From the NCBI RefSeq assembly GCF_017908595.1, contig NZ_JAGKTL010000004.1:310001-374000 (forward strand): DNA of 64,000 nt. The letters are read 5' to 3'. Shown piece by piece: positions 1 to 64,000 of the stretch. Source of the DNA: Rhodothermus bifroesti (lineage in GTDB: Bacteria > Bacteroidota > Rhodothermia > Rhodothermales > Rhodothermaceae). Every line of letters starts with the position of its first letter. The stretch's first letter is position 1. A program made the translations under genes and the position numbers. Below the pieces are notes generated by a model, which was not told where the DNA came from, searched no databases, and saw nothing but the letters and a program-made list of their open reading frames with translations.

Positions 1-317
1 TCCCGCACCGGCAGACCGCCAATTTCCAAAGCCAAACGCGCTTCCACCAGGTCTACTACAAGCCCTACCTGGCGCGTTGCAGCCATCTCTAAACGCTGCT
101 CAAGTACCTGGCGCAACACCTGCAGAGAGTCCAGCGATGGCGGCAGTGGCTTTAGCGGCGCAGTGCGTGGGCTAAAGAGCAATGGCAAAAGGCTCAAAAG
201 CAGTAACACCCCCAACGAAGGCCCTACCGCCCAAAGCCAAAACGCTTTATGGCGCACCATAGCCTTGTAAGGCTGGGTGCGCAACTTTTGTAGGAATGCC
301 GTAAAACGCAGCTTCAT
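1..317 (-). CDS. Membrane-anchored protein, N-terminal fragment (C-terminus off the window)
   Basis: An open frame starts with ATG at 317 and runs off the left edge without a stop. The visible 105 residues begin MKLRFTAFLQKLR, followed by a basic stretch and one hydrophobic segment at about residues 28-48 (WLWAVGPSLGVLLLLSLLPL), which looks like a single N-terminal membrane anchor. The rest is a helical region ending in LEIGGLPVR. It starts 4 bp after the stop of the L,D-transpeptidase gene upstream and so is probably the fourth gene of that envelope operon. I do not recognise the family from this fragment; a periplasmic domain acting with the transpeptidases is a guess from context. Confidence 0.7.
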   Translation of the reverse strand, partial: MKLRFTAFLQKLRTQPYKAMVRHKAFWLWAVGPSLGVLLLLSLLPLLFSPRTAPLKPLPPSLDSLQVLRQVLEQRLEMAATRQVGLVVDLVEARLALEIGGLPVR

Positions 318-321
318 TTTT

Positions 322-990
322 TCAGTAAATAAACACCGGTGCGCCCACCGGCAGCGTCCGGTAAACAGCCTCTAGGTCGTCATCGCCTAAACGCACGCAT
401 CCATGCGTTACGGGCATGCCCAATAGGCGCTGGTAAAGGGTGCCGTGGATCAAGTACCCATTCCCAATAGCCAAAGCGTAGCGCCCCAGCACTCCATATT
501 CATAACGTTCTGGGGAGCCCGGTGGAGGGATCGGTTTGCCCTCTTCCACAAAGGCCCAGTCGGGCTTATGCCAAACGGGATTGACGATCTTGGATTGGAT
601 AAAAAACTGTCCGCGTGGGGTTTGAAACAGCCAGCTTTTACCCCCACTACCCTTGAGGTAGACATAGCTTCCTGTAGAGCAACGCCCTTCACGAATCAGT
701 TTTCCATTTTTGTAAAGCCAGAAATGATTTTCCGTTGTACTGACCACTAAGTAGGCATCGCGTGGACGCCGCCTCAGGAGTCGTCGCTCTAGGCGCGCCA
801 CTTCCCGCTCCAGGCGCTGCTTATCTTCTTCTGCAGCGGCCCAAGCGGTCTCAGGCAGCGGGGGCTGTGCCATCCAGGCCATTACCCCCAAAGCCATTTC
901 ACGTACCTTAGGCGCCAGACTTGCCGCCATGATCATGAGCAGCAGTCCGGTGCCCATGCCCAAACGTTGGGCTTTCTGCTTAACGTCCAT
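322..990 (-). CDS. L,D-transpeptidase (YkuD fold), membrane-anchored
   Basis: 222 residues. An N-terminal hydrophobic segment (about 14-28) anchors or exports the protein. A short charged helix (55-76) follows, then a YkuD catalytic domain from about residue 78. The signature is visible: His182 in IHGTLYQ and the catalytic Cys198 in THGCVRLGDDD. Enzymes of this family form 3-3 or lipoprotein crosslinks in peptidoglycan or amidate tetrapeptide stems; which reaction applies cannot be told here. The start overlaps the stop of the upstream L,D-transpeptidase by 11 bp, so the two are translationally coupled. Two different catalytic domains side by side suggest division of labour rather than recent duplication, because similarity outside the motif is low. 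Confidence 0.9.
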   Translation of the reverse strand: MDVKQKAQRLGMGTGLLLMIMAASLAPKVREMALGVMAWMAQPPLPETAWAAAEEDKQRLEREVARLERRLLRRRPRDAYLVVSTTENHFWLYKNGKLIREGRCSTGSYVYLKGSGGKSWLFQTPRGQFFIQSKIVNPVWHKPDWAFVEEGKPIPPPGSPERYEYGVLGRYALAIGNGYLIHGTLYQRLLGMPVTHGCVRLGDDDLEAVYRTLPVGAPVFIY

Positions 991-2212
991 AGTTTGCTGT
1001 CGGATTGCGCATTAGGCGCAAGATTGGCCAAGATTCCAGGGCTCCCACAATAACCACAGGGGTGCCTACAGGAACCAATTCAAAAAGCTGGCGCATTTCT
1101 TCGTTACGTAATGCCACGCAGCCTTCTGTCCAATCTACACCCCGTCCCCCCTCGCCATGTATTTCAATGAGTCCGCCAATTTGGGCATTCGGGGGCAACC
1201 TACCCTCTCGTCGCGCTCGGATAAAGCGTGCCCGATCGACCTCGTTTGGATAATCTAGCAGCAGAGCCCGATAGTAACGCGTTTCTCCTGGTCCCAATTT
1301 TCGAATAACGCGGTACTTGCCTTCCGGCGTTGCGCGATCGCCTGCATAAAGCTTAGGCCCCATCCAGTTCGGCCCAAGCTCTACCGTAAAAGTAGCGAGG
1401 TGCTGCGTGCCGCGATAAACGTAGCACCGGCGAGCCATTTTATCGACCACAAGCAACAGGCTTCCACGACGGCGGGCTTCCTGACGTGCTTCTTCAACCC
1501 ATTGCCGCCAAGTGGGCAGTTGCGCTAGGTAGTGGCTGACGTAGTCTCGTAGTTGTTCTTCGAGCACCTGGAGGCGATGCTGCGCTGCTGCTGCCTGCTC
1601 GGAGGCAACCCACAGGTCTCCGCTTTCTAGAGCTTTATGTGCGGTATGGTAATGCGTTTGGGCCTCCTGAAACTGCTGGCTCCATGCCGATCGATAGGGT
1701 AAAGTTTCCAGCCATTGTGCCAGGGAATCCAGCAGGGGCGCCAGCTGACGCAGCATCTGGTGGCTTTGATGGTAGAGCGAGTCGCGCACCTGTTCCGCTC
1801 GTCGTGCAGCTGCCCAGGCTTGCTGTTCGGCCTGTCGCGCTACGGCTTGCGCTTGCGCATACTGCTGCCAGGCCCACCAGCGCTGATTGGCTTCTTGCCA
1901 CTGCATCAGCGCTTGTTTCCAGGAGCGCTGCGCTTGCTCCCATAACGAAGCGGCATAACGCTCAGCTTGTGCTGCACGTGCCTGCGCTAGAGCCTCTCGA
2001 GCAGCCTCAAAAGCGACATAGGGGCTTTGACGCAGCTTGATCCAGCCGTAAAGCGCCCCCCCCATGGGCATTAAGGTTAAGCTCAGTACCCCTAAACGCC
2101 ACCACCAACGCCGCTTCCGAGACCTAAGAAGACCAAAAGCCCCTGGTCTCTGTGCGCTCCAAAAGGAAACGCCTCGAAAACCAGGGGCTTTACGCGTCTT
2201 TTTACGGAGCAT
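980..2212 (-). CDS. L,D-transpeptidase with long helical stalk
   Basis: About 410 residues from the ATG at 2212. A second in-frame ATG at 2260 would overlap the upstream gene by 41 bp, so I prefer 2212, which leaves 7 bp. A basic N-terminus precedes one membrane segment (about residues 38-58 in this numbering). About 150 residues rich in Ala, Gln and Trp follow and look like a coiled-coil stalk, compositionally like the neighbouring DUF4398 lipoprotein. The C-terminal YkuD domain carries His353 (IEIHGEGG) and Cys365 in WTEGCVALRN, the catalytic pair. The long stalk could position the enzyme away from the inner membrane; this is inference. It lies between the DUF4398 gene and a second L,D-transpeptidase in one operon. 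Confidence 0.88.
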   Translation of the reverse strand: MLRKKTRKAPGFRGVSFWSAQRPGAFGLLRSRKRRWWWRLGVLSLTLMPMGGALYGWIKLRQSPYVAFEAAREALAQARAAQAERYAASLWEQAQRSWKQALMQWQEANQRWWAWQQYAQAQAVARQAEQQAWAAARRAEQVRDSLYHQSHQMLRQLAPLLDSLAQWLETLPYRSAWSQQFQEAQTHYHTAHKALESGDLWVASEQAAAAQHRLQVLEEQLRDYVSHYLAQLPTWRQWVEEARQEARRRGSLLLVVDKMARRCYVYRGTQHLATFTVELGPNWMGPKLYAGDRATPEGKYRVIRKLGPGETRYYRALLLDYPNEVDRARFIRARREGRLPPNAQIGGLIEIHGEGGRGVDWTEGCVALRNEEMRQLFELVPVGTPVVIVGALESWPILRLMRNPTANYGR

Positions 2213-2219
2213 GTGCAAG

Positions 2220-2825
2220 TTAGCTACCCTGTCCGGGCCGCGTCTTGGCAATAGCCGCATTCAGCTCCTCAACCAACCCCACAGCCTTGTCACGGGCCTG
2301 CTGTGCCAGCTGATGGGCACGGAAGATATCCCCGCTCTGCAACGCGGCAGCGGCCTCATTAATCTGGCCTTCCACGCTGCTCGCATCCTCGCGGATCGAC
2401 ACCAGCGCTACAGCGCCTTCCTTGCCTCGCGGCGCCCGCTTCAGCAGCTCATTGGTCTGCTCCAGTGCCCGGCGCGCCTCGGCCAGGAGCGTGTCGGCCT
2501 CAACCCGCATTTCTTCCTTCTTCTGGGCTACCTGCTCCGTGGCCTGTCGTGCGGTTTCCGCCACAAACTGGAGCAACCGTTCGGCCCGCTCATAGTTACG
2601 CGTTAGCGCAAAGCGGGCATTCTGCGCTTCAATTTCAACCTGAGCAGCGGCCAATGAGTCCTGGGCTGCACGATACAAGTCAGACACATACACGTCGGCC
2701 TCTGCACTGTCGGCCGCCTGCAAGGCCTGCTGTGCAGCCTCAAGCTGCTGCGTAGGGGCACTGGCACAGCCAGCAATCAGTCCACCGGCCAGCACCAGCC
2801 CCGCTATCCATAAAGCACCTCGCAT
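2220..2825 (-). CDS. DUF4398-type helical lipoprotein
   Basis: 201 residues. A lipoprotein signal peptide with lipobox LIAGC puts the lipidated cysteine at position 20. The rest is almost entirely alpha-helical, with Ala/Glu-rich repeats such as AAQQALQAADSAEADVY and RRALEQTNELLKRAP, typical of the DUF4398 family. Members are found in Gram-negative envelopes, often next to OmpA-like or cell-wall genes; their function is not established. Here it is the first gene of the operon that encodes two L,D-transpeptidases, which suggests an outer-membrane partner or regulator of peptidoglycan crosslinking (inference). A 178 bp AT-rich gap upstream probably holds the operon promoter. Confidence 0.85.
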   Translation of the reverse strand: MRGALWIAGLVLAGGLIAGCASAPTQQLEAAQQALQAADSAEADVYVSDLYRAAQDSLAAAQVEIEAQNARFALTRNYERAERLLQFVAETARQATEQVAQKKEEMRVEADTLLAEARRALEQTNELLKRAPRGKEGAVALVSIREDASSVEGQINEAAAALQSGDIFRAHQLAQQARDKAVGLVEELNAAIAKTRPGQGS

Positions 2826-2963
2826 AACGCTACCTCCTGGGTCTGTTTTGTTTTAGGTTAACTTGGGTGAGCCTGCGCCGATGATCTTATGCACAATCAT
2901 CAGCGTTTTCAGAAGCTTTTTTTACGACAAAACAGGCGCATTTCTCTATAAGACAAATTAAAA

Positions 2964-2980
2964 AATCAGGCCTTATGATT
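2964..2980 (-). terminator. Weak hairpin with T-run after the cation exchanger gene
   Basis: Read on the minus strand, a 5 bp stem (AATCA/TGATT) with a 7 nt loop is followed by six T residues, about 25 bp past the exchanger stop codon. The stem is short, so this is only a candidate terminator. Confidence 0.3.
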
Positions 2981-3003
2981 AAAAGTAACTTAACTGTTGC
3001 AAA

Positions 3004-3948
3004 TTAAACACCTGCTCGAAACAGCAGATAGCCTATATATAGCCCTATGAGCACCACTCCTTCTGCTTTGCGGATGCGATGGCCGCTCCACATAATCGGC
3101 AGCAGCAGCCACGTTAGCCCATTCATCACCAACAAATCCACCTGTTGCAAGCCGTAGGTCTGTAGGGGACGAACAACAGCGGCCAAACCTAAAATCGTGA
3201 GAAGGTTAAACAGGTTAGATCCCACGACGTTGCCTACGGCAATATCAGCCTCGCGACGCACCGCAGCCACGATAGAGGTGGCCAGCTCAGGCAGACTGGT
3301 ACCTACAGCAACGACCGTTAGGCCAATAAACGCCTCTGAAAGTCCAGCTGTGCGGGCAAGGCTTACTGCCCCTGCTAAGAACCATCTTCCCCCAAGGATT
3401 AGCAGGCCCAACCCAACCACGACCAGAGCACCTTCGAACAGGGGATGTTGCAGTCGTTTGGGCAAAAGATCTTTCCCTTCTTCCAGCAAGTCTGGCAGTT
3501 CTCTTCGGCTCATCCATACGTTTAGCGTGACATAAGCGAGCATGAGTGTCAACAAAACCAGCCCTTCGCCTCGTCCTAAATGCTTGTCAAGCAACATTGC
3601 CCCAGCTAAAAGCGAAATGCCAACAAGCAAGGGGACATCGAGCCGTACCAGTCGCGCCTGCACCTGAAGGGGTTGCCAAAGGGCCGCCAGGCCCAGAATG
3701 AGCGCAATGTTACAAATGTTCGATCCAATGACATTGCCCGCAGCCACATCTCCTTTTCCCTGCAAGGCAGCCTGCACGCTCAGAGCGACTTCCGGACTAC
3801 TGGTGCCCCAAGAAACAATCGTCAAACCGATAATCAGCGGGGCAATTCCCAGTCGAAGCGCCAATGCTGCACTGCCACGCACCAGTCCTTCAGCACCAAG
3901 GTACAACCCGCTTAACCCTAAGGCTAAAAATAAGAAGGAGCTCCCCAT
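3004..3948 (-). CDS. CaCA-family sodium/calcium (cation) exchanger, YrbG-like
   Basis: 314 residues with about ten hydrophobic segments. The two inverted alpha-repeats of the CaCA superfamily are clear. Repeat 1 has GTSSPEVALS followed by GNVIGSNICN; repeat 2 has GTSLPELATS followed by GNVVGSNLFN. The paired GTS-PE and G-N-GSN motifs carry the acidic ion-binding residues. Proteins of this size and layout exchange Ca2+ for Na+ or H+ across the inner membrane. The substrate cannot be fixed from sequence. It is 59 bp downstream of the sigma-54-dependent regulator gene and on the same strand, so co-transcription is possible, but I see no functional link. Confidence 0.92.
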   Translation of the reverse strand: MGSSFLFLALGLSGLYLGAEGLVRGSAALALRLGIAPLIIGLTIVSWGTSSPEVALSVQAALQGKGDVAAGNVIGSNICNIALILGLAALWQPLQVQARLVRLDVPLLVGISLLAGAMLLDKHLGRGEGLVLLTLMLAYVTLNVWMSRRELPDLLEEGKDLLPKRLQHPLFEGALVVVGLGLLILGGRWFLAGAVSLARTAGLSEAFIGLTVVAVGTSLPELATSIVAAVRREADIAVGNVVGSNLFNLLTILGLAAVVRPLQTYGLQQVDLLVMNGLTWLLLPIMWSGHRIRKAEGVVLIGLYIGYLLFRAGV

Positions 3949-4007
3949 TGCTACATCTTATGGTTGAGGGGCTTCCTACGCTTTGGAAAGCAGGCTAGAT
4001 TCCGTGC

Positions 4008-5396
4008 CTATAGATGGGCAATCTCTTTATCGAGATTATAGCGCTTGCGCTTTTCCCAAAGCGTTTTTTTGGATATTCCAAGTATTTGGGCCACTTCCGC
4101 GTAGCTGGCTTTGTAGTGCTTCAGGGTATGGAGGATATAAGCCTTTTCCAGTTCTTCCAAAGTACTTCCGCTGGGGAAGTAAAAGATCCCGTTGGATACC
4201 GGCAATGCTAAAGGCACGCTAGCAGGTTGGAGAGGCAGATCGTCAGCATCGATCCAGGTCTTTTTGGTAAAGATCATTGCCCGCTCGAGCACATTGCGCA
4301 ATTCCCGCACATTACCGGGCCAGGAATGCTTTAGTAGCTTTTGTTCGGCTTCAGGTGTAAACCCTTTGACACTGCGTCCCAGCTCTTCATTAAACTGGCG
4401 CACAAAAGCTTGAGCGATTAGCAAAATATCACGCCCCATTTCGCGCAAGGGCGGTAGGTATAAATTCACCACGTTAATGCGGTAAAACAGGTCTTGACGA
4501 AACCTACGTTCTGCCACAAGTTGCTCTAGATTGACGTTTGTAGCGCACAAGATGCGGGTGGTCACCCGGATATCTTCGATGCCACCCAATCGACGAAACG
4601 TCCGGCTTTCAAGAAAAGAAAGTAACTTAGCCTGCAACGCCAGGCTCATGGAGTCGATCTCATCCAAAAACACGGTGCCCCCATCGGCTACTTCAAGCAA
4701 GCCTGGCTTAGAAGCTCGGGCATCGGTAAACGCGCCTTTCTCGTAGCCAAACAGCTCAGCCTCGAGCAAGTTGTCCGGCAGCGCTGCACAGTTGATCTCT
4801 ACAAAACGGCCTGCGTTGTAGGTGGAGTTGTGATGAATGGTGCGGGCAACCAAGTTTTTGCCTGTACCGGTTTCGCCACGAATGAGGACAATCGTGTTGG
4901 GTACATCCCGAAGCATTTCGATGGTTTGGCGCACTTGGCGGATAGCTTCGCTTTCCCCCAGAATACCTGAGATGGGATAGGCTTGCTGTTCAGCTAGGCG
5001 TTGCTGCTCCCGCACGGGATCGCGCTCGTAGAGGTTGAGCGCTTTTTTGAGCAGCATGCGCATTTCCTCAAGATTGATCGGCTTTTGCAGGTAGTGAAAG
5101 GCTCCTAGGCGCATCGCTTCGACGGCCGTCTGAATGGAGGAGTGGGCCGTCATAATGATGACGGGCACGTTAAGCCGCCGTTTCCGAAAAACCTCAAGCA
5201 GTTCGATGCCGTTGATTTCCGGCATCATCAAATCGGCCAGTACGACGTCGGGCTGCTCACCAGCCTCAATGGCTTCCAACATCACCTGAGGATGCACAAA
5301 TGCGCGCACCTCATAGCCATCCCTTCGCAGTACACTTGCAAACAGTTCGCCCAGTTTGGGCTCATCATCCACGACAAACACACATGCCTTCGCCAT
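4008..5396 (-). CDS. Sigma-54-dependent response regulator, NtrC family
   Basis: 462 residues. The receiver domain (1-120) has acidic residues D10 and D11, phospho-acceptor Asp55 (VLADLMMPE) and Lys105. The AAA+ domain (about 145-380) has Walker A GETGTGKN (174-181), Walker B VFLDEID and the sigma-54 contact loop as GAFTDA (221-226), where the usual form is GAFTGA. A Fis-type helix-turn-helix (YAEVAQILGISKKTLWEKRK) closes the protein. It would open sigma-54 promoters when phosphorylated. No histidine kinase lies beside it. A near-consensus sigma-54 site is present in this window upstream of the pilin gene at 62 kb, and regulators of this class control pilin genes in other bacteria; a link here is only inference. 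Confidence 0.95.
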   Translation of the reverse strand: MAKACVFVVDDEPKLGELFASVLRRDGYEVRAFVHPQVMLEAIEAGEQPDVVLADLMMPEINGIELLEVFRKRRLNVPVIIMTAHSSIQTAVEAMRLGAFHYLQKPINLEEMRMLLKKALNLYERDPVREQQRLAEQQAYPISGILGESEAIRQVRQTIEMLRDVPNTIVLIRGETGTGKNLVARTIHHNSTYNAGRFVEINCAALPDNLLEAELFGYEKGAFTDARASKPGLLEVADGGTVFLDEIDSMSLALQAKLLSFLESRTFRRLGGIEDIRVTTRILCATNVNLEQLVAERRFRQDLFYRINVVNLYLPPLREMGRDILLIAQAFVRQFNEELGRSVKGFTPEAEQKLLKHSWPGNVRELRNVLERAMIFTKKTWIDADDLPLQPASVPLALPVSNGIFYFPSGSTLEELEKAYILHTLKHYKASYAEVAQILGISKKTLWEKRKRYNLDKEIAHL

Positions 5397-5517
5397 CGGT
5401 CAGGGGGTGTAGATTGGTAATGGGTTGGTCGACCAAACATCGCCGCGTACACAGTAGAGTATCGGCAGAAGTAACTTTGAACTGAAGGGGTTTCGATCAG
5501 AAAATATGCCTATAGCC

Positions 5518-5572
5518 AAAGGGGCGTGTTACGCGCTTACCCCCTTCATTTTGTAACCCCTTTGCATTTGGC
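5518..5572. repeat. Imperfect inverted repeat in the regulator/importer intergenic region
   Basis: AAAGGG and GTTAC (5518-5532, separated by a short bulge) can pair with GTAACCCCTTT (5553-5563). GCCAAA (5515-5520) can alternatively pair with TTTGGC (5567-5572). The 294 bp gap between the divergent NtrC-type and BtuF-like genes holds this structure and no gene I can support. It could be a leader hairpin or an operator for the importer; nothing in it identifies the ligand. Confidence 0.3.
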
Positions 5573-5690
5573 CTGCAATACAACACCTTGCCCAGGTACC
5601 TTACGAAACTCCACGGGAAGTTTTGCTTTTTTTCATCCGTCGGTGTGCTATTTTGCAAACCTTCAGCATCGATGTACAAATAATCTGGGC

Positions 5691-6602
5691 ATGTCTTTCC
5701 GCGATCTTGGCTGGATATTGGGACTGCTGCTGCTTGGGCTGTGGGCCTGCACCCCTTCAGAGCGTTCTTCGGAAACGGCGTTCCACTATACCGATGATTT
5801 AGGACGGACAGTGACACTTCCACACTGGCCGCGTCGCGTCGTCACGTTAGCTCCCAGCCTAACCGAGATTGTCTTTGCCGCTGGTGCTGGACACCTGCTC
5901 GTCGGGGTCACCACGGCGGACGACTATCCGCCTGCGGTTGACACGCTGCCCCGCTTCAGCGCCCTTCCAGTCAACTTTGAGGCTATCGTAGCTCTCAAAC
6001 CCGACTTGGTGCTGGCCACCGACCAAGTCAATAACCCGCGCGATACCGCCACCTTTGCGACACTGGGCCTTCCGGTTTACTTTTTTTCCTACGCTACACT
6101 CGAGGACGTACTTGAAGCAATCCTGACGACAGGCCGAATGCTCGGCACAGAAGCAGCGGCCAAACGCACCGTCGACTCGCTACGTGCACGCTTGTTGCAT
6201 TTGCAAGCCGCCTTAGATCCCTTGCCAAGACGGCCTTCGGTTTTACTGCTTATCAGTGACGAAACACTTTATGCTTTTGGGCAAGGCAGCTACGTGCACG
6301 ATCTTATTGCGCGCGCTGGCGGGCAAAGTCTGACAGCTACACTACCTGTAGCTGGACCCGTACTCAGCGATGAGTTTGTACTCCAAGCCAAACCTGAAGT
6401 AATTGTAGTGACGATGGGGACTGACTATGAGCCGTCGCGTTTGCTGCAGCGTCATCCAAGTTGGGATGTGGTGCCGGCGGTTAGCCAGGGGCGCATTTGT
6501 GGCCTTGAGCCCTCTTGGATCTTACGCCCGGGGCCGCGACTGATTGCTGGGCTAGAGGCGCTAGCCCATTGCTTACACCCAGATCTTGTTACAGTGCCAT
6601 GA
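5691..6602 (+). CDS. BtuF-like ABC importer substrate-binding lipoprotein
   Basis: 303 residues from the ATG at 5691. The open frame extends upstream, but the signal peptide begins here. Lipobox LWAC places the lipidated cysteine at residue 20. The mature protein has the two-lobed cobalamin/iron-chelate binding fold, with typical segments DDLGRTVTLPHWPRRVVTLA, TEIVFAAGAGHLLVGVT, FEAIVALKPDLVLA and PEVIVVTMG. It would deliver vitamin B12, heme or a siderophore to the permease encoded next, whose start codon overlaps its stop (ATGA). In Gram-negative cells such a lipoprotein normally sits on the periplasmic face. Substrate cannot be decided from sequence; BtuF-type is the closest match I recognise. 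Confidence 0.85.
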   Translation: MSFRDLGWILGLLLLGLWACTPSERSSETAFHYTDDLGRTVTLPHWPRRVVTLAPSLTEIVFAAGAGHLLVGVTTADDYPPAVDTLPRFSALPVNFEAIVALKPDLVLATDQVNNPRDTATFATLGLPVYFFSYATLEDVLEAILTTGRMLGTEAAAKRTVDSLRARLLHLQAALDPLPRRPSVLLLISDETLYAFGQGSYVHDLIARAGGQSLTATLPVAGPVLSDEFVLQAKPEVIVVTMGTDYEPSRLLQRHPSWDVVPAVSQGRICGLEPSWILRPGPRLIAGLEALAHCLHPDLVTVP

Positions 6603-7606
6603 GGCTGCGGCCTTCTGTTTTGGGTTTGGGTTTACTTTTGCTCCTAAGCCTCTCGATCGTAGCGGGCGTTGCACTCGGTAGTGTTCTGCTCGCACCGGCC
6701 GAGGTTCTCCAGGCTTTGCTGGGTCGGGGGGATCCAATCGCCGAGCGGATTGTCTGGCAACTGCGCTTGCCTCGCGTGCTGTTGGCTTCGGTAACGGGTG
6801 GGGGACTGGCCATTGTCGGCGTAGCCATGCAGGCCCTGGTACGCAACCCCCTGGCTGAACCGTACATCTTAGGCCTGTCGAGTGGTGCTAGCGCTGGCGC
6901 TTCGCTCTTTTATCTTGGTTTGTTGCCGCCTTTGCTTTCACGCATGCTGTCGATGCCCTTGGCCGCCTTTCTTGGCGCTCTGCTTACCCTCACCTTGGTT
7001 TACTTGGTTGCTCGGCAAAACGGTATCCTGTCGATTCCGCGCTTGCTGCTCGGAGGCGTGGCCATTTCGGCACTTATGGCGTCGGTAACTTCGTTTGTGA
7101 CTTTTGCTTCACCCGATCCTGACAAACTGCGTGCAGTCCTTTTCTGGCTTTTAGGGTCTTTCAGTGGGGCCCGCTGGTCGATACTGCCTTTTCCAGTCTT
7201 GGCCGCCATGCTTGGCTTACTGGCGCTGATCCTGCTGGCACGTCCACTGGACTTGTTGCTCCTGGGCGAAGAGTCCGCTGCACAGCTTGGATTATCGGTG
7301 GAATGGACCAAGCGGCTGTTGATCGTGCTGGCAGCGTTGGTAACCGGCACGCTGGTGGCTTTTTCAGGTATCATTGGGTTTGTGGGGCTAATTGTGCCGC
7401 ATGCCGTACGTGCCTTGGTGGGCGTACCCCATCGCCGCGTTGTGCCGCTCAGTTTTCTGCTGGGGGCCCTCTTTTTACTATGGGCTGATTTAGTTGCCCG
7501 CCTGCTTTTGTCCGGGACTGAGCTGCCTGTCGGCGTAGTTACAGCCCTGTGTGGCGTGCCGTTTTTCCTTGTTCTATTGCGCCGCAGCCCTTATCGCTTT
7601 GGCTGA
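6599..7606 (+). CDS. FecCD/BtuC-type ABC importer permease
   Basis: 335 residues from the ATG at 6599, which overlaps the preceding stop by 4 bp. About ten membrane helices are visible. Family landmarks include LRLPRVLLASVTGGGLAIVG, VRNPLAEPYILGLSSGASAG and, near the C-terminus, FSGIIGFVGLIVPHAVRALV followed by HRRVVPLS, the coupling region that contacts the ATPase. It forms the channel of a vitamin B12 or iron-chelate importer with the preceding binding protein. No ATP-binding subunit follows: the next gene is convergent and overlaps the last 16 bp. The importer must use an ATPase encoded elsewhere or a shared one. Confidence 0.93.
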   Translation: MRLRPSVLGLGLLLLLSLSIVAGVALGSVLLAPAEVLQALLGRGDPIAERIVWQLRLPRVLLASVTGGGLAIVGVAMQALVRNPLAEPYILGLSSGASAGASLFYLGLLPPLLSRMLSMPLAAFLGALLTLTLVYLVARQNGILSIPRLLLGGVAISALMASVTSFVTFASPDPDKLRAVLFWLLGSFSGARWSILPFPVLAAMLGLLALILLARPLDLLLLGEESAAQLGLSVEWTKRLLIVLAALVTGTLVAFSGIIGFVGLIVPHAVRALVGVPHRRVVPLSFLLGALFLLWADLVARLLLSGTELPVGVVTALCGVPFFLVLLRRSPYRFG

Positions 7607-8772
7607 AGGGCAAGCCAGCCAAACACAATGGCTGAAACAAGCTGGAGGCCAGTCGCTACAGCGACCAGGGCCCCGCGCGATGTGGTGTAGAGCAGGCCCA
7701 GCACAGCACTTCCAATAAACCAAAACAGACCAAAAACAGCGTGAAAAACACCAAAAGCTTTTCCGCGATGTGCTGGCGTAATCATCTGGGCCAAGGAAGC
7801 CCGCAAAATAGACTCTTGTGCGCCCATGCCTACGCCCCAGAGGGCCATACCTACCCAAGCAGCCCCCTTACCCCCCAAGAAAACCAATGGCGCAGCAGCA
7901 GCTCCGGAGGCTATCGCAATGGCAAGAACCAATATTCCTTTGCGATCAAATAGCGCTCCTAAGCCTACGGCAGCCAGGGCATCGACCGCCATAGCCCAAG
8001 CGTAGGCAAGTGGAATATGCGCTTCTGACAGCACGTTGGCATGTCTGAAGTGATACGCAATCAGCGGAAAATCGGCATACCCCGCAGCCAGTAATGCAGC
8101 CCCCGCAAGATAGAGCCAAAACAGGCGTGGCAAAGGCCGGGTGTGTTCAGAGCGCGATGTATCGGACGCGTCGTGAAAATGTGGTGCTTGTTGGCAAGTC
8201 CATCCCAGCACCGCCAAAGCCAGCAAAGCAGGCCAAAGCAGCATGGCGAAGGCCTCGCGATAGCCACTTCCGGTCAGAAGCAGGCCACTTAGGAAAAGCG
8301 GTCCAGCAACGGCGCCGATCTGATCCAGTGCTTCGTGCAACCCAAATCCTCGGCCGTGTCCTACGTGCGCTGTAGCATAAGCCAACAGGGCATCCCGTGC
8401 TGGCGTACGCAATGCCTTGCCTACCCGCTCAGCCACAATCAAAGCCGCAGCCACCTCCCAACGCCCGGCCAGGGCCAGTGCAGGAACGGCCAGCAAGTTG
8501 ATGCCATAACCCAGTAGGGTGAATGTCCAATAGCGGCGTGTGCGGTCGCTGAGGTAGCCGCTTAACAGCCGTAGGCTGTAGCCCACCAACTCCCCTGCGC
8601 CGGCAACAACACCTACAGCTACAGCCGAAGCGCCCAGCCATCCTAAGTAGGGTCCAATCAGACTCCGCGCGCCTTCGTAGGTGAGGTCGGCCAGCAAGCT
8701 CACCACGCCCAACAGCACAACCAGCCGCCAGGCTTGTCGCGTTAGAATTTCAGGGGAAACCTCCTTAGGCAT
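7591..8772 (-). CDS. Major facilitator superfamily transporter
   Basis: 393 residues with about twelve hydrophobic segments in two halves. The motif-A loop between helices 2 and 3 reads LSGYLSDRTRRYW. Later segments such as GMGAQESILRASLAQM and GKAFGVFHAVFG fit MFS carriers related to multidrug or small-solute exporters. The start overlaps the stop of the dsbD gene by 8 bp, so it is probably co-translated with it. Substrate is unknown and nothing nearby names it. The 3' end overlaps the convergent importer permease gene by 16 bp. Confidence 0.88.
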   Translation of the reverse strand: MPKEVSPEILTRQAWRLVVLLGVVSLLADLTYEGARSLIGPYLGWLGASAVAVGVVAGAGELVGYSLRLLSGYLSDRTRRYWTFTLLGYGINLLAVPALALAGRWEVAAALIVAERVGKALRTPARDALLAYATAHVGHGRGFGLHEALDQIGAVAGPLFLSGLLLTGSGYREAFAMLLWPALLALAVLGWTCQQAPHFHDASDTSRSEHTRPLPRLFWLYLAGAALLAAGYADFPLIAYHFRHANVLSEAHIPLAYAWAMAVDALAAVGLGALFDRKGILVLAIAIASGAAAAPLVFLGGKGAAWVGMALWGVGMGAQESILRASLAQMITPAHRGKAFGVFHAVFGLFWFIGSAVLGLLYTTSRGALVAVATGLQLVSAIVFGWLALQPKR

Positions 8773-10789
8773 CGTCGCGCAGTGCGGCTGTCGCAGACCG
8801 GGAAGCAGGCGTCATGGCCCTTTGGGCCATGCGCTGCTCAAACATTGCCCGTCCACGATCGAGAAAAGCCACAAACTCTTCTGCCGAGGCCATGCCCACG
8901 TGCCGTGCTAGCAGTTGCCCTTCAGGAGAGACGATGGCGTACGTAGGCAGGGCCACGGTGGCGGTTAGCTGGAGCTGATAGCGCTGCCAGGCCGGCCCTT
9001 CTGTAACATCGTCGGTATAGAGCCGTAGGCGTACAAACTGTTCTCGAAGCCGCCGAGCTACCTCAGGATGGGGAAAAACGTTGGCCTCCATCTCTCGGCA
9101 GTTGGTGCAGGTGTAGCCCGTAAAATCCACAAAAACCGGCTTACCACTTGCCTTTGCTTCGGCAAATGCGGGTTCAATGGCTTCATGCCAGTCGAACAGG
9201 TCAGCTACCGGGGCCATGCCGCCTGCCTGAAAGAGAGCCGCGAGTCCAACATCGTTCGCTTTTCGAGGGGGCAGGTAGGCATCAAGCCGTCCTAGCGGCG
9301 CACCCAGCAAGCCCGGTAGCAGATAGAGCGACAGTCCAAAAAACAGTACCGACGTCAGCAGTCGACCTACACCAACGGTTTCTACGGGCGCTTCGTGGGG
9401 CAAGCGTAATTTGCCGAGCAAATAAAGGCCGGTTAAGAAAAACAATACCGAAACGAAAGCAATCACTAGCGGGCGAGACAATAGTCCCCAGCCCCAGACC
9501 AGGTCGGCATTGGACAAAAACTTGAGCGCTGCAGCCAATTCCACAAAGCCCAAAACGACCTTGGTGGTGTTCATCCAGGACCCCGACCGCGGCAGCGCCT
9601 GAAGCGCCTGTGGGAACAGTGCAAACAGCACAAAGGGGAGCGCAAACGTCAGGCTAAAAGCCACCATGCCCACAATGGGATAGCTCCATTCACCTAACGC
9701 TGTAGCCGCCAGCAGTCCCCCTACAAAAGGCGCAGTGCAGGAAAACGACACCAGCGTAAGCGTAAGTCCCATGAATACGGCGCCCAAGTAACCACCATGC
9801 TGCTGACTTTGGCGGTTAAAGAAATTCACCAAACCGCTAGGTAGCCGCAGTTCATACAATCCCAAAAGAGAGAGGCCGAAGAGAATAAAAATCAATCCGA
9901 TAAACAGGTTAATCCAGGGGTTTGCTGCGATGGTTTGGGCACCGGCTGCGCCGACCAGCAACGCCATAAGCACGCCCAGTCCTGTAAACAACACCACAAT
10001 AGAAAGTCCGTAGGCCAGCGCCATGCGAAAGGCTACATCCCGACGAGCACTATGGTGCGTGAAAAACGAGACCGTCAAGGGAATCATGGGAAATACGCAC
10101 GGCGTGAGCAGAGCGGCCAAGCCGGCCCCAATGGCTAGCAGTAAAAATCCCCATAAGCCACTGGCCCGAGCCGCAGCCACATCTTCTTCCGCAGTGACAG
10201 CAGCCTGGGGGCCAGGCGGCACTGTAGCTTCTGGCTCGATAGGCGGAATAACCGGATCAAAACGGGGTACAGGAGCGCTGGGAGCTGCTGCAATCCCTTC
10301 CTTTTGTGCCACAACATGCACGGCAGCTTCTACGGGCACCCGCGTTGGCGGTAGGCATACCCGATCGTTACAGATCATGAACTCGACCTCAGCTTGCACA
10401 GTACGCACGCCAGGCTCAGCAGCATCCGCAACGCGCAGTGGTGCTATAATTGCCGCCTGGTGTTCAAAGTAGCGAACGGTGACGCGAAAGTTGGGGTCGT
10501 ATCCTTCTTTTGGTGGGCTTTGCCGCACATCGCCTGCCTGCTCCAGTCCTGCAGGCAACGTGCCAAAGCGCAGTCGAACGCCTCGGCTAGGCGGGGGCGA
10601 GTCGAGGGCATACATTTTCCATCCCTCGGCCATCGTCGCTTCCAGCCAGAAGACCAGCGTATCGCCCACAGCGACCGTCTCAGGCCGCACGGTTGCCTTC
10701 CACTGCACCAGGTCGGTTGCTCGCTGAGCTTGTAGCGGCTCAATCCCCACTAGGCTTAGCAGCAAGTAAAGAAGCCAATGCAGCTTCAT
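8765..10789 (-). CDS. dsbD: Thiol:disulfide interchange protein DsbD (cytochrome c biogenesis type)
   Basis: About 674 residues from the ATG at 10789, which gives a clean signal peptide (MKLHWLLYLLLSLVGIEPLQ). An ATG at 10801 is also in frame. Three domains are seen: a periplasmic immunoglobulin-like alpha domain with a cysteine pair in CNDRVCLPP; a central eight-helix domain with LLTPCVFPMIPLTVSFF and SFSCTAPFVGG, whose cysteines shuttle electrons through the membrane; and a C-terminal thioredoxin-like domain with CTNC in GYTCTNCREMEANVF. It moves reducing power from cytoplasmic thioredoxin to periplasmic partners such as disulfide isomerases and cytochrome c maturation proteins. All three cysteine pairs are present, so it should be active. 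The MFS gene downstream overlaps its stop. Confidence 0.95.
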   Translation of the reverse strand: MKLHWLLYLLLSLVGIEPLQAQRATDLVQWKATVRPETVAVGDTLVFWLEATMAEGWKMYALDSPPPSRGVRLRFGTLPAGLEQAGDVRQSPPKEGYDPNFRVTVRYFEHQAAIIAPLRVADAAEPGVRTVQAEVEFMICNDRVCLPPTRVPVEAAVHVVAQKEGIAAAPSAPVPRFDPVIPPIEPEATVPPGPQAAVTAEEDVAAARASGLWGFLLLAIGAGLAALLTPCVFPMIPLTVSFFTHHSARRDVAFRMALAYGLSIVVLFTGLGVLMALLVGAAGAQTIAANPWINLFIGLIFILFGLSLLGLYELRLPSGLVNFFNRQSQQHGGYLGAVFMGLTLTLVSFSCTAPFVGGLLAATALGEWSYPIVGMVAFSLTFALPFVLFALFPQALQALPRSGSWMNTTKVVLGFVELAAALKFLSNADLVWGWGLLSRPLVIAFVSVLFFLTGLYLLGKLRLPHEAPVETVGVGRLLTSVLFFGLSLYLLPGLLGAPLGRLDAYLPPRKANDVGLAALFQAGGMAPVADLFDWHEAIEPAFAEAKASGKPVFVDFTGYTCTNCREMEANVFPHPEVARRLREQFVRLRLYTDDVTEGPAWQRYQLQLTATVALPTYAIVSPEGQLLARHVGMASAEEFVAFLDRGRAMFEQRMAQRAMTPASRSATAALRDDA

Positions 10790-10810
10790 GGTTATGCGCA
10801 TAGAAATAAA

Positions 10811-10845
10811 AAAGGCGTTCGTTTTACCGAAAAACGAACGCCTTT
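10811..10845 (-). terminator. Strong intrinsic terminator after rplI
   Basis: A perfect 15 bp stem (AAAGGCGTTCGTTTT against its complement) with the 5 nt loop ACCGA. On the minus strand the stem is followed by T residues (six in a row counting the stem end). It sits 30 bp past the rplI stop and ends the ribosomal-protein operon before dsbD. Confidence 0.9.
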
Positions 10846-10874
10846 GCGAATTGTTGCCACCTTAGCAGCTGGTG

Positions 10875-11330
10875 TCAGCCCTCGGAGGCTTCGGGTTCAA
10901 CGCGAATTTTAACGGTAGCTGTCACTTCCGGATGCAGCCGGATACGGGCCGTGTAGACGCCCAGCATACGAATATCCTCGGGCATTTCGATACGCCGGCG
11001 GTCGATCTCAAAGCCTTGGCGCGACAGGTGTTCGGCCACTTGGGCGGCTGTTACTGTACCGAAGATGCGGTTTTCTTCGCCCACTTTGGCACGGATCACG
11101 ACCTCGGTCTTGGCCAACTCTGCCGCCATACGGTCGGCCTCTTCGCGCAAGCGCGCCCGCTTACGCGCCTGTTGGCGTTGCCGCTCGGCCAGGTCTTTGA
11201 GCACGCTGGGCGTTGCTTGAATAGCTAGTCCCTTGGGGATAAGGTAATTACGTCCGTATCCATCCCGTACGGTAACCACTTCTCCTTCGTGACCCAGCTT
11301 TTCTACGTCTTGCAGCAGCAATACTTTCAT
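10875..11330 (-). CDS. rplI: 50S ribosomal protein L9
   Basis: 151 residues from the ATG at 11330 (MKVLLLQDVEKLGHEGEVV); a few in-frame codons upstream are not part of the family. The N-terminal L9 domain carries GYGRNYLIPKGLA. A long connecting helix rich in Arg, Gln and Glu leads to a C-terminal domain with FGTVTAAQVAEHL and a final strand region. L9 binds 23S rRNA at the base of the L1 stalk. Last gene of rpsF-rpsR-rplI, with a strong terminator behind it. Confidence 0.97.
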   Translation of the reverse strand: MKVLLLQDVEKLGHEGEVVTVRDGYGRNYLIPKGLAIQATPSVLKDLAERQRQQARKRARLREEADRMAAELAKTEVVIRAKVGEENRIFGTVTAAQVAEHLSRQGFEIDRRRIEMPEDIRMLGVYTARIRLHPEVTATVKIRVEPEASEG

Positions 11331-11357
11331 AGCAACATTCGGGCTAGGCAAAAAAGC

Positions 11358-11555
11358 TTATTTTACGGCATCGACCACAAACGGCAGCAGAGCCAAATGG
11401 CGCGCCCGTTTAATGGCGCGGGTAATCTGCCGTTGCGTTTTGGCCGAAACCCCCGTAATGCGGCGAGGCAGAATTTTGCCCTGTTCATTGATAAACCGCT
11501 TCAAAAACTCTACGTCTTTATAATCGACGTATTCCAGATCCAGCTTACGTGCCAT
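11358..11555 (-). CDS. rpsR: 30S ribosomal protein S18
   Basis: 65 residues, slightly shorter than the usual 70-80 because the N-terminal extension is missing. Core motifs [30 protein letters not shown] and [11 protein letters not shown] are intact. S18 pairs with S6 on the 30S platform, and the S6 gene lies 16 bp upstream. No ssb gene separates rpsF and rpsR, unlike the order in many bacteria. Confidence 0.97.
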
Positions 11556-11571
11556 AGTACGTGTGCGGGGT

Positions 11572-11988
11572 TTATTCTTCTTCTTCCTCTTCCTCTTCTT
11601 CGACCTCTACGTCCTCTTCCACTTCCAGGGCAAGGGTGCTTGCTTGCTGCGCAGCCTGTTGCTTGCGGCGCTCGTAGTGGCGCAGCATCTTGGCATCCAT
11701 ACGGAGCGTTAGGTAACGCAAGATCTGTTCATCGATCTCTAAAAACCGCTCCAGGGCAGCAATGAGCGCTGCAGGGGCTCGGAAGTACAAATTAACGTAG
11801 TAGCCGTTACGCCGCTTGTTAATCGGATAGGCTAAGCGTCGCGTGCCCCATTCATCCACTTCAACGATCTCTCCCCCGTGTTCTTCGATATACTGGTTGA
11901 CGCGGCGCACCACCTCTTTAATTTGCTCGTCGCTCAGCGCGGCATTAATGATGTAGGTGAGTTCGTAGAAATTTTTAATTTCTGACAT
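11572..11988 (-). CDS. rpsF: 30S ribosomal protein S6 with encoded poly-glutamate tail
   Basis: 138 residues. The S6 fold is recognisable from [39 protein letters not shown] and [13 protein letters not shown]. The last 20 or so residues are a strongly acidic tail ending in nine glutamates, written in the DNA as GAA/GAG repeats at 11572-11610. In Escherichia coli, glutamates are added to S6 after translation by RimK; here a comparable tail is encoded directly. The upstream leader has a small hairpin and a strong GGAGGGG ribosome-binding site. Confidence 0.97.
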
Positions 11989-12003
11989 AGGCTCCCCTCC
12001 GGA

Positions 12004-12023
12004 ATGATTTTCTGGAAAATCAT
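12004..12023 (-). promoter_or_regulatory. Hairpin in the rpsF leader
   Basis: ATGATTTT pairs perfectly with AAAATCAT around a short loop, just upstream of the rpsF ribosome-binding site. On the minus strand it is followed by TCCGGAGGGG. Leaders of rpsF operons in many bacteria bind the S6-S18 complex for feedback control. I cannot show that this hairpin is that element; it lacks the T-run of a terminator for prfA. Confidence 0.35.
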
Positions 12024-12111
12024 GCCCTCATCATAGAGGTGAGAGCAGGGGTTTATGAAAGTACGGTGTTTTAACGGTAGATGCCACGTGCGGGTTCTTC
12101 TTTGCCAAAAA

Positions 12112-13194
12112 TTAGGCCTTGAGCTGCGCCAAGCGTTCGGCGTGCTCTGCTGTCTGGAGGGCCTGAAGCAAATCGTCCAGCTCACCTTCTAGAATGCGGT
12201 GCAGGGGCCAGTTTTTTTGTTCTCCTTCTAGGCGGTGATCGGTCACGCGGTCTTGTGGGAAGTTATAGGTGCGGATTTTGGCGGAGCGGTCTCCGGTCTG
12301 AATTGAAGCGCGGCGCAGGGCGTCTCGCGCTGCTCGTTGGCGTTCTTGCTCGATTTCGTAGAGCCGCGCACGCAAGATCCGCAGCGCTTTTTCTCGGTTT
12401 TGGTGCTGGCTTTTTTCGTCCTGGCACGAAACCACGATGCCGCTTGGGATGTGCGTGATGCGCACGGCCGACTCGGTCCGGTTGACGTGCTGGCCGCCTG
12501 GACCGCTGGCCCGGAAGACGTCGATGCGTAGGTCTTCGGGTCGGATTTCGATATCTACCTCTTCGGCCTCAGGTAGCACGACCACGCTGGCTGCCGAGGT
12601 ATGAATCCGCCCCTGAGATTCGGTGGCAGGTACGCGCTGCACGCGGTGCACGCCGCTTTCGTATTTAAGCGTGCCGTAGACTTCGGACCCCTTAACATGA
12701 AAAATGATCTCTTTAAAGCCTCCCACTGCACCAGGCGAGGTATCGAGCACTTCGACTTCCCAGCCTTTGCGTTCTGCAAAGCGGCTGTACATGCGGAAGA
12801 GGTCTCCGGCAAACAGGGCGGCTTCGTCCCCCCCAGTACCTGCGCGAATTTCCACGATGGCGTTACGACGGTCTACAGCTTCTTTGGGAATAAGTCGCAG
12901 CCTTAAGGCTTCTTCGATGGCTGGCAGGCGTGCTTCTAGTGCTTCCAGCTCATTTCGGGCAAGACGTACCAGCTCTGGATCTTCCTCGGTACGAATGAGC
13001 TCACGCAGGCTTTCTTGTTCGGCCAGTAGCCGCTCGTAGGCTTCGATGTCTTCTACCAGCTCACGCAGGCTGGCATGTTCGCGCCCCAGCTCGGCCAGGC
13101 GCCGGGCATCGGTTGCTACGTTGGGATTGGCCAGGGCTTGCGTCACTTCTTCAAAGCGACGCTTGATTTCCTGCAACGGTGCCTTCGGAATCAT
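12112..13194 (-). CDS. prfA: Peptide chain release factor 1
   Basis: 360 residues from the ATG at 13194. The frame continues upstream, but into the glmS 3' region. The stop-codon recognition motif PAT is present ([15 protein letters not shown]), which marks RF1 rather than RF2 and predicts recognition of UAA and UAG. The catalytic loop [12 protein letters not shown] carries the GGQ that triggers peptidyl-tRNA hydrolysis, and [15 protein letters not shown] follows as usual. It lies 58 bp downstream of glmS on the same strand. A prmC gene is not adjacent. Confidence 0.97.
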
Positions 13195-13252
13195 CGCTGA
13201 CAGCTGGTGCTTTCCCTCGTTCCTAACGCTCAAGGCAGACGACAGGTGCCGC

Positions 13253-15088
13253 TTATTCCACCGTGACGCTTTTGGCCAGGTTGCGCGGCTGATCGACGTT
13301 GCAGCCCCGCATGACTGCAATGTGATAGGCCAGCAGTTGCAACGGTACTACGGTTAGCAGTGGGGTCAGAAACTCCGCTGTAGGGGGGATGCGGATCACG
13401 TACTCACACAGCCTATCGAGCTCGCCATTGCCTTCGTTGGTGATGGCAATCACCGATCCTTGCCGGGCCACGACTTCTTCGATATTGGAGACCACCTTGT
13501 CGTAGGTGCGGTCTTTCATCGCGATAAACACCACGGGCATAAAACGGTCAATCAAAGCAATGGGCCCGTGTTTCATCTCGGCAGCTGGATAGCCCTCGGC
13601 ATGAATGTAAGAGATTTCTTTGAGCTTCAGGGCTCCTTCGAGCGCTACAGGGAAGTTGTAGCCGCGCCCTAAGTACAAAAAGTTCGAAGCGTAGCGGTAG
13701 ACGTAGGCAATGCGGCGGATTTCTTCGTCAAGGGCCAGTACCTGGCGCACCTTTGTCGGAATGTCGGACAGTGCACGCAAGGCTTGGGCCATTTCGGCCT
13801 CGGAGAGCGTGCGACCTTCAGCCAGCTTAAGCGCCAGCATGGCGAGCACAGTGACCTGTGCCGTGAACGCTTTGGTGGAGGCTACGCCGATTTCGGGACC
13901 TACGTGCAGATACACGCCGGCGTCGGTTTCACGGGCTATGGTCGATCCCACTACATTGCAGATCCCGAGCGTAAGCACACCCCGCCGCTTGGCTTCGCGA
14001 ACAGCGGCAAGTGTGTCGGCCGTTTCCCCACTTTGTGAAATGGCGATAACCACATCGGTAGGGCGCAAAACCGGGTTGCGGTAGCGAAACTCGCTGGCGT
14101 ATTCGACTTCAACCGGAATGCGGGCAAATTCTTCGATCAGGTATTCCCCCACCAGTCCGGCATGCCACGAAGTGCCACAGGCGCAGATAATGATGCGATC
14201 GGCTGCTCGGATGCGGTCCATGACATCCAATAGCCCACCGAGCTTGATCGTGTTGTGCGCCAGGTCGACCCGGCCGCGCATGCAGTTCTCCAAGGCTTCT
14301 GGCTGCTCCATGATTTCTTTGAGCATGAAGTGCGCATAGCCGCCTTTTTCGATCTGCTCCAGGTCCCACTCCAGCTCGTGGACTTCTTTTTCGAGCAGCA
14401 CGTTGTCGATGGTGCGCACCTCATAGCCGCTGCGGCGCACAACAACGACTTCCCCATCGTTCAAGTAGACCACCTGACGGGTGTGTTCGACAATGGGTGC
14501 AGCATCCGAGGCTAAAAAATATTCCCCCTCGCCAATGCCTAAAATGAGTGGGCTGCCCTTGCGAGCGGCAATCAGCAGATCGGGGTCTGAAACTGAAACG
14601 ATCGCCAGCCCATAGGTCCCCACCACTTGGGTAAGTGCCTGGCGTACGGCTTCGGGTAAGGGCAAGCCTGTAGCCCGGCGCACATCGTCAATCAGATGCA
14701 CCAAGGCCTCAGTGTCGGTTTCACTCCGAAACACGTAGCCTTTCTGTTGCAAACGCGTTCGAAGCGCAGCATAGTTTTCAATAATACCGTTGTGCACCAG
14801 TGCAAAGTCGCCATCGCTGCTGACATGCGGGTGGGCGTTGATGTCGTTCGGCTCGCCGTGGGTTGCCCAGCGGGTGTGGCCAATGCCCAGCGTGCCTTCT
14901 GGAAGCCGCGCGCGCAATGCGGTTTCTAGCTCGCCGACTTTACCTTTTTGCTTGTAGACGTGCAAGCGCCCCTGACCCACCACGGCAATTCCTGCCGAAT
15001 CGTAGCCGCGATATTCCAGACGCTTGAGTCCGTTAAGCAGCAACTCGGCAGCCTGTCGGGTGCCGATATAACCGACAATGCCACACAT
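13253..15088 (-). CDS. glmS: Glutamine-fructose-6-phosphate aminotransferase (isomerizing)
   Basis: 611 residues. Cys2 of MCGIVGYIG is the glutamine amidotransferase nucleophile once the methionine is removed, and [13 protein letters not shown] is the expected motif in that domain. Two SIS sugar-isomerase domains follow ([51 protein letters not shown]). The C-terminus ends LAKSVTVE, as expected for a complete enzyme. It makes glucosamine-6-phosphate for peptidoglycan and lipopolysaccharide. I see no glmS ribozyme in the 105 bp upstream. Confidence 0.98.
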
Positions 15089-15193
15089 AAATGTCCATTT
15101 TAGCGTTCAAAGAAAGCAGGCTTTGCACTGCAGGCCTGCAAAAGACTTGCCGGCTTCCCTCAGATCCGTGCGGGGTACGCAACGAACAGCGAC

Positions 15194-16231
15194 TCAGACA
15201 GTTTCCGAAATCGGTTCACGTACCGTGCGCCCGATGGCTGCCGCAATCAGCCGAATCTGTCGCATCAGCTCTGTAAACTGTTCAAAATAGAGTGACTGGG
15301 GGCCATCGCTTTTGGCTGCAGGTGGGTCGGGGTGCACTTCCACCATGATACCATCTGCACCAGCTGCAACAGCCGCTCGGGCCATAGGAAGCACTTTGTC
15401 GCGCAACCCTGTGCCGTGGCTGGGGTCAGCCACAATAGGCAGGTGGCTTTTTTGCTTAACCACCGGAATGGCCGACAGGTCCAGCGTGTTACGCGTTTGC
15501 GTTTCAAAGGTACGGATGCCCCGCTCGCACAAAATGACCTGTGGGTTGCCATGGACAATCACGTACTCGGCGCTCATCAGCCATTCTTCGATCGTGGCTG
15601 CTGGACCACGTTTCAGAAAAACCGGCTTATCGACCTTGCCGAGTTCTTTAAGCAGTGCAAAGTTTTGCATATTGCGCGCGCCTACTTGAAACACGTCGGT
15701 ATAAGGATAAATCAGCTCGATTTGGCTGACTTCCATCACCTCAGTGATCACGCGCAACCCGTGCTGATCGGCAGCCTCACGCAACAGTTTTAGTCCCACC
15801 TCACCCAGTCCCTGAAAGGCATAAGGCGAGGTGCGCGGCTTAAATGCCCCGCCACGCAAGAACGTAGCCCCTTGGGCTGCTACATGGGCAGCCGTAGCCT
15901 GAATCTGCGCTTCGCTTTCCACCGAACAGGGACCGGCCATCACCACCACCTCCGGTCCACCGATAGTAACTCCGTTGACCTCGATCTTGGTATCTTCTTT
16001 TTTCCAAGTCCGGCTGGCAAACTTATAGGGCTCTGTGACGCGATAGACTTCCGCCACCCCATCCATAACCTTAATGTGCCGCACGTCGAAGTCCGGCTTG
16101 ACCCCAATGGCGCCTAAAACAGTTTGATTGACTCCTGTCGAGCGATGCACGTCAAACCCATAGCCGTTGAGCCGTTCAATAACGGCCTGAATCTGGGCCT
16201 CCGTGGCCCCAGGCTGCATGACGACAACCAT
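15194..16231 (-). CDS. aroF: 3-deoxy-7-phosphoheptulonate (DAHP) synthase, Bacillus/Thermotoga type
   Basis: 345 residues. An N-terminal ferredoxin-like regulatory domain (about 1-75) precedes the TIM barrel, an arrangement known from Thermotoga and related enzymes that are feedback-inhibited by tyrosine or phenylalanine. Barrel motifs visible are [61 protein letters not shown] and VADPSHGTG. It catalyses the first step of the shikimate pathway, joining phosphoenolpyruvate and erythrose-4-phosphate. Chorismate made from it also feeds the menaquinone genes of this window. Confidence 0.95.
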
Positions 16232-16414
16232 ACCCAGCTTTAATCTTTCTATGTTTTTCGGCCAATCCTCGGCATCCTAAGCCGATGGACTGTGGTTCTT
16301 TAGAGGAGTGTAAAGATACGAAGAGTTCCGATTGTATCAAAGGTGGCACTCTGCCCTTTTCTTTAGGCTAAGCGGTTTCCAGCTATTTCTTCACAAAATA
16401 GACACATACGCCCC

Positions 16415-17902
16415 ATGACAAACGCTGTCCCTACCCGCTTGTTAATCCGACCGGCCCCAGAGTTGACGCTCAAATCAAACCGCACGCGGCGTCGATTTCA
16501 GCAATTGCTGGTGCGCAACCTCAAAGATGCACTGCGCAGCCAGCAGATCCCCTTTCGATTGCAGGACTTTTGGAGCTTTTTTTTGGTTGAAACAACAGCG
16601 CCGGCGCAAACCATTGAAGCGCTGCGCCACGTGCCAGGCATCGGGCCCATCCTTCCTATAGAGCTTACCACCCGGGCCGACCTAGACGAGATCGTACAAC
16701 ACGGCGCAGCCACTTTTGCAGAAAAGGTGCGTGGGCGACGTTTTGCGGTAAGAGCTCGGCGGCGCGGCACCCATGCCTTCCGCTCTCGGGATGTAGAAGT
16801 GGCCTTAGGGGCGGCATTGCTTCCTTTTGCTGAACGTGTAGACCTAACGCAGCCCGAGGTTACCGTCCACGTTGAGGTTCAGGAGGACATAGCGTACTTT
16901 TACACCGATGCTATTCGTGGTCTAGGTGGACTTCCCATCGGCAGTCAGGACCAGGCGCTGGTGCTCATTTCGGGAGGATTTGATTCAGCCGTGGCTGCTT
17001 GGCTGATGCTGCGGCGAGGCGTGGCTGTCGACTACCTGTTTTGCAACTTAGGGGGCAAAGCCTACGAGCGGGCCGTACTTCAGGTGGCCAAAGTGCTGGC
17101 CGACAGCTGGAGTTTTGGCACGCAGCCCCGGTTTTTTTCGGTCGATTTTGGACCAGTGGTCGACGCCATGCGGCAGCAGGTTCGCCCAGCTTACTGGCAG
17201 GTCGTGCTCAAGCGGCTTATGTATCAAGCCGGCGCACTTCTGGCACCAAGGTGTGGTGCCCTGGCGCTGGTCACGGGTGAATCTATCGGACAGGTTTCCT
17301 CGCAAACGCTCAAGAATCTCAGGGCTATTGAATCCTCCTGCCCGCTTCCAGTATTGCGGCCATTGCTGACCTACGACAAAGAGGAGATCATCCGCTTGGC
17401 ACGCGAGCTGGGGACCGCTACGCTTTCGGAGCGCGTACGCGAGTATTGCGCGCTGACGCCTGATCGCCCCGTAACTGCTGCGCGTCCGGAGACAGTGGAT
17501 GCTGAAATGGCCAAGCTGGACCCTTCGGTGCTAGAAACGGCTGTGGCTGCAGCTGAGGTATACGATCTGCGTTCGCTTTCCGCCTCAGAACTGGTCACGC
17601 CCTACCTGTTTATTGAAACCATACCCGAGGGAGCTGAAGTGATCGATTGCCAAAGCGAGGCGCTTTATGCGCACTGGCACTATCCAGGCGCCCGCCACAT
17701 GGATCCATGGCTTCTTTTGCAGCAATTCCGACAGCTGGATCCCAACCGCCTCTACGTGCTCTATTGCGCGCGCGGCCTTCAATCGGCCTATGTGGCCGAA
17801 GTTATGCAGCGCGAAGGCTACGAAGCCTACTCCTTCAAGGGGGGTGTTTCCGCGCTTCAGGCCTATGCTCGCGCGCGAGGGATCGACGTTTCGGCGTTTT
17901 AA
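16415..17902 (+). CDS. thiI: tRNA 4-thiouridine synthase ThiI with rhodanese domain
   Basis: 495 residues. Order of domains: N-terminal ferredoxin-like and THUMP domain (1-165), adenylating PP-loop domain with SGGFDSA (186-192), and C-terminal rhodanese-like domain. Both cysteines needed for sulfur transfer are present: Cys345 in REYCALTPDRPV and the persulfide Cys451 in VLYCARGLQSAYV. It makes 4-thiouridine in tRNA and can also feed sulfur to thiamine synthesis. The full-length form with rhodanese domain matches the Escherichia coli layout. It is a lone plus-strand gene, convergent with lptB with 34 bp between. Confidence 0.96.
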   Translation: MTNAVPTRLLIRPAPELTLKSNRTRRRFQQLLVRNLKDALRSQQIPFRLQDFWSFFLVETTAPAQTIEALRHVPGIGPILPIELTTRADLDEIVQHGAATFAEKVRGRRFAVRARRRGTHAFRSRDVEVALGAALLPFAERVDLTQPEVTVHVEVQEDIAYFYTDAIRGLGGLPIGSQDQALVLISGGFDSAVAAWLMLRRGVAVDYLFCNLGGKAYERAVLQVAKVLADSWSFGTQPRFFSVDFGPVVDAMRQQVRPAYWQVVLKRLMYQAGALLAPRCGALALVTGESIGQVSSQTLKNLRAIESSCPLPVLRPLLTYDKEEIIRLARELGTATLSERVREYCALTPDRPVTAARPETVDAEMAKLDPSVLETAVAAAEVYDLRSLSASELVTPYLFIETIPEGAEVIDCQSEALYAHWHYPGARHMDPWLLLQQFRQLDPNRLYVLYCARGLQSAYVAEVMQREGYEAYSFKGGVSALQAYARARGIDVSAF

Positions 17903-17936
17903 AGGGGGCTCAAGCTGGGCGGCAAGGCACGCGCAA

Positions 17937-18689
17937 TTATCGATAGCGTTCGAGCGTGAATTTTTCACCTAGGTAGCGGCGACGCACCTCAGGATCGGCA
18001 GCTAGCGCTTCGGCCGTGCCATGTTGGAAAATGCGTCCTTCGTAGAGCAGATAAGCCCGGTCGGTAATGGCCAGGGTTTCGTGCACGTTGTGATCGGTGA
18101 TGAGCACTCCAATACCCCGTGCGCGCAGCTCGGCGACCAAGGCCATGAGCTCTTCCACAGCGATCGGGTCTATCCCTGCAAATGGTTCGTCTAGGAGCAG
18201 AAAACGCGGCTGAATAGCCAAGGCACGGGCAATTTCGGTACGTCGCCGCTCACCGCCCGAAAGCATGTAGCCTTTTTGGTGCCGCACGCGCACTAAGCCA
18301 AACTCGTTTAAAAGCTGCTCTACACGCGCCTGCCGCTCAGCGGGCTTTAGGGGCTGAAATTCGAGCACAGCATGGAGGTTTTCTTCTACGGTAAGCTGCC
18401 GAAAGATGGAAGCTTCTTGGGCTAGGTATCCTAATCCTAGGCGAGCCCGTTGATACATGGGTAGGTGCGTGATATCGCGGTCGCCCAAAAAGATTTTGCC
18501 TGCATTGGGCCGCACCATACCCACAATCATGTAGAAGGTGGTCGTTTTCCCCGCTCCATTAGGACCGAGCAGCCCTACGATTTCTCCTTGGCGCACCCGC
18601 AAGCTGACGTCCTGCACCACATAGCGCTTACGGTAGCGTTTAGAGAGGTTTTCTGCGCGCAGTTCTACAGCGTCGGGGATGTTGTTCAT
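17937..18689 (-). CDS. lptB: Lipopolysaccharide export ATPase LptB
   Basis: 250 residues. An ABC ATPase with Walker [21 protein letters not shown], the LptB-typical [20 protein letters not shown], signature [15 protein letters not shown], Walker [14 protein letters not shown] and switch histidine in [11 protein letters not shown]. It drives extraction of lipopolysaccharide from the inner membrane with LptF and LptG, which are not in this window. The start overlaps the stop of the lptA-like gene by 4 bp (ATGA), and lptC is one gene further up. Confidence 0.97.
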
Positions 18690-20170
18690 AAGCGTCGGGG
18701 ATCAACAGCCGGCAGTGCCAAAGGACCGGTTAGCAAGCGCGTTGGTTCTGCTTGCAGCCGATGCTGGATCCAGTTTTCTTCGAGCAAATCAGCTGGACTG
18801 GGCCGAAGTTCCGGATGCCATCGGAAGCCCTCTAGCCTAAAAGGCTCCGGAATCTGGTCAGGGCTATATTGCGTGCCCTGCACGCCGCCTTGTACGCGTA
18901 CGCGGCGCACGCTTTCGCGTTCAAACCAGAGCGTGATTTCGTCCCCGGAGATGCGTACAGCGCCTCGAAGCGAGTCGTTGCGGTCGCGCAGAAAGTAGAT
19001 CGCCTCAGCGTTAGGTCCAACAACCAGCTGGCGGAGGGAATCCTGTTCGAGGTATCCTACAAGCCGCCTTCCTCGAAGCTGCTGCAACCGCTGTAGGACG
19101 GTGTCTTGTTGCACCACAAAGGGGTTGGGCGCAACCCACAGCGTGTCGCGTGCGTGGCCATCGCCGCTTAGGCGCAGGGTATCTCCGGTAATTTGGGTAT
19201 GCTCAAACCAGACGATCGGTTGACCAAAAAGCTGCACTACTTCGCGCACGAGGCGACCTTCATGGAGCACCTGTTCGTAGCGCAGAGAATCCGCACGGGC
19301 AGCCAACCGGCGTTGCCAAAGCTGCACGCTGCCATGCGCCACAAGGCGACGCAGCGAATCTTCTCGGCTCAAATGGAGCTGCGTTGCCCGTACCAAAAGC
19401 GTATCAATTGGGGCTTGGGCAGAATCTTGTCGCAGCAGGATCAACAGGGGATGCCCTTCTAAACGGCTATAACCGGTTTGCTCGTTGTTAAAAGCCTGCC
19501 TGCCAAAAAGCAACGTGCGCCTCAGCGTGCCTTCATCCAGGGTGTCCTGCTGGATGATGAAGACGTGGCCCTTTGCCAATGCCACTTCCGTGTCGCGGAA
19601 GTAGATTACCGTATCGGCTTCGAGATAACGTCTTTGGCCCTGAAGGCGCACTTGGCCATAAAATTCCGCTTTTTTTTCGCTAGACCAGTAGGTGCCCCGT
19701 TGGCTCGTCAAAACAGCCGCGCTGTCGGCTAGGCGTACCCCTGCTTCAAAACTAGCCCGTTTTTCCTGGGTATAGTACCATCCAAGCGGAGCTTCGACGG
19801 TCACGCTACCGTCCCAAAGGCGCACGTTGCCAAGGGCGCGACCAATTTTTTGGCGACTATCGTAGTCGATGGTATCTGCGGCTAGGGAGTCGCCACGCTC
19901 CACGATGCGGACGTTTCCCACGAAGCGAATGCGCTCAAGATCTGGCCACTGGATGGCCCGCTGGGCCCAGAGGCGCGTTTCGCCTTGCTGGAGGGAAACA
20001 TTTCCTACAAGTGATCGAAAGCGGCGTCCGGCTGCATCCACTCCTCCGATCAAGGAATCAGCTTGAAGCCATACAGGCCGACGGCTGGTATCGGCTGGCT
20101 GCGCATGAAGCCTCCACCCCATGAGGAGTCCCAGCACTCCTAGTACACGTAAGCAAATCCGAAAGCGCAT
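18686..20170 (-). CDS. OstA/LptA-like periplasmic protein, extended
   Basis: 494 residues with a signal peptide ([19 protein letters not shown], cleaved near HAQP). The body is a long series of beta-rich repeats with the OstA pattern [45 protein letters not shown] and [16 protein letters not shown]. Escherichia coli LptA is about 185 residues; this protein is over twice that, as in many Bacteroidota-type lineages. It probably forms the periplasmic bridge for lipopolysaccharide between LptC and the outer-membrane LptD. It overlaps lptC by one base and lptB by four. The C-terminal half could be a separate function, but repeats continue through it. Confidence 0.85.
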
Positions 20171-20727
20171 TAGGAAGAAGACGCGGTTTCGACAAGGACG
20201 CGGCCGCTGACGCGTTGCAGGCGATAAGACTCAAGCTGTTCGTCGGCTTCCAGTGCAAAACCTTCCACCTGTTCGGTAGGCGATACCAAGCGCACAAAGC
20301 CTGGAGCTATAAGCCGTTGCTGCGCTTCCAACCATTGCAGCCGATCGGTCCACAGCCGCGTGCCTTTCACAGTTGTTACCTCTACCCTACCCTCAGCCTC
20401 AAACCTGCGGGTAGCCTCGCTGTAAATCACACGTTGTGCTTGCAATTGAGCGCTGGTATCTCCCTCGGGGGTAAACAGCCATCCCTGAACGGGCGTGCCT
20501 TCGAGTACAATACGCACACTGTCGCCTGCTTCGTAGCGCAGCATCCGCTCGGCCTTCAGTTGCAAACGGGGCTGCCCATCCACGGATAAGCGATAGTCTA
20601 CCTGCTGGCTTTCCTGCGCTGCGGCCTGTTCAGCAGCCACAGCTGCAATCACCTCGGGAGACGGCGGGCGCGCGCAGGTGATTCCAAACAAACTGAGTCC
20701 ACTCAAAAACAGCACTACATATCTCAT
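20170..20727 (-). CDS. lptC: LPS export ABC transporter periplasmic protein LptC
   Basis: 185 residues from the ATG at 20727, which overlaps the upstream stop (ATGA). The N-terminal hydrophobic segment (MRYVVLFLSGLSLFGITC) could be a membrane anchor or a lipoprotein signal with a weak lipobox. The rest is a beta-jellyroll of the LptC type, with the pattern AERMLRYEAGDSVRIVLEG, VIYSEATRRFEAEGRVEVTT and GTRLWTDRLQWL. LptC passes lipopolysaccharide from the LptB2FG extractor to LptA, the next gene. Confidence 0.88.
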   Translation of the reverse strand: MRYVVLFLSGLSLFGITCARPPSPEVIAAVAAEQAAAQESQQVDYRLSVDGQPRLQLKAERMLRYEAGDSVRIVLEGTPVQGWLFTPEGDTSAQLQAQRVIYSEATRRFEAEGRVEVTTVKGTRLWTDRLQWLEAQQRLIAPGFVRLVSPTEQVEGFALEADEQLESYRLQRVSGRVLVETASSS

Positions 20728-21422
20728 ATTACCGCCTGCTGGCCTGGCGTAAGAACAGTCCAGGCCGTTTGTACTGACGATCCGCAATACTGAAGCCAAC
20801 CGGCAAATTCACGGCAGATTTCCTGCAACTGTGCTGCAGAAACGACCGAAGCAGGCGCGTAGATGCAAGCCGCCACACGCGTTGTACCCGCATGCGTTTT
20901 GGTCATCAGACTGTCTTTGACGGGATTGACAATAGGCTCGTCGCATGCGGTCTTGGCATCCACGCGGCATCCCACCATCAGGTCGTGCAAATCGATTGTC
21001 TGTGCTGCACTATTGAAAACATACGTTTCGCCTTTGCGTCCTAGGCGAAAGCGAAACTGCGACGTTGCAGCACGATCAAGGTCCCAAAGCGATACTGGCA
21101 GCATTTCGCGTAAGCTGATAAAGTTAGCCACATCCACCGGTGCGTTAATGCGCGGAAAGGCGTTTTCCTGCACTGCTCGAAGCAGGTATTCACTGGCAGG
21201 CTTGGCGCGTCCGGTAGGCTTATAAGAGCCGTTGCGTAACAGGTCGCGTACTGCCTGTCGGCGCGCTTCGTCTTCTGGAGCAAGCGGCTGCTGACGGGCA
21301 GCCAAGAGTGCAGCCAAGGCAGCTTCAAAAGCTTCTGGCAACACGCTCGCTTGGAGATTTTCAGCACGTACAATCCCCAGCAATGCGTCGCTGCGGGGAA
21401 TTTGGTGCACAATTTCTATCAT
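20724..21422 (-). CDS. Stand-alone B3/4 tRNA-binding domain protein
   Basis: 232 residues from the ATG at 21422. The body matches the B3/4 domain of phenylalanyl-tRNA synthetase beta subunits, which edits mischarged Tyr-tRNA. Visible segments include INAPVDVANFISL and LPVSLWDLDR. Stand-alone B3/4 proteins are common in bacteria and may act as trans-editing or tRNA-binding factors; their function is not settled. The distinctive point is its place: its stop overlaps the lptC start by 4 bp, making it the first gene of the lptC-lptA-lptB operon. Confidence 0.85.
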   Translation of the reverse strand: MIEIVHQIPRSDALLGIVRAENLQASVLPEAFEAALAALLAARQQPLAPEDEARRQAVRDLLRNGSYKPTGRAKPASEYLLRAVQENAFPRINAPVDVANFISLREMLPVSLWDLDRAATSQFRFRLGRKGETYVFNSAAQTIDLHDLMVGCRVDAKTACDEPIVNPVKDSLMTKTHAGTTRVAACIYAPASVVSAAQLQEICREFAGWLQYCGSSVQTAWTVLTPGQQAVI

Positions 21423-21582
21423 GGTTTTTTCAGGGCTTTTCTTTCCTGTCAAAAGATTGTAGTATAGGACATCTGGGTGGTATGGAGTTTGATAGCCCAG
21501 GATTATGGTTTTGGCTTTGTGGCCTTAAAGAAGGCCCAGGTGTGTCGATACTCCTATTACCCCCAAGCAGCCCCAAAAACGT

Positions 21583-21945
21583 ATGATGACCAACCCGTCA
21601 GTCATGAGTTTTGCAGTTGAACCCCTGAACGCCGAAACTGTCGTCCTGCACGTTGGCAAAGCCCTGGATTTTCGAAACGCGGCAGAGTTTAAGAGCCTAT
21701 GCCAAGAGTACGTCCAGCAGGGCGTACGCAATTTTATTTTAGACTTTTCGGAAACAGGCATTCTGGACTCTACAGGCCTAGGGGCCATTTTTTCCCTTTA
21801 CCGGCAGATTTCCCCACGTAACGGCCAGGTGGTCTTTGCCGCCGTGTCGCGGCCTGTTCAGGTAGTGGTTCAGCTTACGCGAACGTACAAAGTTTTCCGG
21901 CAGTTTCCCACGGTCGACGCGGCTAAAGAAGCCCTCCAGGAATGA
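21583..21945 (+). CDS. STAS-domain anti-sigma-factor antagonist
   Basis: 120 residues, a single STAS domain. The region FILDFSETGILDSTGLGAIFSLYRQ matches the family motif in which a serine or threonine after Asp is phosphorylated; Ser and Thr of LDSTGLG are present. In partner-switching systems of the RsbV or SpoIIAA type the unphosphorylated protein binds the anti-sigma kinase. The next two genes encode such a kinase-like ATPase and a PP2C phosphatase, so the module is complete apart from the regulated target. Confidence 0.93.
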   Translation: MMTNPSVMSFAVEPLNAETVVLHVGKALDFRNAAEFKSLCQEYVQQGVRNFILDFSETGILDSTGLGAIFSLYRQISPRNGQVVFAAVSRPVQVVVQLTRTYKVFRQFPTVDAAKEALQE

Positions 21946-21981
21946 CATGGGGTACCTTTTTAGAGTCCCCTTTAAACAGCA

Positions 21982-22425
21982 ATGCAAGAAGTGCAGTACC
22001 GCTTTGAAAACCTGGAAGAGGTCATCGACCGGATACATGCCCTTTTTGAGGCAGATGCTGCAGGGCTCCCGTTGCCAGCAGACACGGACCTGCGCTATCG
22101 CATCCGGCTTGTCATTCACGAATGGCTGGCCAACCTGGTGCAGCACGCCCGGTTTGCTCAGCCCCCTACGATTCAACTGACGCTCCGCAGTAACGGCCGT
22201 AAAGTAGAGTGCTTTATTGACGATAACTCGGAGGGATTTGATCTTAACGGACGGCTGAAATCTCACCCTTCGCTCACGGAAGCTTTTCCAGAGCGCGGAA
22301 TGGGTTTGCACTTTATGCGTGCCTGCACGCAAGAGCTGACCTACATACGCTTGAAAGACGGACGCCACCGGCTGGCTTTTAAGGTTTCAACTGATGAAGA
22401 TCCATGGCTCGATATTCCATTTTAG
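21982..22425 (+). CDS. HATPase-domain anti-sigma/serine kinase (RsbW-like)
   Basis: 147 residues. The GHKL ATPase fold is shown by the N box (VIHEWLANLVQHA), a G1 box that reads DDNSEGFDL where the usual form is DxGxGF, and a G2 box FPERGMGLHFMRACTQ. It should bind ATP and either hold a sigma factor or phosphorylate the STAS protein encoded 36 bp upstream. The altered G1 glycine may slow nucleotide turnover; this is inference. Its 3' end overlaps the following response-regulator gene by 22 bp. Confidence 0.92.
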   Translation: MQEVQYRFENLEEVIDRIHALFEADAAGLPLPADTDLRYRIRLVIHEWLANLVQHARFAQPPTIQLTLRSNGRKVECFIDDNSEGFDLNGRLKSHPSLTEAFPERGMGLHFMRACTQELTYIRLKDGRHRLAFKVSTDEDPWLDIPF

Positions 22426-23519
22426 TGGTTGAGGATGAGCATACGCTGCGACGGCTTCTGGAGTACCGTCTAGGCAAGCACTATCGGGTGCGCTCTGCCC
22501 CTGATGGCGAAGAAGCGCTACAACTCGTCCAAGAAGAAATCCCGGATCTGATCATCTCCGATATCATGATGCCCAAAATGGACGGGTTTGCTTTGCAGCA
22601 GGCCCTGCAAGCCCGAAAGGAAACCCGTACCATTCCGTTCATCTTTCTAACCGCCAAAGCCGACGAACAAAGCCGCTTACGCGGCATGCGTATGGGTGTC
22701 GACGACTACATCACCAAACCTTTCGATATCGACCAGCTTATGGCGCGCATTGAGCGCCTACTTGAGCGTACCAAGTACTTTCAAACGCAACTCGACGCCC
22801 GCATTGGCCAGGACTTTTCCCAAAAACTCATGCCCAAGCGTTTGCCAACCGTTTCGGGCTATCGTCTCTATTTCCACAACAGCCCTCGGGAGTATGGCGG
22901 TGGTGACTTTTTCGACTGGACGCAACACCCCAGTGGCGCTTTTTACTTGGCCATTGGTGACGTTATGGGCAAAGGACTCCAGGCCAAGTTTTATGCCTTT
23001 AGCTTCTTAAGCTACATTCGAGGCACGCTCTATGCCACGTTGCAAACCGTTGAGTCGCCGGCAGAGCTGCTCAAGCGGGTCAACCACGTGCTCATGCAAG
23101 ACAACGTCATGGAGGAAACGTTTGCCTCGCTCTTGATTGCCCGCTGGGATCCTGCACGCCACCAAATCACATATGCCAATGCAGGCCACTGCCGTCCCAT
23201 CCTGGTAAAGGATGCACAAACAGCAGAAGTGGTCGAATACAGCGACCTGATTCTAGGGCTAGATGCGCAGGCGACGTTCCAAGACATCACGTTGACCATT
23301 CCGAGCGGTGGTGGATTGCTCCTCTACACGGATGGCCTTGTTGAGCAGCGAAACGCGCAAGGGGAAATGTTTGGTGAAAAAGGCCTCGTTGAGCTTACCC
23401 CGCACCTTATTGGCTCCGAAGATCCGGTCGAAACGCTACTCTCGAGCGTTTTAAGTTGCTGTCAGGTCGACACGTTTGCGGATGATATCCTCTTTTTCTG
23501 GATGGAACGGTTGGCCTAA
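22404..23519 (+). CDS. Response regulator with PP2C (SpoIIE-type) phosphatase output
   Basis: 371 residues. Receiver domain 1-125 with acidic pair E10/D11, phospho-acceptor Asp53 (IISDIMMPK), Thr83 and Lys105. After a helical linker comes a PP2C-type serine phosphatase domain with metal ligands in YGGGDFFDW, AIGDVMGKG and LLYTDGLVEQRN. When phosphorylated it should dephosphorylate the STAS protein two genes upstream, releasing the sigma factor or other target. No histidine kinase is adjacent. The 3' end overlaps menE on the opposite strand by 4 bp. Confidence 0.95.
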   Translation: MARYSILVVEDEHTLRRLLEYRLGKHYRVRSAPDGEEALQLVQEEIPDLIISDIMMPKMDGFALQQALQARKETRTIPFIFLTAKADEQSRLRGMRMGVDDYITKPFDIDQLMARIERLLERTKYFQTQLDARIGQDFSQKLMPKRLPTVSGYRLYFHNSPREYGGGDFFDWTQHPSGAFYLAIGDVMGKGLQAKFYAFSFLSYIRGTLYATLQTVESPAELLKRVNHVLMQDNVMEETFASLLIARWDPARHQITYANAGHCRPILVKDAQTAEVVEYSDLILGLDAQATFQDITLTIPSGGGLLLYTDGLVEQRNAQGEMFGEKGLVELTPHLIGSEDPVETLLSSVLSCCQVDTFADDILFFWMERLA

Positions 23520-24955
23520 GGCTGCCCTTTTTGCTGCCAGCGGTGCGCAGCTTCTCGCTCTAGCCAAGCACGCGACACCTTTACGCCTTCTGCGGTTTGC
23601 ATTGGCCATGGCCAAAAGGCTACCGGAATCATAAAACCCGGCAACACGGCGCGCAGCTGCGCACGCCAACGCTCTGGTGCCCAAGCAGCGCCTTCGGCAA
23701 GCTGCACAAACGCTGCGGGTCGCTGCCCGAACTCCTCATCTGCAACAGGCACCACTACAGCCTGTGCAATACCGCTAAGCTGAAGCAAGGCAGCTTCAAT
23801 GGTTTCCGGCTGAATATTTTCTCCCCCAGAGATAAACTGGTTATCTCGGCGACCCGTTACCTGCAGATATCCTTGGGCATCCCATGCCCCCAAATCCCCG
23901 GTATCGAACCATCCTTCTGGATCAAAAGGCTGCACCAGACGACCGGCTTCCACGTAACCCATAAAGCGGACCGCTCCTCGAACCCATATCGTTCCATCGT
24001 GCCCTAACCGAACTTCTCGGTATGGTAGCACCCGGCCGGCGGTGCGCAGCACCTCGGGCGTTGCTCCCGAAGGGGTTACGGTCACGAGCGAGGCGGTTTC
24101 GGTGAGGCCATAGCTCATGTGCAACGGCCATCCGCGCCCGACGCCTTCCGCAAGCAAAGCTTCGGGCACGGCGCTTCCACCCAGCAACACAGCCCGCAAC
24201 GCCGGTGGTGGTGGGCCGTCATGCGCACGCAAAAGCCTCCAAAGCTGCGTATGCACCAGCGAGGCGTGCGTCACCCCATAGCGTGCCATGGCCGCTCCTA
24301 TAGGCTCCTGTCGTTCAGGAACCACGATGGTTGCCCCATAAAGTAAGCAACGCATCACCACCCCCATCCCGCCAACATGGTACAGCGGCAAAACGAGCAA
24401 CCATCGGTCGCCTGGTTTGAGGGAAAAAATAGCCTGCGCTCCACGCGCACTCCAAACCAGCTGGCCCAGTGCATGCAGCACGCCTTTGGGTGCGCCGGTG
24501 CTCCCAGAGGTAAAAAAGACTGCTGCCGGCTGGTCCAGCGTAAGTAGCGGCGCACAGCACTCAAGCGTTTTTCCACCTGCTTCTAGCACTTCCACCGGCC
24601 ACACCGGAATCTCTGCCGTCACTGGCCGATCTACCACCAACCCTTCTAGACCAACTTGCCGGATAAAAGCAGCAAGGCCGCTGGCGGGTAAGCGCGTGCT
24701 TAGCAAACAGGCCACAGCCCGCAGGCGCCATAGTGCAAGCAGCAAGGTCACCGTACGCACAGGATCCTCTACCCAAAGGCCAATCCGTCTTCCTTCAGCC
24801 ACGCCTTCCTGCTGCAACCGGGCTACTATTTGTCGCACGCGAAACTCTAGGTCCGCAGCCGTCCAAATTTTCGTACCGTGCACTAGGAACGGATGCGCAG
24901 GCTGCGTCTGCCAGCGGCGAAACAGGGGACACAAGAATTCACGCGGAGAAGCCAT
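23516..24955 (-). CDS. menE: o-Succinylbenzoate-CoA ligase
   Basis: 479 residues, an acyl-adenylate-forming (ANL) enzyme. The phosphate loop is FFTSGSTGAPKGVLH, followed by MSYGLTETASLVTVTP, the hinge motif WFDTGDLGAWDAQGYLQVTGR and a C-terminal lysine in AEGVKVSRAWL. It activates o-succinylbenzoate with CoA in menaquinone synthesis. Assignment to menE rather than another acyl-CoA ligase rests on size and on overlap with menC (17 bp) and menA upstream. Confidence 0.92.
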   Translation of the reverse strand: MASPREFLCPLFRRWQTQPAHPFLVHGTKIWTAADLEFRVRQIVARLQQEGVAEGRRIGLWVEDPVRTVTLLLALWRLRAVACLLSTRLPASGLAAFIRQVGLEGLVVDRPVTAEIPVWPVEVLEAGGKTLECCAPLLTLDQPAAVFFTSGSTGAPKGVLHALGQLVWSARGAQAIFSLKPGDRWLLVLPLYHVGGMGVVMRCLLYGATIVVPERQEPIGAAMARYGVTHASLVHTQLWRLLRAHDGPPPPALRAVLLGGSAVPEALLAEGVGRGWPLHMSYGLTETASLVTVTPSGATPEVLRTAGRVLPYREVRLGHDGTIWVRGAVRFMGYVEAGRLVQPFDPEGWFDTGDLGAWDAQGYLQVTGRRDNQFISGGENIQPETIEAALLQLSGIAQAVVVPVADEEFGQRPAAFVQLAEGAAWAPERWRAQLRAVLPGFMIPVAFWPWPMQTAEGVKVSRAWLEREAAHRWQQKGQP

Positions 24956-26018
24956 GCATGAGCATGCGTTGATTACACGTTAACTTTTGACCCAACACTT
25001 CGGGGACCGACACGATTGGCCCTAGCGCTAAAGGAGGCCAAACGGTATCGGCCGCAAGCCACCGGTACGGGTCAAGTCCGGCCGCAGCATGGCTTTGGGA
25101 GGCAGCGGCCAATGCCAGCACGCCACGCGTACCAACGCCACTTTCAAAGGCACTGCTCCAAACGACTTGCATGCCTAGGGCCTGCGCTTCGCGTGCGCGT
25201 TCAAGCGCGCAAAACACGCCACCAAGACACATCGGTTTGAGCACCACAACGCGTGCAAAAGCCCAGTTAGCCAAGGGCTGCTCTGGAAAAGCCGCTAGCG
25301 TTTCGTCAAGGGCTAGAGGGATGGGGCTTCGGTGCGCAAATGCAGCCAAGTCTTCTACGTTTTTGACAGGCTCTTCAAGATAAGCAATGTGCAGATCAGC
25401 AACGGCCTCAGCAAAGGCCAGTGCTTCCGAAAGCTTCCAGGCGCGATTTGCATCTAGCCGAATCTCTACCTTCGGTCCTAGCACAGCTCGAACCTGTCGC
25501 ACCCTTTGGATGTCTGCTGCAAGCGACTGGCGTCCAACTTTCAGCTTGACCACGCTATAGCCTGCCTCACGCAGGGCAAGCAAAGCAGAAGGATCTGCCT
25601 CTGAAGCGATCAAGGCATTGACCGCTACCACGGGCAAAGGCGATGGCGCAAGCCAGGCGTCTAACCGCTTTCCAGTCCAAGCCGCCATCCATCCCGCCAG
25701 GGCAAGCTCAATGCCCCAGCGGACTGAAGCCGGAACGGCCCGCAGCACGTCTTTGAGCACTGCAGCAAGCAACTCCGGATGCTCAGGCAACTGGTTTGGC
25801 AACCGGCAGATGCAAGCCTTAAGCGCTTGCTCGGCTTCTTCAAGCGTTTCCAGACTCAAACCTGGAAGCGGGGCTACTTCTCCCCAGCCTCTCATGCCTT
25901 CTGCCTCAACAATGACCACCCCTCCTTGGCGCACGCGCCCGCCAGAAGGCAACGGCGCACGAAGCGGCAAGGCAAAGCGAAGCCAGTGCCAACATGCCTT
26001 GTTTAGGTTAGCACCCAT
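24939..26018 (-). CDS. menC: o-Succinylbenzoate synthase
   Basis: 359 residues of the enolase superfamily. The KxK acid-base motif is seen in VVKLKVGRQ, the metal ligands in RLDANRAW, AYLEEPVKN and LALDETLA, and the second lysine in VVLKPMCLGG. MenC dehydrates SHCHC to o-succinylbenzoate. It overlaps menE downstream by 17 bp and menA upstream by 16 bp, so the three are coupled. Confidence 0.93.
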   Translation of the reverse strand: MGANLNKACWHWLRFALPLRAPLPSGGRVRQGGVVIVEAEGMRGWGEVAPLPGLSLETLEEAEQALKACICRLPNQLPEHPELLAAVLKDVLRAVPASVRWGIELALAGWMAAWTGKRLDAWLAPSPLPVVAVNALIASEADPSALLALREAGYSVVKLKVGRQSLAADIQRVRQVRAVLGPKVEIRLDANRAWKLSEALAFAEAVADLHIAYLEEPVKNVEDLAAFAHRSPIPLALDETLAAFPEQPLANWAFARVVVLKPMCLGGVFCALERAREAQALGMQVVWSSAFESGVGTRGVLALAAASQSHAAAGLDPYRWLAADTVWPPLALGPIVSVPEVLGQKLTCNQRMLMHGFSA

Positions 26019-26914
26019 CCTATCGAAAACAGGACGCTGTAGACCAGGAGCAAGCGACCAGTTCCTGCCAGTAAAGCATTGAGCACCGCAGCCTCTGTGT
26101 GCTCAGCTAACGTGCGCACAGCGCGCACCGTGGCAGGCAGCAGCGCGAGCACAGCCATAGCACCCCCATGTCGCCACGTTGCCCAAAACCACAAAACAGG
26201 CAATGCCAGTGCTCCGAGAAGACAACAAGCATACAGCCCAACGCCAAACGCTCGACCAAAGCGGACTACTGGTGTGCGCTTTCCAGCATGCCGATCCTCT
26301 TCGAGATCTCGTACGTTGTTCACCAGCAAAATGCCCGTTGCTATCAGTCCCGGCGCCAGTCCCATAACCAGCACCTCCTTGGTGATTGAGAGCGTCTGCA
26401 CATAGTAGGTACCGCCAACGGCTACAGGCCCAAAAAAAATCAATACAAAAAGCTCCCCCAGTCCTATATAAGCCAACGCATAGCGGCCACTGGTGTACAG
26501 GATGCCGAACAGTATCGAAAGTAAACCGATGGCAAGCACGGGCCAACCTCCGCGCCAAATCAGGTAAAGGCCAGCCACCACAGCTAATGCGAACGTCAGC
26601 GCCGTAGCACGCCGCATGGCTTCGGGCGTTACCCATCCTGCAGCGGTAACGCGCAGCGGACCTTTCCGCATGGCTGTGTCGGCACCTTTCAGAAAGTCGG
26701 CATAGTCGTTGGCAAAGTTTGTCCCAATCTGAATCAGCAAGGCTCCAACCAGCGCCAGCAGTGCCGAAGGCAAGTGAAATCCTCCATCGGTCCAGGCCAT
26801 GGTCGAACCCATGAGCACAGGTGCGACAGAAGCCGCTAGCGTTTTGGGCCGTGCAGCCAGTATCCAAACGCGCCAGCGCGGTAGTGAAGTGGCAGATTCC
26901 CTAAGCGTACGCAT
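26003..26914 (-). CDS. menA: 1,4-dihydroxy-2-naphthoate polyprenyltransferase
   Basis: 303 residues with about eight membrane helices. A UbiA-family enzyme with the two aspartate-rich sites, NFANDYADFLKGAD and VNNVRDLEEDRHAGKRT, that bind magnesium-diphosphate of the prenyl donor. The N-terminus WILAARPKTLAASVAPVLMG is typical of MenA rather than UbiA. It attaches the isoprenoid tail in the membrane. First of the menA-menC-menE block, 33 bp after the LysR gene, which is on the same strand. Confidence 0.95.
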   Translation of the reverse strand: MRTLRESATSLPRWRVWILAARPKTLAASVAPVLMGSTMAWTDGGFHLPSALLALVGALLIQIGTNFANDYADFLKGADTAMRKGPLRVTAAGWVTPEAMRRATALTFALAVVAGLYLIWRGGWPVLAIGLLSILFGILYTSGRYALAYIGLGELFVLIFFGPVAVGGTYYVQTLSITKEVLVMGLAPGLIATGILLVNNVRDLEEDRHAGKRTPVVRFGRAFGVGLYACCLLGALALPVLWFWATWRHGGAMAVLALLPATVRAVRTLAEHTEAAVLNALLAGTGRLLLVYSVLFSIGWVLT

Positions 26915-26947
26915 GCTTCTAAAAAAGCTCGTTGCAGCAAGGCGCCT

Positions 26948-27859
26948 TCACGCCCGAACAGCATGCCCGTTCCGCGCCGCAGCCAGCCAGAGGGCCAGCA
27001 TTTCCTCAAAAGCCTGCGTAGCCCGGCAACGATAGGCTCCCTGGCGATGCAGCATACCCACCGTTCGGTGCGGCGGCGGCATAGGTAGACGCACAGCCTT
27101 AAGGCCCTGGGCAGCATCGATGCGCAGCGTCCACTCGGGCAGCACAGTGGCCAACCCTAACGTCCGCACCAGGTAAAGCAGCCCCTCGATCGTATTCACC
27201 TCTAGCGCCACTTTGGGCTCCAGCCCTGCAGCCCGCGCCCAGCGATCCCAAAGCCTTCGCGTGCAGTACGTGGTGGGCAACAGTACCAGCTCAACGGCTT
27301 TCAGTTCGAGCAAGGAAGCCCTATGGCACGCAGCCAAGGGATGCGTTGGCGGTGTAATCAGCACCAACTCCTCCTCAAAAAGAGGGCTTGCCTCCAGCCC
27401 TTCACGGGTTGGCGGCACAAAACCCAGCCCAAGCTGAAAGCGTCCTTCAAGCACGCCCGCTTCTACCTCATCAGCGGGCAACGCCATCACTTGCAGCCGC
27501 ACGCCCGGGTATTGCCGGACAAACAAAGTGACCACTTGGGGTATCAGGTAGGCTTGCACGGTTTGCACCGCACCGATCACCAGGTTTCCGCGCTGCAAGC
27601 CCTGCAACTCATCTAAAGCCACACGCATAGCCTCCAGCTCGGCCAGCATACGCCGGGCATGCGCAGCGACCACTTCACCCGCTGCCGTAAGCCGCACTGG
27701 CGTTGTCGATCGGTCCACCAGCACCTCTCCCAAAGCCTCCTCCAGCTTACGGATTTGCTGCGACAAGGCCGGCTGCGATACAAAGCACCGCTCAGCTGCC
27801 TTCGTAAAATGCCCTTCCTCAGCCACCGCCAGAAAATAGCGTAATGCGCGCAGATCCAT
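26948..27859 (-). CDS. LysR-family transcriptional regulator
   Basis: 303 residues. The N-terminal winged helix-turn-helix reads MDLRALRYFLAVAEEGHFTK, then AAERCFVSQPALSQQIRKLE. The C-terminal effector domain (about 90-295) has cysteines in ACHRAS, TYCTRRL and YRCRATQ but no clear OxyR disulfide pair. Best general resemblance is to CynR/CysB-like members. It is divergent from the protoglobin gene with 99 bp of AT-rich DNA between, the usual arrangement for a LysR regulator and its target, and lies directly upstream of menA on its own strand. Regulation of the protoglobin, of itself and perhaps of men genes is inferred from this layout. Confidence 0.94.
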   Translation of the reverse strand: MDLRALRYFLAVAEEGHFTKAAERCFVSQPALSQQIRKLEEALGEVLVDRSTTPVRLTAAGEVVAAHARRMLAELEAMRVALDELQGLQRGNLVIGAVQTVQAYLIPQVVTLFVRQYPGVRLQVMALPADEVEAGVLEGRFQLGLGFVPPTREGLEASPLFEEELVLITPPTHPLAACHRASLLELKAVELVLLPTTYCTRRLWDRWARAAGLEPKVALEVNTIEGLLYLVRTLGLATVLPEWTLRIDAAQGLKAVRLPMPPPHRTVGMLHRQGAYRCRATQAFEEMLALWLAAARNGHAVRA

Positions 27860-27958
27860 AACTTTTTCTTATCTCATTTAGAAAAACAAAAAATTTTACT
27901 TATACAAGCTACGGGCATTAACTTGCTTTTGTCAATCCTTAACCATTGAGGTGTTGCC

Positions 27959-28549
27959 ATGATGACCCGAGGGATTCCCGGCTATACTTATGGTGCCCCA
28001 AGCGTAGCGCGCACGCCGCTTTCTTTAAAGGAATTTGAGCAGCTCAAACAGACAGTGCTTTTCACTGACGAGGATATGCGCTACCTTCGGATGGCTGGTG
28101 AGGTGCTTAAAGACCAGATTGACGATGTGTTAGACCTTTGGTATGGCTTTGTAGGCAGCCATCCCCATCTGATCTATTACTTTCAGGGGCCAGAGGGTCA
28201 GCCTCTTCAGGAGTACCTTGCCCGCGTACGCAGCCGTTTTGGTCAATGGATTTTGGACACTTGTCAACGGCCTTACGATCAGGATTGGCTCAACTATCAG
28301 ATGGAGATTGGTTTGCGTCATCATCGAACGAAAAAAAACCAGACCGATAGCGTTTTGGCCCCACCGCATATTCCGCTACGTTACATGATTGCCTTTATCG
28401 TACCCATTACATTGACGATTCGGGATTTTTTAGCCCGTAAGGGCCATGCGCCTGAAGACGTTGAAAAGATGCATCAGGCGTGGTTTAAGTCCATTACGCT
28501 CCAGGTTGTACTTTGGAGCTATCCTTATGCTCGGGAGGGTGATTTTTAG
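27959..28549 (+). CDS. Protoglobin (single-domain globin of the sensor-globin lineage)
   Basis: 196 residues, the length of the Methanosarcina acetivorans protoglobin. Residues known there are in the same order with an offset of one: distal Trp61-Tyr62 (DLWYGFVG), Phe94 (RSRFGQW), proximal His121 in EIGLRHHRTKKN and Phe146 (MIAFIVPIT). It should bind heme and O2, CO or NO; roles in nitric oxide or oxygen handling are proposed for the family. No sensor or output domain is fused. A GAGGTG ribosome-binding site precedes the ATG. The 3' end overlaps the molybdenum hydroxylase gene on the other strand by 4 bp. Confidence 0.93.
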   Translation: MMTRGIPGYTYGAPSVARTPLSLKEFEQLKQTVLFTDEDMRYLRMAGEVLKDQIDDVLDLWYGFVGSHPHLIYYFQGPEGQPLQEYLARVRSRFGQWILDTCQRPYDQDWLNYQMEIGLRHHRTKKNQTDSVLAPPHIPLRYMIAFIVPITLTIRDFLARKGHAPEDVEKMHQAWFKSITLQVVLWSYPYAREGDF

Positions 28550-30753
28550 CCTTGTAGCTGCTCAGGACGTATGGGAAGCTGCCGGATGCGGCGGCCAGTG
28601 GCGGCATACAGGGCGTTGGCCAGTGCTGGAGCCACAGGGGGTACAGGCGGTTCGCCTAGTCCGGTTGGATCGCGGTCACTTTCCACAAAGTGGACCTCAA
28701 TTTGCGGCGGAACCTCGCTTTGGCGCAGCAGCGGATAGGTATCGAAGTTCGACGACACGATCCGGCCGCCTTCCAGCAAAACTTCGGCTTTCAGGGCTGT
28801 CCACAGGCCGTCGAGAACTCCGCTGACCACCTGGGCTTCAGCGCCGCTGGGATTGACCACGCGACCGCAGTCGAGCACGGCCACGACGCGGTGTACGCGT
28901 ACCTGTCCATTGCTTTCTACTGAAGCTTCGATCACTTCAGCGGCGTAGCTTGCAAAGGCCCAGTGGCAGGCGATGCCAAGGCCATGGCCCTCAGGCAGGG
29001 AACGTCCCCAGCCAGCCTTTTCGGCAGCCAGTTCTAGCACGCGACGTAGCCGCGCTGGCTCATAAGGGGGTGCCCACCCGCCTTCGTGACTACGGGCTTC
29101 CATATCGAACAGCTCTAGCCGATACGCCAGAGGGTCGCGTTTGGCAGCTGCTGCCAGCTCGTCGATAAAGCTTTCGACAGCAAAGGCTGTATGTGTATGT
29201 TCGACCGACCGCCACCAACCACGCGGTAGCGGGCTATGGAAGGGACGATATTCGAGTCGCCAGTTGGGTACGCGATATGGCAACAGATCTGCGCCACCAA
29301 CTTCCGAGCGATGCGGGTTGGGCGTATCGGGACCCTCGAGCGAGGCTTGAATTGAGGTAGACACCAGGCGGTGATGCCAGGCAAGCGGTTTACCTTGGGC
29401 ATCGAGTGCAGCTTGAATGCGATGCACGGCCATAGGTCGGTAAAAATCGAACTGCAGGTCGTCTTCGCGTGTCCAAACCACCTGTACGGGTGCGCCTGCA
29501 GCCTTCGAGAGCAGCGCGGCTTCCACCGCATAATCGACCATGAGCCGTCGGCCAAAGCCGCCCCCCAGGAGCGTGACTAGGACGCGCACGTTGCGCTCTG
29601 GAATGCCCAGTACCTGAGCGATTCCGTTAGCTGCCCAGCCTGGTGTCTGTACTGGTGCCCATACTGTGCACCGGTCGCCTTCAACATGTGCCGTTGCATT
29701 TATGGGTTCCATAGGGGCATGGGCCAGAAACGGCAGCACATAGGTCGCCTCTAGCCGCTGCGCCCCTTGTGCCAGTGCCGCTTCCACCGATCCCCGTTCC
29801 CCGACAACCCGTCCGGGCTCGGCAACCAGGGCCAACATGTGCTCTTGGTAAGTTGCCGAGCTGTGCTGCGCGGTTTCCCCTGCTTCCCACTCGATGCGCA
29901 GCGCCTGTCGGCCTCGCAAGGCAGCCCAGGTGTTCTCGGCGATTACGGCCACACCGGGTCGCACGCGGTGCACCCCACTCCCCACAGCTGGCACTTCCAC
30001 GACTGTCCGCACGCCAGGCACCTGGCGGGCAGCCGTGTCGTCGTAGCGCAGCAGTCTTCCGTTAATGTAGGGGCAGTGTTCGATGCTGGCCACAAGCATT
30101 CCGGGAAGGCGCACATCGATCCCGTAGGTAGCCCGTCCGGTGACGATATCGGGCACATCCACGCCAGGCTGGGAACGGCCAATGAGCCGAAAGCTAGCTG
30201 GATCTTTGAGGCGCACCGACTGGGGCGGTTCCAGAGAAGCTGCCTCGGCCGCAAGGGCACCATAAGGGAGCACATCGGTGCCGTTAGGATGATAAACCTG
30301 CCCGTGCTCGGTACGACAACGTGCCGGATCTACCCCCCAGCGCCGAGCAGCTGCTTCAACCAGCAGCGCCCGCGCCATTGCGCCTGCTTCGCGCATCACC
30401 CGCCAACGGGTACGCACGCTCGAGCTGCCCCCCGTAATCTGCACGCCGTAGCGTGCATCAAGGGGTGCTTGCTCGACACGGATCTGCTGCCAGTCGATGT
30501 CGAGTTCTTCAGCTACCAACATGGCCAGCGAGGTGCGCACTCCCTGGCCCATTTCAGACATTGGGATGAAGATCCGTACCGTGCTGTCGGGGTCAATCTG
30601 CACATAAGGATTAAGCTCCGCGGCGGCTTCGCTTCCTGCTTCTCCTAGGTGAGGCCATAGGCCGCTAATGAGCAAGCCTCCCGTAGCCGCCACCCCAACC
30701 TTTAAAAAGTCCCGACGGCTGAGCTTCAAGGGTTGCAGATCATGGCCGCTCAT
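28546..30753 (-). CDS. Molybdenum hydroxylase large subunit (IorB-like), Tat-exported
   Basis: 735 residues from the ATG at 30753, which overlaps the upstream stop (ATGA). The N-terminus has a twin-arginine signal, [20 protein letters not shown], so the enzyme should be folded with cofactor before export. The remainder is the two-domain molybdopterin-binding subunit of the xanthine dehydrogenase family, closest to isoquinoline 1-oxidoreductase beta subunits: [39 protein letters not shown] and [19 protein letters not shown]. Substrate is unknown; relatives oxidise N-heterocycles or aldehydes. No FAD subunit is present, as expected for the Ior type, so electrons should leave by the 2Fe-2S subunit to a cytochrome or quinone. 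Confidence 0.92.
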
Positions 30754-31226
30754 GGTGCACCCTCCTGCCGCATTAGAGCCGCGGCGCGATGAATGGCCTG
30801 TCGGATGCGGTGATACGTACCGCAACGGCACAAATTGCCGCCCATTGCAGCGATAATCTCTTCATCGGTGGGGTTTGGGTTCTGGCGGAGCAACGCGGCC
30901 GCCGTCATCAGCTGCCCAGCCTGACAATAGCCACACTGGGGCACGTTCAGCTCGCGCCAGGCCTGTTGCAAGGGATGATTTCCTTGCGGGTCCAGCCCCT
31001 CAATGGTCGTAACCGGTTGGCCAACCACTGCCGAAACAGGCAACACGCACGAACGCACTGGGGTGCCGCTCAAATGCACGGTACACGCCCCACAAAGCGC
31101 CTTGCCACATCCGTATTTTGTGCCCGTAAGCCCTAGCACATCGCGCAGCACCCAAAGCAGCGGCATATCGGGCGGTACATCGACCGTGTGCCGCGTATGG
31201 TTGACAATGAGCTCAAAGCGCGCCAT
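30750..31226 (-). CDS. Molybdenum hydroxylase 2Fe-2S subunit (IorA-like)
   Basis: 158 residues. The N-terminal plant-type ferredoxin domain holds one 2Fe-2S cluster ([14 protein letters not shown] plus a later Cys in VRSCVLP). The C-terminal helical domain holds the second ([10 protein letters not shown] and [12 protein letters not shown]). It passes electrons from the molybdenum subunit encoded next. It lacks its own signal peptide, so it would be exported bound to the Tat-tagged large subunit. Divergent from the metallo-beta-lactamase-fold gene across a 166 bp gap. Confidence 0.96.
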
Positions 31227-31318
31227 GATCTCCCTGAGGTTTTCCCATTTGGGGAGTATCGCTTGATTTTTTCCGTGGGGTCAAGTGCGATTTCTCGTTT
31301 TTCTTTGTACATTTTTAC

Positions 31319-31343
31319 AAAAAAGGGCCTTGCTGCGCAAGCC
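31319..31343 (-). terminator. Hairpin with T-run in the iorA leader
   Basis: On the minus strand GGCTTGC pairs with GCAAG(G)CC across a 3 nt loop, with one bulge, and six T residues follow. It lies about 95 bp upstream of the iorA-like start codon, where a terminator would stop antisense transcripts of the divergent gene or act as an attenuator. Weak evidence. Confidence 0.3.
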
Positions 31344-31392
31344 TTGTAGCGATCAAAATGTTCTAACCTACACCTACTTGTAATGAACTGCA

Positions 31393-32289
31393 ATGAACCG
31401 CCGCTCTTTTCTCCAGCAGACCCTGGCCGCAGCGCTGTTGCCCCTCCTTTCGCCCAAGCACTTAAGCTGGCAAGAAAATCCGTTTCGCCTATTGCGACGT
31501 AATGTAGGCCTTTTTACAGGGCGTGGCGGTACGATTGGCTGGTTGGCGACCGCGGATGCGCTGATTGTCGTCGATGCCCAGTTTCCTGACACGGCCACGC
31601 AATGCTGGGAAGGACTGCACGAGCGCACCGGACGCACCATCGACGCCTTGATCAACACGCATCACCACAGAGATCACACGGCTGGTAATGCGGCCTTTAA
31701 ACCCCATACCCGGCAAATTATTGCACACCATAACGTTCCTGAACTGCAGCGGGAAGCAGCTCAGCGCCAGGGCACCCTTGAAGCCCAAGTATACGCTGAC
31801 CGCACGTTTGACACCTCACTCACGCTTGAAGCTGGCGACGAGCGCGTGCACGTCGTCTACTACGGTCCAGCCCATACCGGTGGGGATGCGATCATTCACT
31901 TTGAAAACGCCAACGTTGTACACGTAGGCGATTTGGTTTTTAACCGTATGCCTGGCTTCATTGACCTGCCTGGAGGAGCGACGACCGAAGGCTGGATGGC
32001 TGCGCTTGAGCGCCTGTACCAGACCTATACGGACGAGACGTTGTTCATTTTCGGACATGGCAATCCGAAGTACGGCGTGACGGGCGGCCGTGCCGATCTG
32101 CTGGTGATGCGCGACTTTTTGGAAGGGCTGCGGCGCTACGTAGCTGAAGGCATTCGTGCCGGCAAGTCAGTTGAAGCCCTGGCGGCTACCGATCGGATCC
32201 CGGGGTTTCCAGAGCATTACCTAGACAGCTGGCCTCAAGCTCTTCCGATGGCCATTCAGGCGGTTTATCAGGAGCTTGGCGGGCTGTAA
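31393..32289 (+). CDS. Metallo-beta-lactamase-fold hydrolase with Tat-like signal
   Basis: 298 residues. The N-terminus MNRRSFLQQTLAAALLPLLS resembles a twin-arginine signal. The zinc motif HxHxDH is intact (NTHHHRDHTAG, residues 88-98), with further ligands in YGPAHTGGD (His), HVGDLVFNR (Asp) and IFGHGNPKYG (His). Related exported proteins include SoxH-like and quinoprotein-relay types; substrate is not predictable. It is divergent from the molybdenum hydroxylase operon, and the shared use of Tat signals suggests a common periplasmic task (inference). The 3' end overlaps menD on the other strand by 22 bp. Confidence 0.9.
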   Translation: MNRRSFLQQTLAAALLPLLSPKHLSWQENPFRLLRRNVGLFTGRGGTIGWLATADALIVVDAQFPDTATQCWEGLHERTGRTIDALINTHHHRDHTAGNAAFKPHTRQIIAHHNVPELQREAAQRQGTLEAQVYADRTFDTSLTLEAGDERVHVVYYGPAHTGGDAIIHFENANVVHVGDLVFNRMPGFIDLPGGATTEGWMAALERLYQTYTDETLFIFGHGNPKYGVTGGRADLLVMRDFLEGLRRYVAEGIRAGKSVEALAATDRIPGFPEHYLDSWPQALPMAIQAVYQELGGL

Positions 32290-34025
32290 AACGCTTGTCG
32301 CACCGGTTGCAGTGCCGCTTCCAATTTTTGCCAGCGCAAAATTGTACGTGCGCGCTTGGTACACACCTCAATGAGTGTGGGTGTCGCGTTGGCGCATGCT
32401 TCGGTGTACGCTTGTTCCAGCTGAGCAAGCGTCTGAGGTGCAGCATAGGAAAGCCCAAACAGCGCTGCGGCATGTTCAAAGCGCAGGCCGTGCGGTGTGC
32501 CAAAAAACGGCTCAAACACTTCGGTATGCCGAGCAATAGGCAAAAACGAAAAAATGCCACCGCCGTTGTTGTTCAGTACGATCACGACAACAGGCTGCTC
32601 GCGCAGCAGGGCTAGGCTATTGAGGTCGTGCAGCAGTGCCAAATCGCCAATGAGCAGCGTGACCGGTCGCGCGAGTCCTATGCTAAAGCCGGCGGCTGTA
32701 GCTACGGTGCCATCGATACCACTAGCACCGCGGTTGGCTGCCACGGGCGGTGGCGCTGTAGGCAAAGCACTCCAGGCTTGCATAAGCCGTACGGGCAAAC
32801 TGCTGGCAAGCACCAAGCCATGGCTAGGGGGTAGCCAACGCCCCAAATGCCAGGCAACGTCTGGCTCTTCAAGCAGCATCTCCTGCTGAAACTGCACTTC
32901 AAGGGTAGCTTGCAGGGCCTCATTGGCGGCATGCCAGTGTTGCGCCCAGGCCGAAGGGGGGTGTGCAGGGGGCAAGGCTTCAGCGAGCTGCTGGCAAAAC
33001 AAGGTTACATCGGCCTCCAGGCGATGCGTTACTTGGTGATCAGGATCGAGCCGCACGGGACTGTCGTGCACATGAACGTAACAACGTGGACGTGCCGCTT
33101 TCAGAAACTGTGCCAGGCGTTTGGAGACAAAACGACCGCCCAGGTGCACGACGACCTCGGGTTTCAGGACTTCGGCGGCCCGTAGGGGGTCATAAAGCAG
33201 CAGTTCGTAGAAGGGCACTTGTGGGAACCCGCTTGGGGCTAGCCGAAGTCCTGAAGTGATGTCGGGTAGTAGCGGCCAGCCCAGCTGCCACGCCAGTTGC
33301 TGCAGAGCAGCTGCAGCCTCAGCCCTGCGCAGTCGGCCTGCGATCAGGAGTCCTTGGGACACGCTTCGGAACAGACCGGCCAAGTGATCCACCATTTCCG
33401 GATCAGGTGCAGTGACCGGCATGGCGTAGTACGTATAGGGTACATGGGAAGCCGCCGTGATCGAACGCTCTAGCTGCTCGGGCTCTGGTACCAATGGTTC
33501 CCGAAACGGACAGTTCAAATGGACGGGTCCGGCTGGGCTGCGGCGACTGCGGTAGACGGCTTGATCGATGGTCGTCTGTAAAAAGTGCAGGTCAAGATCG
33601 GCATCTGGCACAGGAAGCTCGAATTGCCAACGCACGTAGGTTCCAAAAAGCTTGACCTGGTCGATGGTCTGGTTGGCTCCAGTATCACGTAGCTCTGGGG
33701 GCCGATCGGCGGTTAAAAGCAGCAGCGGGACTTCGTCCTGGCTTGCCTCGACAACCGCAGGGAAACCGTTGGCCACGGCCGTGCCCGACGTAGTAACCCA
33801 TGCGGCCGGTTGGCCAGTGGCGCGTCCGTAGCCCAGAGCGAGGAAGGCTGCCCCGCGCTCGTCGTAATGCATCACGGCTTTGGCCTGCGGATGCCGTGCA
33901 ATGGCCATGACCAGGGGTGTAGAGCGTGAGCCGGGCGCCAGGCAAAACAGCTCGACGCCACAGCGCACCAGCTCATCAATCAGGCGGTCAGCCCATTGCT
34001 GTTGATTACGAGCGTCGCAGCTCAA
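32268..34025 (-). CDS. menD: SEPHCHC synthase (MenD)
   Basis: 585 residues, a thiamine-diphosphate enzyme. N-terminal motifs ELVRCGVELFCLAPGSRSTP and TSGTAVANGFPAVVEASQ carry the catalytic Glu region. MenD-specific LLTADRPPELRDTGANQTID is present, and the ThDP/metal site is NRGASGIDGTVATAAG followed by LIGDLALLHDLNSLA. It adds 2-oxoglutarate-derived succinic semialdehyde to isochorismate. It overlaps menF upstream by 20 bp. Usual neighbours menH and menB do not follow; a convergent accessory gene does. Confidence 0.96.
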   Translation of the reverse strand: MSCDARNQQQWADRLIDELVRCGVELFCLAPGSRSTPLVMAIARHPQAKAVMHYDERGAAFLALGYGRATGQPAAWVTTSGTAVANGFPAVVEASQDEVPLLLLTADRPPELRDTGANQTIDQVKLFGTYVRWQFELPVPDADLDLHFLQTTIDQAVYRSRRSPAGPVHLNCPFREPLVPEPEQLERSITAASHVPYTYYAMPVTAPDPEMVDHLAGLFRSVSQGLLIAGRLRRAEAAAALQQLAWQLGWPLLPDITSGLRLAPSGFPQVPFYELLLYDPLRAAEVLKPEVVVHLGGRFVSKRLAQFLKAARPRCYVHVHDSPVRLDPDHQVTHRLEADVTLFCQQLAEALPPAHPPSAWAQHWHAANEALQATLEVQFQQEMLLEEPDVAWHLGRWLPPSHGLVLASSLPVRLMQAWSALPTAPPPVAANRGASGIDGTVATAAGFSIGLARPVTLLIGDLALLHDLNSLALLREQPVVVIVLNNNGGGIFSFLPIARHTEVFEPFFGTPHGLRFEHAAALFGLSYAAPQTLAQLEQAYTEACANATPTLIEVCTKRARTILRWQKLEAALQPVRQAFYSPPSS

Positions 34026-35367
34026 GGCCTAGTACGTTCACAAAGTCACTGATTTTGTGTTCAATTTCAGCCCACTCCAGCTCTGGCACCGAACCTTCGA
34101 CAATGCCAGCCCCTGAGTACAGATATAGCCGGGTCCCATCGACCAGACCAGAGCGAATCGCCACAGCAAACTCGGCCGTTTCGGCGCCGATCCAGCCGAT
34201 CGGACCGGCATACCAGCCGCGGTCGAACGGCTCCCAGTCACGGATGGCCGCCAGGGCTTCTTGTCGTGGGTATCCTCCCACGGCGGGAGTGGGGTGCAGC
34301 ACTTCCAGCAAGGTTGCTGTCGGCACCTGCGCATGCAGCCGGCCGCGAATACCGGTGTACAGGTGACGGCCGCGGGCTAGCGTCATTTCAGAGAGCTGCG
34401 TGTCTACTTCCAGCGTTTGGCACCAAGGACGCAGCTCTTCGAGGATGCTCTGTTGCACATAGTATTGCTCACGTCGATCTTTTTCGCTTTCCAGCAGCTC
34501 GGCAGCCAGGCGGGCATCGTCGGCTTCGGTTTGGCCGCGGGGTCGCGTGCCAGCTACGGCTTCGGTCCATACCTGTCCCTCGGCTCGGCGAAATAGTCGC
34601 TCGGGTGAAGCGCCCAAGAAAGCTTTGCCGACCTCAGGTTGATAGTAAAAATGAAAACAGCCAGGTGTAGCCTCCTCAAGGCGTTGCATAAGTGTTAGGC
34701 TGTCGAGCGGCTCGCCAAACGTAAAGCATACTTGGCGTGCTAACACGACTTTTTCCAGTTTACCCTGCTGAAAAGCTTTCAGGGCTTGCTGCACGTTGTG
34801 CGCCCACCCCCTATAGTCGGGCAAATCGATGCGGTCCAGTGGCAGCGGTAGGGGTGCGGCCGGTAGTGTTTCAGGCCAAGATAAGCTACCCGACAGCGCT
34901 TCGGCATCCCGATCGCGTGCGGGAATCAAATTACACGCCAGCCAGCAGCGGCTTCCTTGCCGCCATAGTTCAAAGCGAGGAAGCCAGAACCGCCATGGCC
35001 CAAAAGGCAGCCAGTAAGCGGCACGCGCAGCTTGGACATCGAAGCAGCCACCTCCAAAGAAACGCACGCCCACATCAGCCTGGTGCAGGCGCTTTTCCAA
35101 AGCGCGCACCGGTTCGATGCCCATGCCTTCATACTGCTCAAGTGTGCCTACAGCGGCAACTGTAAGCGTACGGTCTCGGTCTGCCCAATAAAACTGCACC
35201 GGCAGGGTCTGTGCGGCCAGCCAATGCAGCGGGTCTATGGAAGGCAGCTGGAAAAGCAGCCGCACAATGCGATCTTCAGCAGACCGGCGCAGCAAGCGGT
35301 GCATGCGGTCTTCCAGCGCGCGTGGCAACTGATCGGGCATGCAGACAGGATGTTCCGCTCGGGTCAT
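34006..35367 (-). CDS. menF: Isochorismate synthase
   Basis: 453 residues from the ATG at 35367, which overlaps the upstream stop codon. The C-terminal chorismate-binding domain has the catalytic Lys in GKLEKVVLARQV, the glutamate region WTEAVAGTRPRG, then EKDRREQYYVQQ and the C-terminal VGGYPRQEALAAI. It converts chorismate to isochorismate for menaquinone. Assignment as menF rather than a siderophore entC follows from overlap with menD (20 bp). Confidence 0.94.
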   Translation of the reverse strand: MTRAEHPVCMPDQLPRALEDRMHRLLRRSAEDRIVRLLFQLPSIDPLHWLAAQTLPVQFYWADRDRTLTVAAVGTLEQYEGMGIEPVRALEKRLHQADVGVRFFGGGCFDVQAARAAYWLPFGPWRFWLPRFELWRQGSRCWLACNLIPARDRDAEALSGSLSWPETLPAAPLPLPLDRIDLPDYRGWAHNVQQALKAFQQGKLEKVVLARQVCFTFGEPLDSLTLMQRLEEATPGCFHFYYQPEVGKAFLGASPERLFRRAEGQVWTEAVAGTRPRGQTEADDARLAAELLESEKDRREQYYVQQSILEELRPWCQTLEVDTQLSEMTLARGRHLYTGIRGRLHAQVPTATLLEVLHPTPAVGGYPRQEALAAIRDWEPFDRGWYAGPIGWIGAETAEFAVAIRSGLVDGTRLYLYSGAGIVEGSVPELEWAEIEHKISDFVNVLGLELRRS

Positions 35368-36029
35368 GCAGCCACCTCCGTCCATAAGGAATCATCCACA
35401 GCCGCTTCTTCGAGATGCGCTGTGCAACAAAGCTGCACAGCGCGGAAGCTATGGCCATCGTAGACAATCTGGTTGACAGCGGTGTTGGCATGCGACAGTT
35501 GCTCCATGCGTGCCAAACCATAGGCCGGCAGAATTGAAGCCAGCAGGATGCGCAGCCAGCGGCCGTGGGTTACGACGAGCACCGTGCGGCCGGCTTGTGC
35601 TTCCAGGATCTGCTCAAGTGCGCGCAACGCCCGCTGCTGCACTTCGAGGATCGATTCGCCCCCTGGGATACGGTAGCCATAGTCGCCGGCTCGCCAACGG
35701 GCATAAGCGTAATCGATTTGTTCGGCATAGGGCAAGGCGTAGGGTTTCCCCTCGAGCGATCCCCAATCCATCTCTTCTAGATCGGCCATCACGTAAAAGG
35801 GGATCTGGGGATGGTAGCAGCGAATGGCCTCAGCGGTAGCGACGGCCCGCTGTAGTGGGCTGCTGTAGAGTGCATCCAGTGCTACCTGGGCAAACCGGCG
35901 AGCCAGCGCTTCGGCCTGGCGGCGTCCGGTAGCATTTAGCGGTGCATCAACACCGCGGCCCTGCACAATGCGCTGACGATTACAGTCGGTCTCGCCATGG
36001 CGCACAAGATACAACGTCGTGGTCGGCAT
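35364..36029 (-). CDS. Histidine phosphatase superfamily (phosphoglycerate mutase-like) protein
   Basis: 221 residues from the ATG at 36029 (MPTTTLYLVRHGETDCNRQR), where the catalytic phospho-histidine lies in the RHGET motif. Other conserved parts are LYSSPLQRAVATAEAI and VVTHGRWLRILLASIL, with the second histidine. Enzymes of this family act as phosphatases on sugars, cofactor precursors or nucleotides. The gene is coupled to menF by a 4 bp overlap, which might hint at a role near chorismate or menaquinone metabolism, though alpha-ribazole or other phosphatase activity is equally possible. Confidence 0.9.
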   Translation of the reverse strand: MPTTTLYLVRHGETDCNRQRIVQGRGVDAPLNATGRRQAEALARRFAQVALDALYSSPLQRAVATAEAIRCYHPQIPFYVMADLEEMDWGSLEGKPYALPYAEQIDYAYARWRAGDYGYRIPGGESILEVQQRALRALEQILEAQAGRTVLVVTHGRWLRILLASILPAYGLARMEQLSHANTAVNQIVYDGHSFRAVQLCCTAHLEEAAVDDSLWTEVAA

Positions 36030-36033
36030 GAAA

Positions 36034-36660
36034 CTACTTCCGGAATTGGGCGCGTAGGTGATGGAGCATTTCGCGTTCCATAGCCTGCAGCTCAGGCAAG
36101 GGCACACGCTCGGTTAAAGCTGCCCGCACCAGTACAGCCCGCAATACCCGGTCGGGTAAGGGCAGCCGGTAGAGAGCTTGGAGCCCTCGGTCCCAAAGGG
36201 GCCGCAGCAAACGTTCCAGTAGTTGCCAGCGCCCCAGCACAAAGCCGGCCAGTCCTGTCCAAACCGCTTCCTGCATCCCCTGCCAGGCCAGCAGGCTCAG
36301 GATCACCACATAGTAAAGCCCAATCAGCCAGGGCTTAGCTAGCAGGTGCAGCAGACTGGCCATTTGGGGCAGGATCACCAAAGGGAGCAACGCGCCAGTA
36401 AGCACATAAAGCCCCAGGCTAATGCTTAAGGCAGTAAGTGGCCCCAAATATCCAGCGAGCACGGGCAGCGTCCACAAAAAGACCAAAAGCGGCAACTGCA
36501 GCCACCGATCGGCCTGCTCGAGCCAGTGCACTAGCGGCTTGCGTGCCAGCAATGGGGCCGCATAAGCTTCCAGGAGCGCTTCGGTTGTACGAAACCATGT
36601 CCCGGCAGCTGTAAAAATGCCCCGTGGCGTGTCCACATAGTAAGCTGTAGGCGCGCGCAT
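36034..36660 (-). CDS. Membrane protein of unknown function
   Basis: 208 residues. I do not recognise it. There are four hydrophobic segments, at about 55-75, 76-100, 108-125 and 128-145, and polar, Arg-rich N- and C-terminal parts. The C-terminus (RAVLVRAALTERVPLPELQA and on) is amphipathic and probably cytoplasmic. No cofactor or catalytic motif is visible. It lies 4 bp upstream of the histidine phosphatase gene, as the first gene of the run that continues into menF and menD. Confidence 0.7.
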   Translation of the reverse strand: MRAPTAYYVDTPRGIFTAAGTWFRTTEALLEAYAAPLLARKPLVHWLEQADRWLQLPLLVFLWTLPVLAGYLGPLTALSISLGLYVLTGALLPLVILPQMASLLHLLAKPWLIGLYYVVILSLLAWQGMQEAVWTGLAGFVLGRWQLLERLLRPLWDRGLQALYRLPLPDRVLRAVLVRAALTERVPLPELQAMEREMLHHLRAQFRK

Positions 36661-36751
36661 GCTTTACCGGCACGTTAGGCAGCAAGGTCGTTCGCTCCAA
36701 CGAGAGGGGGTTGGCCTTGTTTCACCTTCAGCAAAAAGCGATAAATCCATC

Positions 36752-37810
36752 TTAGGGCATCAGTACGTTGTAGTATCGGAGCACAGGTGGGGAAACCGCT
36801 AGGTCGCGTAGCACAACGCCTTCGGGCAAATGCACCAAAGGACGCACGCGTCCGGTGGTATCGGTGCGGATGGTCTCGTAGGAGACAGTAGCGTAAAAGT
36901 CGGGAGCCTGCATGGCCGCCTCGTACTGCGCTAGCGGTACCCGAAACTGCACGCGTACGACAGAGGGTTCGAGGGTCACTGCGCGCTCCGTAGGTGGAAT
37001 ACCCGTAACGCGCACTGGGAGCTCACGTACGCCTTCGGTAAACGGCACAGCTTGTGCATAAAGCCATATAGCCTCGGGGAAAACTGTAACCAGAGTATGC
37101 AGCGTATCGGCTAGGGGCACGCGCAGCTTGACCACATCCCGCACGTCTGTAAGCCGCATGGAAACCGTAGGCCAGGCCGTCAGGTTTTGCAAAATGGATG
37201 CAGCTCCGGAAACCGTCACGCTGTCGGGCTCTAGCCGCGGCGGATAGAGCAAATCGTGCGTTGGAGGCGTCTCCAGCGTAACGCGCAATGCAACTGGTAG
37301 GCGGCGCTCGACGCGGGGTTCTTTGCGCAGCTCGATGATCGGCGGGGTAATGCTCTCCACGATCACGCCTCGGGGTAAAACCAAGTCTACCGTCGACAGG
37401 TCTATACGCTCTTGCCTGGCGTCCAGCGTGAGAGAAGGTGGATTAAAGTAAAGCTGCACAAGCGGATAACCTTCGCCACGTACCTGCACACGCACCGTGG
37501 CCGGTGGGGCTACAGCTAGGGCCTGGTCGGCTGGCAAGTTGGTGATCTTTACAGGCAGCTCCAGCGTGGCGGTATAGAGCTCCTGCAGCGTAAAGGTGAG
37601 CCAGAGCAGCGTGGAGATCAGGACGCAGATGGTAATGACCATCCCCTTCGAAGGGCCACCCTCGGGACGGCGCCCAGCAGACGCTGCCGGTTGCCGACCA
37701 AAGATTTCTTGAAGTAAGGGGAAACGTTGCGTTACTTCGCTCCACACGGTCGGTCTGTTCGCACGTTGCAGCACCCGGCCAATATAGAGCCGGGGCAGAT
37801 AGGTTTGCAA
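36752..37810 (-). CDS. YbbR/CdaR-like repeat protein, single membrane anchor
   Basis: About 352 residues if translation begins at the TTG at 37810, 2 bp after the stop of the flippase gene. The frame is open further upstream, but that part lies inside the flippase gene, so a long start is unlikely; other start codons nearby cannot be excluded. One membrane helix at about residues 55-75 (MVITICVLISTLLWLTFTL) is followed by YbbR-type beta repeats: LPVKITNLPADQALAVAPPA, VALRVTLETPPT and LPVRVTGIPPTERAVTLEPS. In Firmicutes such proteins regulate a diadenylate cyclase; no cyclase gene is adjacent here. It closes the polysaccharide gene run. Confidence 0.8.
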   Translation of the reverse strand: MQTYLPRLYIGRVLQRANRPTVWSEVTQRFPLLQEIFGRQPAASAGRRPEGGPSKGMVITICVLISTLLWLTFTLQELYTATLELPVKITNLPADQALAVAPPATVRVQVRGEGYPLVQLYFNPPSLTLDARQERIDLSTVDLVLPRGVIVESITPPIIELRKEPRVERRLPVALRVTLETPPTHDLLYPPRLEPDSVTVSGAASILQNLTAWPTVSMRLTDVRDVVKLRVPLADTLHTLVTVFPEAIWLYAQAVPFTEGVRELPVRVTGIPPTERAVTLEPSVVRVQFRVPLAQYEAAMQAPDFYATVSYETIRTDTTGRVRPLVHLPEGVVLRDLAVSPPVLRYYNVLMP

Positions 37811-37812
37811 TT

Positions 37813-39297
37813 TTATCCCATGGGCAGGCGCTTGCGCACCCAGCGCCAGCCTTCCCGCAGTTCTTCCCATCGATAAAAGCGTAAGGCCACAACCAGGGGC
37901 AGGTAGAGCACAAGCAGCACGCTTCGTCCAAGTAGGCGCAGCAGCGTTGGCCATGAAAGCATCCCTTGTCCCAGCCAGGCCAGCCCAAGCGCTAAGGCTA
38001 CGGCTCCAGCCAGCACTGCCCAGGGATACACCGTCGGGCGCAGCCGCTGGGCTCGCCAGGCAGCACCGGCAGCCAGCAGGCTGTAGGCCACCAGCGTTGC
38101 CCAAGCTGCACCCATAGCTCCCCAACGGGGAATCCACCAAAGGTTTAAGAGTACGTTGAGGGCAGTAGCAGCTACCACGTTCCAGGCAATAAAACGGCTG
38201 TCACCTGCCGCATAGAGTACATTCACAAAAATAATGTACAGTCCATAGCCTAAATAGCCCAAGCTAAGCGGCAGTACAAGCGGATCGGCCTTAAGATAGG
38301 CAGCATCAGTAGCTAGCAGCGCGGTCACGTCATAAGCGCTTAGTGACAAGGCCAACACCATCCAACTGCCCCAAATGCTGTAGTGCCGGAACGTTTGCCG
38401 GTGCAGAAAGGCTTCGCCTGTGGGTTGCTCTCCGAGCGCCTTTAGGCCAATCACCACAAAAGCCAGCTGAAATCCCTGAACCAGCAACATATTGAGCACG
38501 CCACTTAAACGGGTTGCCCAGCCGTAGACAGCAACTGTTTCGGTAGTGGCCAGCCAGTTGAGCAAATAGCGGTCGCCTACATGCAGCACAGGGAGCACAA
38601 CGCCAGACAGCGCCAGGGGCAGTCCAAAGCGCACGAGCGCAGCCAGCAGACGTCGGTCCCAGCGACGAGGTACGCTGCGCAGCATGCTACCCATCAGCAC
38701 CACCATGCTTAATCCAGCAGATAACACCATGGCGAGTAGCACGCCCACTAGCCCCAGTCGCTGATGGACCAAAAAGTAGTACACACCCCCAATAAGCAAG
38801 AGGGCTTCAGCCAAAACAGCTGTCGTATACCACCCTGTCTGCTCACGCAACCGCAAAAACGCCAAGGGAACCCCACTAAGCAGCTTAGCGGCCAAATAGA
38901 TCCCAAACAGCCGAACAAGTTCAACGCCCTCAGACCAGCCTAACCATTGGTTCAGCAAAGGTGCACCCCACCAGCTCACAACCACAACGCCAAGGCTAAG
39001 CATGCTCGTAACACTCAAGACCGTAAACGGCAGCGCCTCCTGGTGCGCACGCTGCGCAGGGTCGGTCGCAAATTTCAAAAGGCCTAGAGGTAACCCTAAC
39101 CCTAGCAAGGGCAGCAAGAGTTGAGCTGTGGCATCTAGCAGCACCAGTTGCCCATAGGCCAGCTGGGATAGCAAAGCTGTGTTCAAGTATAGCGGTGCTA
39201 GTACCAAACCACTGGCCTTCAGAAGCAAGTTGCCCAGTGCATAAACGCTGCTTTGCTGCAGCAAGCGTGCCATGCTAGCCGTTGGAGTAGTAGCCAT
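37813..39297 (-). CDS. Polysaccharide flippase (Wzx/MATE-like)
   Basis: 494 residues from the ATG at 39297, which has a GAGGG ribosome-binding site; an ATG at 39315 is less likely. About fourteen hydrophobic segments, starting SVYALGNLLLKASGLVLAPL, fit the oligosaccharide flippase family that moves lipid-linked repeat units across the inner membrane. It follows a glycosyltransferase gene by 2 bp and precedes the YbbR-like gene by 2 bp. Linkage to wecB and two glycosyltransferases supports a role in O-antigen or exopolysaccharide export. Confidence 0.9.
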   Translation of the reverse strand: MATTPTASMARLLQQSSVYALGNLLLKASGLVLAPLYLNTALLSQLAYGQLVLLDATAQLLLPLLGLGLPLGLLKFATDPAQRAHQEALPFTVLSVTSMLSLGVVVVSWWGAPLLNQWLGWSEGVELVRLFGIYLAAKLLSGVPLAFLRLREQTGWYTTAVLAEALLLIGGVYYFLVHQRLGLVGVLLAMVLSAGLSMVVLMGSMLRSVPRRWDRRLLAALVRFGLPLALSGVVLPVLHVGDRYLLNWLATTETVAVYGWATRLSGVLNMLLVQGFQLAFVVIGLKALGEQPTGEAFLHRQTFRHYSIWGSWMVLALSLSAYDVTALLATDAAYLKADPLVLPLSLGYLGYGLYIIFVNVLYAAGDSRFIAWNVVAATALNVLLNLWWIPRWGAMGAAWATLVAYSLLAAGAAWRAQRLRPTVYPWAVLAGAVALALGLAWLGQGMLSWPTLLRLLGRSVLLVLYLPLVVALRFYRWEELREGWRWVRKRLPMG

Positions 39298-39299
39298 GT

Positions 39300-40370
39300 T
39301 TACCCTCGCTCGCATAGGGCTGCTAGCGCTTCCAGAAGAGCCGTTGCCCGATGCTCACGCGAAAAGTGCGTAGCAATACGTTCACGGGCACGATGTCGCC
39401 ACTCAGGACCTAGCGAAAGCGCCTGCTGGATAGCCAAGGCAATGGCCTTAGGATCGGGCCTTTCCACCACGATACCGGCATCGCCGATGGCCTCCGGAAT
39501 CCCGAAAACTGGACTACCTACAGGAATGCACCCGCAAAGCATCGCTTCGCAGAGTGCGTTAGGCAACCCTTCGGCTCGGGAAAGCTGCACGTACACGGAA
39601 GTTGCTGCATAAATAGCCGCGAGTGCCGCGCGAGGCACCGGCGGTTGCAGGACCACATTGGAGGGCGGTGCATACCGCCGCTGCACATAGGACCGTAACT
39701 CAGGCGCAACACCCACTACTTCAAACAGAACTTCTGGAAGCTGATGGGCTACCTGAAAGAGCAAATCAATGCCTTTGCAGTACACTACCCGCTCCGAGTC
39801 CACAAACGCGACGGTGCGCACCACCAACGGGCGTTGCTCGGGACCCATGGGCCAAGAGGTAGGGTCATAGCCTGTAGGTACTACGCGAAAAGGGGTGCGT
39901 AGCCCACTAACCCAGGCTCGAACGCCTTGGGCCAGGCCATCCGTCCAGGCCGTTGCCGGCATCTCCATCAAACGTGCCGAAACTGGCAGCAACAGCGAGG
40001 CTCGGCGATACACATAGCGCGCCAGGGCTGCACGCCAACGGCTGCAAAATACCCCTTCTTTTGGCGGCAGACATCGACAATCAAAACCACCCAAGATAGC
40101 AGCTACGGGCACCTGCCACCTTTGTGCCAAAGCAACCGGCAATACCATATGGTAGTCTACAAACCACCCCACCACCAGCTTGGCTTGTGCAAGCTCACGG
40201 TGCAACCATTGCCACTGTGCCTGAAGCAGCTGCAACATCCCCGAGACCGAACGTGCCCGGCGGGCATCAAAGTGAAATGGCCGCACCTCATAGTGTGCAC
40301 TCAAAAGCGCTATGTCCTCCAGCACAAAAGGGCTTGGTTGCAAATACACGAATAGTAGGCGCGGCTTCAT
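39300..40370 (-). CDS. Glycosyltransferase family 4
   Basis: 356 residues with the GT-B fold. N-terminal domain MKPRLLFVYLQPSPFVLEDI; C-terminal donor-binding domain with EGLPNALCEAMLCGCIPVGS and GIPEAIGDAGIVVERPDPKA, in which the glutamates of the E-x7-E motif contact the sugar nucleotide. Sugar and acceptor are unknown. Its start overlaps the wecB stop by 4 bp, and the flippase follows by 2 bp. Confidence 0.92.
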   Translation of the reverse strand: MKPRLLFVYLQPSPFVLEDIALLSAHYEVRPFHFDARRARSVSGMLQLLQAQWQWLHRELAQAKLVVGWFVDYHMVLPVALAQRWQVPVAAILGGFDCRCLPPKEGVFCSRWRAALARYVYRRASLLLPVSARLMEMPATAWTDGLAQGVRAWVSGLRTPFRVVPTGYDPTSWPMGPEQRPLVVRTVAFVDSERVVYCKGIDLLFQVAHQLPEVLFEVVGVAPELRSYVQRRYAPPSNVVLQPPVPRAALAAIYAATSVYVQLSRAEGLPNALCEAMLCGCIPVGSPVFGIPEAIGDAGIVVERPDPKAIALAIQQALSLGPEWRHRARERIATHFSREHRATALLEALAALCERG

Positions 40371-41428
40371 CGGGGCGTCTCTTGTAACAACCGGACAATA
40401 TGGGTGCTAGCGGACTCGATGTCTAGGGAAACCGGATGACCTAAAGGACGTGCCCTAGCAGCTGCTGCAATGCGGTCGGGATCTGTACCGGCCAATTGAT
40501 TCCACCCTCCTTCTAGCGTTTCCACCCATTCGGTCTCCTCTCGAAGCGTCACGCAGGGCACGCCTAGCCAGAAAGCCTCCTTCTGCACACCACCCGAGTC
40601 GGTCAGCACCGCCCGGGCATTTTGGATCAGCAAGAGCATCGCCAGATAGCCTACGGGCTCGTGTAGCTTGACGTTTGCGGGAATCTGGATGCTGCCGTCC
40701 AGTCGGGCCCGGGTGCGCGGGTGCAAGGGGAGCACCACCGGCCCATCTAACCTTCCTAATCCTTCAAAAATGCCCTTTAGACGGACGGGATTGTCTGTAT
40801 TTTCGGCGCGGTGCACGGTGGCCAAGTAGTACGTACCAGACGCATAGGGAATCAGCTGCCCAAGGGACCATTTCCGCTGCGCTACGATTGCATAGGTGCG
40901 CACCGCTTCGAGCATGACGTCGCCCGTCAGATGCACGCCCTGCGTGATCCCTTCGCGACGAAGATTTTCGACAGCTGTCTGCGTTGGGGCAAACAAGAGC
41001 TGCGACAGATGATCGGTCACCACGCGGTTAATTTCTTCGGGCATATGCCGGTTAAACGAGCGCAGGCCTGCCTCAACATGAGCTAGCGGGAGCTTGAGCT
41101 TAGCAGCTACTAAAGCCCCCGCTAGTGTACTGTTGGTGTCGCCATAGACCAACACCCAATCGGGTGGGGGCTGCAGTTCCAACAAAGCCGCCTCCAGGCG
41201 GATCATCATCTGGCCCGTCTGCAGCGCGTGCGTACCTGACCCCACACCCAGATGCACGTGGGGTACCGGCAAATCCAGCTCTTCGAAAAAAATCCGGTCT
41301 AGTTGGATATCGTAATGCTGGCCAGTGTGCACGAGGATCTCTTCGATCCCAGCCTGGGCTAGTGCCTGGCTCACCACAGCTGCCTTAATAAACTGAGGCC
41401 TTGCCCCTACAATACTGCAGACGCGCAT
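40367..41428 (-). CDS. wecB: UDP-N-acetylglucosamine 2-epimerase (non-hydrolysing)
   Basis: 353 residues. Family motifs are complete: IVGARPQFIKAAVVSQAL, LVHTGQHYDIQLDRIFFEEL, VYGDTNSTLAGALVAAKL, HVEAGLRSFNRHMPEEINR and LTDSGGVQKEAFWLGVPCVT. It makes UDP-N-acetylmannosamine for surface polysaccharide. It overlaps the glycosyltransferase gene upstream by 22 bp and the next one by 4 bp. No wecC dehydrogenase is adjacent. Confidence 0.96.
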   Translation of the reverse strand: MRVCSIVGARPQFIKAAVVSQALAQAGIEEILVHTGQHYDIQLDRIFFEELDLPVPHVHLGVGSGTHALQTGQMMIRLEAALLELQPPPDWVLVYGDTNSTLAGALVAAKLKLPLAHVEAGLRSFNRHMPEEINRVVTDHLSQLLFAPTQTAVENLRREGITQGVHLTGDVMLEAVRTYAIVAQRKWSLGQLIPYASGTYYLATVHRAENTDNPVRLKGIFEGLGRLDGPVVLPLHPRTRARLDGSIQIPANVKLHEPVGYLAMLLLIQNARAVLTDSGGVQKEAFWLGVPCVTLREETEWVETLEGGWNQLAGTDPDRIAAAARARPLGHPVSLDIESASTHIVRLLQETPR

Positions 41429-42723
41429 GGCATGCTACAGGTTACCTCATCAAGCAGCCGTGCCAATGCCCCAGCCAAGACGGGACGACTGTAGCGGCGG
41501 GCTAGCTCTGGTGGTGCACCGGCTAAAGGCTGCTTGGCTGCCCAAGCCTCATAGTGCTGTCGCAGGTACGCGCATAGGCCCGCAACATCTTCGTAGTCGA
41601 ACATCTTACCGGCTTTGGTCTCTTCTAGCAGGGCTGCGGCATCTCCTTGCACAGGACCAATGCCAAGCACGGGACGCCCGGCTCCGATGTACTCGTAGAG
41701 TTTACTTGTGGTAATCCCCTCATTGCCGGCGACGCGATTTACGACCAGGAGCAGCAGGGCACTTTCGAGCAGCGACTTCAATGCCTGTCGATGGGACACA
41801 AAAGGCCACACCTCGACCCGATCCTCAAGGTGATGCCGAGCGATGGCCTGCTGCACGCTTTGGTCGATAGTACCGATGAGCCGAACCCGCAGTGCCGTAA
41901 GCTCTGGGAGTTGCCGGAGCGCCTGCCAAAGCGCTTCAGGATTGCGCGTGGGATTCATGCTACCCACGTACGTGATCCAAAATCGGCCGTCAGGCTGGGG
42001 CTGCAGATCGGCAAAATCGGCTGGATCATAGCCGTTAGGAATCAGCAAAGTCGACAACCCACGCCTTGCAAACATACGCTGCATTGCGGGGGTCACGACC
42101 GTCCGCGCCTCTGCCTTAGCCAGCACCGTTTGTTCGATGCGTGCATCTAGCCAACGTGCCAGCCGCGTCATCGGAAGCATGTCGTAATAGTCGATGCCTG
42201 TCCAGGGATCTCGGAGATCGGCGATCCAAGGCAGGCGGTAACGTCGCCGCAACCCATAGCCAATAAGATGCGCGGAATGGGGCGGTCCAGTTGTCACCAC
42301 AGCCTCTACGGGATACTGCTCGAGCACCCGGACTGCAGCGCGCAGCGCAAAGGGAACCCAACCCACCCGCGCATCAGGCAAAAACAGGTTTGCTCGAATC
42401 CAACGCGCCAGACGCTCTTTCCAGCTGTGATGCGGACTGCCGGCAAAACCTACGCTGACGGTCTCCGCTTTCGAGCGTCCCATCATGCGCGCGTAGGCTG
42501 CATACGGATCCCAAGAACGCGTGCGCACAACCGGCACATTGGGAGGGATTTCTTCTACCAGTGCAGGATCCAAGGCCGGATAGGCGGCCGACTCAGGAGC
42601 TACCGTCAATACTACGGGTTGCCAACCTTGCTCTGGCAAATAGCGGGTGAACTTTAAAAACCGCTGTACGGCTGCTCCGCCAGCCGGCGGAAAGTAGTAC
42701 GTCACCAGCAGTACGCACCGCAT
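41407..42723 (-). CDS. Glycosyltransferase family 4 (second)
   Basis: 438 residues. GT-B fold with N-terminal motif VTYYFPPAGGAAVQRFLKFT and C-terminal ITTSKLYEYIGAGRPVLGIG. The N-terminal signature and long middle part resemble WbuB/WcaI-type transferases of surface polysaccharide clusters. Donor sugar unknown. It lies 10 bp downstream of the YfhO-like gene and overlaps wecB. Confidence 0.9.
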   Translation of the reverse strand: MRCVLLVTYYFPPAGGAAVQRFLKFTRYLPEQGWQPVVLTVAPESAAYPALDPALVEEIPPNVPVVRTRSWDPYAAYARMMGRSKAETVSVGFAGSPHHSWKERLARWIRANLFLPDARVGWVPFALRAAVRVLEQYPVEAVVTTGPPHSAHLIGYGLRRRYRLPWIADLRDPWTGIDYYDMLPMTRLARWLDARIEQTVLAKAEARTVVTPAMQRMFARRGLSTLLIPNGYDPADFADLQPQPDGRFWITYVGSMNPTRNPEALWQALRQLPELTALRVRLIGTIDQSVQQAIARHHLEDRVEVWPFVSHRQALKSLLESALLLLVVNRVAGNEGITTSKLYEYIGAGRPVLGIGPVQGDAAALLEETKAGKMFDYEDVAGLCAYLRQHYEAWAAKQPLAGAPPELARRYSRPVLAGALARLLDEVTCSMPCASAVL

Positions 42724-42733
42724 AGCCTGAACC

Positions 42734-45238
42734 CTACCGTCGCCGATGCCAAGCTAGCCCCAAAAGCAGCAATACGCCGCCATAAACGAGAACTGTCGTT
42801 ATGGCCGCAATGCGCAGACCCCAGCGATGGCTCTGGGGTTCAAACTTCATCACTACGGTATGCTGTCCTGCAGGCACAGGCACCGCGCGCAAGAGGTAGT
42901 TGGCTTGTAAGATGGGTACAGGCTGCCCGTCTACGGTAGCCTGCCATCCAGCTGGATAGTAGAGCTCATCAACGACCAGCAGGCGGGGAGCATCGGTCTC
43001 CACCTGCCAAACGATCATTCGTGGCCCAAAGCGTTCAAGACGCACGCGTGCTGTGCTCGCCGAGTCGATAGGCGCCTCAGCCAAGCCAGGGTCCTCGCGT
43101 AACAACACGGTCTCTCGCAAATTGAGCGTTGGATCGAGCAGCCGCTGCCGATGGGCTTCAAGCTGGGGCACAACCTCATAACGGCCGACAAGAAAGGCTC
43201 GGGGCAGGGCATCAGGATTTTCCAGCACGCGCCACTGGTTGTCTTCATATACTACATGCATGCCGGGTAGTGCAGCACCAGCAGGCACCACTACATAGCG
43301 CGTGCTAAGCAAGTCGAGCGCGCGCTTGCGCGGCAGGCCAGTAGCTGGGTCTACAAAAATATGATCGATGTAGTCCTGAAACAGCCGAAGTTTGGCGCCG
43401 TGGTAGCCGCCAATGGACTCGTGGTAATACGAAGGGCGCGCATTGGTCATTGGGCTACCGCGCTCCAGAGACAACACGCGAAAGTGGCCAAGGCCGCCAG
43501 CTTTTTGCTGCTGCTCGAGCAAAAACCGATCAAACGAATACGCAGGGATCAAGTCGGTAATCTCTTGGGCTTCGACCATTGCTTCTGCGTTAAGGTGGCG
43601 GCGCCCTACGCCCCAGAGGTCGATGGTTACCAGCAAGGCCAGCCCGACCAGCAGTCCCCATCCGGGCAACCGCTGTCGATCATAGAGCCACAAAAATCCG
43701 CCAGCCAGCACCAGAAAAGCCAGCGTTCGCAGAGCATCCCGGCTAAAGAGCTCTGAGCGCTCGGCGCGCTGCTGCGCTACGTACTGCTGCACAGCTTGCA
43801 AAAGCCGTGGATCATCTGCAGGGATGTTGTTTGCTGCAGCCACCTGCTGAGCGATTTGGGCAGCTTCACCAGGCCGCTCAAACGCAAACAAACTGCCACG
43901 CGCCAGCCACAGCACCAGCACCAACGCTACCAACCCGAAGAGCAGCCGGTAAGCTGCCCGCAGCAGGTCTTGCCTTTCAGCAGCCGCTTCGACAAGCTTT
44001 GCCGCCCCCAATGCGGCCAGAAGGGCCAGCAACAGGGCCGCAGTGCTCAGCCACGTTTCGGGCACCCGAAAAGCATTGAACAAGGGAAAGTAGGCAAACA
44101 TCAAGCGGTTGAGCAGCGGGAAATAGGATCCTAGCGAAAACAGGATCATGAGTAGGGCCCCAAGCCCGAGTACCCATACGGTCTGCTCACGCCGCTTCCA
44201 GAGTGCCAGCAGCGCCAGCCAAAGCACAATGCCCCCTACGTAGTGTGGGCCTTCGGTAAACGGCTTAGGTCCCCAATAGCTTGGGCTACCGCCGCCATAC
44301 GCATCGGCAACAAGCAGCGTCACGAGCTCACCGGGCGCCTGGCTCCAGCCCATCGCATACTCCCAGTCGAGCCCTTCTCCCCCACCTGCAGCTTCATGAC
44401 CGCCACGGATGGTGTGCTGCTTGTATTCGTAGATAGGCCAGTAAGGCTGGGCTACCATCAAAACCGCCAACGCGCTTCCTAGAGCCAGCCAGCCGGTAGC
44501 CTGAGCAAATGCCTTAAGCTGGCGGCTTCGCCACGCACCTGCACCCCTGGCAAGCCACCACAGTCCCAGCAAAAACGCCACGTAGTAGGTGATCTGCACG
44601 TGCCCAGCACGCAAGTTGGCCGCTAGCGCTATAGCAAACAAAAGCCCGGACAACAGCCGCGGCTGCTGCAGCACATACACAAAAGCCAGCACCAGCCAGG
44701 GTGCAAAAGCCAACGCGATAAACTTTGAATTGTGGCCTACTTTCAGAAGGATGGGGATATACGTGGTCAGGCCATAGGCAACCGCTGCCAATACGCCTGC
44801 CCAAGAATTGCGCGTGAGGTATACCAAAAGCACATAGGTGCCTGCCAGCAACGCAAAAAAGTGCGACGTAGGCCAAAGCCACGACCGCAGCCAGTTGAGC
44901 AGCGTGTCGACTTGCGGCACCAAGGCTGGATAAGAAATCATATAGCCCGGCATGCCCGCAAAGGCGTTCGTCGACCAAAGCGCCTCGTGCCCAGTCGAAT
45001 CTCGGTAAGCAATCATCGACTGGGCCATAGCACGCCAGTTGACCGTGTCGCTGCCGATAAGCTGCTTTCCGCCAAAGTGAATGGGAGCAAAGAAAACTAG
45101 CGACAGCACAAGCAGCAAAAGCAAGCAAATTGCGTGCTGACGCGAGGCTGGCAACTGCCCCCAGCGGGTATGCCAAGCTGGTAGAGGTTGGAGGGGAGAT
45201 TTTCGCACTTGGCGGGAGCGGGCAGGTGTAGCAGCCAT
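42734..45238 (-). CDS. YfhO-family large membrane protein
   Basis: 834 residues from the ATG at 45238; a TTG at 45253 is also open. About twelve or thirteen membrane helices occupy residues 30-560, including ICLLLLLVLSLVFFAPIHFG and PLFNAFRVPETWLSTAALLL. A soluble C-terminal region follows, with RYEVVPQLEAHRQRLLDP and a beta domain (YYPAGWQATVDGQPVPILQA), then a last helix. YfhO proteins resemble GT-C glycosyltransferases and have been linked to glycosylation of teichoic acids or lipids in Firmicutes. Here a role in surface glycan transfer fits the neighbours but is not proven. Confidence 0.85.
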   Translation of the reverse strand: MAATPARSRQVRKSPLQPLPAWHTRWGQLPASRQHAICLLLLLVLSLVFFAPIHFGGKQLIGSDTVNWRAMAQSMIAYRDSTGHEALWSTNAFAGMPGYMISYPALVPQVDTLLNWLRSWLWPTSHFFALLAGTYVLLVYLTRNSWAGVLAAVAYGLTTYIPILLKVGHNSKFIALAFAPWLVLAFVYVLQQPRLLSGLLFAIALAANLRAGHVQITYYVAFLLGLWWLARGAGAWRSRQLKAFAQATGWLALGSALAVLMVAQPYWPIYEYKQHTIRGGHEAAGGGEGLDWEYAMGWSQAPGELVTLLVADAYGGGSPSYWGPKPFTEGPHYVGGIVLWLALLALWKRREQTVWVLGLGALLMILFSLGSYFPLLNRLMFAYFPLFNAFRVPETWLSTAALLLALLAALGAAKLVEAAAERQDLLRAAYRLLFGLVALVLVLWLARGSLFAFERPGEAAQIAQQVAAANNIPADDPRLLQAVQQYVAQQRAERSELFSRDALRTLAFLVLAGGFLWLYDRQRLPGWGLLVGLALLVTIDLWGVGRRHLNAEAMVEAQEITDLIPAYSFDRFLLEQQQKAGGLGHFRVLSLERGSPMTNARPSYYHESIGGYHGAKLRLFQDYIDHIFVDPATGLPRKRALDLLSTRYVVVPAGAALPGMHVVYEDNQWRVLENPDALPRAFLVGRYEVVPQLEAHRQRLLDPTLNLRETVLLREDPGLAEAPIDSASTARVRLERFGPRMIVWQVETDAPRLLVVDELYYPAGWQATVDGQPVPILQANYLLRAVPVPAGQHTVVMKFEPQSHRWGLRIAAITTVLVYGGVLLLLGLAWHRRR

Positions 45239-45245
45239 CGGTAGC

Positions 45246-45533
45246 TTATTCAATTACTTTAGGCACCCGGAAGTAGTCGCTATCGGCACTAGGCGCATTG
45301 CGCAGGGCTTCTTCGTGCGAAATGCGCTGCTCGACCACATCTTCCCGAAGCACGTTGTACAGATCTAGCACGTGCGACATAGGCGGGACGTTGCGCGTAT
45401 CTAGCTCATTCAGCTTAGCTACGTAATCCAGAATTTTGCTCATCTGCTCAGCGAGCAGCTGCTCTTCCGCTGGGGTAAACTCCAGGCGCGCCAAGCGCGC
45501 AATGTAGCGCACTTCGTCGATCGAAATGGCCAT
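45246..45533 (-). CDS. gatC: Aspartyl/glutamyl-tRNA amidotransferase subunit C
   Basis: 95 residues. Family features: SIDEVRYIARLARLEFTPAE at the N-terminus, a central helix KILDYVAKLNELDTRNVPPM and the C-terminal LREDVVEQRISHEEALRNAP with DYFRVPKVIE. GatC wraps around GatA in the complex that turns Glu-tRNA(Gln) into Gln-tRNA(Gln). gatA and gatB are not nearby. Confidence 0.96.
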   Translation of the reverse strand: MAISIDEVRYIARLARLEFTPAEEQLLAEQMSKILDYVAKLNELDTRNVPPMSHVLDLYNVLREDVVEQRISHEEALRNAPSADSDYFRVPKVIE

Positions 45534-45623
45534 ACCGATACAAAGGTTATTTTTGGATCGAGGTCAAGATAGCAAACGTAGGGCTTCTGCGCTACGTTGA
45601 GCAGCAGGAGCAAGTTTCCGAGC

Positions 45624-46409
45624 TTAATCCGCCAGCAGTGCTTGCATGCGGTCGTGCACTAGGGCCATCAAGTTGGGCAGATCGCGCCGTCGCAACCCTT
45701 GGCACGGGATAGGCCTGCCGATCACCATATGGATCGTGCCCGGACGTGCTACCTTCCGACGCTCGTCCAAGTAACGATAGCTGTCGCGAATCACCACGGG
45801 CACAATAGGCACACCGGCCTCAATAGCCAGCAGAAATGCCCCTTTCTTCAAGGCACGCAGTTCAGGTCGGTAGCCGCGCGTACCTTCGGGGAACATCAGT
45901 ACGGAATGTCCTTGGCGGATGCGTGCACCGGCCAGTTGCAGACTTTCCAGCGAGCGGCGCGGATCGTTACGATCGATAAACAGCGAAGCCGAATGCCGCA
46001 TCGCCCAGCCCAGCACGGGTACCCGTTCCAGCTCGGCCTTGGCTACAAAGCCAAACGGATAGGGCAAAGCATAGGCCAGCACCAGAATGTCCAAGGCGCA
46101 CTGGTGATTGGCCACAAACAGATAGGGTTGGTTCAAAGAAAGCTGCGCCCGGTCCTCACACGCCACGCGCCAGCCGCATCCCTTGAGGATAAGACCTGCC
46201 CACCGGCGTGCCCATTTCTTAAAGTTGGCTGCTGTAGGTCGGAAGCGATGCGTGAGCACTTGCAGCGGCGCAATCAGCAGTGTGCTGAGCAGCCCCATAA
46301 GCACAAACCAGGCAAAATGTAGCCGCGTCGACCACGTAGCCGGCGGCGCATCTGCCAGTGGGGTTTGGACAGGCACAGGTGCCAAAATCGGGGTCAGTGG
46401 CGATTCCAT
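45624..46409 (-). CDS. plsC: 1-acyl-sn-glycerol-3-phosphate acyltransferase
   Basis: 261 residues. One N-terminal membrane segment (LHFAWFVLMGLLSTLLIAPL), the catalytic His-Asp in VANHQCALDILVL, the glycerophosphate site in LFIDRNDPRRSLES and FPEGTRGYRPELR, and VPIVPVVIRDSYRYLDE. Makes phosphatidic acid by acylating the sn-2 position. 12 bp after the TIM-barrel gene. Confidence 0.94.
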   Translation of the reverse strand: MESPLTPILAPVPVQTPLADAPPATWSTRLHFAWFVLMGLLSTLLIAPLQVLTHRFRPTAANFKKWARRWAGLILKGCGWRVACEDRAQLSLNQPYLFVANHQCALDILVLAYALPYPFGFVAKAELERVPVLGWAMRHSASLFIDRNDPRRSLESLQLAGARIRQGHSVLMFPEGTRGYRPELRALKKGAFLLAIEAGVPIVPVVIRDSYRYLDERRKVARPGTIHMVIGRPIPCQGLRRRDLPNLMALVHDRMQALLAD

Positions 46410-46421
46410 AGATTCAAGGGG

Positions 46422-47231
46422 TTATGCGGCAGACGTTAACTCATGCTGCACTTGACGAAGAAGCGCTATAAGCTGGCTGGCATCACGAAAACCGCGCTTA
46501 GGTCGCGGCGTGCCCTGCACCTCCAAGCTCAGTGGACCTGCATAGCCCAAGCGATGCAATTGGCGTAGCTGCGCTAGCCAGCCAACGGCACCTTCGCCAA
46601 AGGGTGCGGGTTCCCACCCCGCTCGTTCGGGATTCCACCGCCAATCGGTGCAGCGAACCAGCGCTACGTAGGGGCCTAAGGCAGCCAATCCCACCTGTGG
46701 GTCTTCGCCGACTTGCAATGCTGCACCGGGATTCCAAGCTGCTTTCACCGAGGGATGGGCTACAGCTGCAAGTAACGCGGCAAGGGCTTCGCCGCGCGGG
46801 AAAGCCCCTTCTACTTCGTTAAGTACAGCCAGCGTAATGCCGTACCGCGCAGCTTTATCGCCCGCCCGCCGTAGCGCTTCGACAGCGGCTTCCTTAGCAT
46901 CATTAGGCTCAGCGGCAAAAGCCGAAACCACCACGCGGGGACACTGGATCCGGCGACAGAAAGCCAGCACTTCGTCAAATGCAGCAATCTCGTTCAGCCA
47001 AGCGCGCCGGTCGTGCACCGACCCTTCAAACATGCCTGGCACAATGGCCACTACAGGCAGTTCATGCTCCGCCAAACGTCGACGCAGTTTCTCCTCGTTT
47101 ACAAAAGGCACCCGATCCGAAGGACCTCCCACCGTACGCAATTCCACAGCCTCTAAGCCCCAAAGCAGGGTGAAATACAATGCCCGGTCCAGGTCGGTCG
47201 TCACCGTATCGGTCAGCAATGCTGTAGTCAT
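46422..47231 (-). CDS. Sugar phosphate isomerase/epimerase-like TIM-barrel protein
   Basis: 269 residues from the ATG at 47231, whose ATGA overlaps the upstream stop. The AP-endonuclease-2-type barrel is recognised from VTTDLDRALYFTLLWGLEAV, ARYGITLAVLNEVEG and YAGPLSLEVQGTPRPKRGFR. The usual metal ligands (Glu on strand 5, Asp-His pairs) are only partly visible: VLNEVEG supplies a Glu, whereas AAWNPGAALQVGED has Asn where an Asp is common. Substrate is unknown. It sits between the M28-like lipoprotein and plsC genes. Confidence 0.8.
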   Translation of the reverse strand: MTTALLTDTVTTDLDRALYFTLLWGLEAVELRTVGGPSDRVPFVNEEKLRRRLAEHELPVVAIVPGMFEGSVHDRRAWLNEIAAFDEVLAFCRRIQCPRVVVSAFAAEPNDAKEAAVEALRRAGDKAARYGITLAVLNEVEGAFPRGEALAALLAAVAHPSVKAAWNPGAALQVGEDPQVGLAALGPYVALVRCTDWRWNPERAGWEPAPFGEGAVGWLAQLRQLHRLGYAGPLSLEVQGTPRPKRGFRDASQLIALLRQVQHELTSAA

Positions 47232-48619
47232 GGTCTTTGCTTCAGCAAGGGTGAGGAATCGGGCACTACCGGTTGCCAAGCTGTTGGCGTTATCACCTCG
47301 GGCAGCAACAAACTCTGCGCAGCATGTACCAGTGCCTGGGCGCGCTTTACCGCTCCACCCAAGCGCTGCGAGGGCGCTGGTGGAGAAACGAGCGCCAAGC
47401 CTCCATAGATCCGTACATAAGTCTGTTGCCATGCCCTTGGAACCTGAAACCACACGTTTCGCTCTGCTTGAAGCGCATCGGGGAGCCTAACCGGCTGCAG
47501 CGTCAGTCCATAGCGCGCGGCTAAGTGCTGTAATGTGGGGATATCTTCTGGCCGCGGATCCAGGTAAAGCATTGTGCGCGTAGCACGCAGGTCCCACAAC
47601 GGCCGCTCCAAATAAGCCTTTAGGCCCTGATGTCCTTGGCGCGCGCCAGACCATACGGCAAATAGCAAACTGCGTTGTGGAAGAGGCCAGTAGCTCGCAA
47701 GCGCACGGTAGAAACGGCTCAGCTCCAGCAATGCAGCTACACCTTCGCCCATGTGGCGGCCATCAACGACCAGCCGGCTGCCAGGCAAGCCGATGCCGTC
47801 CAGCTCGGCAGCAACAATCACCAGCTCGTGACGCAGCACGGGATCTTTCCCGGCAATAAAGCCCAGCACGTTCAGCGCCTCAACCGTTTCGCGCCTGCCT
47901 TGCACGTGCACATGCACCGGATGCCGCAGGGCCAACCGCTGCGGTTGTTCACCGGCCAGCGCAGCCTCCAGGCTATCGGCCTTCCAACCCAGCAAGCGTG
48001 CGGCTGCTACTGGCGTAAGCTGCACCACCAAAAGCCCCTGTAAGGGCCGCTCGGCCAGTGAAGGCTCAAGCAAGCCCACCCGAAACACAACCCGGTAGCC
48101 TTGCGCACGCCAACGCGCCAGTTGTGCGGGGGTACCTTGTGCAAAAGGAGCCATCAAGGCCTCGGCAACGGGGCAGGCTTTTGCACTTGGGCATAGCGTA
48201 AGTGTTGTAATGGTCACCCGCCCAGTATCACTTTGGCCATCCGGCCAGAATTCCAAGCCTAGAAAGAAAGTGGTCGTGTCTTCAGCTGCCCCCTGCTTGA
48301 GTATAGCTCCCAAAGGCAGGTAGACGTTGGCCGTATAACCCAGTTGATATTGGTTCCCTAAAGCTGGCCCAATACCCAACGATCGCAACCGGTCGGCCAC
48401 GTATGCTGCCGCTCGTGCTAGCTCCAGCGATCCCGTTAGGCGCGGCAGCACTTCCGATGCATTCAGCACCTGGATATGCTCGGCAAGCAGTGCTGAATCG
48501 CCTGCTACTGCGCGCCATGCAGGCTCCGACACCGAAAGCGACCCCGCCGGCGTGCAGGCCGCAATCGCGAGCAGTCCCCCGAAAGCGCCCCAGAAACCGA
48601 TAAGCCGAACTGTACGCAT
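47228..48619 (-). CDS. M28-like lipoprotein, probable non-catalytic homologue
   Basis: 463 residues from the ATG at 48619. Lipobox IAAC gives lipidation at Cys22. The fold of M28 aminopeptidases is suggested by ELARAAAYVADRLRSLGIGP, VIVAAELDGIGLPGSRLV, GEGVAALLELSRFYRAL and RSLLFAVWSGARQGHQGLKA. Where active enzymes have AHYDH, GANDNASG and GEExGLxGS, this protein has AAELDGIG, GRHMGEGVA and SGARQGHQG, so the His, Asp and Glu-Glu metal ligands are missing. A binding or scaffold role is more likely than proteolysis (inference). It is the first gene of the long minus-strand run that goes through epimerase, plsC and gatC. Confidence 0.78.
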   Translation of the reverse strand: MRTVRLIGFWGAFGGLLAIAACTPAGSLSVSEPAWRAVAGDSALLAEHIQVLNASEVLPRLTGSLELARAAAYVADRLRSLGIGPALGNQYQLGYTANVYLPLGAILKQGAAEDTTTFFLGLEFWPDGQSDTGRVTITTLTLCPSAKACPVAEALMAPFAQGTPAQLARWRAQGYRVVFRVGLLEPSLAERPLQGLLVVQLTPVAAARLLGWKADSLEAALAGEQPQRLALRHPVHVHVQGRRETVEALNVLGFIAGKDPVLRHELVIVAAELDGIGLPGSRLVVDGRHMGEGVAALLELSRFYRALASYWPLPQRSLLFAVWSGARQGHQGLKAYLERPLWDLRATRTMLYLDPRPEDIPTLQHLAARYGLTLQPVRLPDALQAERNVWFQVPRAWQQTYVRIYGGLALVSPPAPSQRLGGAVKRAQALVHAAQSLLLPEVITPTAWQPVVPDSSPLLKQRP

Positions 48620-48652
48620 GGTGCAGATCCTTAGGGGATGTTGCGCAAAATA

Positions 48653-48688
48653 AAAAACCCGCAAGACCCGGGGGCCTTGCGGGTTTTT
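48653..48688 (-). terminator. Intrinsic terminator after the pilus secretin gene
   Basis: A 13 bp stem (AAAAACCCGCAAG with CTTGCGGGTTTTT) around a 10 nt GC-rich loop, followed on the minus strand by a further T and ATTTT. It separates the pilus operon from the M28-like gene. The structure is symmetrical enough to work on both strands. Confidence 0.9.
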
Positions 48689-48705
48689 GAACCTATTTCG
48701 AATGC

Positions 48706-50055
48706 TTAACGTCGTGGTAGTGGAGTTTGGCGAGCCGTTTGCTCGCTAAAGCGTTCCAGTCGCTCGCGCAGCTGCTCACGGCTGCGTTCGAGGAGATCCT
48801 GTTCGAAGGGACGCCGTGCCCGCGCTTCCAGGGGGTCACGCACGTTCACCTGCAGCACAATCAAAAGCTCGGTCTGCGTGACGGTTCGCTGCGTACGACC
48901 AAAAATGTAACGCAGCCCAAAGAACCATCCGGGTAGATCTTTCAAAAATGGAATCCCTTTGCGGGATACGGATTCCCGCGTCGAATAAAGGCCGCCGATA
49001 ATCGTTTGCTCACCGTCGAGGAGCAACACGCGCGTATCGGCGGTGTTGCGGTCGACAATAGGTCCAGCACCCGTTGGGGTAGCACTGGAATTTTCCACCA
49101 TCACATCTAGGTGCACAAACTCCAAAAGCGGGGCCCCGGCCGTATCGGCCGTTGGGGCTACAATCAATGTGGGAGTAACGTCGATAATGATGCCGGTCGA
49201 GACAAACTGCGTGATTGTGTTGCCTGCAAAGTCGCGCGTTTGAATGGGCACGTCCGAGCCAATCTGGATACGCCCGCGCTCGCCACTTTGCACGGTTATT
49301 TGAGGGTTGGCAATGGTCTCGCCAATGCCTTCGGTTTCCAAAAAGCGCAAGAAGTTGGTTAAATCGCGGAAATTGATGCGATCGGGAGCCTCAATAAGGG
49401 GCTGGAGCGGGTCGAAGAGTTTCTCCGTCTTAAGGAAGAACTGCACGTTGCCTTGCGCAGTACTGCCCGTACCACTTCCGGTTCCGCCACTTCCAGTTCC
49501 GGTGCCGGTAGTTTGTCCAAAAAATTGATCCCAGTTAATCCCGATGTCGCGCGCCTTGCTCAGGTTGAGGTTAAACAGAATCGCGTTAATTTGGATCTCT
49601 CGCGTCTGGGGTGTAGCTGGCTGCACGACTGTAGAGGCTCTGCCTTCGGTAGGTTGCTGCTGCGTGCTCACCACAAGGTTAGGGCCTGGTGGTGCAGGCT
49701 CGACAATAAAGAATTTCTCTGTCTCGCGGTAGATCAAGCCTTTGGTCTGGAGCACCAGCTCGAAGGCATCAAAAAAGTGCATGCCCGAAATCGAGATGCC
49801 AATCGGATCACTCCGGTCTTGGGGATCTACGATCTGTTTTCCGGTCACGCGTTGAAATATAGGGTTGAGCAGCTCAAAGAATTGCTTGAGCGGCGTTGTC
49901 GGCAAAAATGACACCAGCTGGTCTGGCGGCACATAAGTGCGCATGACCCGCTGGGGAGGCTGAACCTGCGCCGATACTGGCCAGGCTACAAGGCTGCCGA
50001 TCAGCAGCCATCCTACCAGTAGCGCCATCCAAGTAGCTATACGCACGCGCTCCAT
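48706..50055 (-). CDS. pilQ: Compact type IV pilus secretin (PilQ-like)
   Basis: 449 residues. Signal peptide 1-29 (cleaved after WPVSA), then one N-type domain with DPIGISISGMHFFDAFELVL, a Gly/Thr/Ser-rich linker (about 180-200: GTGTGSGGTGSGTGS) and the secretin pore domain. The pore domain ends with ADTRVLLLDGEQTIIGGLYS, GIPFLKDLPGWFFGLRYIFG and LLIVLQVNVRDP, the usual gate and lip motifs. PilQ proteins often have AMIN and several N domains and exceed 600 residues; this one has none of the AMIN part. It should form the outer-membrane channel for the pilus. Last gene of the pilT-PilMN-PilOP-pilQ unit; a strong terminator follows. Confidence 0.93.
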   Translation of the reverse strand: MERVRIATWMALLVGWLLIGSLVAWPVSAQVQPPQRVMRTYVPPDQLVSFLPTTPLKQFFELLNPIFQRVTGKQIVDPQDRSDPIGISISGMHFFDAFELVLQTKGLIYRETEKFFIVEPAPPGPNLVVSTQQQPTEGRASTVVQPATPQTREIQINAILFNLNLSKARDIGINWDQFFGQTTGTGTGSGGTGSGTGSTAQGNVQFFLKTEKLFDPLQPLIEAPDRINFRDLTNFLRFLETEGIGETIANPQITVQSGERGRIQIGSDVPIQTRDFAGNTITQFVSTGIIIDVTPTLIVAPTADTAGAPLLEFVHLDVMVENSSATPTGAGPIVDRNTADTRVLLLDGEQTIIGGLYSTRESVSRKGIPFLKDLPGWFFGLRYIFGRTQRTVTQTELLIVLQVNVRDPLEARARRPFEQDLLERSREQLRERLERFSEQTARQTPLPRR

Positions 50056-50069
50056 AGCTCTACAAGGTT

Positions 50070-51029
50070 TTACTCTTCATGGAAAGGCTTAAGCAACACC
50101 GGTCCTAAAGCCTGGCGATAACGCTCTCCTGTTTCCAGGTGCAACTCCACTTCATCCAGAATGCCGCCTCGGTTTAGACGTGCGACCACACGTCCTTCGA
50201 TGGGATCGATGGCAGTGATCTGCCCTAAGTAGACGTTCTCGCCAACGCCCACACTGCGCAGCCCAGTTTCGTCTTGGAAAACAGCCCTCCCGCCAACAAT
50301 CGAAACCAACCGCGCCTTTTCGATATCAATCAGGTTGTCCGAGTTAGGAGGCAGTTGTTCCAAAATACCGGGATAGAACGGGTTGACAGGGGGATTTCTC
50401 TCTGGAAAAACAGCGCGCGGCAACTGACGATACAGACTGTCGGCCATGTGCGCAACCTGTAAATCTGGCGGACCGCCATAGTAAGCCTCAAGCTGCATCG
50501 TGAAGGAGACCATCACCATCATCCGCTGGCGCCCGCTTTGCCGGTCGGCTTTGACCAGGTCGATATGGTCGAGCGAGAGCGTTTGGATCCGGTAAAGCTC
50601 AGGGGTATTTTCAATCTCCCAAACAAAGCGATACAGGTGGTGAAAGTAACCTCGGCCTTCGATGCTAAAGGTGTAATAGGTAACCTTGGGCTCTTGGGTC
50701 AAACCGACCAGACGGACGTTGAAGGTTTCAAAACCTTGACGGGTGAGTGCATTTAAACGGGCAACCACATCCGGAGTCTCTAGCTTGGCTGGAATGTAGC
50801 GATAGCGCGAACGCCAGCGGCTTTCAACCTCCCGGGCCCGTTGCTCGGTGGCCGCATACTCGGCCAAAAGCGAGCCAATTTCGCTTTCACGCATGTGGGC
50901 CAGTTTTTCCAGCCGCTCTACGTGCTCAATCTCGCGAGGCAGCTTGACAAAGGTTAGATAACTTCCTATACCGGCAATCAGGAGCCAAGCCACAACGAGC
51001 AAAAGGGCGTTGTTGTACTTTTTCCACAT
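50070..51029 (-). CDS. PilO-PilP fusion, pilus alignment complex
   Basis: 319 residues. A membrane helix (8-27) is followed by a coiled coil (about 33-72) and a PilO-like ferredoxin domain (about 85-190, with NVRLVGLTQEPKVTYYTFSI). After a proline-rich linker (200-230) comes a PilP/GspC-like beta domain (about 238-305: ARLVSIVGGRAVFQDETGLR and GVGENVYLGQITAIDPIEGR). In model systems PilO and PilP are separate proteins, PilP being a lipoprotein that contacts the secretin. Here both parts appear to be one chain. The gene lies 14 bp from pilQ and 6 bp from the PilM-PilN gene. Confidence 0.82.
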   Translation of the reverse strand: MWKKYNNALLLVVAWLLIAGIGSYLTFVKLPREIEHVERLEKLAHMRESEIGSLLAEYAATEQRAREVESRWRSRYRYIPAKLETPDVVARLNALTRQGFETFNVRLVGLTQEPKVTYYTFSIEGRGYFHHLYRFVWEIENTPELYRIQTLSLDHIDLVKADRQSGRQRMMVMVSFTMQLEAYYGGPPDLQVAHMADSLYRQLPRAVFPERNPPVNPFYPGILEQLPPNSDNLIDIEKARLVSIVGGRAVFQDETGLRSVGVGENVYLGQITAIDPIEGRVVARLNRGGILDEVELHLETGERYRQALGPVLLKPFHEE

Positions 51030-51035
51030 GATCTG

Positions 51036-52745
51036 TCACGGATTTGTCGTTGACTGGGCAGCTGCAGTAGCAACGCGCTCCCGCAAGTAGCGGGCTGGCT
51101 CAGGCAGTTCGTTAGGCAACGGAATTTCAATGACAAAAGCATACACAGGCCATTCCCGTATCTCAGCAAACGTCAGCTCTCGGATGGTGCCCTCCAGACG
51201 CTGGGCTAGTTCAACAACACGCTCGCGAGCTAAAGCGCTGCCTACCAGCTGAACACCTGTGGATTGGGGTTTCCAGCTATCGACCCAGATACCCCCTACG
51301 GCAGCCACTTCGCGCGAAAGCTGTGCCAGCGAGCGGCTCCAACGATCACTTCCCACCAGCAGCGAGTCGAGCACTTCCAGCGCTTGCAAAGCCTGCAGCG
51401 TGCGGGCATTGAGGCTGTCGATACGGCGCTCAAGCGCCTTGGCATCGGTCTCGGCAATTGCAGGCGGCAAGCGCCGCAGCACATCCTGACGGGCTTTTAG
51501 GGCTGCGTTTAGCTCTAGATAGCGCCAAACGAAAAACAACGTGGTTACAAACAGTAGTCCATAAAGGGCCCAGACGTGCCAGCCAAAAGGCAACGTCCAA
51601 CGCCGTCGCAAGCTAGGTGGGAAAAGATTGACCGTTTCGAAAGTCTCCAGAAACGACCGGTCGGCCTGCAACCGCAGTGCCGCCAGTAAGGCAGCCAGGA
51701 ATCCTGCACCATGCACCTCTGCCTCAACGGGCACATAGCGGCGCAGCGAAACAACGCGGGCTTTAGGGAAAAACACCTCAAAACCACGCTGCAAATCCGA
51801 CTCGCTCTGTTCACTCAGCAAAAAAATGGCTTCAACTTCGCCAATGCCGTACTCGTCCTGCAGCAGCAAAACACGGCTGCAGATGGTTTCGGGGGTGTCG
51901 TGCACGCTCAGCGAACGCAGACTCTCCACATGGTGAAGCGTCTCATCCTGCAAAAATAGCATGAGCGTGTCTTCGTGCCCCACCCGCAGTACCAGCGAAC
52001 GCTGGGGTCGTTCTGCAGCCGAGAAGCTTCTCAGTGCCCGACGAGCTAGCCCTAAGTAAAGCGACACCTCGGTCTCAAAAAGCCGCGTGCGCGGTAGCTT
52101 TCGGTTCGATTCGGCTTTAAGCGCCTTAAGCGTGGCCGTTATCGGTTCGGTAGGACGGGGTAAAACGGCTAAAAAACGATGCGTTTCGTTGTCCGAAGGC
52201 GTCAGCGCTAAAAAAGCAACCTGGTTGGGGTCAAAAACGAGATTTTGCTGCTCAAGCAGCTCCAACAAGGCTTTACGGTCGAGCTCTCCGGTGTCTTGAT
52301 CTTTGAAGCGGGCACGCCGTGGGAGGCGTAGCTCGACGTAGGCCAACTCTGCAGAAGGCAAACAAAAGGCAACCTCTGGATCACCATAGCCTGCCTCGCG
52401 GCACTCGCTCAGCACGTCGCTGACTTCGGTTACAAACAGCGCAGCCGCGGGCGTCTGAGTACTTGCTCCGTCCCCACTGACATCGAATTCCGACTTCAGA
52501 AATAGGCTGGTTGTCTGCCCGCCACCAAATTGAATCGAAAAGTCGCTGGCCGACTCCTGGCCCTTGACTTCGGGCACCCCTTGCTGCACTGTAGCAAAAC
52601 GGGCTATGCGTTGCCGGGTAAACTGACGCACAATGCGTACCCCTTCGCCCGTATGCTGCAACAAAACACCGTAGAGGGTGCGACCAGCTACGCTCAGGCC
52701 CAAAACGTATGGGGCTTTGGTGTGGATCGCCTTGGCAGACTTCAT
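51036..52745 (-). CDS. PilM-PilN fusion, pilus alignment complex
   Basis: 569 residues. Residues 1-365 look like a divergent PilM actin fold (APYVLGLSVAGRTLYGVLLQ, LVLRVGHEDTLMLFLQDETL). The first phosphate loop, normally with an Asp-Gly pattern, reads GLSVAGRT, so ATP binding is doubtful. The motif ETVNLFPPSLRRR (370-382) matches the NLLP peptide by which PilN binds PilM. A membrane helix (about 386-406) and a PilN periplasmic domain (430-545, ending LTFAEIREWPVYAFVIEI) follow. PilN normally contributes a separate chain; fusion fixes the stoichiometry at 1:1. The gene is 6 bp from the PilO-PilP gene. Confidence 0.82.
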   Translation of the reverse strand: MKSAKAIHTKAPYVLGLSVAGRTLYGVLLQHTGEGVRIVRQFTRQRIARFATVQQGVPEVKGQESASDFSIQFGGGQTTSLFLKSEFDVSGDGASTQTPAAALFVTEVSDVLSECREAGYGDPEVAFCLPSAELAYVELRLPRRARFKDQDTGELDRKALLELLEQQNLVFDPNQVAFLALTPSDNETHRFLAVLPRPTEPITATLKALKAESNRKLPRTRLFETEVSLYLGLARRALRSFSAAERPQRSLVLRVGHEDTLMLFLQDETLHHVESLRSLSVHDTPETICSRVLLLQDEYGIGEVEAIFLLSEQSESDLQRGFEVFFPKARVVSLRRYVPVEAEVHGAGFLAALLAALRLQADRSFLETFETVNLFPPSLRRRWTLPFGWHVWALYGLLFVTTLFFVWRYLELNAALKARQDVLRRLPPAIAETDAKALERRIDSLNARTLQALQALEVLDSLLVGSDRWSRSLAQLSREVAAVGGIWVDSWKPQSTGVQLVGSALARERVVELAQRLEGTIRELTFAEIREWPVYAFVIEIPLPNELPEPARYLRERVATAAAQSTTNP

Positions 52746-52797
52746 AGCGTTACAGAACTACCTTTTTTCGTATCATTCAGGAACGCAGCACGAGCAA

Positions 52798-54099
52798 CTA
52801 CCCAAGCAGCTGTTGCAAGCGTCGCTTATTATTCGCAAAATCAAAGGCAACTTCGGGCGTAATTAGCTGCTGGGTGACCAGGCGGTACAAATCCTGTTCC
52901 AGGGTGGTCATCCCTAGGGCCCCTCCCTCCCACATCATCTGGTAGATTTCGCTCGTGTTTTTGTTTTTAATAGCCGCACGGGCTGAGGGGGTCATCCACA
53001 ACACCTCTTTAGCCAAGATGCGCCCACCCCCCACCTTGGGCACAAGCTTTTGGGAAATCACGCAGCGGAGTACATCAGCCAACCGGTTGCGCACGCGATC
53101 CTGTTCTTCAGGCGGGTATTCAGCCACAATGCGATCGATGGTCTCTACGGCCGAACTGGTGTGCAGCGTAGAGAAAACCTTGTGACCTGAGTCCGTGATT
53201 TCTAGCGCCGCCGAAATCGTTTCGGGATCACGCATCTCCCCAATCACGATAATGTCGGGGTCCTGGCGAAGGGCCTGCACAATGCCATCCTTAAAGGTGC
53301 GCACGTCGCGCCCCACCTCGCGGTGACGGATCAAGCATTTGCTTGACCGATGCACATACTCGATGGGCCGTGCGATGATCACCACGTGCGCGTGCACATC
53401 GTTGTTGTTGGCATCGATGATCGCATCCAACGTAGTGCTTTTACCCGACCCCGTGACCCCGGTAACCAGCGTCAACCCATCCCGCACGTGACGAAACATT
53501 AATCCCCGCTCAATAAGGGGATGAAAGCCCAGGCTCTTGAGGGAGCGAATTTCGTCACTGATGGCGCGCATGTTCAGCGCCACATGGTCCATATCAAAGT
53601 AGACCGTGGCACGAAAGCGCCTGGGCATGCCGTTGCGCCCTTCAATGGGCAGCTCGTAGGAAAAGTCTAGCGAGCATTCTTCAAAAAAGAGCTGCAGCTG
53701 CCGCTCGGTAAGCAGGTTCAGGATAAGCAAGCTGGCCTCATCGCATGTATAGGTGCCCATTTCTTCGTAGGGCCGCTTATCGCCATGCACACGGTACCAC
53801 ACATAGCCGTTCGAGGCCGGGCCCCCCATATCTAGGTCGCTGGCATTAAGGTCCAGCATGCGCTTAACCAGCAGCTGCATGTGCTCTCGCAACGCCGTGC
53901 GGTCTTTATCTAACAGGGCATTGACCTGTTCGGCCAGATAGCGCGCACGGTCTTCACCGACCAAAGAGGGCGGTACCGAATCCAGTACGGTCTTGCAAAT
54001 CTTGGGCAACGGGGGCACAGGCCGCAGGCGCGGCCGCTGCTGCGCAGCACTGGCATGCTGCGCCAACACTTCAGCCAGAGCAGGATTGACGCTCGACAT
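52798..54099 (-). CDS. pilT: PilT-like pilus retraction ATPase with altered Asp box
   Basis: 433 residues, longer than usual PilT (about 350). The extra is an N-terminal 75 residues with a Pro-rich part. Walker A is GVTGSGKST (214-222), Walker B with LRQDPDIIVIGEMRDPETIS (278-296) and the His box FSTLHTSSA (309-317) are normal. The Asp box, usually IEDPIE, reads IIARPIEYVH (241-250): the first acidic pair is replaced by Ala-Arg while the second Glu remains. It could be a retraction motor, a PilU-like accessory or a weakly active form. A 54 bp gap separates it from the PilM-PilN gene; a terminator and 62 bp of possible promoter precede it. Confidence 0.9.
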   Translation of the reverse strand: MSSVNPALAEVLAQHASAAQQRPRLRPVPPLPKICKTVLDSVPPSLVGEDRARYLAEQVNALLDKDRTALREHMQLLVKRMLDLNASDLDMGGPASNGYVWYRVHGDKRPYEEMGTYTCDEASLLILNLLTERQLQLFFEECSLDFSYELPIEGRNGMPRRFRATVYFDMDHVALNMRAISDEIRSLKSLGFHPLIERGLMFRHVRDGLTLVTGVTGSGKSTTLDAIIDANNNDVHAHVVIIARPIEYVHRSSKCLIRHREVGRDVRTFKDGIVQALRQDPDIIVIGEMRDPETISAALEITDSGHKVFSTLHTSSAVETIDRIVAEYPPEEQDRVRNRLADVLRCVISQKLVPKVGGGRILAKEVLWMTPSARAAIKNKNTSEIYQMMWEGGALGMTTLEQDLYRLVTQQLITPEVAFDFANNKRRLQQLLG

Positions 54100-54161
54100 G
54101 TCGCATCGCAGGTTTGGCTTTCTTAGTATCGTGCACCTTAGGACAGGCTTAAGTCAGGTCC

Positions 54162-54209
54162 AAAAAAAGCGGCGTTGCTTCGGAAAATCTGCTTCCGCCG
54201 CAACGCCGC
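54162..54209 (-). terminator. Intrinsic terminator between pilin-like gene and pilT
   Basis: GCGGCGTTGC and GCAACGCCGC form a perfect 10 bp stem around a 28 nt loop that itself contains a small hairpin, followed on the minus strand by seven T residues. It splits the pilus locus into an upstream unit (pilin to the 388-residue pilin-like protein) and a downstream unit (pilT to pilQ). Confidence 0.85.
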
Positions 54210-54233
54210 CTGGAGGACTGCAATGATATTCGG

Positions 54234-55400
54234 CTAGACCGCCGGCTCTGGGATGAGCTCTACCTCAATCACCTGGTCGTCAAAATCGGGTACAATCTTC
54301 CCCTCAACCATGTAATAGTCGCGCGTCTCATAATAGCCCCACTGATCCACTCGAGACCAGCCCGAACCGCCATAGCTGTATTTTCCATTACGCTCACCCC
54401 AGCTTGCACCGCTACGAATCTGCCATTTCATATCTCCATAGCTATAGCGCTTGACATCGGCGAGCTTATCCATCCCCATAAACTCAGTATCAAAGTTGAG
54501 GTCTTCAAAAGCCAAGCGCCAGGTGTTGGGCTTTGTGGGGTGGGCTTGAATCATGACATAAGGCCCCTCCTGCATTTGCGCAAAATCATCTGTGCTTTTA
54601 ATCAGCGCATCCCGCAAATAGTCAAAGTATTTCTTGCCTACCCTTGCCAGCACATCCGTGCGTCCCCGTAGACTACAGTCTTTGTCGACCGCCAAAATGA
54701 AGTTGGCCCGCTCACCTGGATTTAAGACCACCGTACTGGTTGCACTGGCATTGTCCCGATTATGCCCCGGGGGAAAGATCAGTTCAGGCTCAAGGGCTAC
54801 GTACCGGTCGTTACCCCGCAGCTCGATATCTTCTTGGGTTTCGCACGAACTGCCGTGCGCCGGATTGCTGGGATCACACCTACCTGGATTATTGCCCATG
54901 CCGTTGTTGTTGCGCGGTACGTAGCGCTGCAAGTAAATGGCCGAACAATAGCCGGCGACTGATTCCAAAAACGTTACCTTGACCCGGCTGGGCTGATTCG
55001 GGGGCACTTCCAAGATACGCTGCAGCACCCGATGGGTCCCCATTTGATGGGAAGCCTCTCCGTAACGCCCAATGGCAACCGCTCCGTAGGAGGACGCACC
55101 GATTGGATAAACCCAGGCTTCATAGGAGCCTCCCTTGAGATGTCCCGCAAGCTTCCCGCTGGAGCCATTGACAGCATTGACCAGCTGCGTCAGCGTCCAG
55201 GTCGGATTGGCTGCCTCAAGCTGACGCGCACGAGAAATAATCAGGTTGTAAGCCGAGCGCGCAATCTCCCGCGCTAAGGCCTCTTCCTGACGGGCCACCT
55301 GCCGCTCATCGGCTTGCAAGCGATTAGAACTCCCTTGCAGGAGTAAAACGCTGGTGCCTATAGCAGCGGCCGCTACGAGAAGCAAAATCGCCTTGCCCAT
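54234..55400 (-). CDS. Large pilin-like protein, minimal leader
   Basis: 388 residues. The N-terminus MGKAILLLVAAAAIGTSVLL is a hydrophobic helix with no real leader and starts MG like the major pilin at 62 kb. A polar helix (30-75) and a long beta-rich region follow, with cysteines at CSAIYL, GRCDPSN, SSCETQED and DKDCSLRG that may form disulfides. The C-terminus is Tyr/Trp-rich (SYGGSGWSRVDQWGYYETRD). No family is recognised. Place and layout suggest a minor pilin or tip adhesin. A terminator lies directly behind it. Tad-type proteins are unlikely because all ATPases here are PilB/PilT-like. Confidence 0.7.
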   Translation of the reverse strand: MGKAILLLVAAAAIGTSVLLLQGSSNRLQADERQVARQEEALAREIARSAYNLIISRARQLEAANPTWTLTQLVNAVNGSSGKLAGHLKGGSYEAWVYPIGASSYGAVAIGRYGEASHQMGTHRVLQRILEVPPNQPSRVKVTFLESVAGYCSAIYLQRYVPRNNNGMGNNPGRCDPSNPAHGSSCETQEDIELRGNDRYVALEPELIFPPGHNRDNASATSTVVLNPGERANFILAVDKDCSLRGRTDVLARVGKKYFDYLRDALIKSTDDFAQMQEGPYVMIQAHPTKPNTWRLAFEDLNFDTEFMGMDKLADVKRYSYGDMKWQIRSGASWGERNGKYSYGGSGWSRVDQWGYYETRDYYMVEGKIVPDFDDQVIEVELIPEPAV

Positions 55401-55527
55401 AGGACCTCCTTACAGCGATTGGCTGATTTGTTTAGCATAGCTTCGAAAACCGTGCCTACCACCAAAACAGCATTTTGCACAACTTTTTATCCCACAGATG
55501 GTTACGTTATGTAACTGCAGGGTTCAT

Positions 55528-56178
55528 CTATGAACCGCCACTTCTGCCTGCATACCGATCAATGAGCAATGTCGAACCGTAATAGACCTGACGGAGCACC
55601 TGGGCGCGCGCCACTTCAAAAGGCGCTGCCATAGTAAACCGCACCCGCGTATTTTGCACCAACGCAGCGTTATTTTTCGGATCTGCAATCGGCCGCGCAT
55701 CGCGATCGAGCAAGTCGATCTTGAAATAGCTCAACAGCCCTGGGCTTTCACCACTGGCTTGCCACGGTCCTGTAGGACAACTGCTGCCGATGCATTCTTC
55801 GCGCTGCAGCCGGTAAACAGAAACGCTGTCGTTCCGGATCACCCGATGTCCTGCAGCCTGCAAGCGATAGCGCACGTAAACGCGCAGGGCGTTTCCGGCG
55901 GCATCGGTCGAATCGTGGAAAAACACAAACCGGACAGTCACCCCCGCCGAGTCAACGGGATTCTCAAATGGGGTTTCGCTGGACCAATCCACACCCCGCC
56001 CCAGCCGCAGCAGATCATCTTCAAGCCATGTGGCCAAATCGCCAGCCTGGCGTTTGACCATGTAGTTCACCGTCTGCTCCAGGTTGATCTCGGCTAGGCG
56101 CTGCTGCACCGTGAGCATCATCAAAAACAGCATGCCGCCCACAATGAGCGCGTTCAGATTGTCGAAAATGAACCACAT
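55528..56178 (-). CDS. Pilin-like protein of the pilus locus (second)
   Basis: 216 residues. The N-terminus MWFIFDNLNALIVGGMLFLM is a membrane helix, followed by a polar amphipathic helix (QQRLAEINLEQTVNYMVKRQ) and a beta-rich domain with one close cysteine pair (EECIGSSCPTG). This helix-plus-beta layout is that of pseudopilins, but the usual G-x-x-x-x-E leader site is missing. Starts 12 bp after the third pilin-like gene stops. I do not recognise a named family. Confidence 0.65.
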   Translation of the reverse strand: MWFIFDNLNALIVGGMLFLMMLTVQQRLAEINLEQTVNYMVKRQAGDLATWLEDDLLRLGRGVDWSSETPFENPVDSAGVTVRFVFFHDSTDAAGNALRVYVRYRLQAAGHRVIRNDSVSVYRLQREECIGSSCPTGPWQASGESPGLLSYFKIDLLDRDARPIADPKNNAALVQNTRVRFTMAAPFEVARAQVLRQVYYGSTLLIDRYAGRSGGS

Positions 56179-56190
56179 AGGCCTTTAGCG

Positions 56191-56742
56191 CTAAAATCCA
56201 TAGGCAAAAACACGCTCCAGATAGATGGGAACGTGAATAAACGGCGTCATCGCACCACCCCAGTCGTCTTGCACCTCGACACGCACCTCCTTATAAGCCG
56301 TCTTTCCCGTAGCTGCCGTAATCGCCTGTGTGGTGGGGTCGTAGTTGACATAACGCACACTTAGGCGCACCTGAAACCAGACCGTATCCCGTCCCATCAC
56401 AAAAGGCCTCCGGGCAACTTGCCCATGAAAGTCATCCAAATCATCACACGTAGCTGTCCCTCCAAACGGTTGGCAGAGGGCATTGCCTTGCGTGCCAAAC
56501 GCCGCCGGATCGGTAAACAGCAAAATGTCCGCACTGGTACCGGTTACTAGTCCATCAACGACGGCTTGGTCAAAAGCGCGCACCCGGACAATCTCGATCG
56601 TCTCCACAGCAACCGACTGGGCCATCTCTTGCACTTCGCGAAAAATGGTAGCTCGCTGCAACGAAGCGTACCAGCTATTTACCGATAGGGCCATGTTTAC
56701 GGCCACCACCAGCGCCAGCAAGGCAAAAAACGACTGCGCCAT
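56191..56742 (-). CDS. Pilin-like protein of the pilus locus (third)
   Basis: 183 residues. N-terminal hydrophobic helix MAQSFFALLALVVAVNMALS directly at the start, then an amphipathic helix (SLQRATIFREVQEMAQSVAV) and a beta domain with a cysteine pair (ALCQPFGGTATCDD). Layout is pseudopilin-like; no canonical prepilin leader and no Glu at +5. It follows pilB by 67 bp and precedes the second pilin-like gene by 12 bp, so all three minor components form one block. Confidence 0.65.
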   Translation of the reverse strand: MAQSFFALLALVVAVNMALSVNSWYASLQRATIFREVQEMAQSVAVETIEIVRVRAFDQAVVDGLVTGTSADILLFTDPAAFGTQGNALCQPFGGTATCDDLDDFHGQVARRPFVMGRDTVWFQVRLSVRYVNYDPTTQAITAATGKTAYKEVRVEVQDDWGGAMTPFIHVPIYLERVFAYGF

Positions 56743-56809
56743 AACTTACCCCGCTTTGGTCTAGCAGCCTGCAGATTTATTGCTCTAAACAGCAAGCTCT
56801 TCGTACGCC

Positions 56810-59800
56810 TTATTCTTCCGTGGTTGTAACGCGTACCATTTCCTCCACAGTGGTCTCGCCTAAGAGCACCACTTCACGGGCAGCATCGCGTAACGTCTGC
56901 ATGCCTTCCTTGATGGCCTGCTCGCGCAGCGCGTCTTCGTCGATCGCTCCTTGAGCCTCGACAATCATGTGGCGAATCGTCCGCGAGAAATACATGGCCT
57001 CTACAATCGCCCGCCGACCTTTGTAGCCTACGCCTTTGCATACCTTACAATGACGGTTACGGCCTGCCTTGTAGAACGTAGTGCGCGCAATCTCTTCGTC
57101 GGTAAAGCCCAGCTTTCGGAGCATTACGTAATCGGGGTCTTTGTCTTCCACCTTGCAGGCTGGGCACACTTTTCGGATCAGGCGCTGGGCTACCACCAGA
57201 TTGATCGCATAGGCAATCAAAAACGGCTCAATCCCCATCTTGTAAAGCCGGCTCACCGCACTGGGCGCATCGTTGGTGTGCAACGTCGAAAACGTCAAAT
57301 GCCCTGTGTTGGCCAGCTTGATGGCCAGCTCCGCCGTCTGCCGGTCGCGCATCTCACCCACCATCACAATGTCTGGGTCGTGCCGCAATATTGCCCGCAG
57401 GGCATCCTCAAGCCCCAGCTTGTGGTTGAGCTTGATCTGCCGCACCCCAGGAATGATGTACTCCACCGGATCTTCGATCGTCAGCACGTTCACCTCAGGA
57501 CTGACGACCTGGTGGAGGGCGGCGTAGAGCGTGGTGCTCTTGCCGCTACCGGTGGGCCCCGTGACGATCACCATACCATGCGGCTGGCGAATAGCCCGCT
57601 CAAAACGCTCTAAGGCTTTTTTGTTTAGCCCAAGCAGGCGCAGGTCTTTGATGACCTTGCGGTCGTCAAGCACGCGAATGACAATCGACTCGGAGCGCAG
57701 ATCTTCAAGCGCATTGGCGATGGGCAGTACCGAGACGCGGAAGCGAATCAGGTGGTCATCGATCCAGCGTTGGATAAAGCCATCCTGGGCTGCATCGCGC
57801 TCAAAACGGTCGACGTTCACCGACTGGTCTTTAATGACCGCAATCAGCGCCTCAGGATGCACTTTGTCTTCGACATGCCAACGCGACAGCCGGCCGTCGA
57901 TGCGAAAGTGAATCTCAACTTTTTTCTGATTATTGGGGAAGATGTGGATGTCGGAGGCGCCTTGGCGGACAGCTTCCACCAGCGTGGCCTCGAAGAGGTT
58001 GATCAGCTTGGAGCGGTTGATCTCGGCCTCGAGGGCCTCTTCGTCGATCAGCTCGGTTTCGGTGTCGTAGCTGGTGCCTAGGTCAAAGGCAGCTTCTTCG
58101 CGCACGCGCTCCAGGTATTCATTGCGTCGCGGATAGGCCTCAAGCAGGGCAGCGGTGATCAGGCCACGTGGCGCATACTGCAACTCAAAACGCTCCAGCT
58201 TAAGCCGCTGCACCAACCGGTGTACCTCAGGCCGCATTGGGTCGTGGGTCACCAGCACGAGCTTGACTGCCCCGGTCTGCGCATCCAGATCGACCTCAAA
58301 AGGAATCACACGTAGGTCAATAAGCCGCTCGCGCACTTCCTCCTCAAAGGTATCCATGACAGAGCGGACAAACTCGGGGCTGGGCTTGCCGGGCTCCAGC
58401 CGCGCAATCGGAAAGGCATACAGCCGGGCTGCTTCTTCATAGATCGCTTCCTGGGGCGCCTGTTCGTGCTGCGCTAGCACGCGCCAAAGGGGCTCTTTGA
58501 GCTGTTCTTCCTGCTGACGCTGGTAAGCTTGGTAGACCACGTGCAGCGGTACCGCACCCTTTTCGACCAATCGGCTTACGACGCGGTCGCGAACAATCGC
58601 TTCTTTCAGCTCCGGCAGGTCGTCGAGCACGATCTGCACCGGCGGCGGTACAGCTTCGTCGATGCTGTCGGTCTCGTCGGCTTCTTCATCGCCTTCGAAT
58701 GCGCCTGGCGTAGTCTCGATAGCCTCTAGCGCCACAATGGTCTCCGGATCCAGCGCCGGAGCTTCGGCATGCGGCTCTGGATGCGCCTCGCTTGGTGCAC
58801 GCAGAGGCTTTTGCTCCCAGTCTTCCGGAAGTGCCTTATCAGGCCCACGGCCTTCGGCTGAGCTAGGCGTTTCGGGTTCCGCCGCAGCCGAGCTAGCAGG
58901 CGCATCGGCATCCTGCGCTAAAGGCGGCAGCCAGTCTAGGTCTTCGGGCTCGTCGGCTACGGGTTCCGGAGTTTCAGGTTCGGTCTCGTCTATCTCCCAA
59001 GCCAGTTGCCGCAACGAGGGGGGCGGCTCGGGGGCCTTAGGCTCCGCAGGCAAAGGCGTTTCGCTACGCTTTTCTGTTCCCGCTGGCTTCGATAGCCCAG
59101 CGGATTCAGGCGGTCGCAGTCTTAGCTCTCCTAGGCGTTTTTGAATAATGCGCTCCGGCGCGTAACGCAATGCGGCCGGCATGCCCAGCAAGTGCAACAC
59201 CGCGGCCAGCTCGGACCGCGTAGGGTCAAAGGTGGCTAGTAGCAGCGTCCGCTGGCCTGAGGCAGGGTTTGCTGTAAAACCGCAAGGCAACAACCCATGT
59301 GCAAAGAGCTGCTGCTGTACAGAGGCGGGGAAAAGCAGCAGAATGGCTCGGATAAATTCAACCGAAGGACGCGTCTCATCGATCGGTGCAGGCTCAATCC
59401 CGGCCACGCGAGCAGCTTCGGCAAAAATAGCCTCGCGGTCTACCCCATTTTGGTTCAGCAGTACGCGCCAAAGCGGCTGATCGGGCTGCTGCCGCCGCTC
59501 GGCAATCGCCTGTGCAATCTGGTCGAGCCGCAGCGCACCATGGTAGAGAAGGCTTAGTACAACATCGTCTTCAAACATCTCAGCTAACTCCGGTGCAAAA
59601 GACCCTTCAGGCAAGTTGTTGCGCGGTGCGCTTGGAGGCTCACTGCCTCCACGCGCAGGCGATAGGCCTTCTCCACCCGATGAGGAGCTACCTTGACCGT
59701 TCGTGAAGGACTTTGCGTCGCCAGCTGCGTCCAAGGCGCTGGCCTGCGGCATGCCTTCTGCCTGTTGCGTTGCCGAAGTCAGCTTAGCCTCTGCCGTCTC

Positions 59801-60076
59801 CAGCAGCGAAGCCTCAGCCTCCTCCGCTGAAGCTTGGACCGGCAGTGCCTCGTCGGCAGCTTCGCTCGCCAAAGCTGGCAGATCAGCTTCTGCCCCATCA
59901 CCTGCAGCCAACGGCCAGCCGCTCGGCACGTGCTGCGCAAACGCTTCTTGCCCCTTCAAATCTGAATCACTATTGGCAGCCTTAGCGGATTTCTCGGCTT
60001 CCAATTTCAGCCGCCGCAGCTCTTCGTTCCATTCCCGAAGCAAGCGACGACGCCCGAAGAGATCACTCCAGCTCAT
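56810..60076 (-). CDS. pilB: PilB-like extension ATPase with two N-terminal MshEN-like repeats
   Basis: 1088 residues, against about 570 in Escherichia or Pseudomonas relatives. Order: charged N-terminus (1-160, Ala/Glu rich); repeat 1 (about 170-320); acidic, Pro-rich linker (320-490); repeat 2 (495-650); hexameric ATPase (690-1088). Both repeats contain PLWRVL, an EAI-[YF]-x-EAAR helix and a PSxEF motif, so they are copies of one domain, of the MshEN type that binds cyclic di-GMP in other pilus ATPases. ATPase motifs are intact: Walker A GPTGSGKST (840-848), Asp box IEDPVEY, Walker B DPDIVMVGEMRD, His box STLHTND. A zinc site uses Cys971, 974, 1010 and 1013. Thermus PilF has a comparable multi-repeat N-terminus. 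Confidence 0.95.
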   Translation of the reverse strand: MSWSDLFGRRRLLREWNEELRRLKLEAEKSAKAANSDSDLKGQEAFAQHVPSGWPLAAGDGAEADLPALASEAADEALPVQASAEEAEASLLETAEAKLTSATQQAEGMPQASALDAAGDAKSFTNGQGSSSSGGEGLSPARGGSEPPSAPRNNLPEGSFAPELAEMFEDDVVLSLLYHGALRLDQIAQAIAERRQQPDQPLWRVLLNQNGVDREAIFAEAARVAGIEPAPIDETRPSVEFIRAILLLFPASVQQQLFAHGLLPCGFTANPASGQRTLLLATFDPTRSELAAVLHLLGMPAALRYAPERIIQKRLGELRLRPPESAGLSKPAGTEKRSETPLPAEPKAPEPPPSLRQLAWEIDETEPETPEPVADEPEDLDWLPPLAQDADAPASSAAAEPETPSSAEGRGPDKALPEDWEQKPLRAPSEAHPEPHAEAPALDPETIVALEAIETTPGAFEGDEEADETDSIDEAVPPPVQIVLDDLPELKEAIVRDRVVSRLVEKGAVPLHVVYQAYQRQQEEQLKEPLWRVLAQHEQAPQEAIYEEAARLYAFPIARLEPGKPSPEFVRSVMDTFEEEVRERLIDLRVIPFEVDLDAQTGAVKLVLVTHDPMRPEVHRLVQRLKLERFELQYAPRGLITAALLEAYPRRNEYLERVREEAAFDLGTSYDTETELIDEEALEAEINRSKLINLFEATLVEAVRQGASDIHIFPNNQKKVEIHFRIDGRLSRWHVEDKVHPEALIAVIKDQSVNVDRFERDAAQDGFIQRWIDDHLIRFRVSVLPIANALEDLRSESIVIRVLDDRKVIKDLRLLGLNKKALERFERAIRQPHGMVIVTGPTGSGKSTTLYAALHQVVSPEVNVLTIEDPVEYIIPGVRQIKLNHKLGLEDALRAILRHDPDIVMVGEMRDRQTAELAIKLANTGHLTFSTLHTNDAPSAVSRLYKMGIEPFLIAYAINLVVAQRLIRKVCPACKVEDKDPDYVMLRKLGFTDEEIARTTFYKAGRNRHCKVCKGVGYKGRRAIVEAMYFSRTIRHMIVEAQGAIDEDALREQAIKEGMQTLRDAAREVVLLGETTVEEMVRVTTTEE

Positions 60077-60223
60077 ACGCTTGATCTTTTACCGGGCTAT
60101 GAGGAGCAGGCCAAGGCCTGCCCATGGGGAAGGCACCACCCGATGGCTGTTGAAGAAGCGCCCACGCAACACGGGGCTTATCAGGGAAACCCTCGGGAGG
60201 TTCAAGGAACACGTGGTGGGGAC

Positions 60224-61585
60224 TTATTGGCCCATGCGCATCAAGTCGGTCGACGAAGGCTGAATCAAGGCCACCTCCGACGAAATCACCGTCAGTAACG
60301 CAATAGCGATCGTGATCAGGATAGCAATGATCGTCTGAATGCCTTCGACAACCGCCTTTAGCTTGAGCGAAGTTTCGCTTTCGTAGTAGTTTGCCATCTG
60401 CTCGGCTGCCCCGCGCACATTCCCCGTTTCCGAGCCGCTGCGGAAGCGCGCTAAGGCCATCTGCGTAAAGACGCCACTAGCTTCCATGGCCCGCACTAGG
60501 TCCATACCCTGCGCTACCATCAGCGGCACCGTGATCGTTTTGATCCGGTGCTCCATGTAGCGATTACCGCACGCCTCGGCAGCAATTTTAATCACACTGA
60601 TGTTTTCGCCACTGTTGGAATACAGGATGGCAAACACCCGACAAAAGATTTCGATGTTCAGCTTGTGCAACAGGCTGCCGATAATCGGCAGCTTAATCAG
60701 CCAGCGATGCACCACCAGCTGGCCTTTTTCGGAGCGTGCAAAGGCCACAAAGCCGCCCATGGCCGCGCACGAGAGCAACAGCAGCCAGAGGATGTTGCGG
60801 TCGAGCCATTGCGAGAAAGCCAGCGTTGCGGCGGTCATAGGGGGCAGCTCCATGCCCAGGTCGGCCAAAAGGCCGGCTGTCATTGGGAAGATGTACCACA
60901 CGTACCAAATGAACGTCGCCACCAGCGCAATGACTGTAATCGCTGGCGTGATCATGGCACTGCGGACGCTTTTGCGAAATTCGTTTTGGCGCTCCAGAAA
61001 GCGGGCTGTCGACTCAAAGATTTCGGCCATGTTGCCGCTTTTGGAGGCTAGGCCTAGCATATAGGCCGTGAACTTACCCAGCACGTGCTGGTGCTTCATA
61101 AAGGCCTGCTGCGCCTCCAGTCCTGCTTTCAGGTCGGCATTGAGGTCCCGAATCACCTGGCGCAGCGAATTCGAAGAAACATCGTTGACCAGCAGGTTCA
61201 GGACCTCGTCGAAGGGCAGCTTCTCCCGAAGCAAATTTGCCGCCAGGCGCACAAACATGATGATGTCGGTGCGCGGCGGCTTCATTTGGAAATCCAGCAC
61301 CTTGCGCTCGACGCGTATCACCTCGAGGCCCATTTTGCGCAAGGCCTGGGTGAGCTCCTCGGCCGTGTAGGCCTTCTGCTCGCCTGTAATAATGCGGCCG
61401 CTGGGATGGCGTACTTTGTAGAGAAACGTCCGGCGCGGCTGCAACAGCTGAGGACGGAAGCCGTGCTTTTCGGCAAGCTCGGCCAGCTTCTTTCGGGCTG
61501 CCCGCACCGAAGGCGCCAGCACCGTGCCTTGCACCGGCACCCCACTGACGCTCACGCCGCTAAAGCGAAACTCACGGACAGGCAT
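60224..61585 (-). CDS. pilC: Pilus inner-membrane platform protein PilC
   Basis: 453 residues. An N-terminal ~80-residue extension (FSGVSVSGVPVQGTVLAP) precedes the two GspF repeats. Repeat one has FVRLAANLLREKLPFDEVLN and GKFTAYMLGLASKSGNMAEI; repeat two has FCRVFAILYSNSGENISVIK and SGSETGNVRGAAEQMANYYE. Three membrane helices follow the usual pattern, the last being IIAILITIAIALLTVISSEV. It transmits motion of PilB and PilT to the pilin pool. 91 bp after the pilin stop, with a terminator between that would let only part of transcription continue. Confidence 0.95.
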   Translation of the reverse strand: MPVREFRFSGVSVSGVPVQGTVLAPSVRAARKKLAELAEKHGFRPQLLQPRRTFLYKVRHPSGRIITGEQKAYTAEELTQALRKMGLEVIRVERKVLDFQMKPPRTDIIMFVRLAANLLREKLPFDEVLNLLVNDVSSNSLRQVIRDLNADLKAGLEAQQAFMKHQHVLGKFTAYMLGLASKSGNMAEIFESTARFLERQNEFRKSVRSAMITPAITVIALVATFIWYVWYIFPMTAGLLADLGMELPPMTAATLAFSQWLDRNILWLLLLSCAAMGGFVAFARSEKGQLVVHRWLIKLPIIGSLLHKLNIEIFCRVFAILYSNSGENISVIKIAAEACGNRYMEHRIKTITVPLMVAQGMDLVRAMEASGVFTQMALARFRSGSETGNVRGAAEQMANYYESETSLKLKAVVEGIQTIIAILITIAIALLTVISSEVALIQPSSTDLMRMGQ

Positions 61586-61634
61586 GCCACCCTCAAGGGC
61601 TTTTGATAGCGGCTAAAAGCAAGCAGCAGAAAAG

Positions 61635-61665
61635 CCGGCGGCGCCCCACCAAAGGACGCCGCCGG
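61635..61665 (-). terminator. Intrinsic terminator between pilin and pilC
   Basis: CCGGCGGCG pairs with CGCCGCCGG (9 bp, all GC) around a 13 nt loop, followed on the minus strand by CTTTT. It is 11 bp past the pilin stop. Partial termination here would make pilin mRNA far more abundant than that for the machine genes, as expected for a major pilin. Confidence 0.85.
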
Positions 61666-61676
61666 GAGATTTTCGT

Positions 61677-62087
61677 TTAGTATTGCCATTGAATGTCGCG
61701 TACTGTAGTACCACTAATGGTTACAGTAGCGATTTGATTACTACAGTTACCAGTAGTATCCGCATAAATTTTCAACGTAGCATTCGTCCCAGCTGTAAGT
61801 TCATAGCAACCATTAACTGTTTTGTACTTACCACCGGCAGTAGTATCGCTGATGCCGATGGCGCTAAAGCTAACCCCGTTAAACCCTTGCGCATTTGCGC
61901 CACCGCCAAACGCACTAGGCTTCAGCTTCCATGCCTGAATGTCAGAAATGAGCCGCATCGCATCGCTGACAGCAGCGTCTCGATCGGCCTTAGCCTTCCC
62001 CTCCGAGAAGGCTTGGATGCCGGCCACCACGGCGATCCCAACGATCACCATACCGAGCACTAGGAGCAGAAGTTGTTGCTGACCCAT
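61677..62087 (-). CDS. Candidate major pilin, MG-QQQ type
   Basis: 136 residues. The N-terminus MGQQQLLLLVLGMVIVGIAV is a continuous hydrophobic helix that begins at residue 5, followed by a charged helix (EGKAKADRDAAVSDAMRLIS) and a small beta domain with one cysteine pair (GCYELT and GNCSNQ). This is the type IV pilin layout, but the leader would be only Met-Gly and there is no Glu at +5. The gene is richer in A and T than its neighbours in its 3' half. An excellent GGAGG ribosome-binding site (62094-62098), a terminator behind it and a sigma-54-like promoter support high, regulated expression. I recall similar MGQQQ proteins as unnamed hypotheticals in related phyla. Confidence 0.8.
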   Translation of the reverse strand: MGQQQLLLLVLGMVIVGIAVVAGIQAFSEGKAKADRDAAVSDAMRLISDIQAWKLKPSAFGGGANAQGFNGVSFSAIGISDTTAGGKYKTVNGCYELTAGTNATLKIYADTTGNCSNQIATVTISGTTVRDIQWQY

Positions 62088-62236
62088 AACGTGCCTCCGT
62101 TAGTTTGATGATGAACGGTTTGGTTTTTTCATAGGGCGAGCTTCCGGGGAAGTATCGGCCCTGCCAGAGCAATCTTTAAGCACTTACTTATTCGGCTTGG
62201 CTAGGGCTTTTTCCCCAAAGGCTGGGTTTCTAGCGG

Positions 62237-62252
62237 TGCACACGTCGTGCCA
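62237..62252 (-). promoter_or_regulatory. Sigma-54-type (-24/-12) promoter of the pilin gene
   Basis: On the minus strand the site reads TGGCACGACGTGTGCA. Compared with the consensus TGGCACG-R-NNN-TTGCW only one specified base differs (G for T). The invariant GG and GC are 10 bp apart, as required. Transcription would begin near 62226, about 138 nt before the pilin start codon. Pilin genes of several Proteobacteria use sigma-54 and an NtrC-type activator. Confidence 0.65.
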
Positions 62253-62304
62253 GACAATGTCGACAAATGGAAAATGCCCCCTTTTGCTCAGAAATGGCGT
62301 TTTT

Positions 62305-62333
62305 AAAGGCAGGATGAACCCTCCCCTGCCTTT
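62305..62333 (-). terminator. Possible terminator behind the gluconate permease gene
   Basis: AAAGGCAGG pairs with CCTGCCTTT (9 bp) around an 11 nt loop, about 58 bp past the permease stop. On the minus strand only a short T-run follows, so efficiency is uncertain. Confidence 0.4.
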
Positions 62334-62390
62334 TGGCATTGGGCCTTGGGCATTACAATAGGTAACCGCTCAAGCAAAAACGAAAAAGGC

Positions 62391-63731
62391 TCACACCCAT
62401 AGGCTGAGGAGCAAAGCAGCAGCGAGGCCGCTCAAGCCTAAGATGGTTTCCAGCACCGTCCACACGCGCAGCGTGTCGGCCTCCGAAAGGTCCAAATAGC
62501 GGCTGATGAGCCAAAAGCCTGAATCATTCACGTGCGAGCAGGCGGTTGCGCCGGCGGCAATGGCAAGCGTGACTAGGGCCAGCATGGGCTGCGCATAAGT
62601 ACCGGCCTGGAGGAGGGGTGCAATGAGTCCGGCAGCGGTCACCATCGACACGGTGGCCGATCCCTGGGCGATGCGAACGGCCAGGGCAATGCCAAAGGCC
62701 AGCACAATGACCGGCAGGCGTGTCGCTGCCAGCGCTTCGGCCATGGCTTGGCCTACGCCGGTTTCCACAAGCACGCGGCTAAGGACGCCGCCAGCACCGG
62801 TCACCAGCAGGATCAGTCCGGTAGGTTCCAGGGCTTTCGTGGCGCATTGCTGCACGGTGCGCATCGGATAGCCCAGCCGCAAGCCCAGCACATAAAAAGT
62901 CCAAAGCGTACCGAGCACCAAGGCAGTAAAGGGATGGCCAAGCAGGCGCAACCAAGGCCGGAGCATATGCTCTTGGGGCAAGAAAGCGCTAGCAGCTGTG
63001 CCTACCAGAATGAGCCCTAGTGGAAGAAGGATGACGCCTACGGCTTGCCCGAACGAAGGCATCGGTTGCTCTGGGGCAGCTGGTTCTGCAAACAAGTGCA
63101 GGGGCACGGGTACGTGGAGGCGGCCAGCCATCCAGCGTCCAAACCAGATGCCACCGACGATGGTAGCGGGCAGGCCGGTTATTACCCCAAAGAGGATGAC
63201 CCATCCCAGGTCGGCTCCCAGCAATCCCGCAACGGCCACTGGACCTGGCGTAGGCGGGATGAAGCTATGCGCCACGGCAATCCCAGCCGCTAACGGAAGG
63301 GCATAGTAAAGCAGCGATCGGCCGGTGCGGTGCGCCAGGCTGTAGACGAGCGGCAGGAGCAAGATCAGCGCTACGTCAAAAAAAACCGGGATCGCTACCA
63401 GAAAGCCTGTCAGCGCCAATGCCCAAGGTGCCCGGTGCTCGCCAAAGCGCTTGAGCAGCGACTGGGCAATGCGTGCCGTTCCGCCGCTTTGCTGAAGCAT
63501 TTCCCCAATCATGGCACCCAGCCCGATCACTACCGCAATGTAGCCTAGCGTGCTGCCCATGCCTTCGCGCAGCACATCGGCAATGCGGTCAGCAGGGATA
63601 CCGCCAAGCAATGCGGTCAGCAAGCTTGTAAGCATTAAGGCCACAAAAGCGTGCACCCGCATCCAAAGGACCAGGAGAAGCAAAACGGCTATGGCCAGCA
63701 AAGCCAACCCCGTCAGTGCTACAGTGCTCAT
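62391..63731 (-). CDS. gntP: Gluconate/H+ symporter, GntP family
   Basis: 446 residues with about twelve to fourteen hydrophobic segments. Family motifs include VIGLGAMIGEMLQQSGGTAR, IPVFFDVALILLLPLVYSLA, HSFIPPTPGPVAVAGLLGAD and, near the end, GATACSHVNDSGFWLISRYL. It imports gluconate or a related sugar acid with protons. The gene upstream on the same strand ends as a gluconokinase, which supports gluconate as substrate. 125 bp separate the two. Confidence 0.94.
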   Translation of the reverse strand: MSTVALTGLALLAIAVLLLLVLWMRVHAFVALMLTSLLTALLGGIPADRIADVLREGMGSTLGYIAVVIGLGAMIGEMLQQSGGTARIAQSLLKRFGEHRAPWALALTGFLVAIPVFFDVALILLLPLVYSLAHRTGRSLLYYALPLAAGIAVAHSFIPPTPGPVAVAGLLGADLGWVILFGVITGLPATIVGGIWFGRWMAGRLHVPVPLHLFAEPAAPEQPMPSFGQAVGVILLPLGLILVGTAASAFLPQEHMLRPWLRLLGHPFTALVLGTLWTFYVLGLRLGYPMRTVQQCATKALEPTGLILLVTGAGGVLSRVLVETGVGQAMAEALAATRLPVIVLAFGIALAVRIAQGSATVSMVTAAGLIAPLLQAGTYAQPMLALVTLAIAAGATACSHVNDSGFWLISRYLDLSEADTLRVWTVLETILGLSGLAAALLLSLWV

Positions 63732-63856
63732 CAGTTTGGCAGCAGAAAACGACTAGAGCGTGGCTCAAGATCAGGAGCCTACCTGTGAAGTGCAAGCCCC
63801 CAAAGGCTCCCTGCGGCAAGCGTCCAAAGCGACTGCTTAGCGCTGCATGCTAGCTT

Positions 63857-64000
63857 TTAGGGCTGGCGCAACGCTGCCAGAATTTCTGACACAAGGGCAT
63901 CGACGGAGCGGTCTGCCGCAACCGTTAAGGCTTCCTCAGCATCAGGCGCTTCAAGCGCCTCGAACTGGCTTTGCAGCAGCTGAGGATCAAAAAAATGGCC
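63857..64000 (-). CDS. gntK: Gluconokinase, C-terminal fragment
   Basis: The last 47 residues of a gene that enters from the right edge. The visible start GHFFDPQLLQSQFEALEAP matches the C-terminal part of gluconate kinases, which phosphorylate gluconate to 6-phosphogluconate, followed by a short helical tail (DALVSEILAALRQP) and TAA. The P-loop part is outside the window. Pairing with the gntP gene makes a gluconate uptake and activation unit. Confidence 0.8.
   Translation of the reverse strand, partial: GHFFDPQLLQSQFEALEAPDAEEALTVAADRSVDALVSEILAALRQP

Follow-up and report, generated by a model that had tools for sequence, protein, structure and literature searches.

Can a type IV filament be assembled from pilins that are made without a leader, in a cell without a prepilin peptidase? 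Nearly all bacterial pilins have the leader, Gly-1 and Glu5, and mutants in Glu5 fail to build homopolymeric pili (PMC4471445); the prepilin peptidase is a key component of type IV filaments (PMC6668835). Leader cleavage is regarded as a defining step of these filaments, and homopolymer assembly as dependent on Glu5. The question was raised by a locus of Rhodothermus bifroesti, located in a window of 64,000 nucleotides (contig NZ_JAGKTL010000004.1, positions 310,001 to 374,000). Judged from its sequence, this locus very probably holds the genes for an entire type IV filament machine, with four pilins that have no class III leader and no need of a prepilin peptidase, and the filament is probably a retractable pilus.

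The initial annotation had identified ten genes on one strand as a type IV pilus-like locus, which holds: all ten ORFs are there, on the minus strand and arranged as claimed (Table 1), and the identities of PilC, PilB, PilT and the secretin were borne out by matches to curated profiles. The terminator expected behind the secretin gene is present and an additional strong one was found inside the locus, between the genes for the pilin and PilC. Gene order, of which the conservation had been proposed as a check, is kept across the Rhodothermales and also, though with genes lost or split in places, throughout the phylum. Because of this conservation across order and phylum, a locus due to chance is excluded. 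Downstream of the secretin gene, a lipoprotein resembling M28-type peptidases (47228-48664) and a sugar isomerase-like protein (46422-47453) are encoded; similar neighbours follow the secretin gene in Rhodothermus and in some other Rhodothermales loci.

Table 1. Features of the type IV filament locus; positions are those of the window.
Feature	Position	Strand	Remarks
Locus of 10 ORFs	48706-62087	(-)	Transcription order: pilin, PilC, PilB, three minor pilins, PilT, PilM-PilN, PilO-like, secretin
Major pilin, 136 aa, leaderless, N-terminus MGQQQLLLLVLGMVIVGIAVV	61677..62087	(-)	
Terminator-like hairpin, pilin/pilC gap	61635..61665	(-)	13 pairs, 11 G-C, T-rich tail
PilC / GspF-type platform protein	60224..61585	(-)	PF00482 4e-29
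PilB assembly ATPase, 1088 aa, N-terminal region duplicated	56810..60076	(-)	T2SSE 6e-103
Minor pilin, I-like position, leaderless, MAQSFFALLALVV	56191..56742	(-)	Most relatives read have a homologue
Minor pilin, J-like position, leaderless, MWFIFDNLNALIVGG	55528..56178	(-)	Homologues in relatives
Large minor pilin, K-like (position and size), leaderless, MGKAILLLVAAAA	54234..55400	(-)	
PilT-family retraction ATPase	52798..54099	(-)	TIGR01420 323.4 bits, cut-off 319.1
PilM-PilN fusion, GspL-like architecture	51036..52745	(-)	PilN profile 6e-7 and model matches
PilO-like protein, perhaps PilP-fused	50070..51029	(-)	PilO 0.027 (Pfam), 0.08 (PDB)
PilQ-like secretin	48706..50055	(-)	PF00263 6e-28
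Terminator-like hairpin 3' of secretin gene	48653..48688	(-)	16 pairs, T-rich tail

All four pilins of the locus begin directly with a hydrophobic helix. Upstream of the major pilin gene, an in-frame TAA (62102-62100) lies 15 bases before the ATG (62087-62085), and the interval, CGG AGG CAC GTT, carries the SD sequence GGAGG (62098-62094). For the minor pilins, the room between the upstream in-frame stop and the ATG is one codon (I-like), two codons (J-like) and three codons (K-like). With one to four codons between stop and ATG, no leader can be encoded for any of the four, and the upstream sequence read is devoid of a class III leader (6-26 residues ending in Gly, as defined in PMC4471445). 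The description as ‘minimal-leader pilins’ was thus an understatement, since the upstream stops leave no leader at all. The major pilin also has neither Gly-1 nor Glu5. In the K-like minor pilin, M1 and G2 are invariant in 13 homologues; a search by sequence for PDB relatives of this protein found none.

The AF2 model of the major pilin (pLDDT 85.7) has a helix of 53 residues (3-55) followed by a small sheet, a predicted arrangement that is the layout of type IV pilins. No significant match to this model was returned by Foldseek. With weak E-values of 0.01-0.3, a profile of the pilin aligned in the same register with each of the Geobacter pilin, PilE1, Thermus PilA5 and GspG, and this register, coming from weak alignments, places Leu8 at the position of Glu5. 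Homology to the solved pilins is weakly suggested by these scores.

The ATPase, platform protein and secretin are homologous to PilB, PilC and PilQ by profile matches. The only T2SSF matches in the whole genome are the two halves of the PilC of the locus; with a single platform protein, the locus is therefore the only machine of its kind in the genome. For PilB, a duplicated c-di-GMP-type domain had been announced. The duplication is real, with copies 35% identical (2e-22), but the c-di-GMP reading found no profile support: the c-di-GMP-binding MshEN profile matched neither N-terminal copy of the locus protein; one relative (L072) gave a weak MshEN match of 0.019, below the cut-off. The duplication occurs in Rhodothermus and in genome G012 (PilB of about 1090-1160 aa) and is missing from most relatives, which have a PilB of about 590-770 aa.

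The fusion of PilM and PilN was confirmed: a 15-row alignment matched the PilN of Myxococcus (6e-7), and the AF2 model (pLDDT 73.9) was linked by Foldseek to PilM (9e-14) and to the Thermus PilM-PilN complex (1e-12). It is less strange than the initial annotation had it, as the GspL protein of type II secretion has a PilM-plus-PilN architecture too. Of the proposed PilO-PilP fusion, the PilO part is weakly backed by the scores in Table 1 and the PilP part comes from position and general look only, leaving the assignment as a whole a weak one. The PilM-N and PilO-P alignments found no confident match among HofM, HofN, HofO and HofP of E. coli, a weak test with single distant sequences; HofN scored 0.0008, with only 18 residues aligned.

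These likenesses raise the possibility that the locus encodes a secretion system with a type II-like pseudopilus and not a pilus, which we consider unlikely. The GspL-like fusion, the I-J-K order of the minor pilins and the scores of PilB and PilC, about equal with GspE/GspF and with PilB/PilC models, all agree with a type II system. On the other hand, PilT is encoded in the locus of every relative whose full locus was read, the secretin family profile is closer to the PilQ of P. aeruginosa (2e-27) than to GspD (3e-17), a PDZ-type GspC was not seen, and GspO is missing. The initial annotation had named a close match of the pilins to general secretion pseudopilins, with a type II secretion gene set, as evidence against a pilus; no pseudopilin profile, of GspG type or other, was matched, and in Pfam the pilins of the locus type gave no convincing match to any pilin family. 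With the type IVa pili of Pseudomonas, Myxococcus and Thermus the locus shares PilB, PilC, PilT, PilM, PilN, a PilO-like protein, a secretin closest to PilQ, minor pilins and, as predicted by the model, a helix and sheet resembling those of a pilin. It differs from them in the fused PilM-PilN, in pilins without leader, Gly-1 and Glu5, and in the lack of PilD in most genomes with leaderless pilins. The novelty of the leaderless pilins would stand under either reading.

As first noted, the locus has no gene for a prepilin peptidase, and this lack was found to extend to the whole genome, which is 98.7% complete. The suggested search for pilD elsewhere detected none: PF01478 had no match in the genome, while the same search matched 12 of 14 control genomes, and a 17-row A24 alignment that included weak, divergent enzymes of the phylum gave nothing at E≤10 (search A2, run without a separate positive control).

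In the order, PF01478 was matched in seven of 60 genomes. Real A24 genes in genomes with PilM-N number five (G011, G014, G017, G025 and G040), and these are exactly the PilM-N genomes of the order that have an extra high-scoring platform protein. The A24 gene tracks the extra platform protein, and the peptidase therefore goes with a second, conventional system. Genome G044 has a PF01478 match without PilM-N, and G022 a lone T2SSF fragment, also without PilM-N. The match in G046, a transporter-like ORF of 599 residues, was judged false. Most of the A24 genes read adjoin a different ATPase or platform gene. Pilins with a leader (e.g. KGFTLIELMV) were recognised in six A24 loci (L224, L225, L233, L236, L238 and L239); a simple motif search for them found none in the A24 loci L228-L231 and L240.

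A divergent or unrelated prepilin peptidase encoded elsewhere could act on the pilins, for instance with a cut behind Gly2 or Gln3. A24 enzymes that barely reach detection (22-33 bits) do occur in the phylum and a very divergent enzyme could escape the searches, yet the profile that includes such near-limit enzymes matches nothing in the R. bifroesti genome, and the presence of A24 genes follows that of the second, conventional platform protein, not that of the leaderless locus. We regard this explanation as improbable.

Two known systems bear on the missing peptidase. The MSHA locus is likewise without a prepilin peptidase gene, but MSHA genomes have a peptidase from another system (PMC6668835), whereas most carriers of the pilin studied here have none and the pilin is leaderless. 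The type II secretion-like system of Cytophaga hutchinsonii (CHU_3191-3202), also of the Bacteroidota, has PilM/N/O/P-like genes beside an ATPase, a platform protein and a secretin, and differs in carrying a Peptidase_A24 gene (PMC5553014). In the tree described below, the PilBs adjacent to A24 genes, a set without those of this Cytophaga system, do not group with the leaderless clade.

The pilin start was then read in 185 distinct pilins, chosen by an ATG and the motif, with the absence of upstream starts not being a selection criterion. The start MGQQQLLL is near-invariant: Gly2 is present in 184 of the 185 and Gln at positions 4 and 5 in all, position 8 is hydrophobic in all, and the consensus helix is without Glu. 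The median room from the upstream stop to the ATG is four codons; within it, 178 of 185 have no in-frame ATG, GTG or TTG, and 145 have a core ribosome-binding motif ahead of the ATG. It would take non-standard upstream starts, and removal by an unrecognised peptidase, for these pilins to have leaders after all. Such an origin is available to 59 of the 185, which have ATG/GTG/TTG or CTG/ATT/ATC/ATA somewhere upstream in frame; 126 have no such codon, and Gly-1 and Glu5, which a peptidase would read, are missing. Together with the ribosome-binding motifs and the short upstream room, this makes encoded leaders highly improbable.

A terminator-like hairpin follows the pilin gene in 83 of 180 cases, compared to 3.3 in letter shuffles, which would fit a subunit produced in larger amounts than the machinery. 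In family f16 (L067:6168-8248, L066:12572-14705), a second trio of leaderless minor pilin-like genes was seen between the first trio and PilT.

PilM-N was found in 41 of 60 genomes of the order. Homologues at two places in G012, G014, G021, G035 and G055 hint at two leaderless systems per cell. In a sample of the phylum (296 genomes, each with a completeness of 90% or more), 102 genomes were matched by the pilin profile, 99 by PilM-N and 41 by PF01478; among the 102 pilin carriers, PF01478 was present in 12 and none was shown in 90. A DNA pattern for MGQQQLLL matched at least 119 stretches in GTDB genomes. Among the matches listed, real hits came from Ignavibacteriota, Kryptonia, Rhodothermia, Balneolota, Calditrichota and KSB1, and also from one Neomarinimicrobiota and one Zixibacteria genome; matches in Shewanella, Paenibacillus, Lachnospiraceae and others were short chance ORFs. 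PF01478 was absent in 40 of the 50 named carriers among the matches listed, and three carriers free of it are single-chromosome records (CP053447, CP070637 and CP070707), the others being records of unstated completeness. The pilin was present in nine of 33 Calditrichota genomes.

In the initial annotation, pilD was something still to be searched for and the shortness of the pilin start a mere detail. Both facts stood, but not this weighting: taken together, the absent leader and the absent peptidase are the main finding, because the two are lacking jointly, over the whole genome and in several phyla.

In a tree with a small, long-branched outside sample, all PilBs of the family fall into a single clade (100/100), separate from the PilBs adjoining A24 genes and from kin in E. 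coli, Aliarcobacter, Burkholderia and Acinetobacter. Groups within the clade broadly follow taxa, which fits an old vertical descent of the family. The machines likely represent an old lineage around Bacteroidota, Ignavibacteriota and Calditrichota that does no prepilin processing and makes its pilins in final form, with invariant N-terminal glutamines in place of the Glu5 contact.

In the proposed mechanism, the pilin N-terminus (M-G-Q-Q-Q and about 20 hydrophobic residues) would enter the inner membrane directly and stay cytoplasmic at its end, where methionine aminopeptidase probably takes off Met1 ahead of the invariant Gly2. PilB and PilC would draw the pilins out into a helical filament that exits via the secretin, with PilM-N and PilO-P linking the ATPase to the secretin. 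The three minor pilins may prime the filament tip, PilT would retract the filament, and the invariant N-terminal glutamines probably assume the contact of Glu5 with the amine of the neighbouring subunit. Likely uses of such a filament are adhesion, twitching or DNA uptake, the last being possible since comEC is encoded in the genome.

No earlier description of leaderless or peptidase-independent pilins was found in the open-licence literature, preprints being outside the scope. For Melioribacter roseus, pilT, pilQ, pilB and pilC were reported from the genome and pilA and pilD were not (PMC3534657), as its pilus would be of the leaderless, peptidase-independent kind. A decayed or non-functional locus, bereft of pilA and pilD, was the conclusion of the authors of that genome; it would agree with the missing processing step but is scarcely credible given the near-invariant pilin start, the intact reading frames and a gene order conserved across phyla. 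The leaderless machine is very probably a genuine and conserved type IV filament variant, in which the step held to be definitive of the superfamily is missing. If so, leader cleavage and Glu5 are dispensable for the machine, and their roles become testable by comparison. It would also account for the ‘incomplete’ pili in genome papers on this group of bacteria. Tools that search for leader motifs will overlook these pilins.

Pilins with MGQQQLLL were also seen on two IMG/VR contigs (L088 and L095), probably bacterial DNA classed as viral. In a record named as an Acinetobacter phage (L302, CAKLQH020000004.1), an epsE-like ATPase is surrounded by ordinary chromosomal genes, and the record looks like a bacterial contig.
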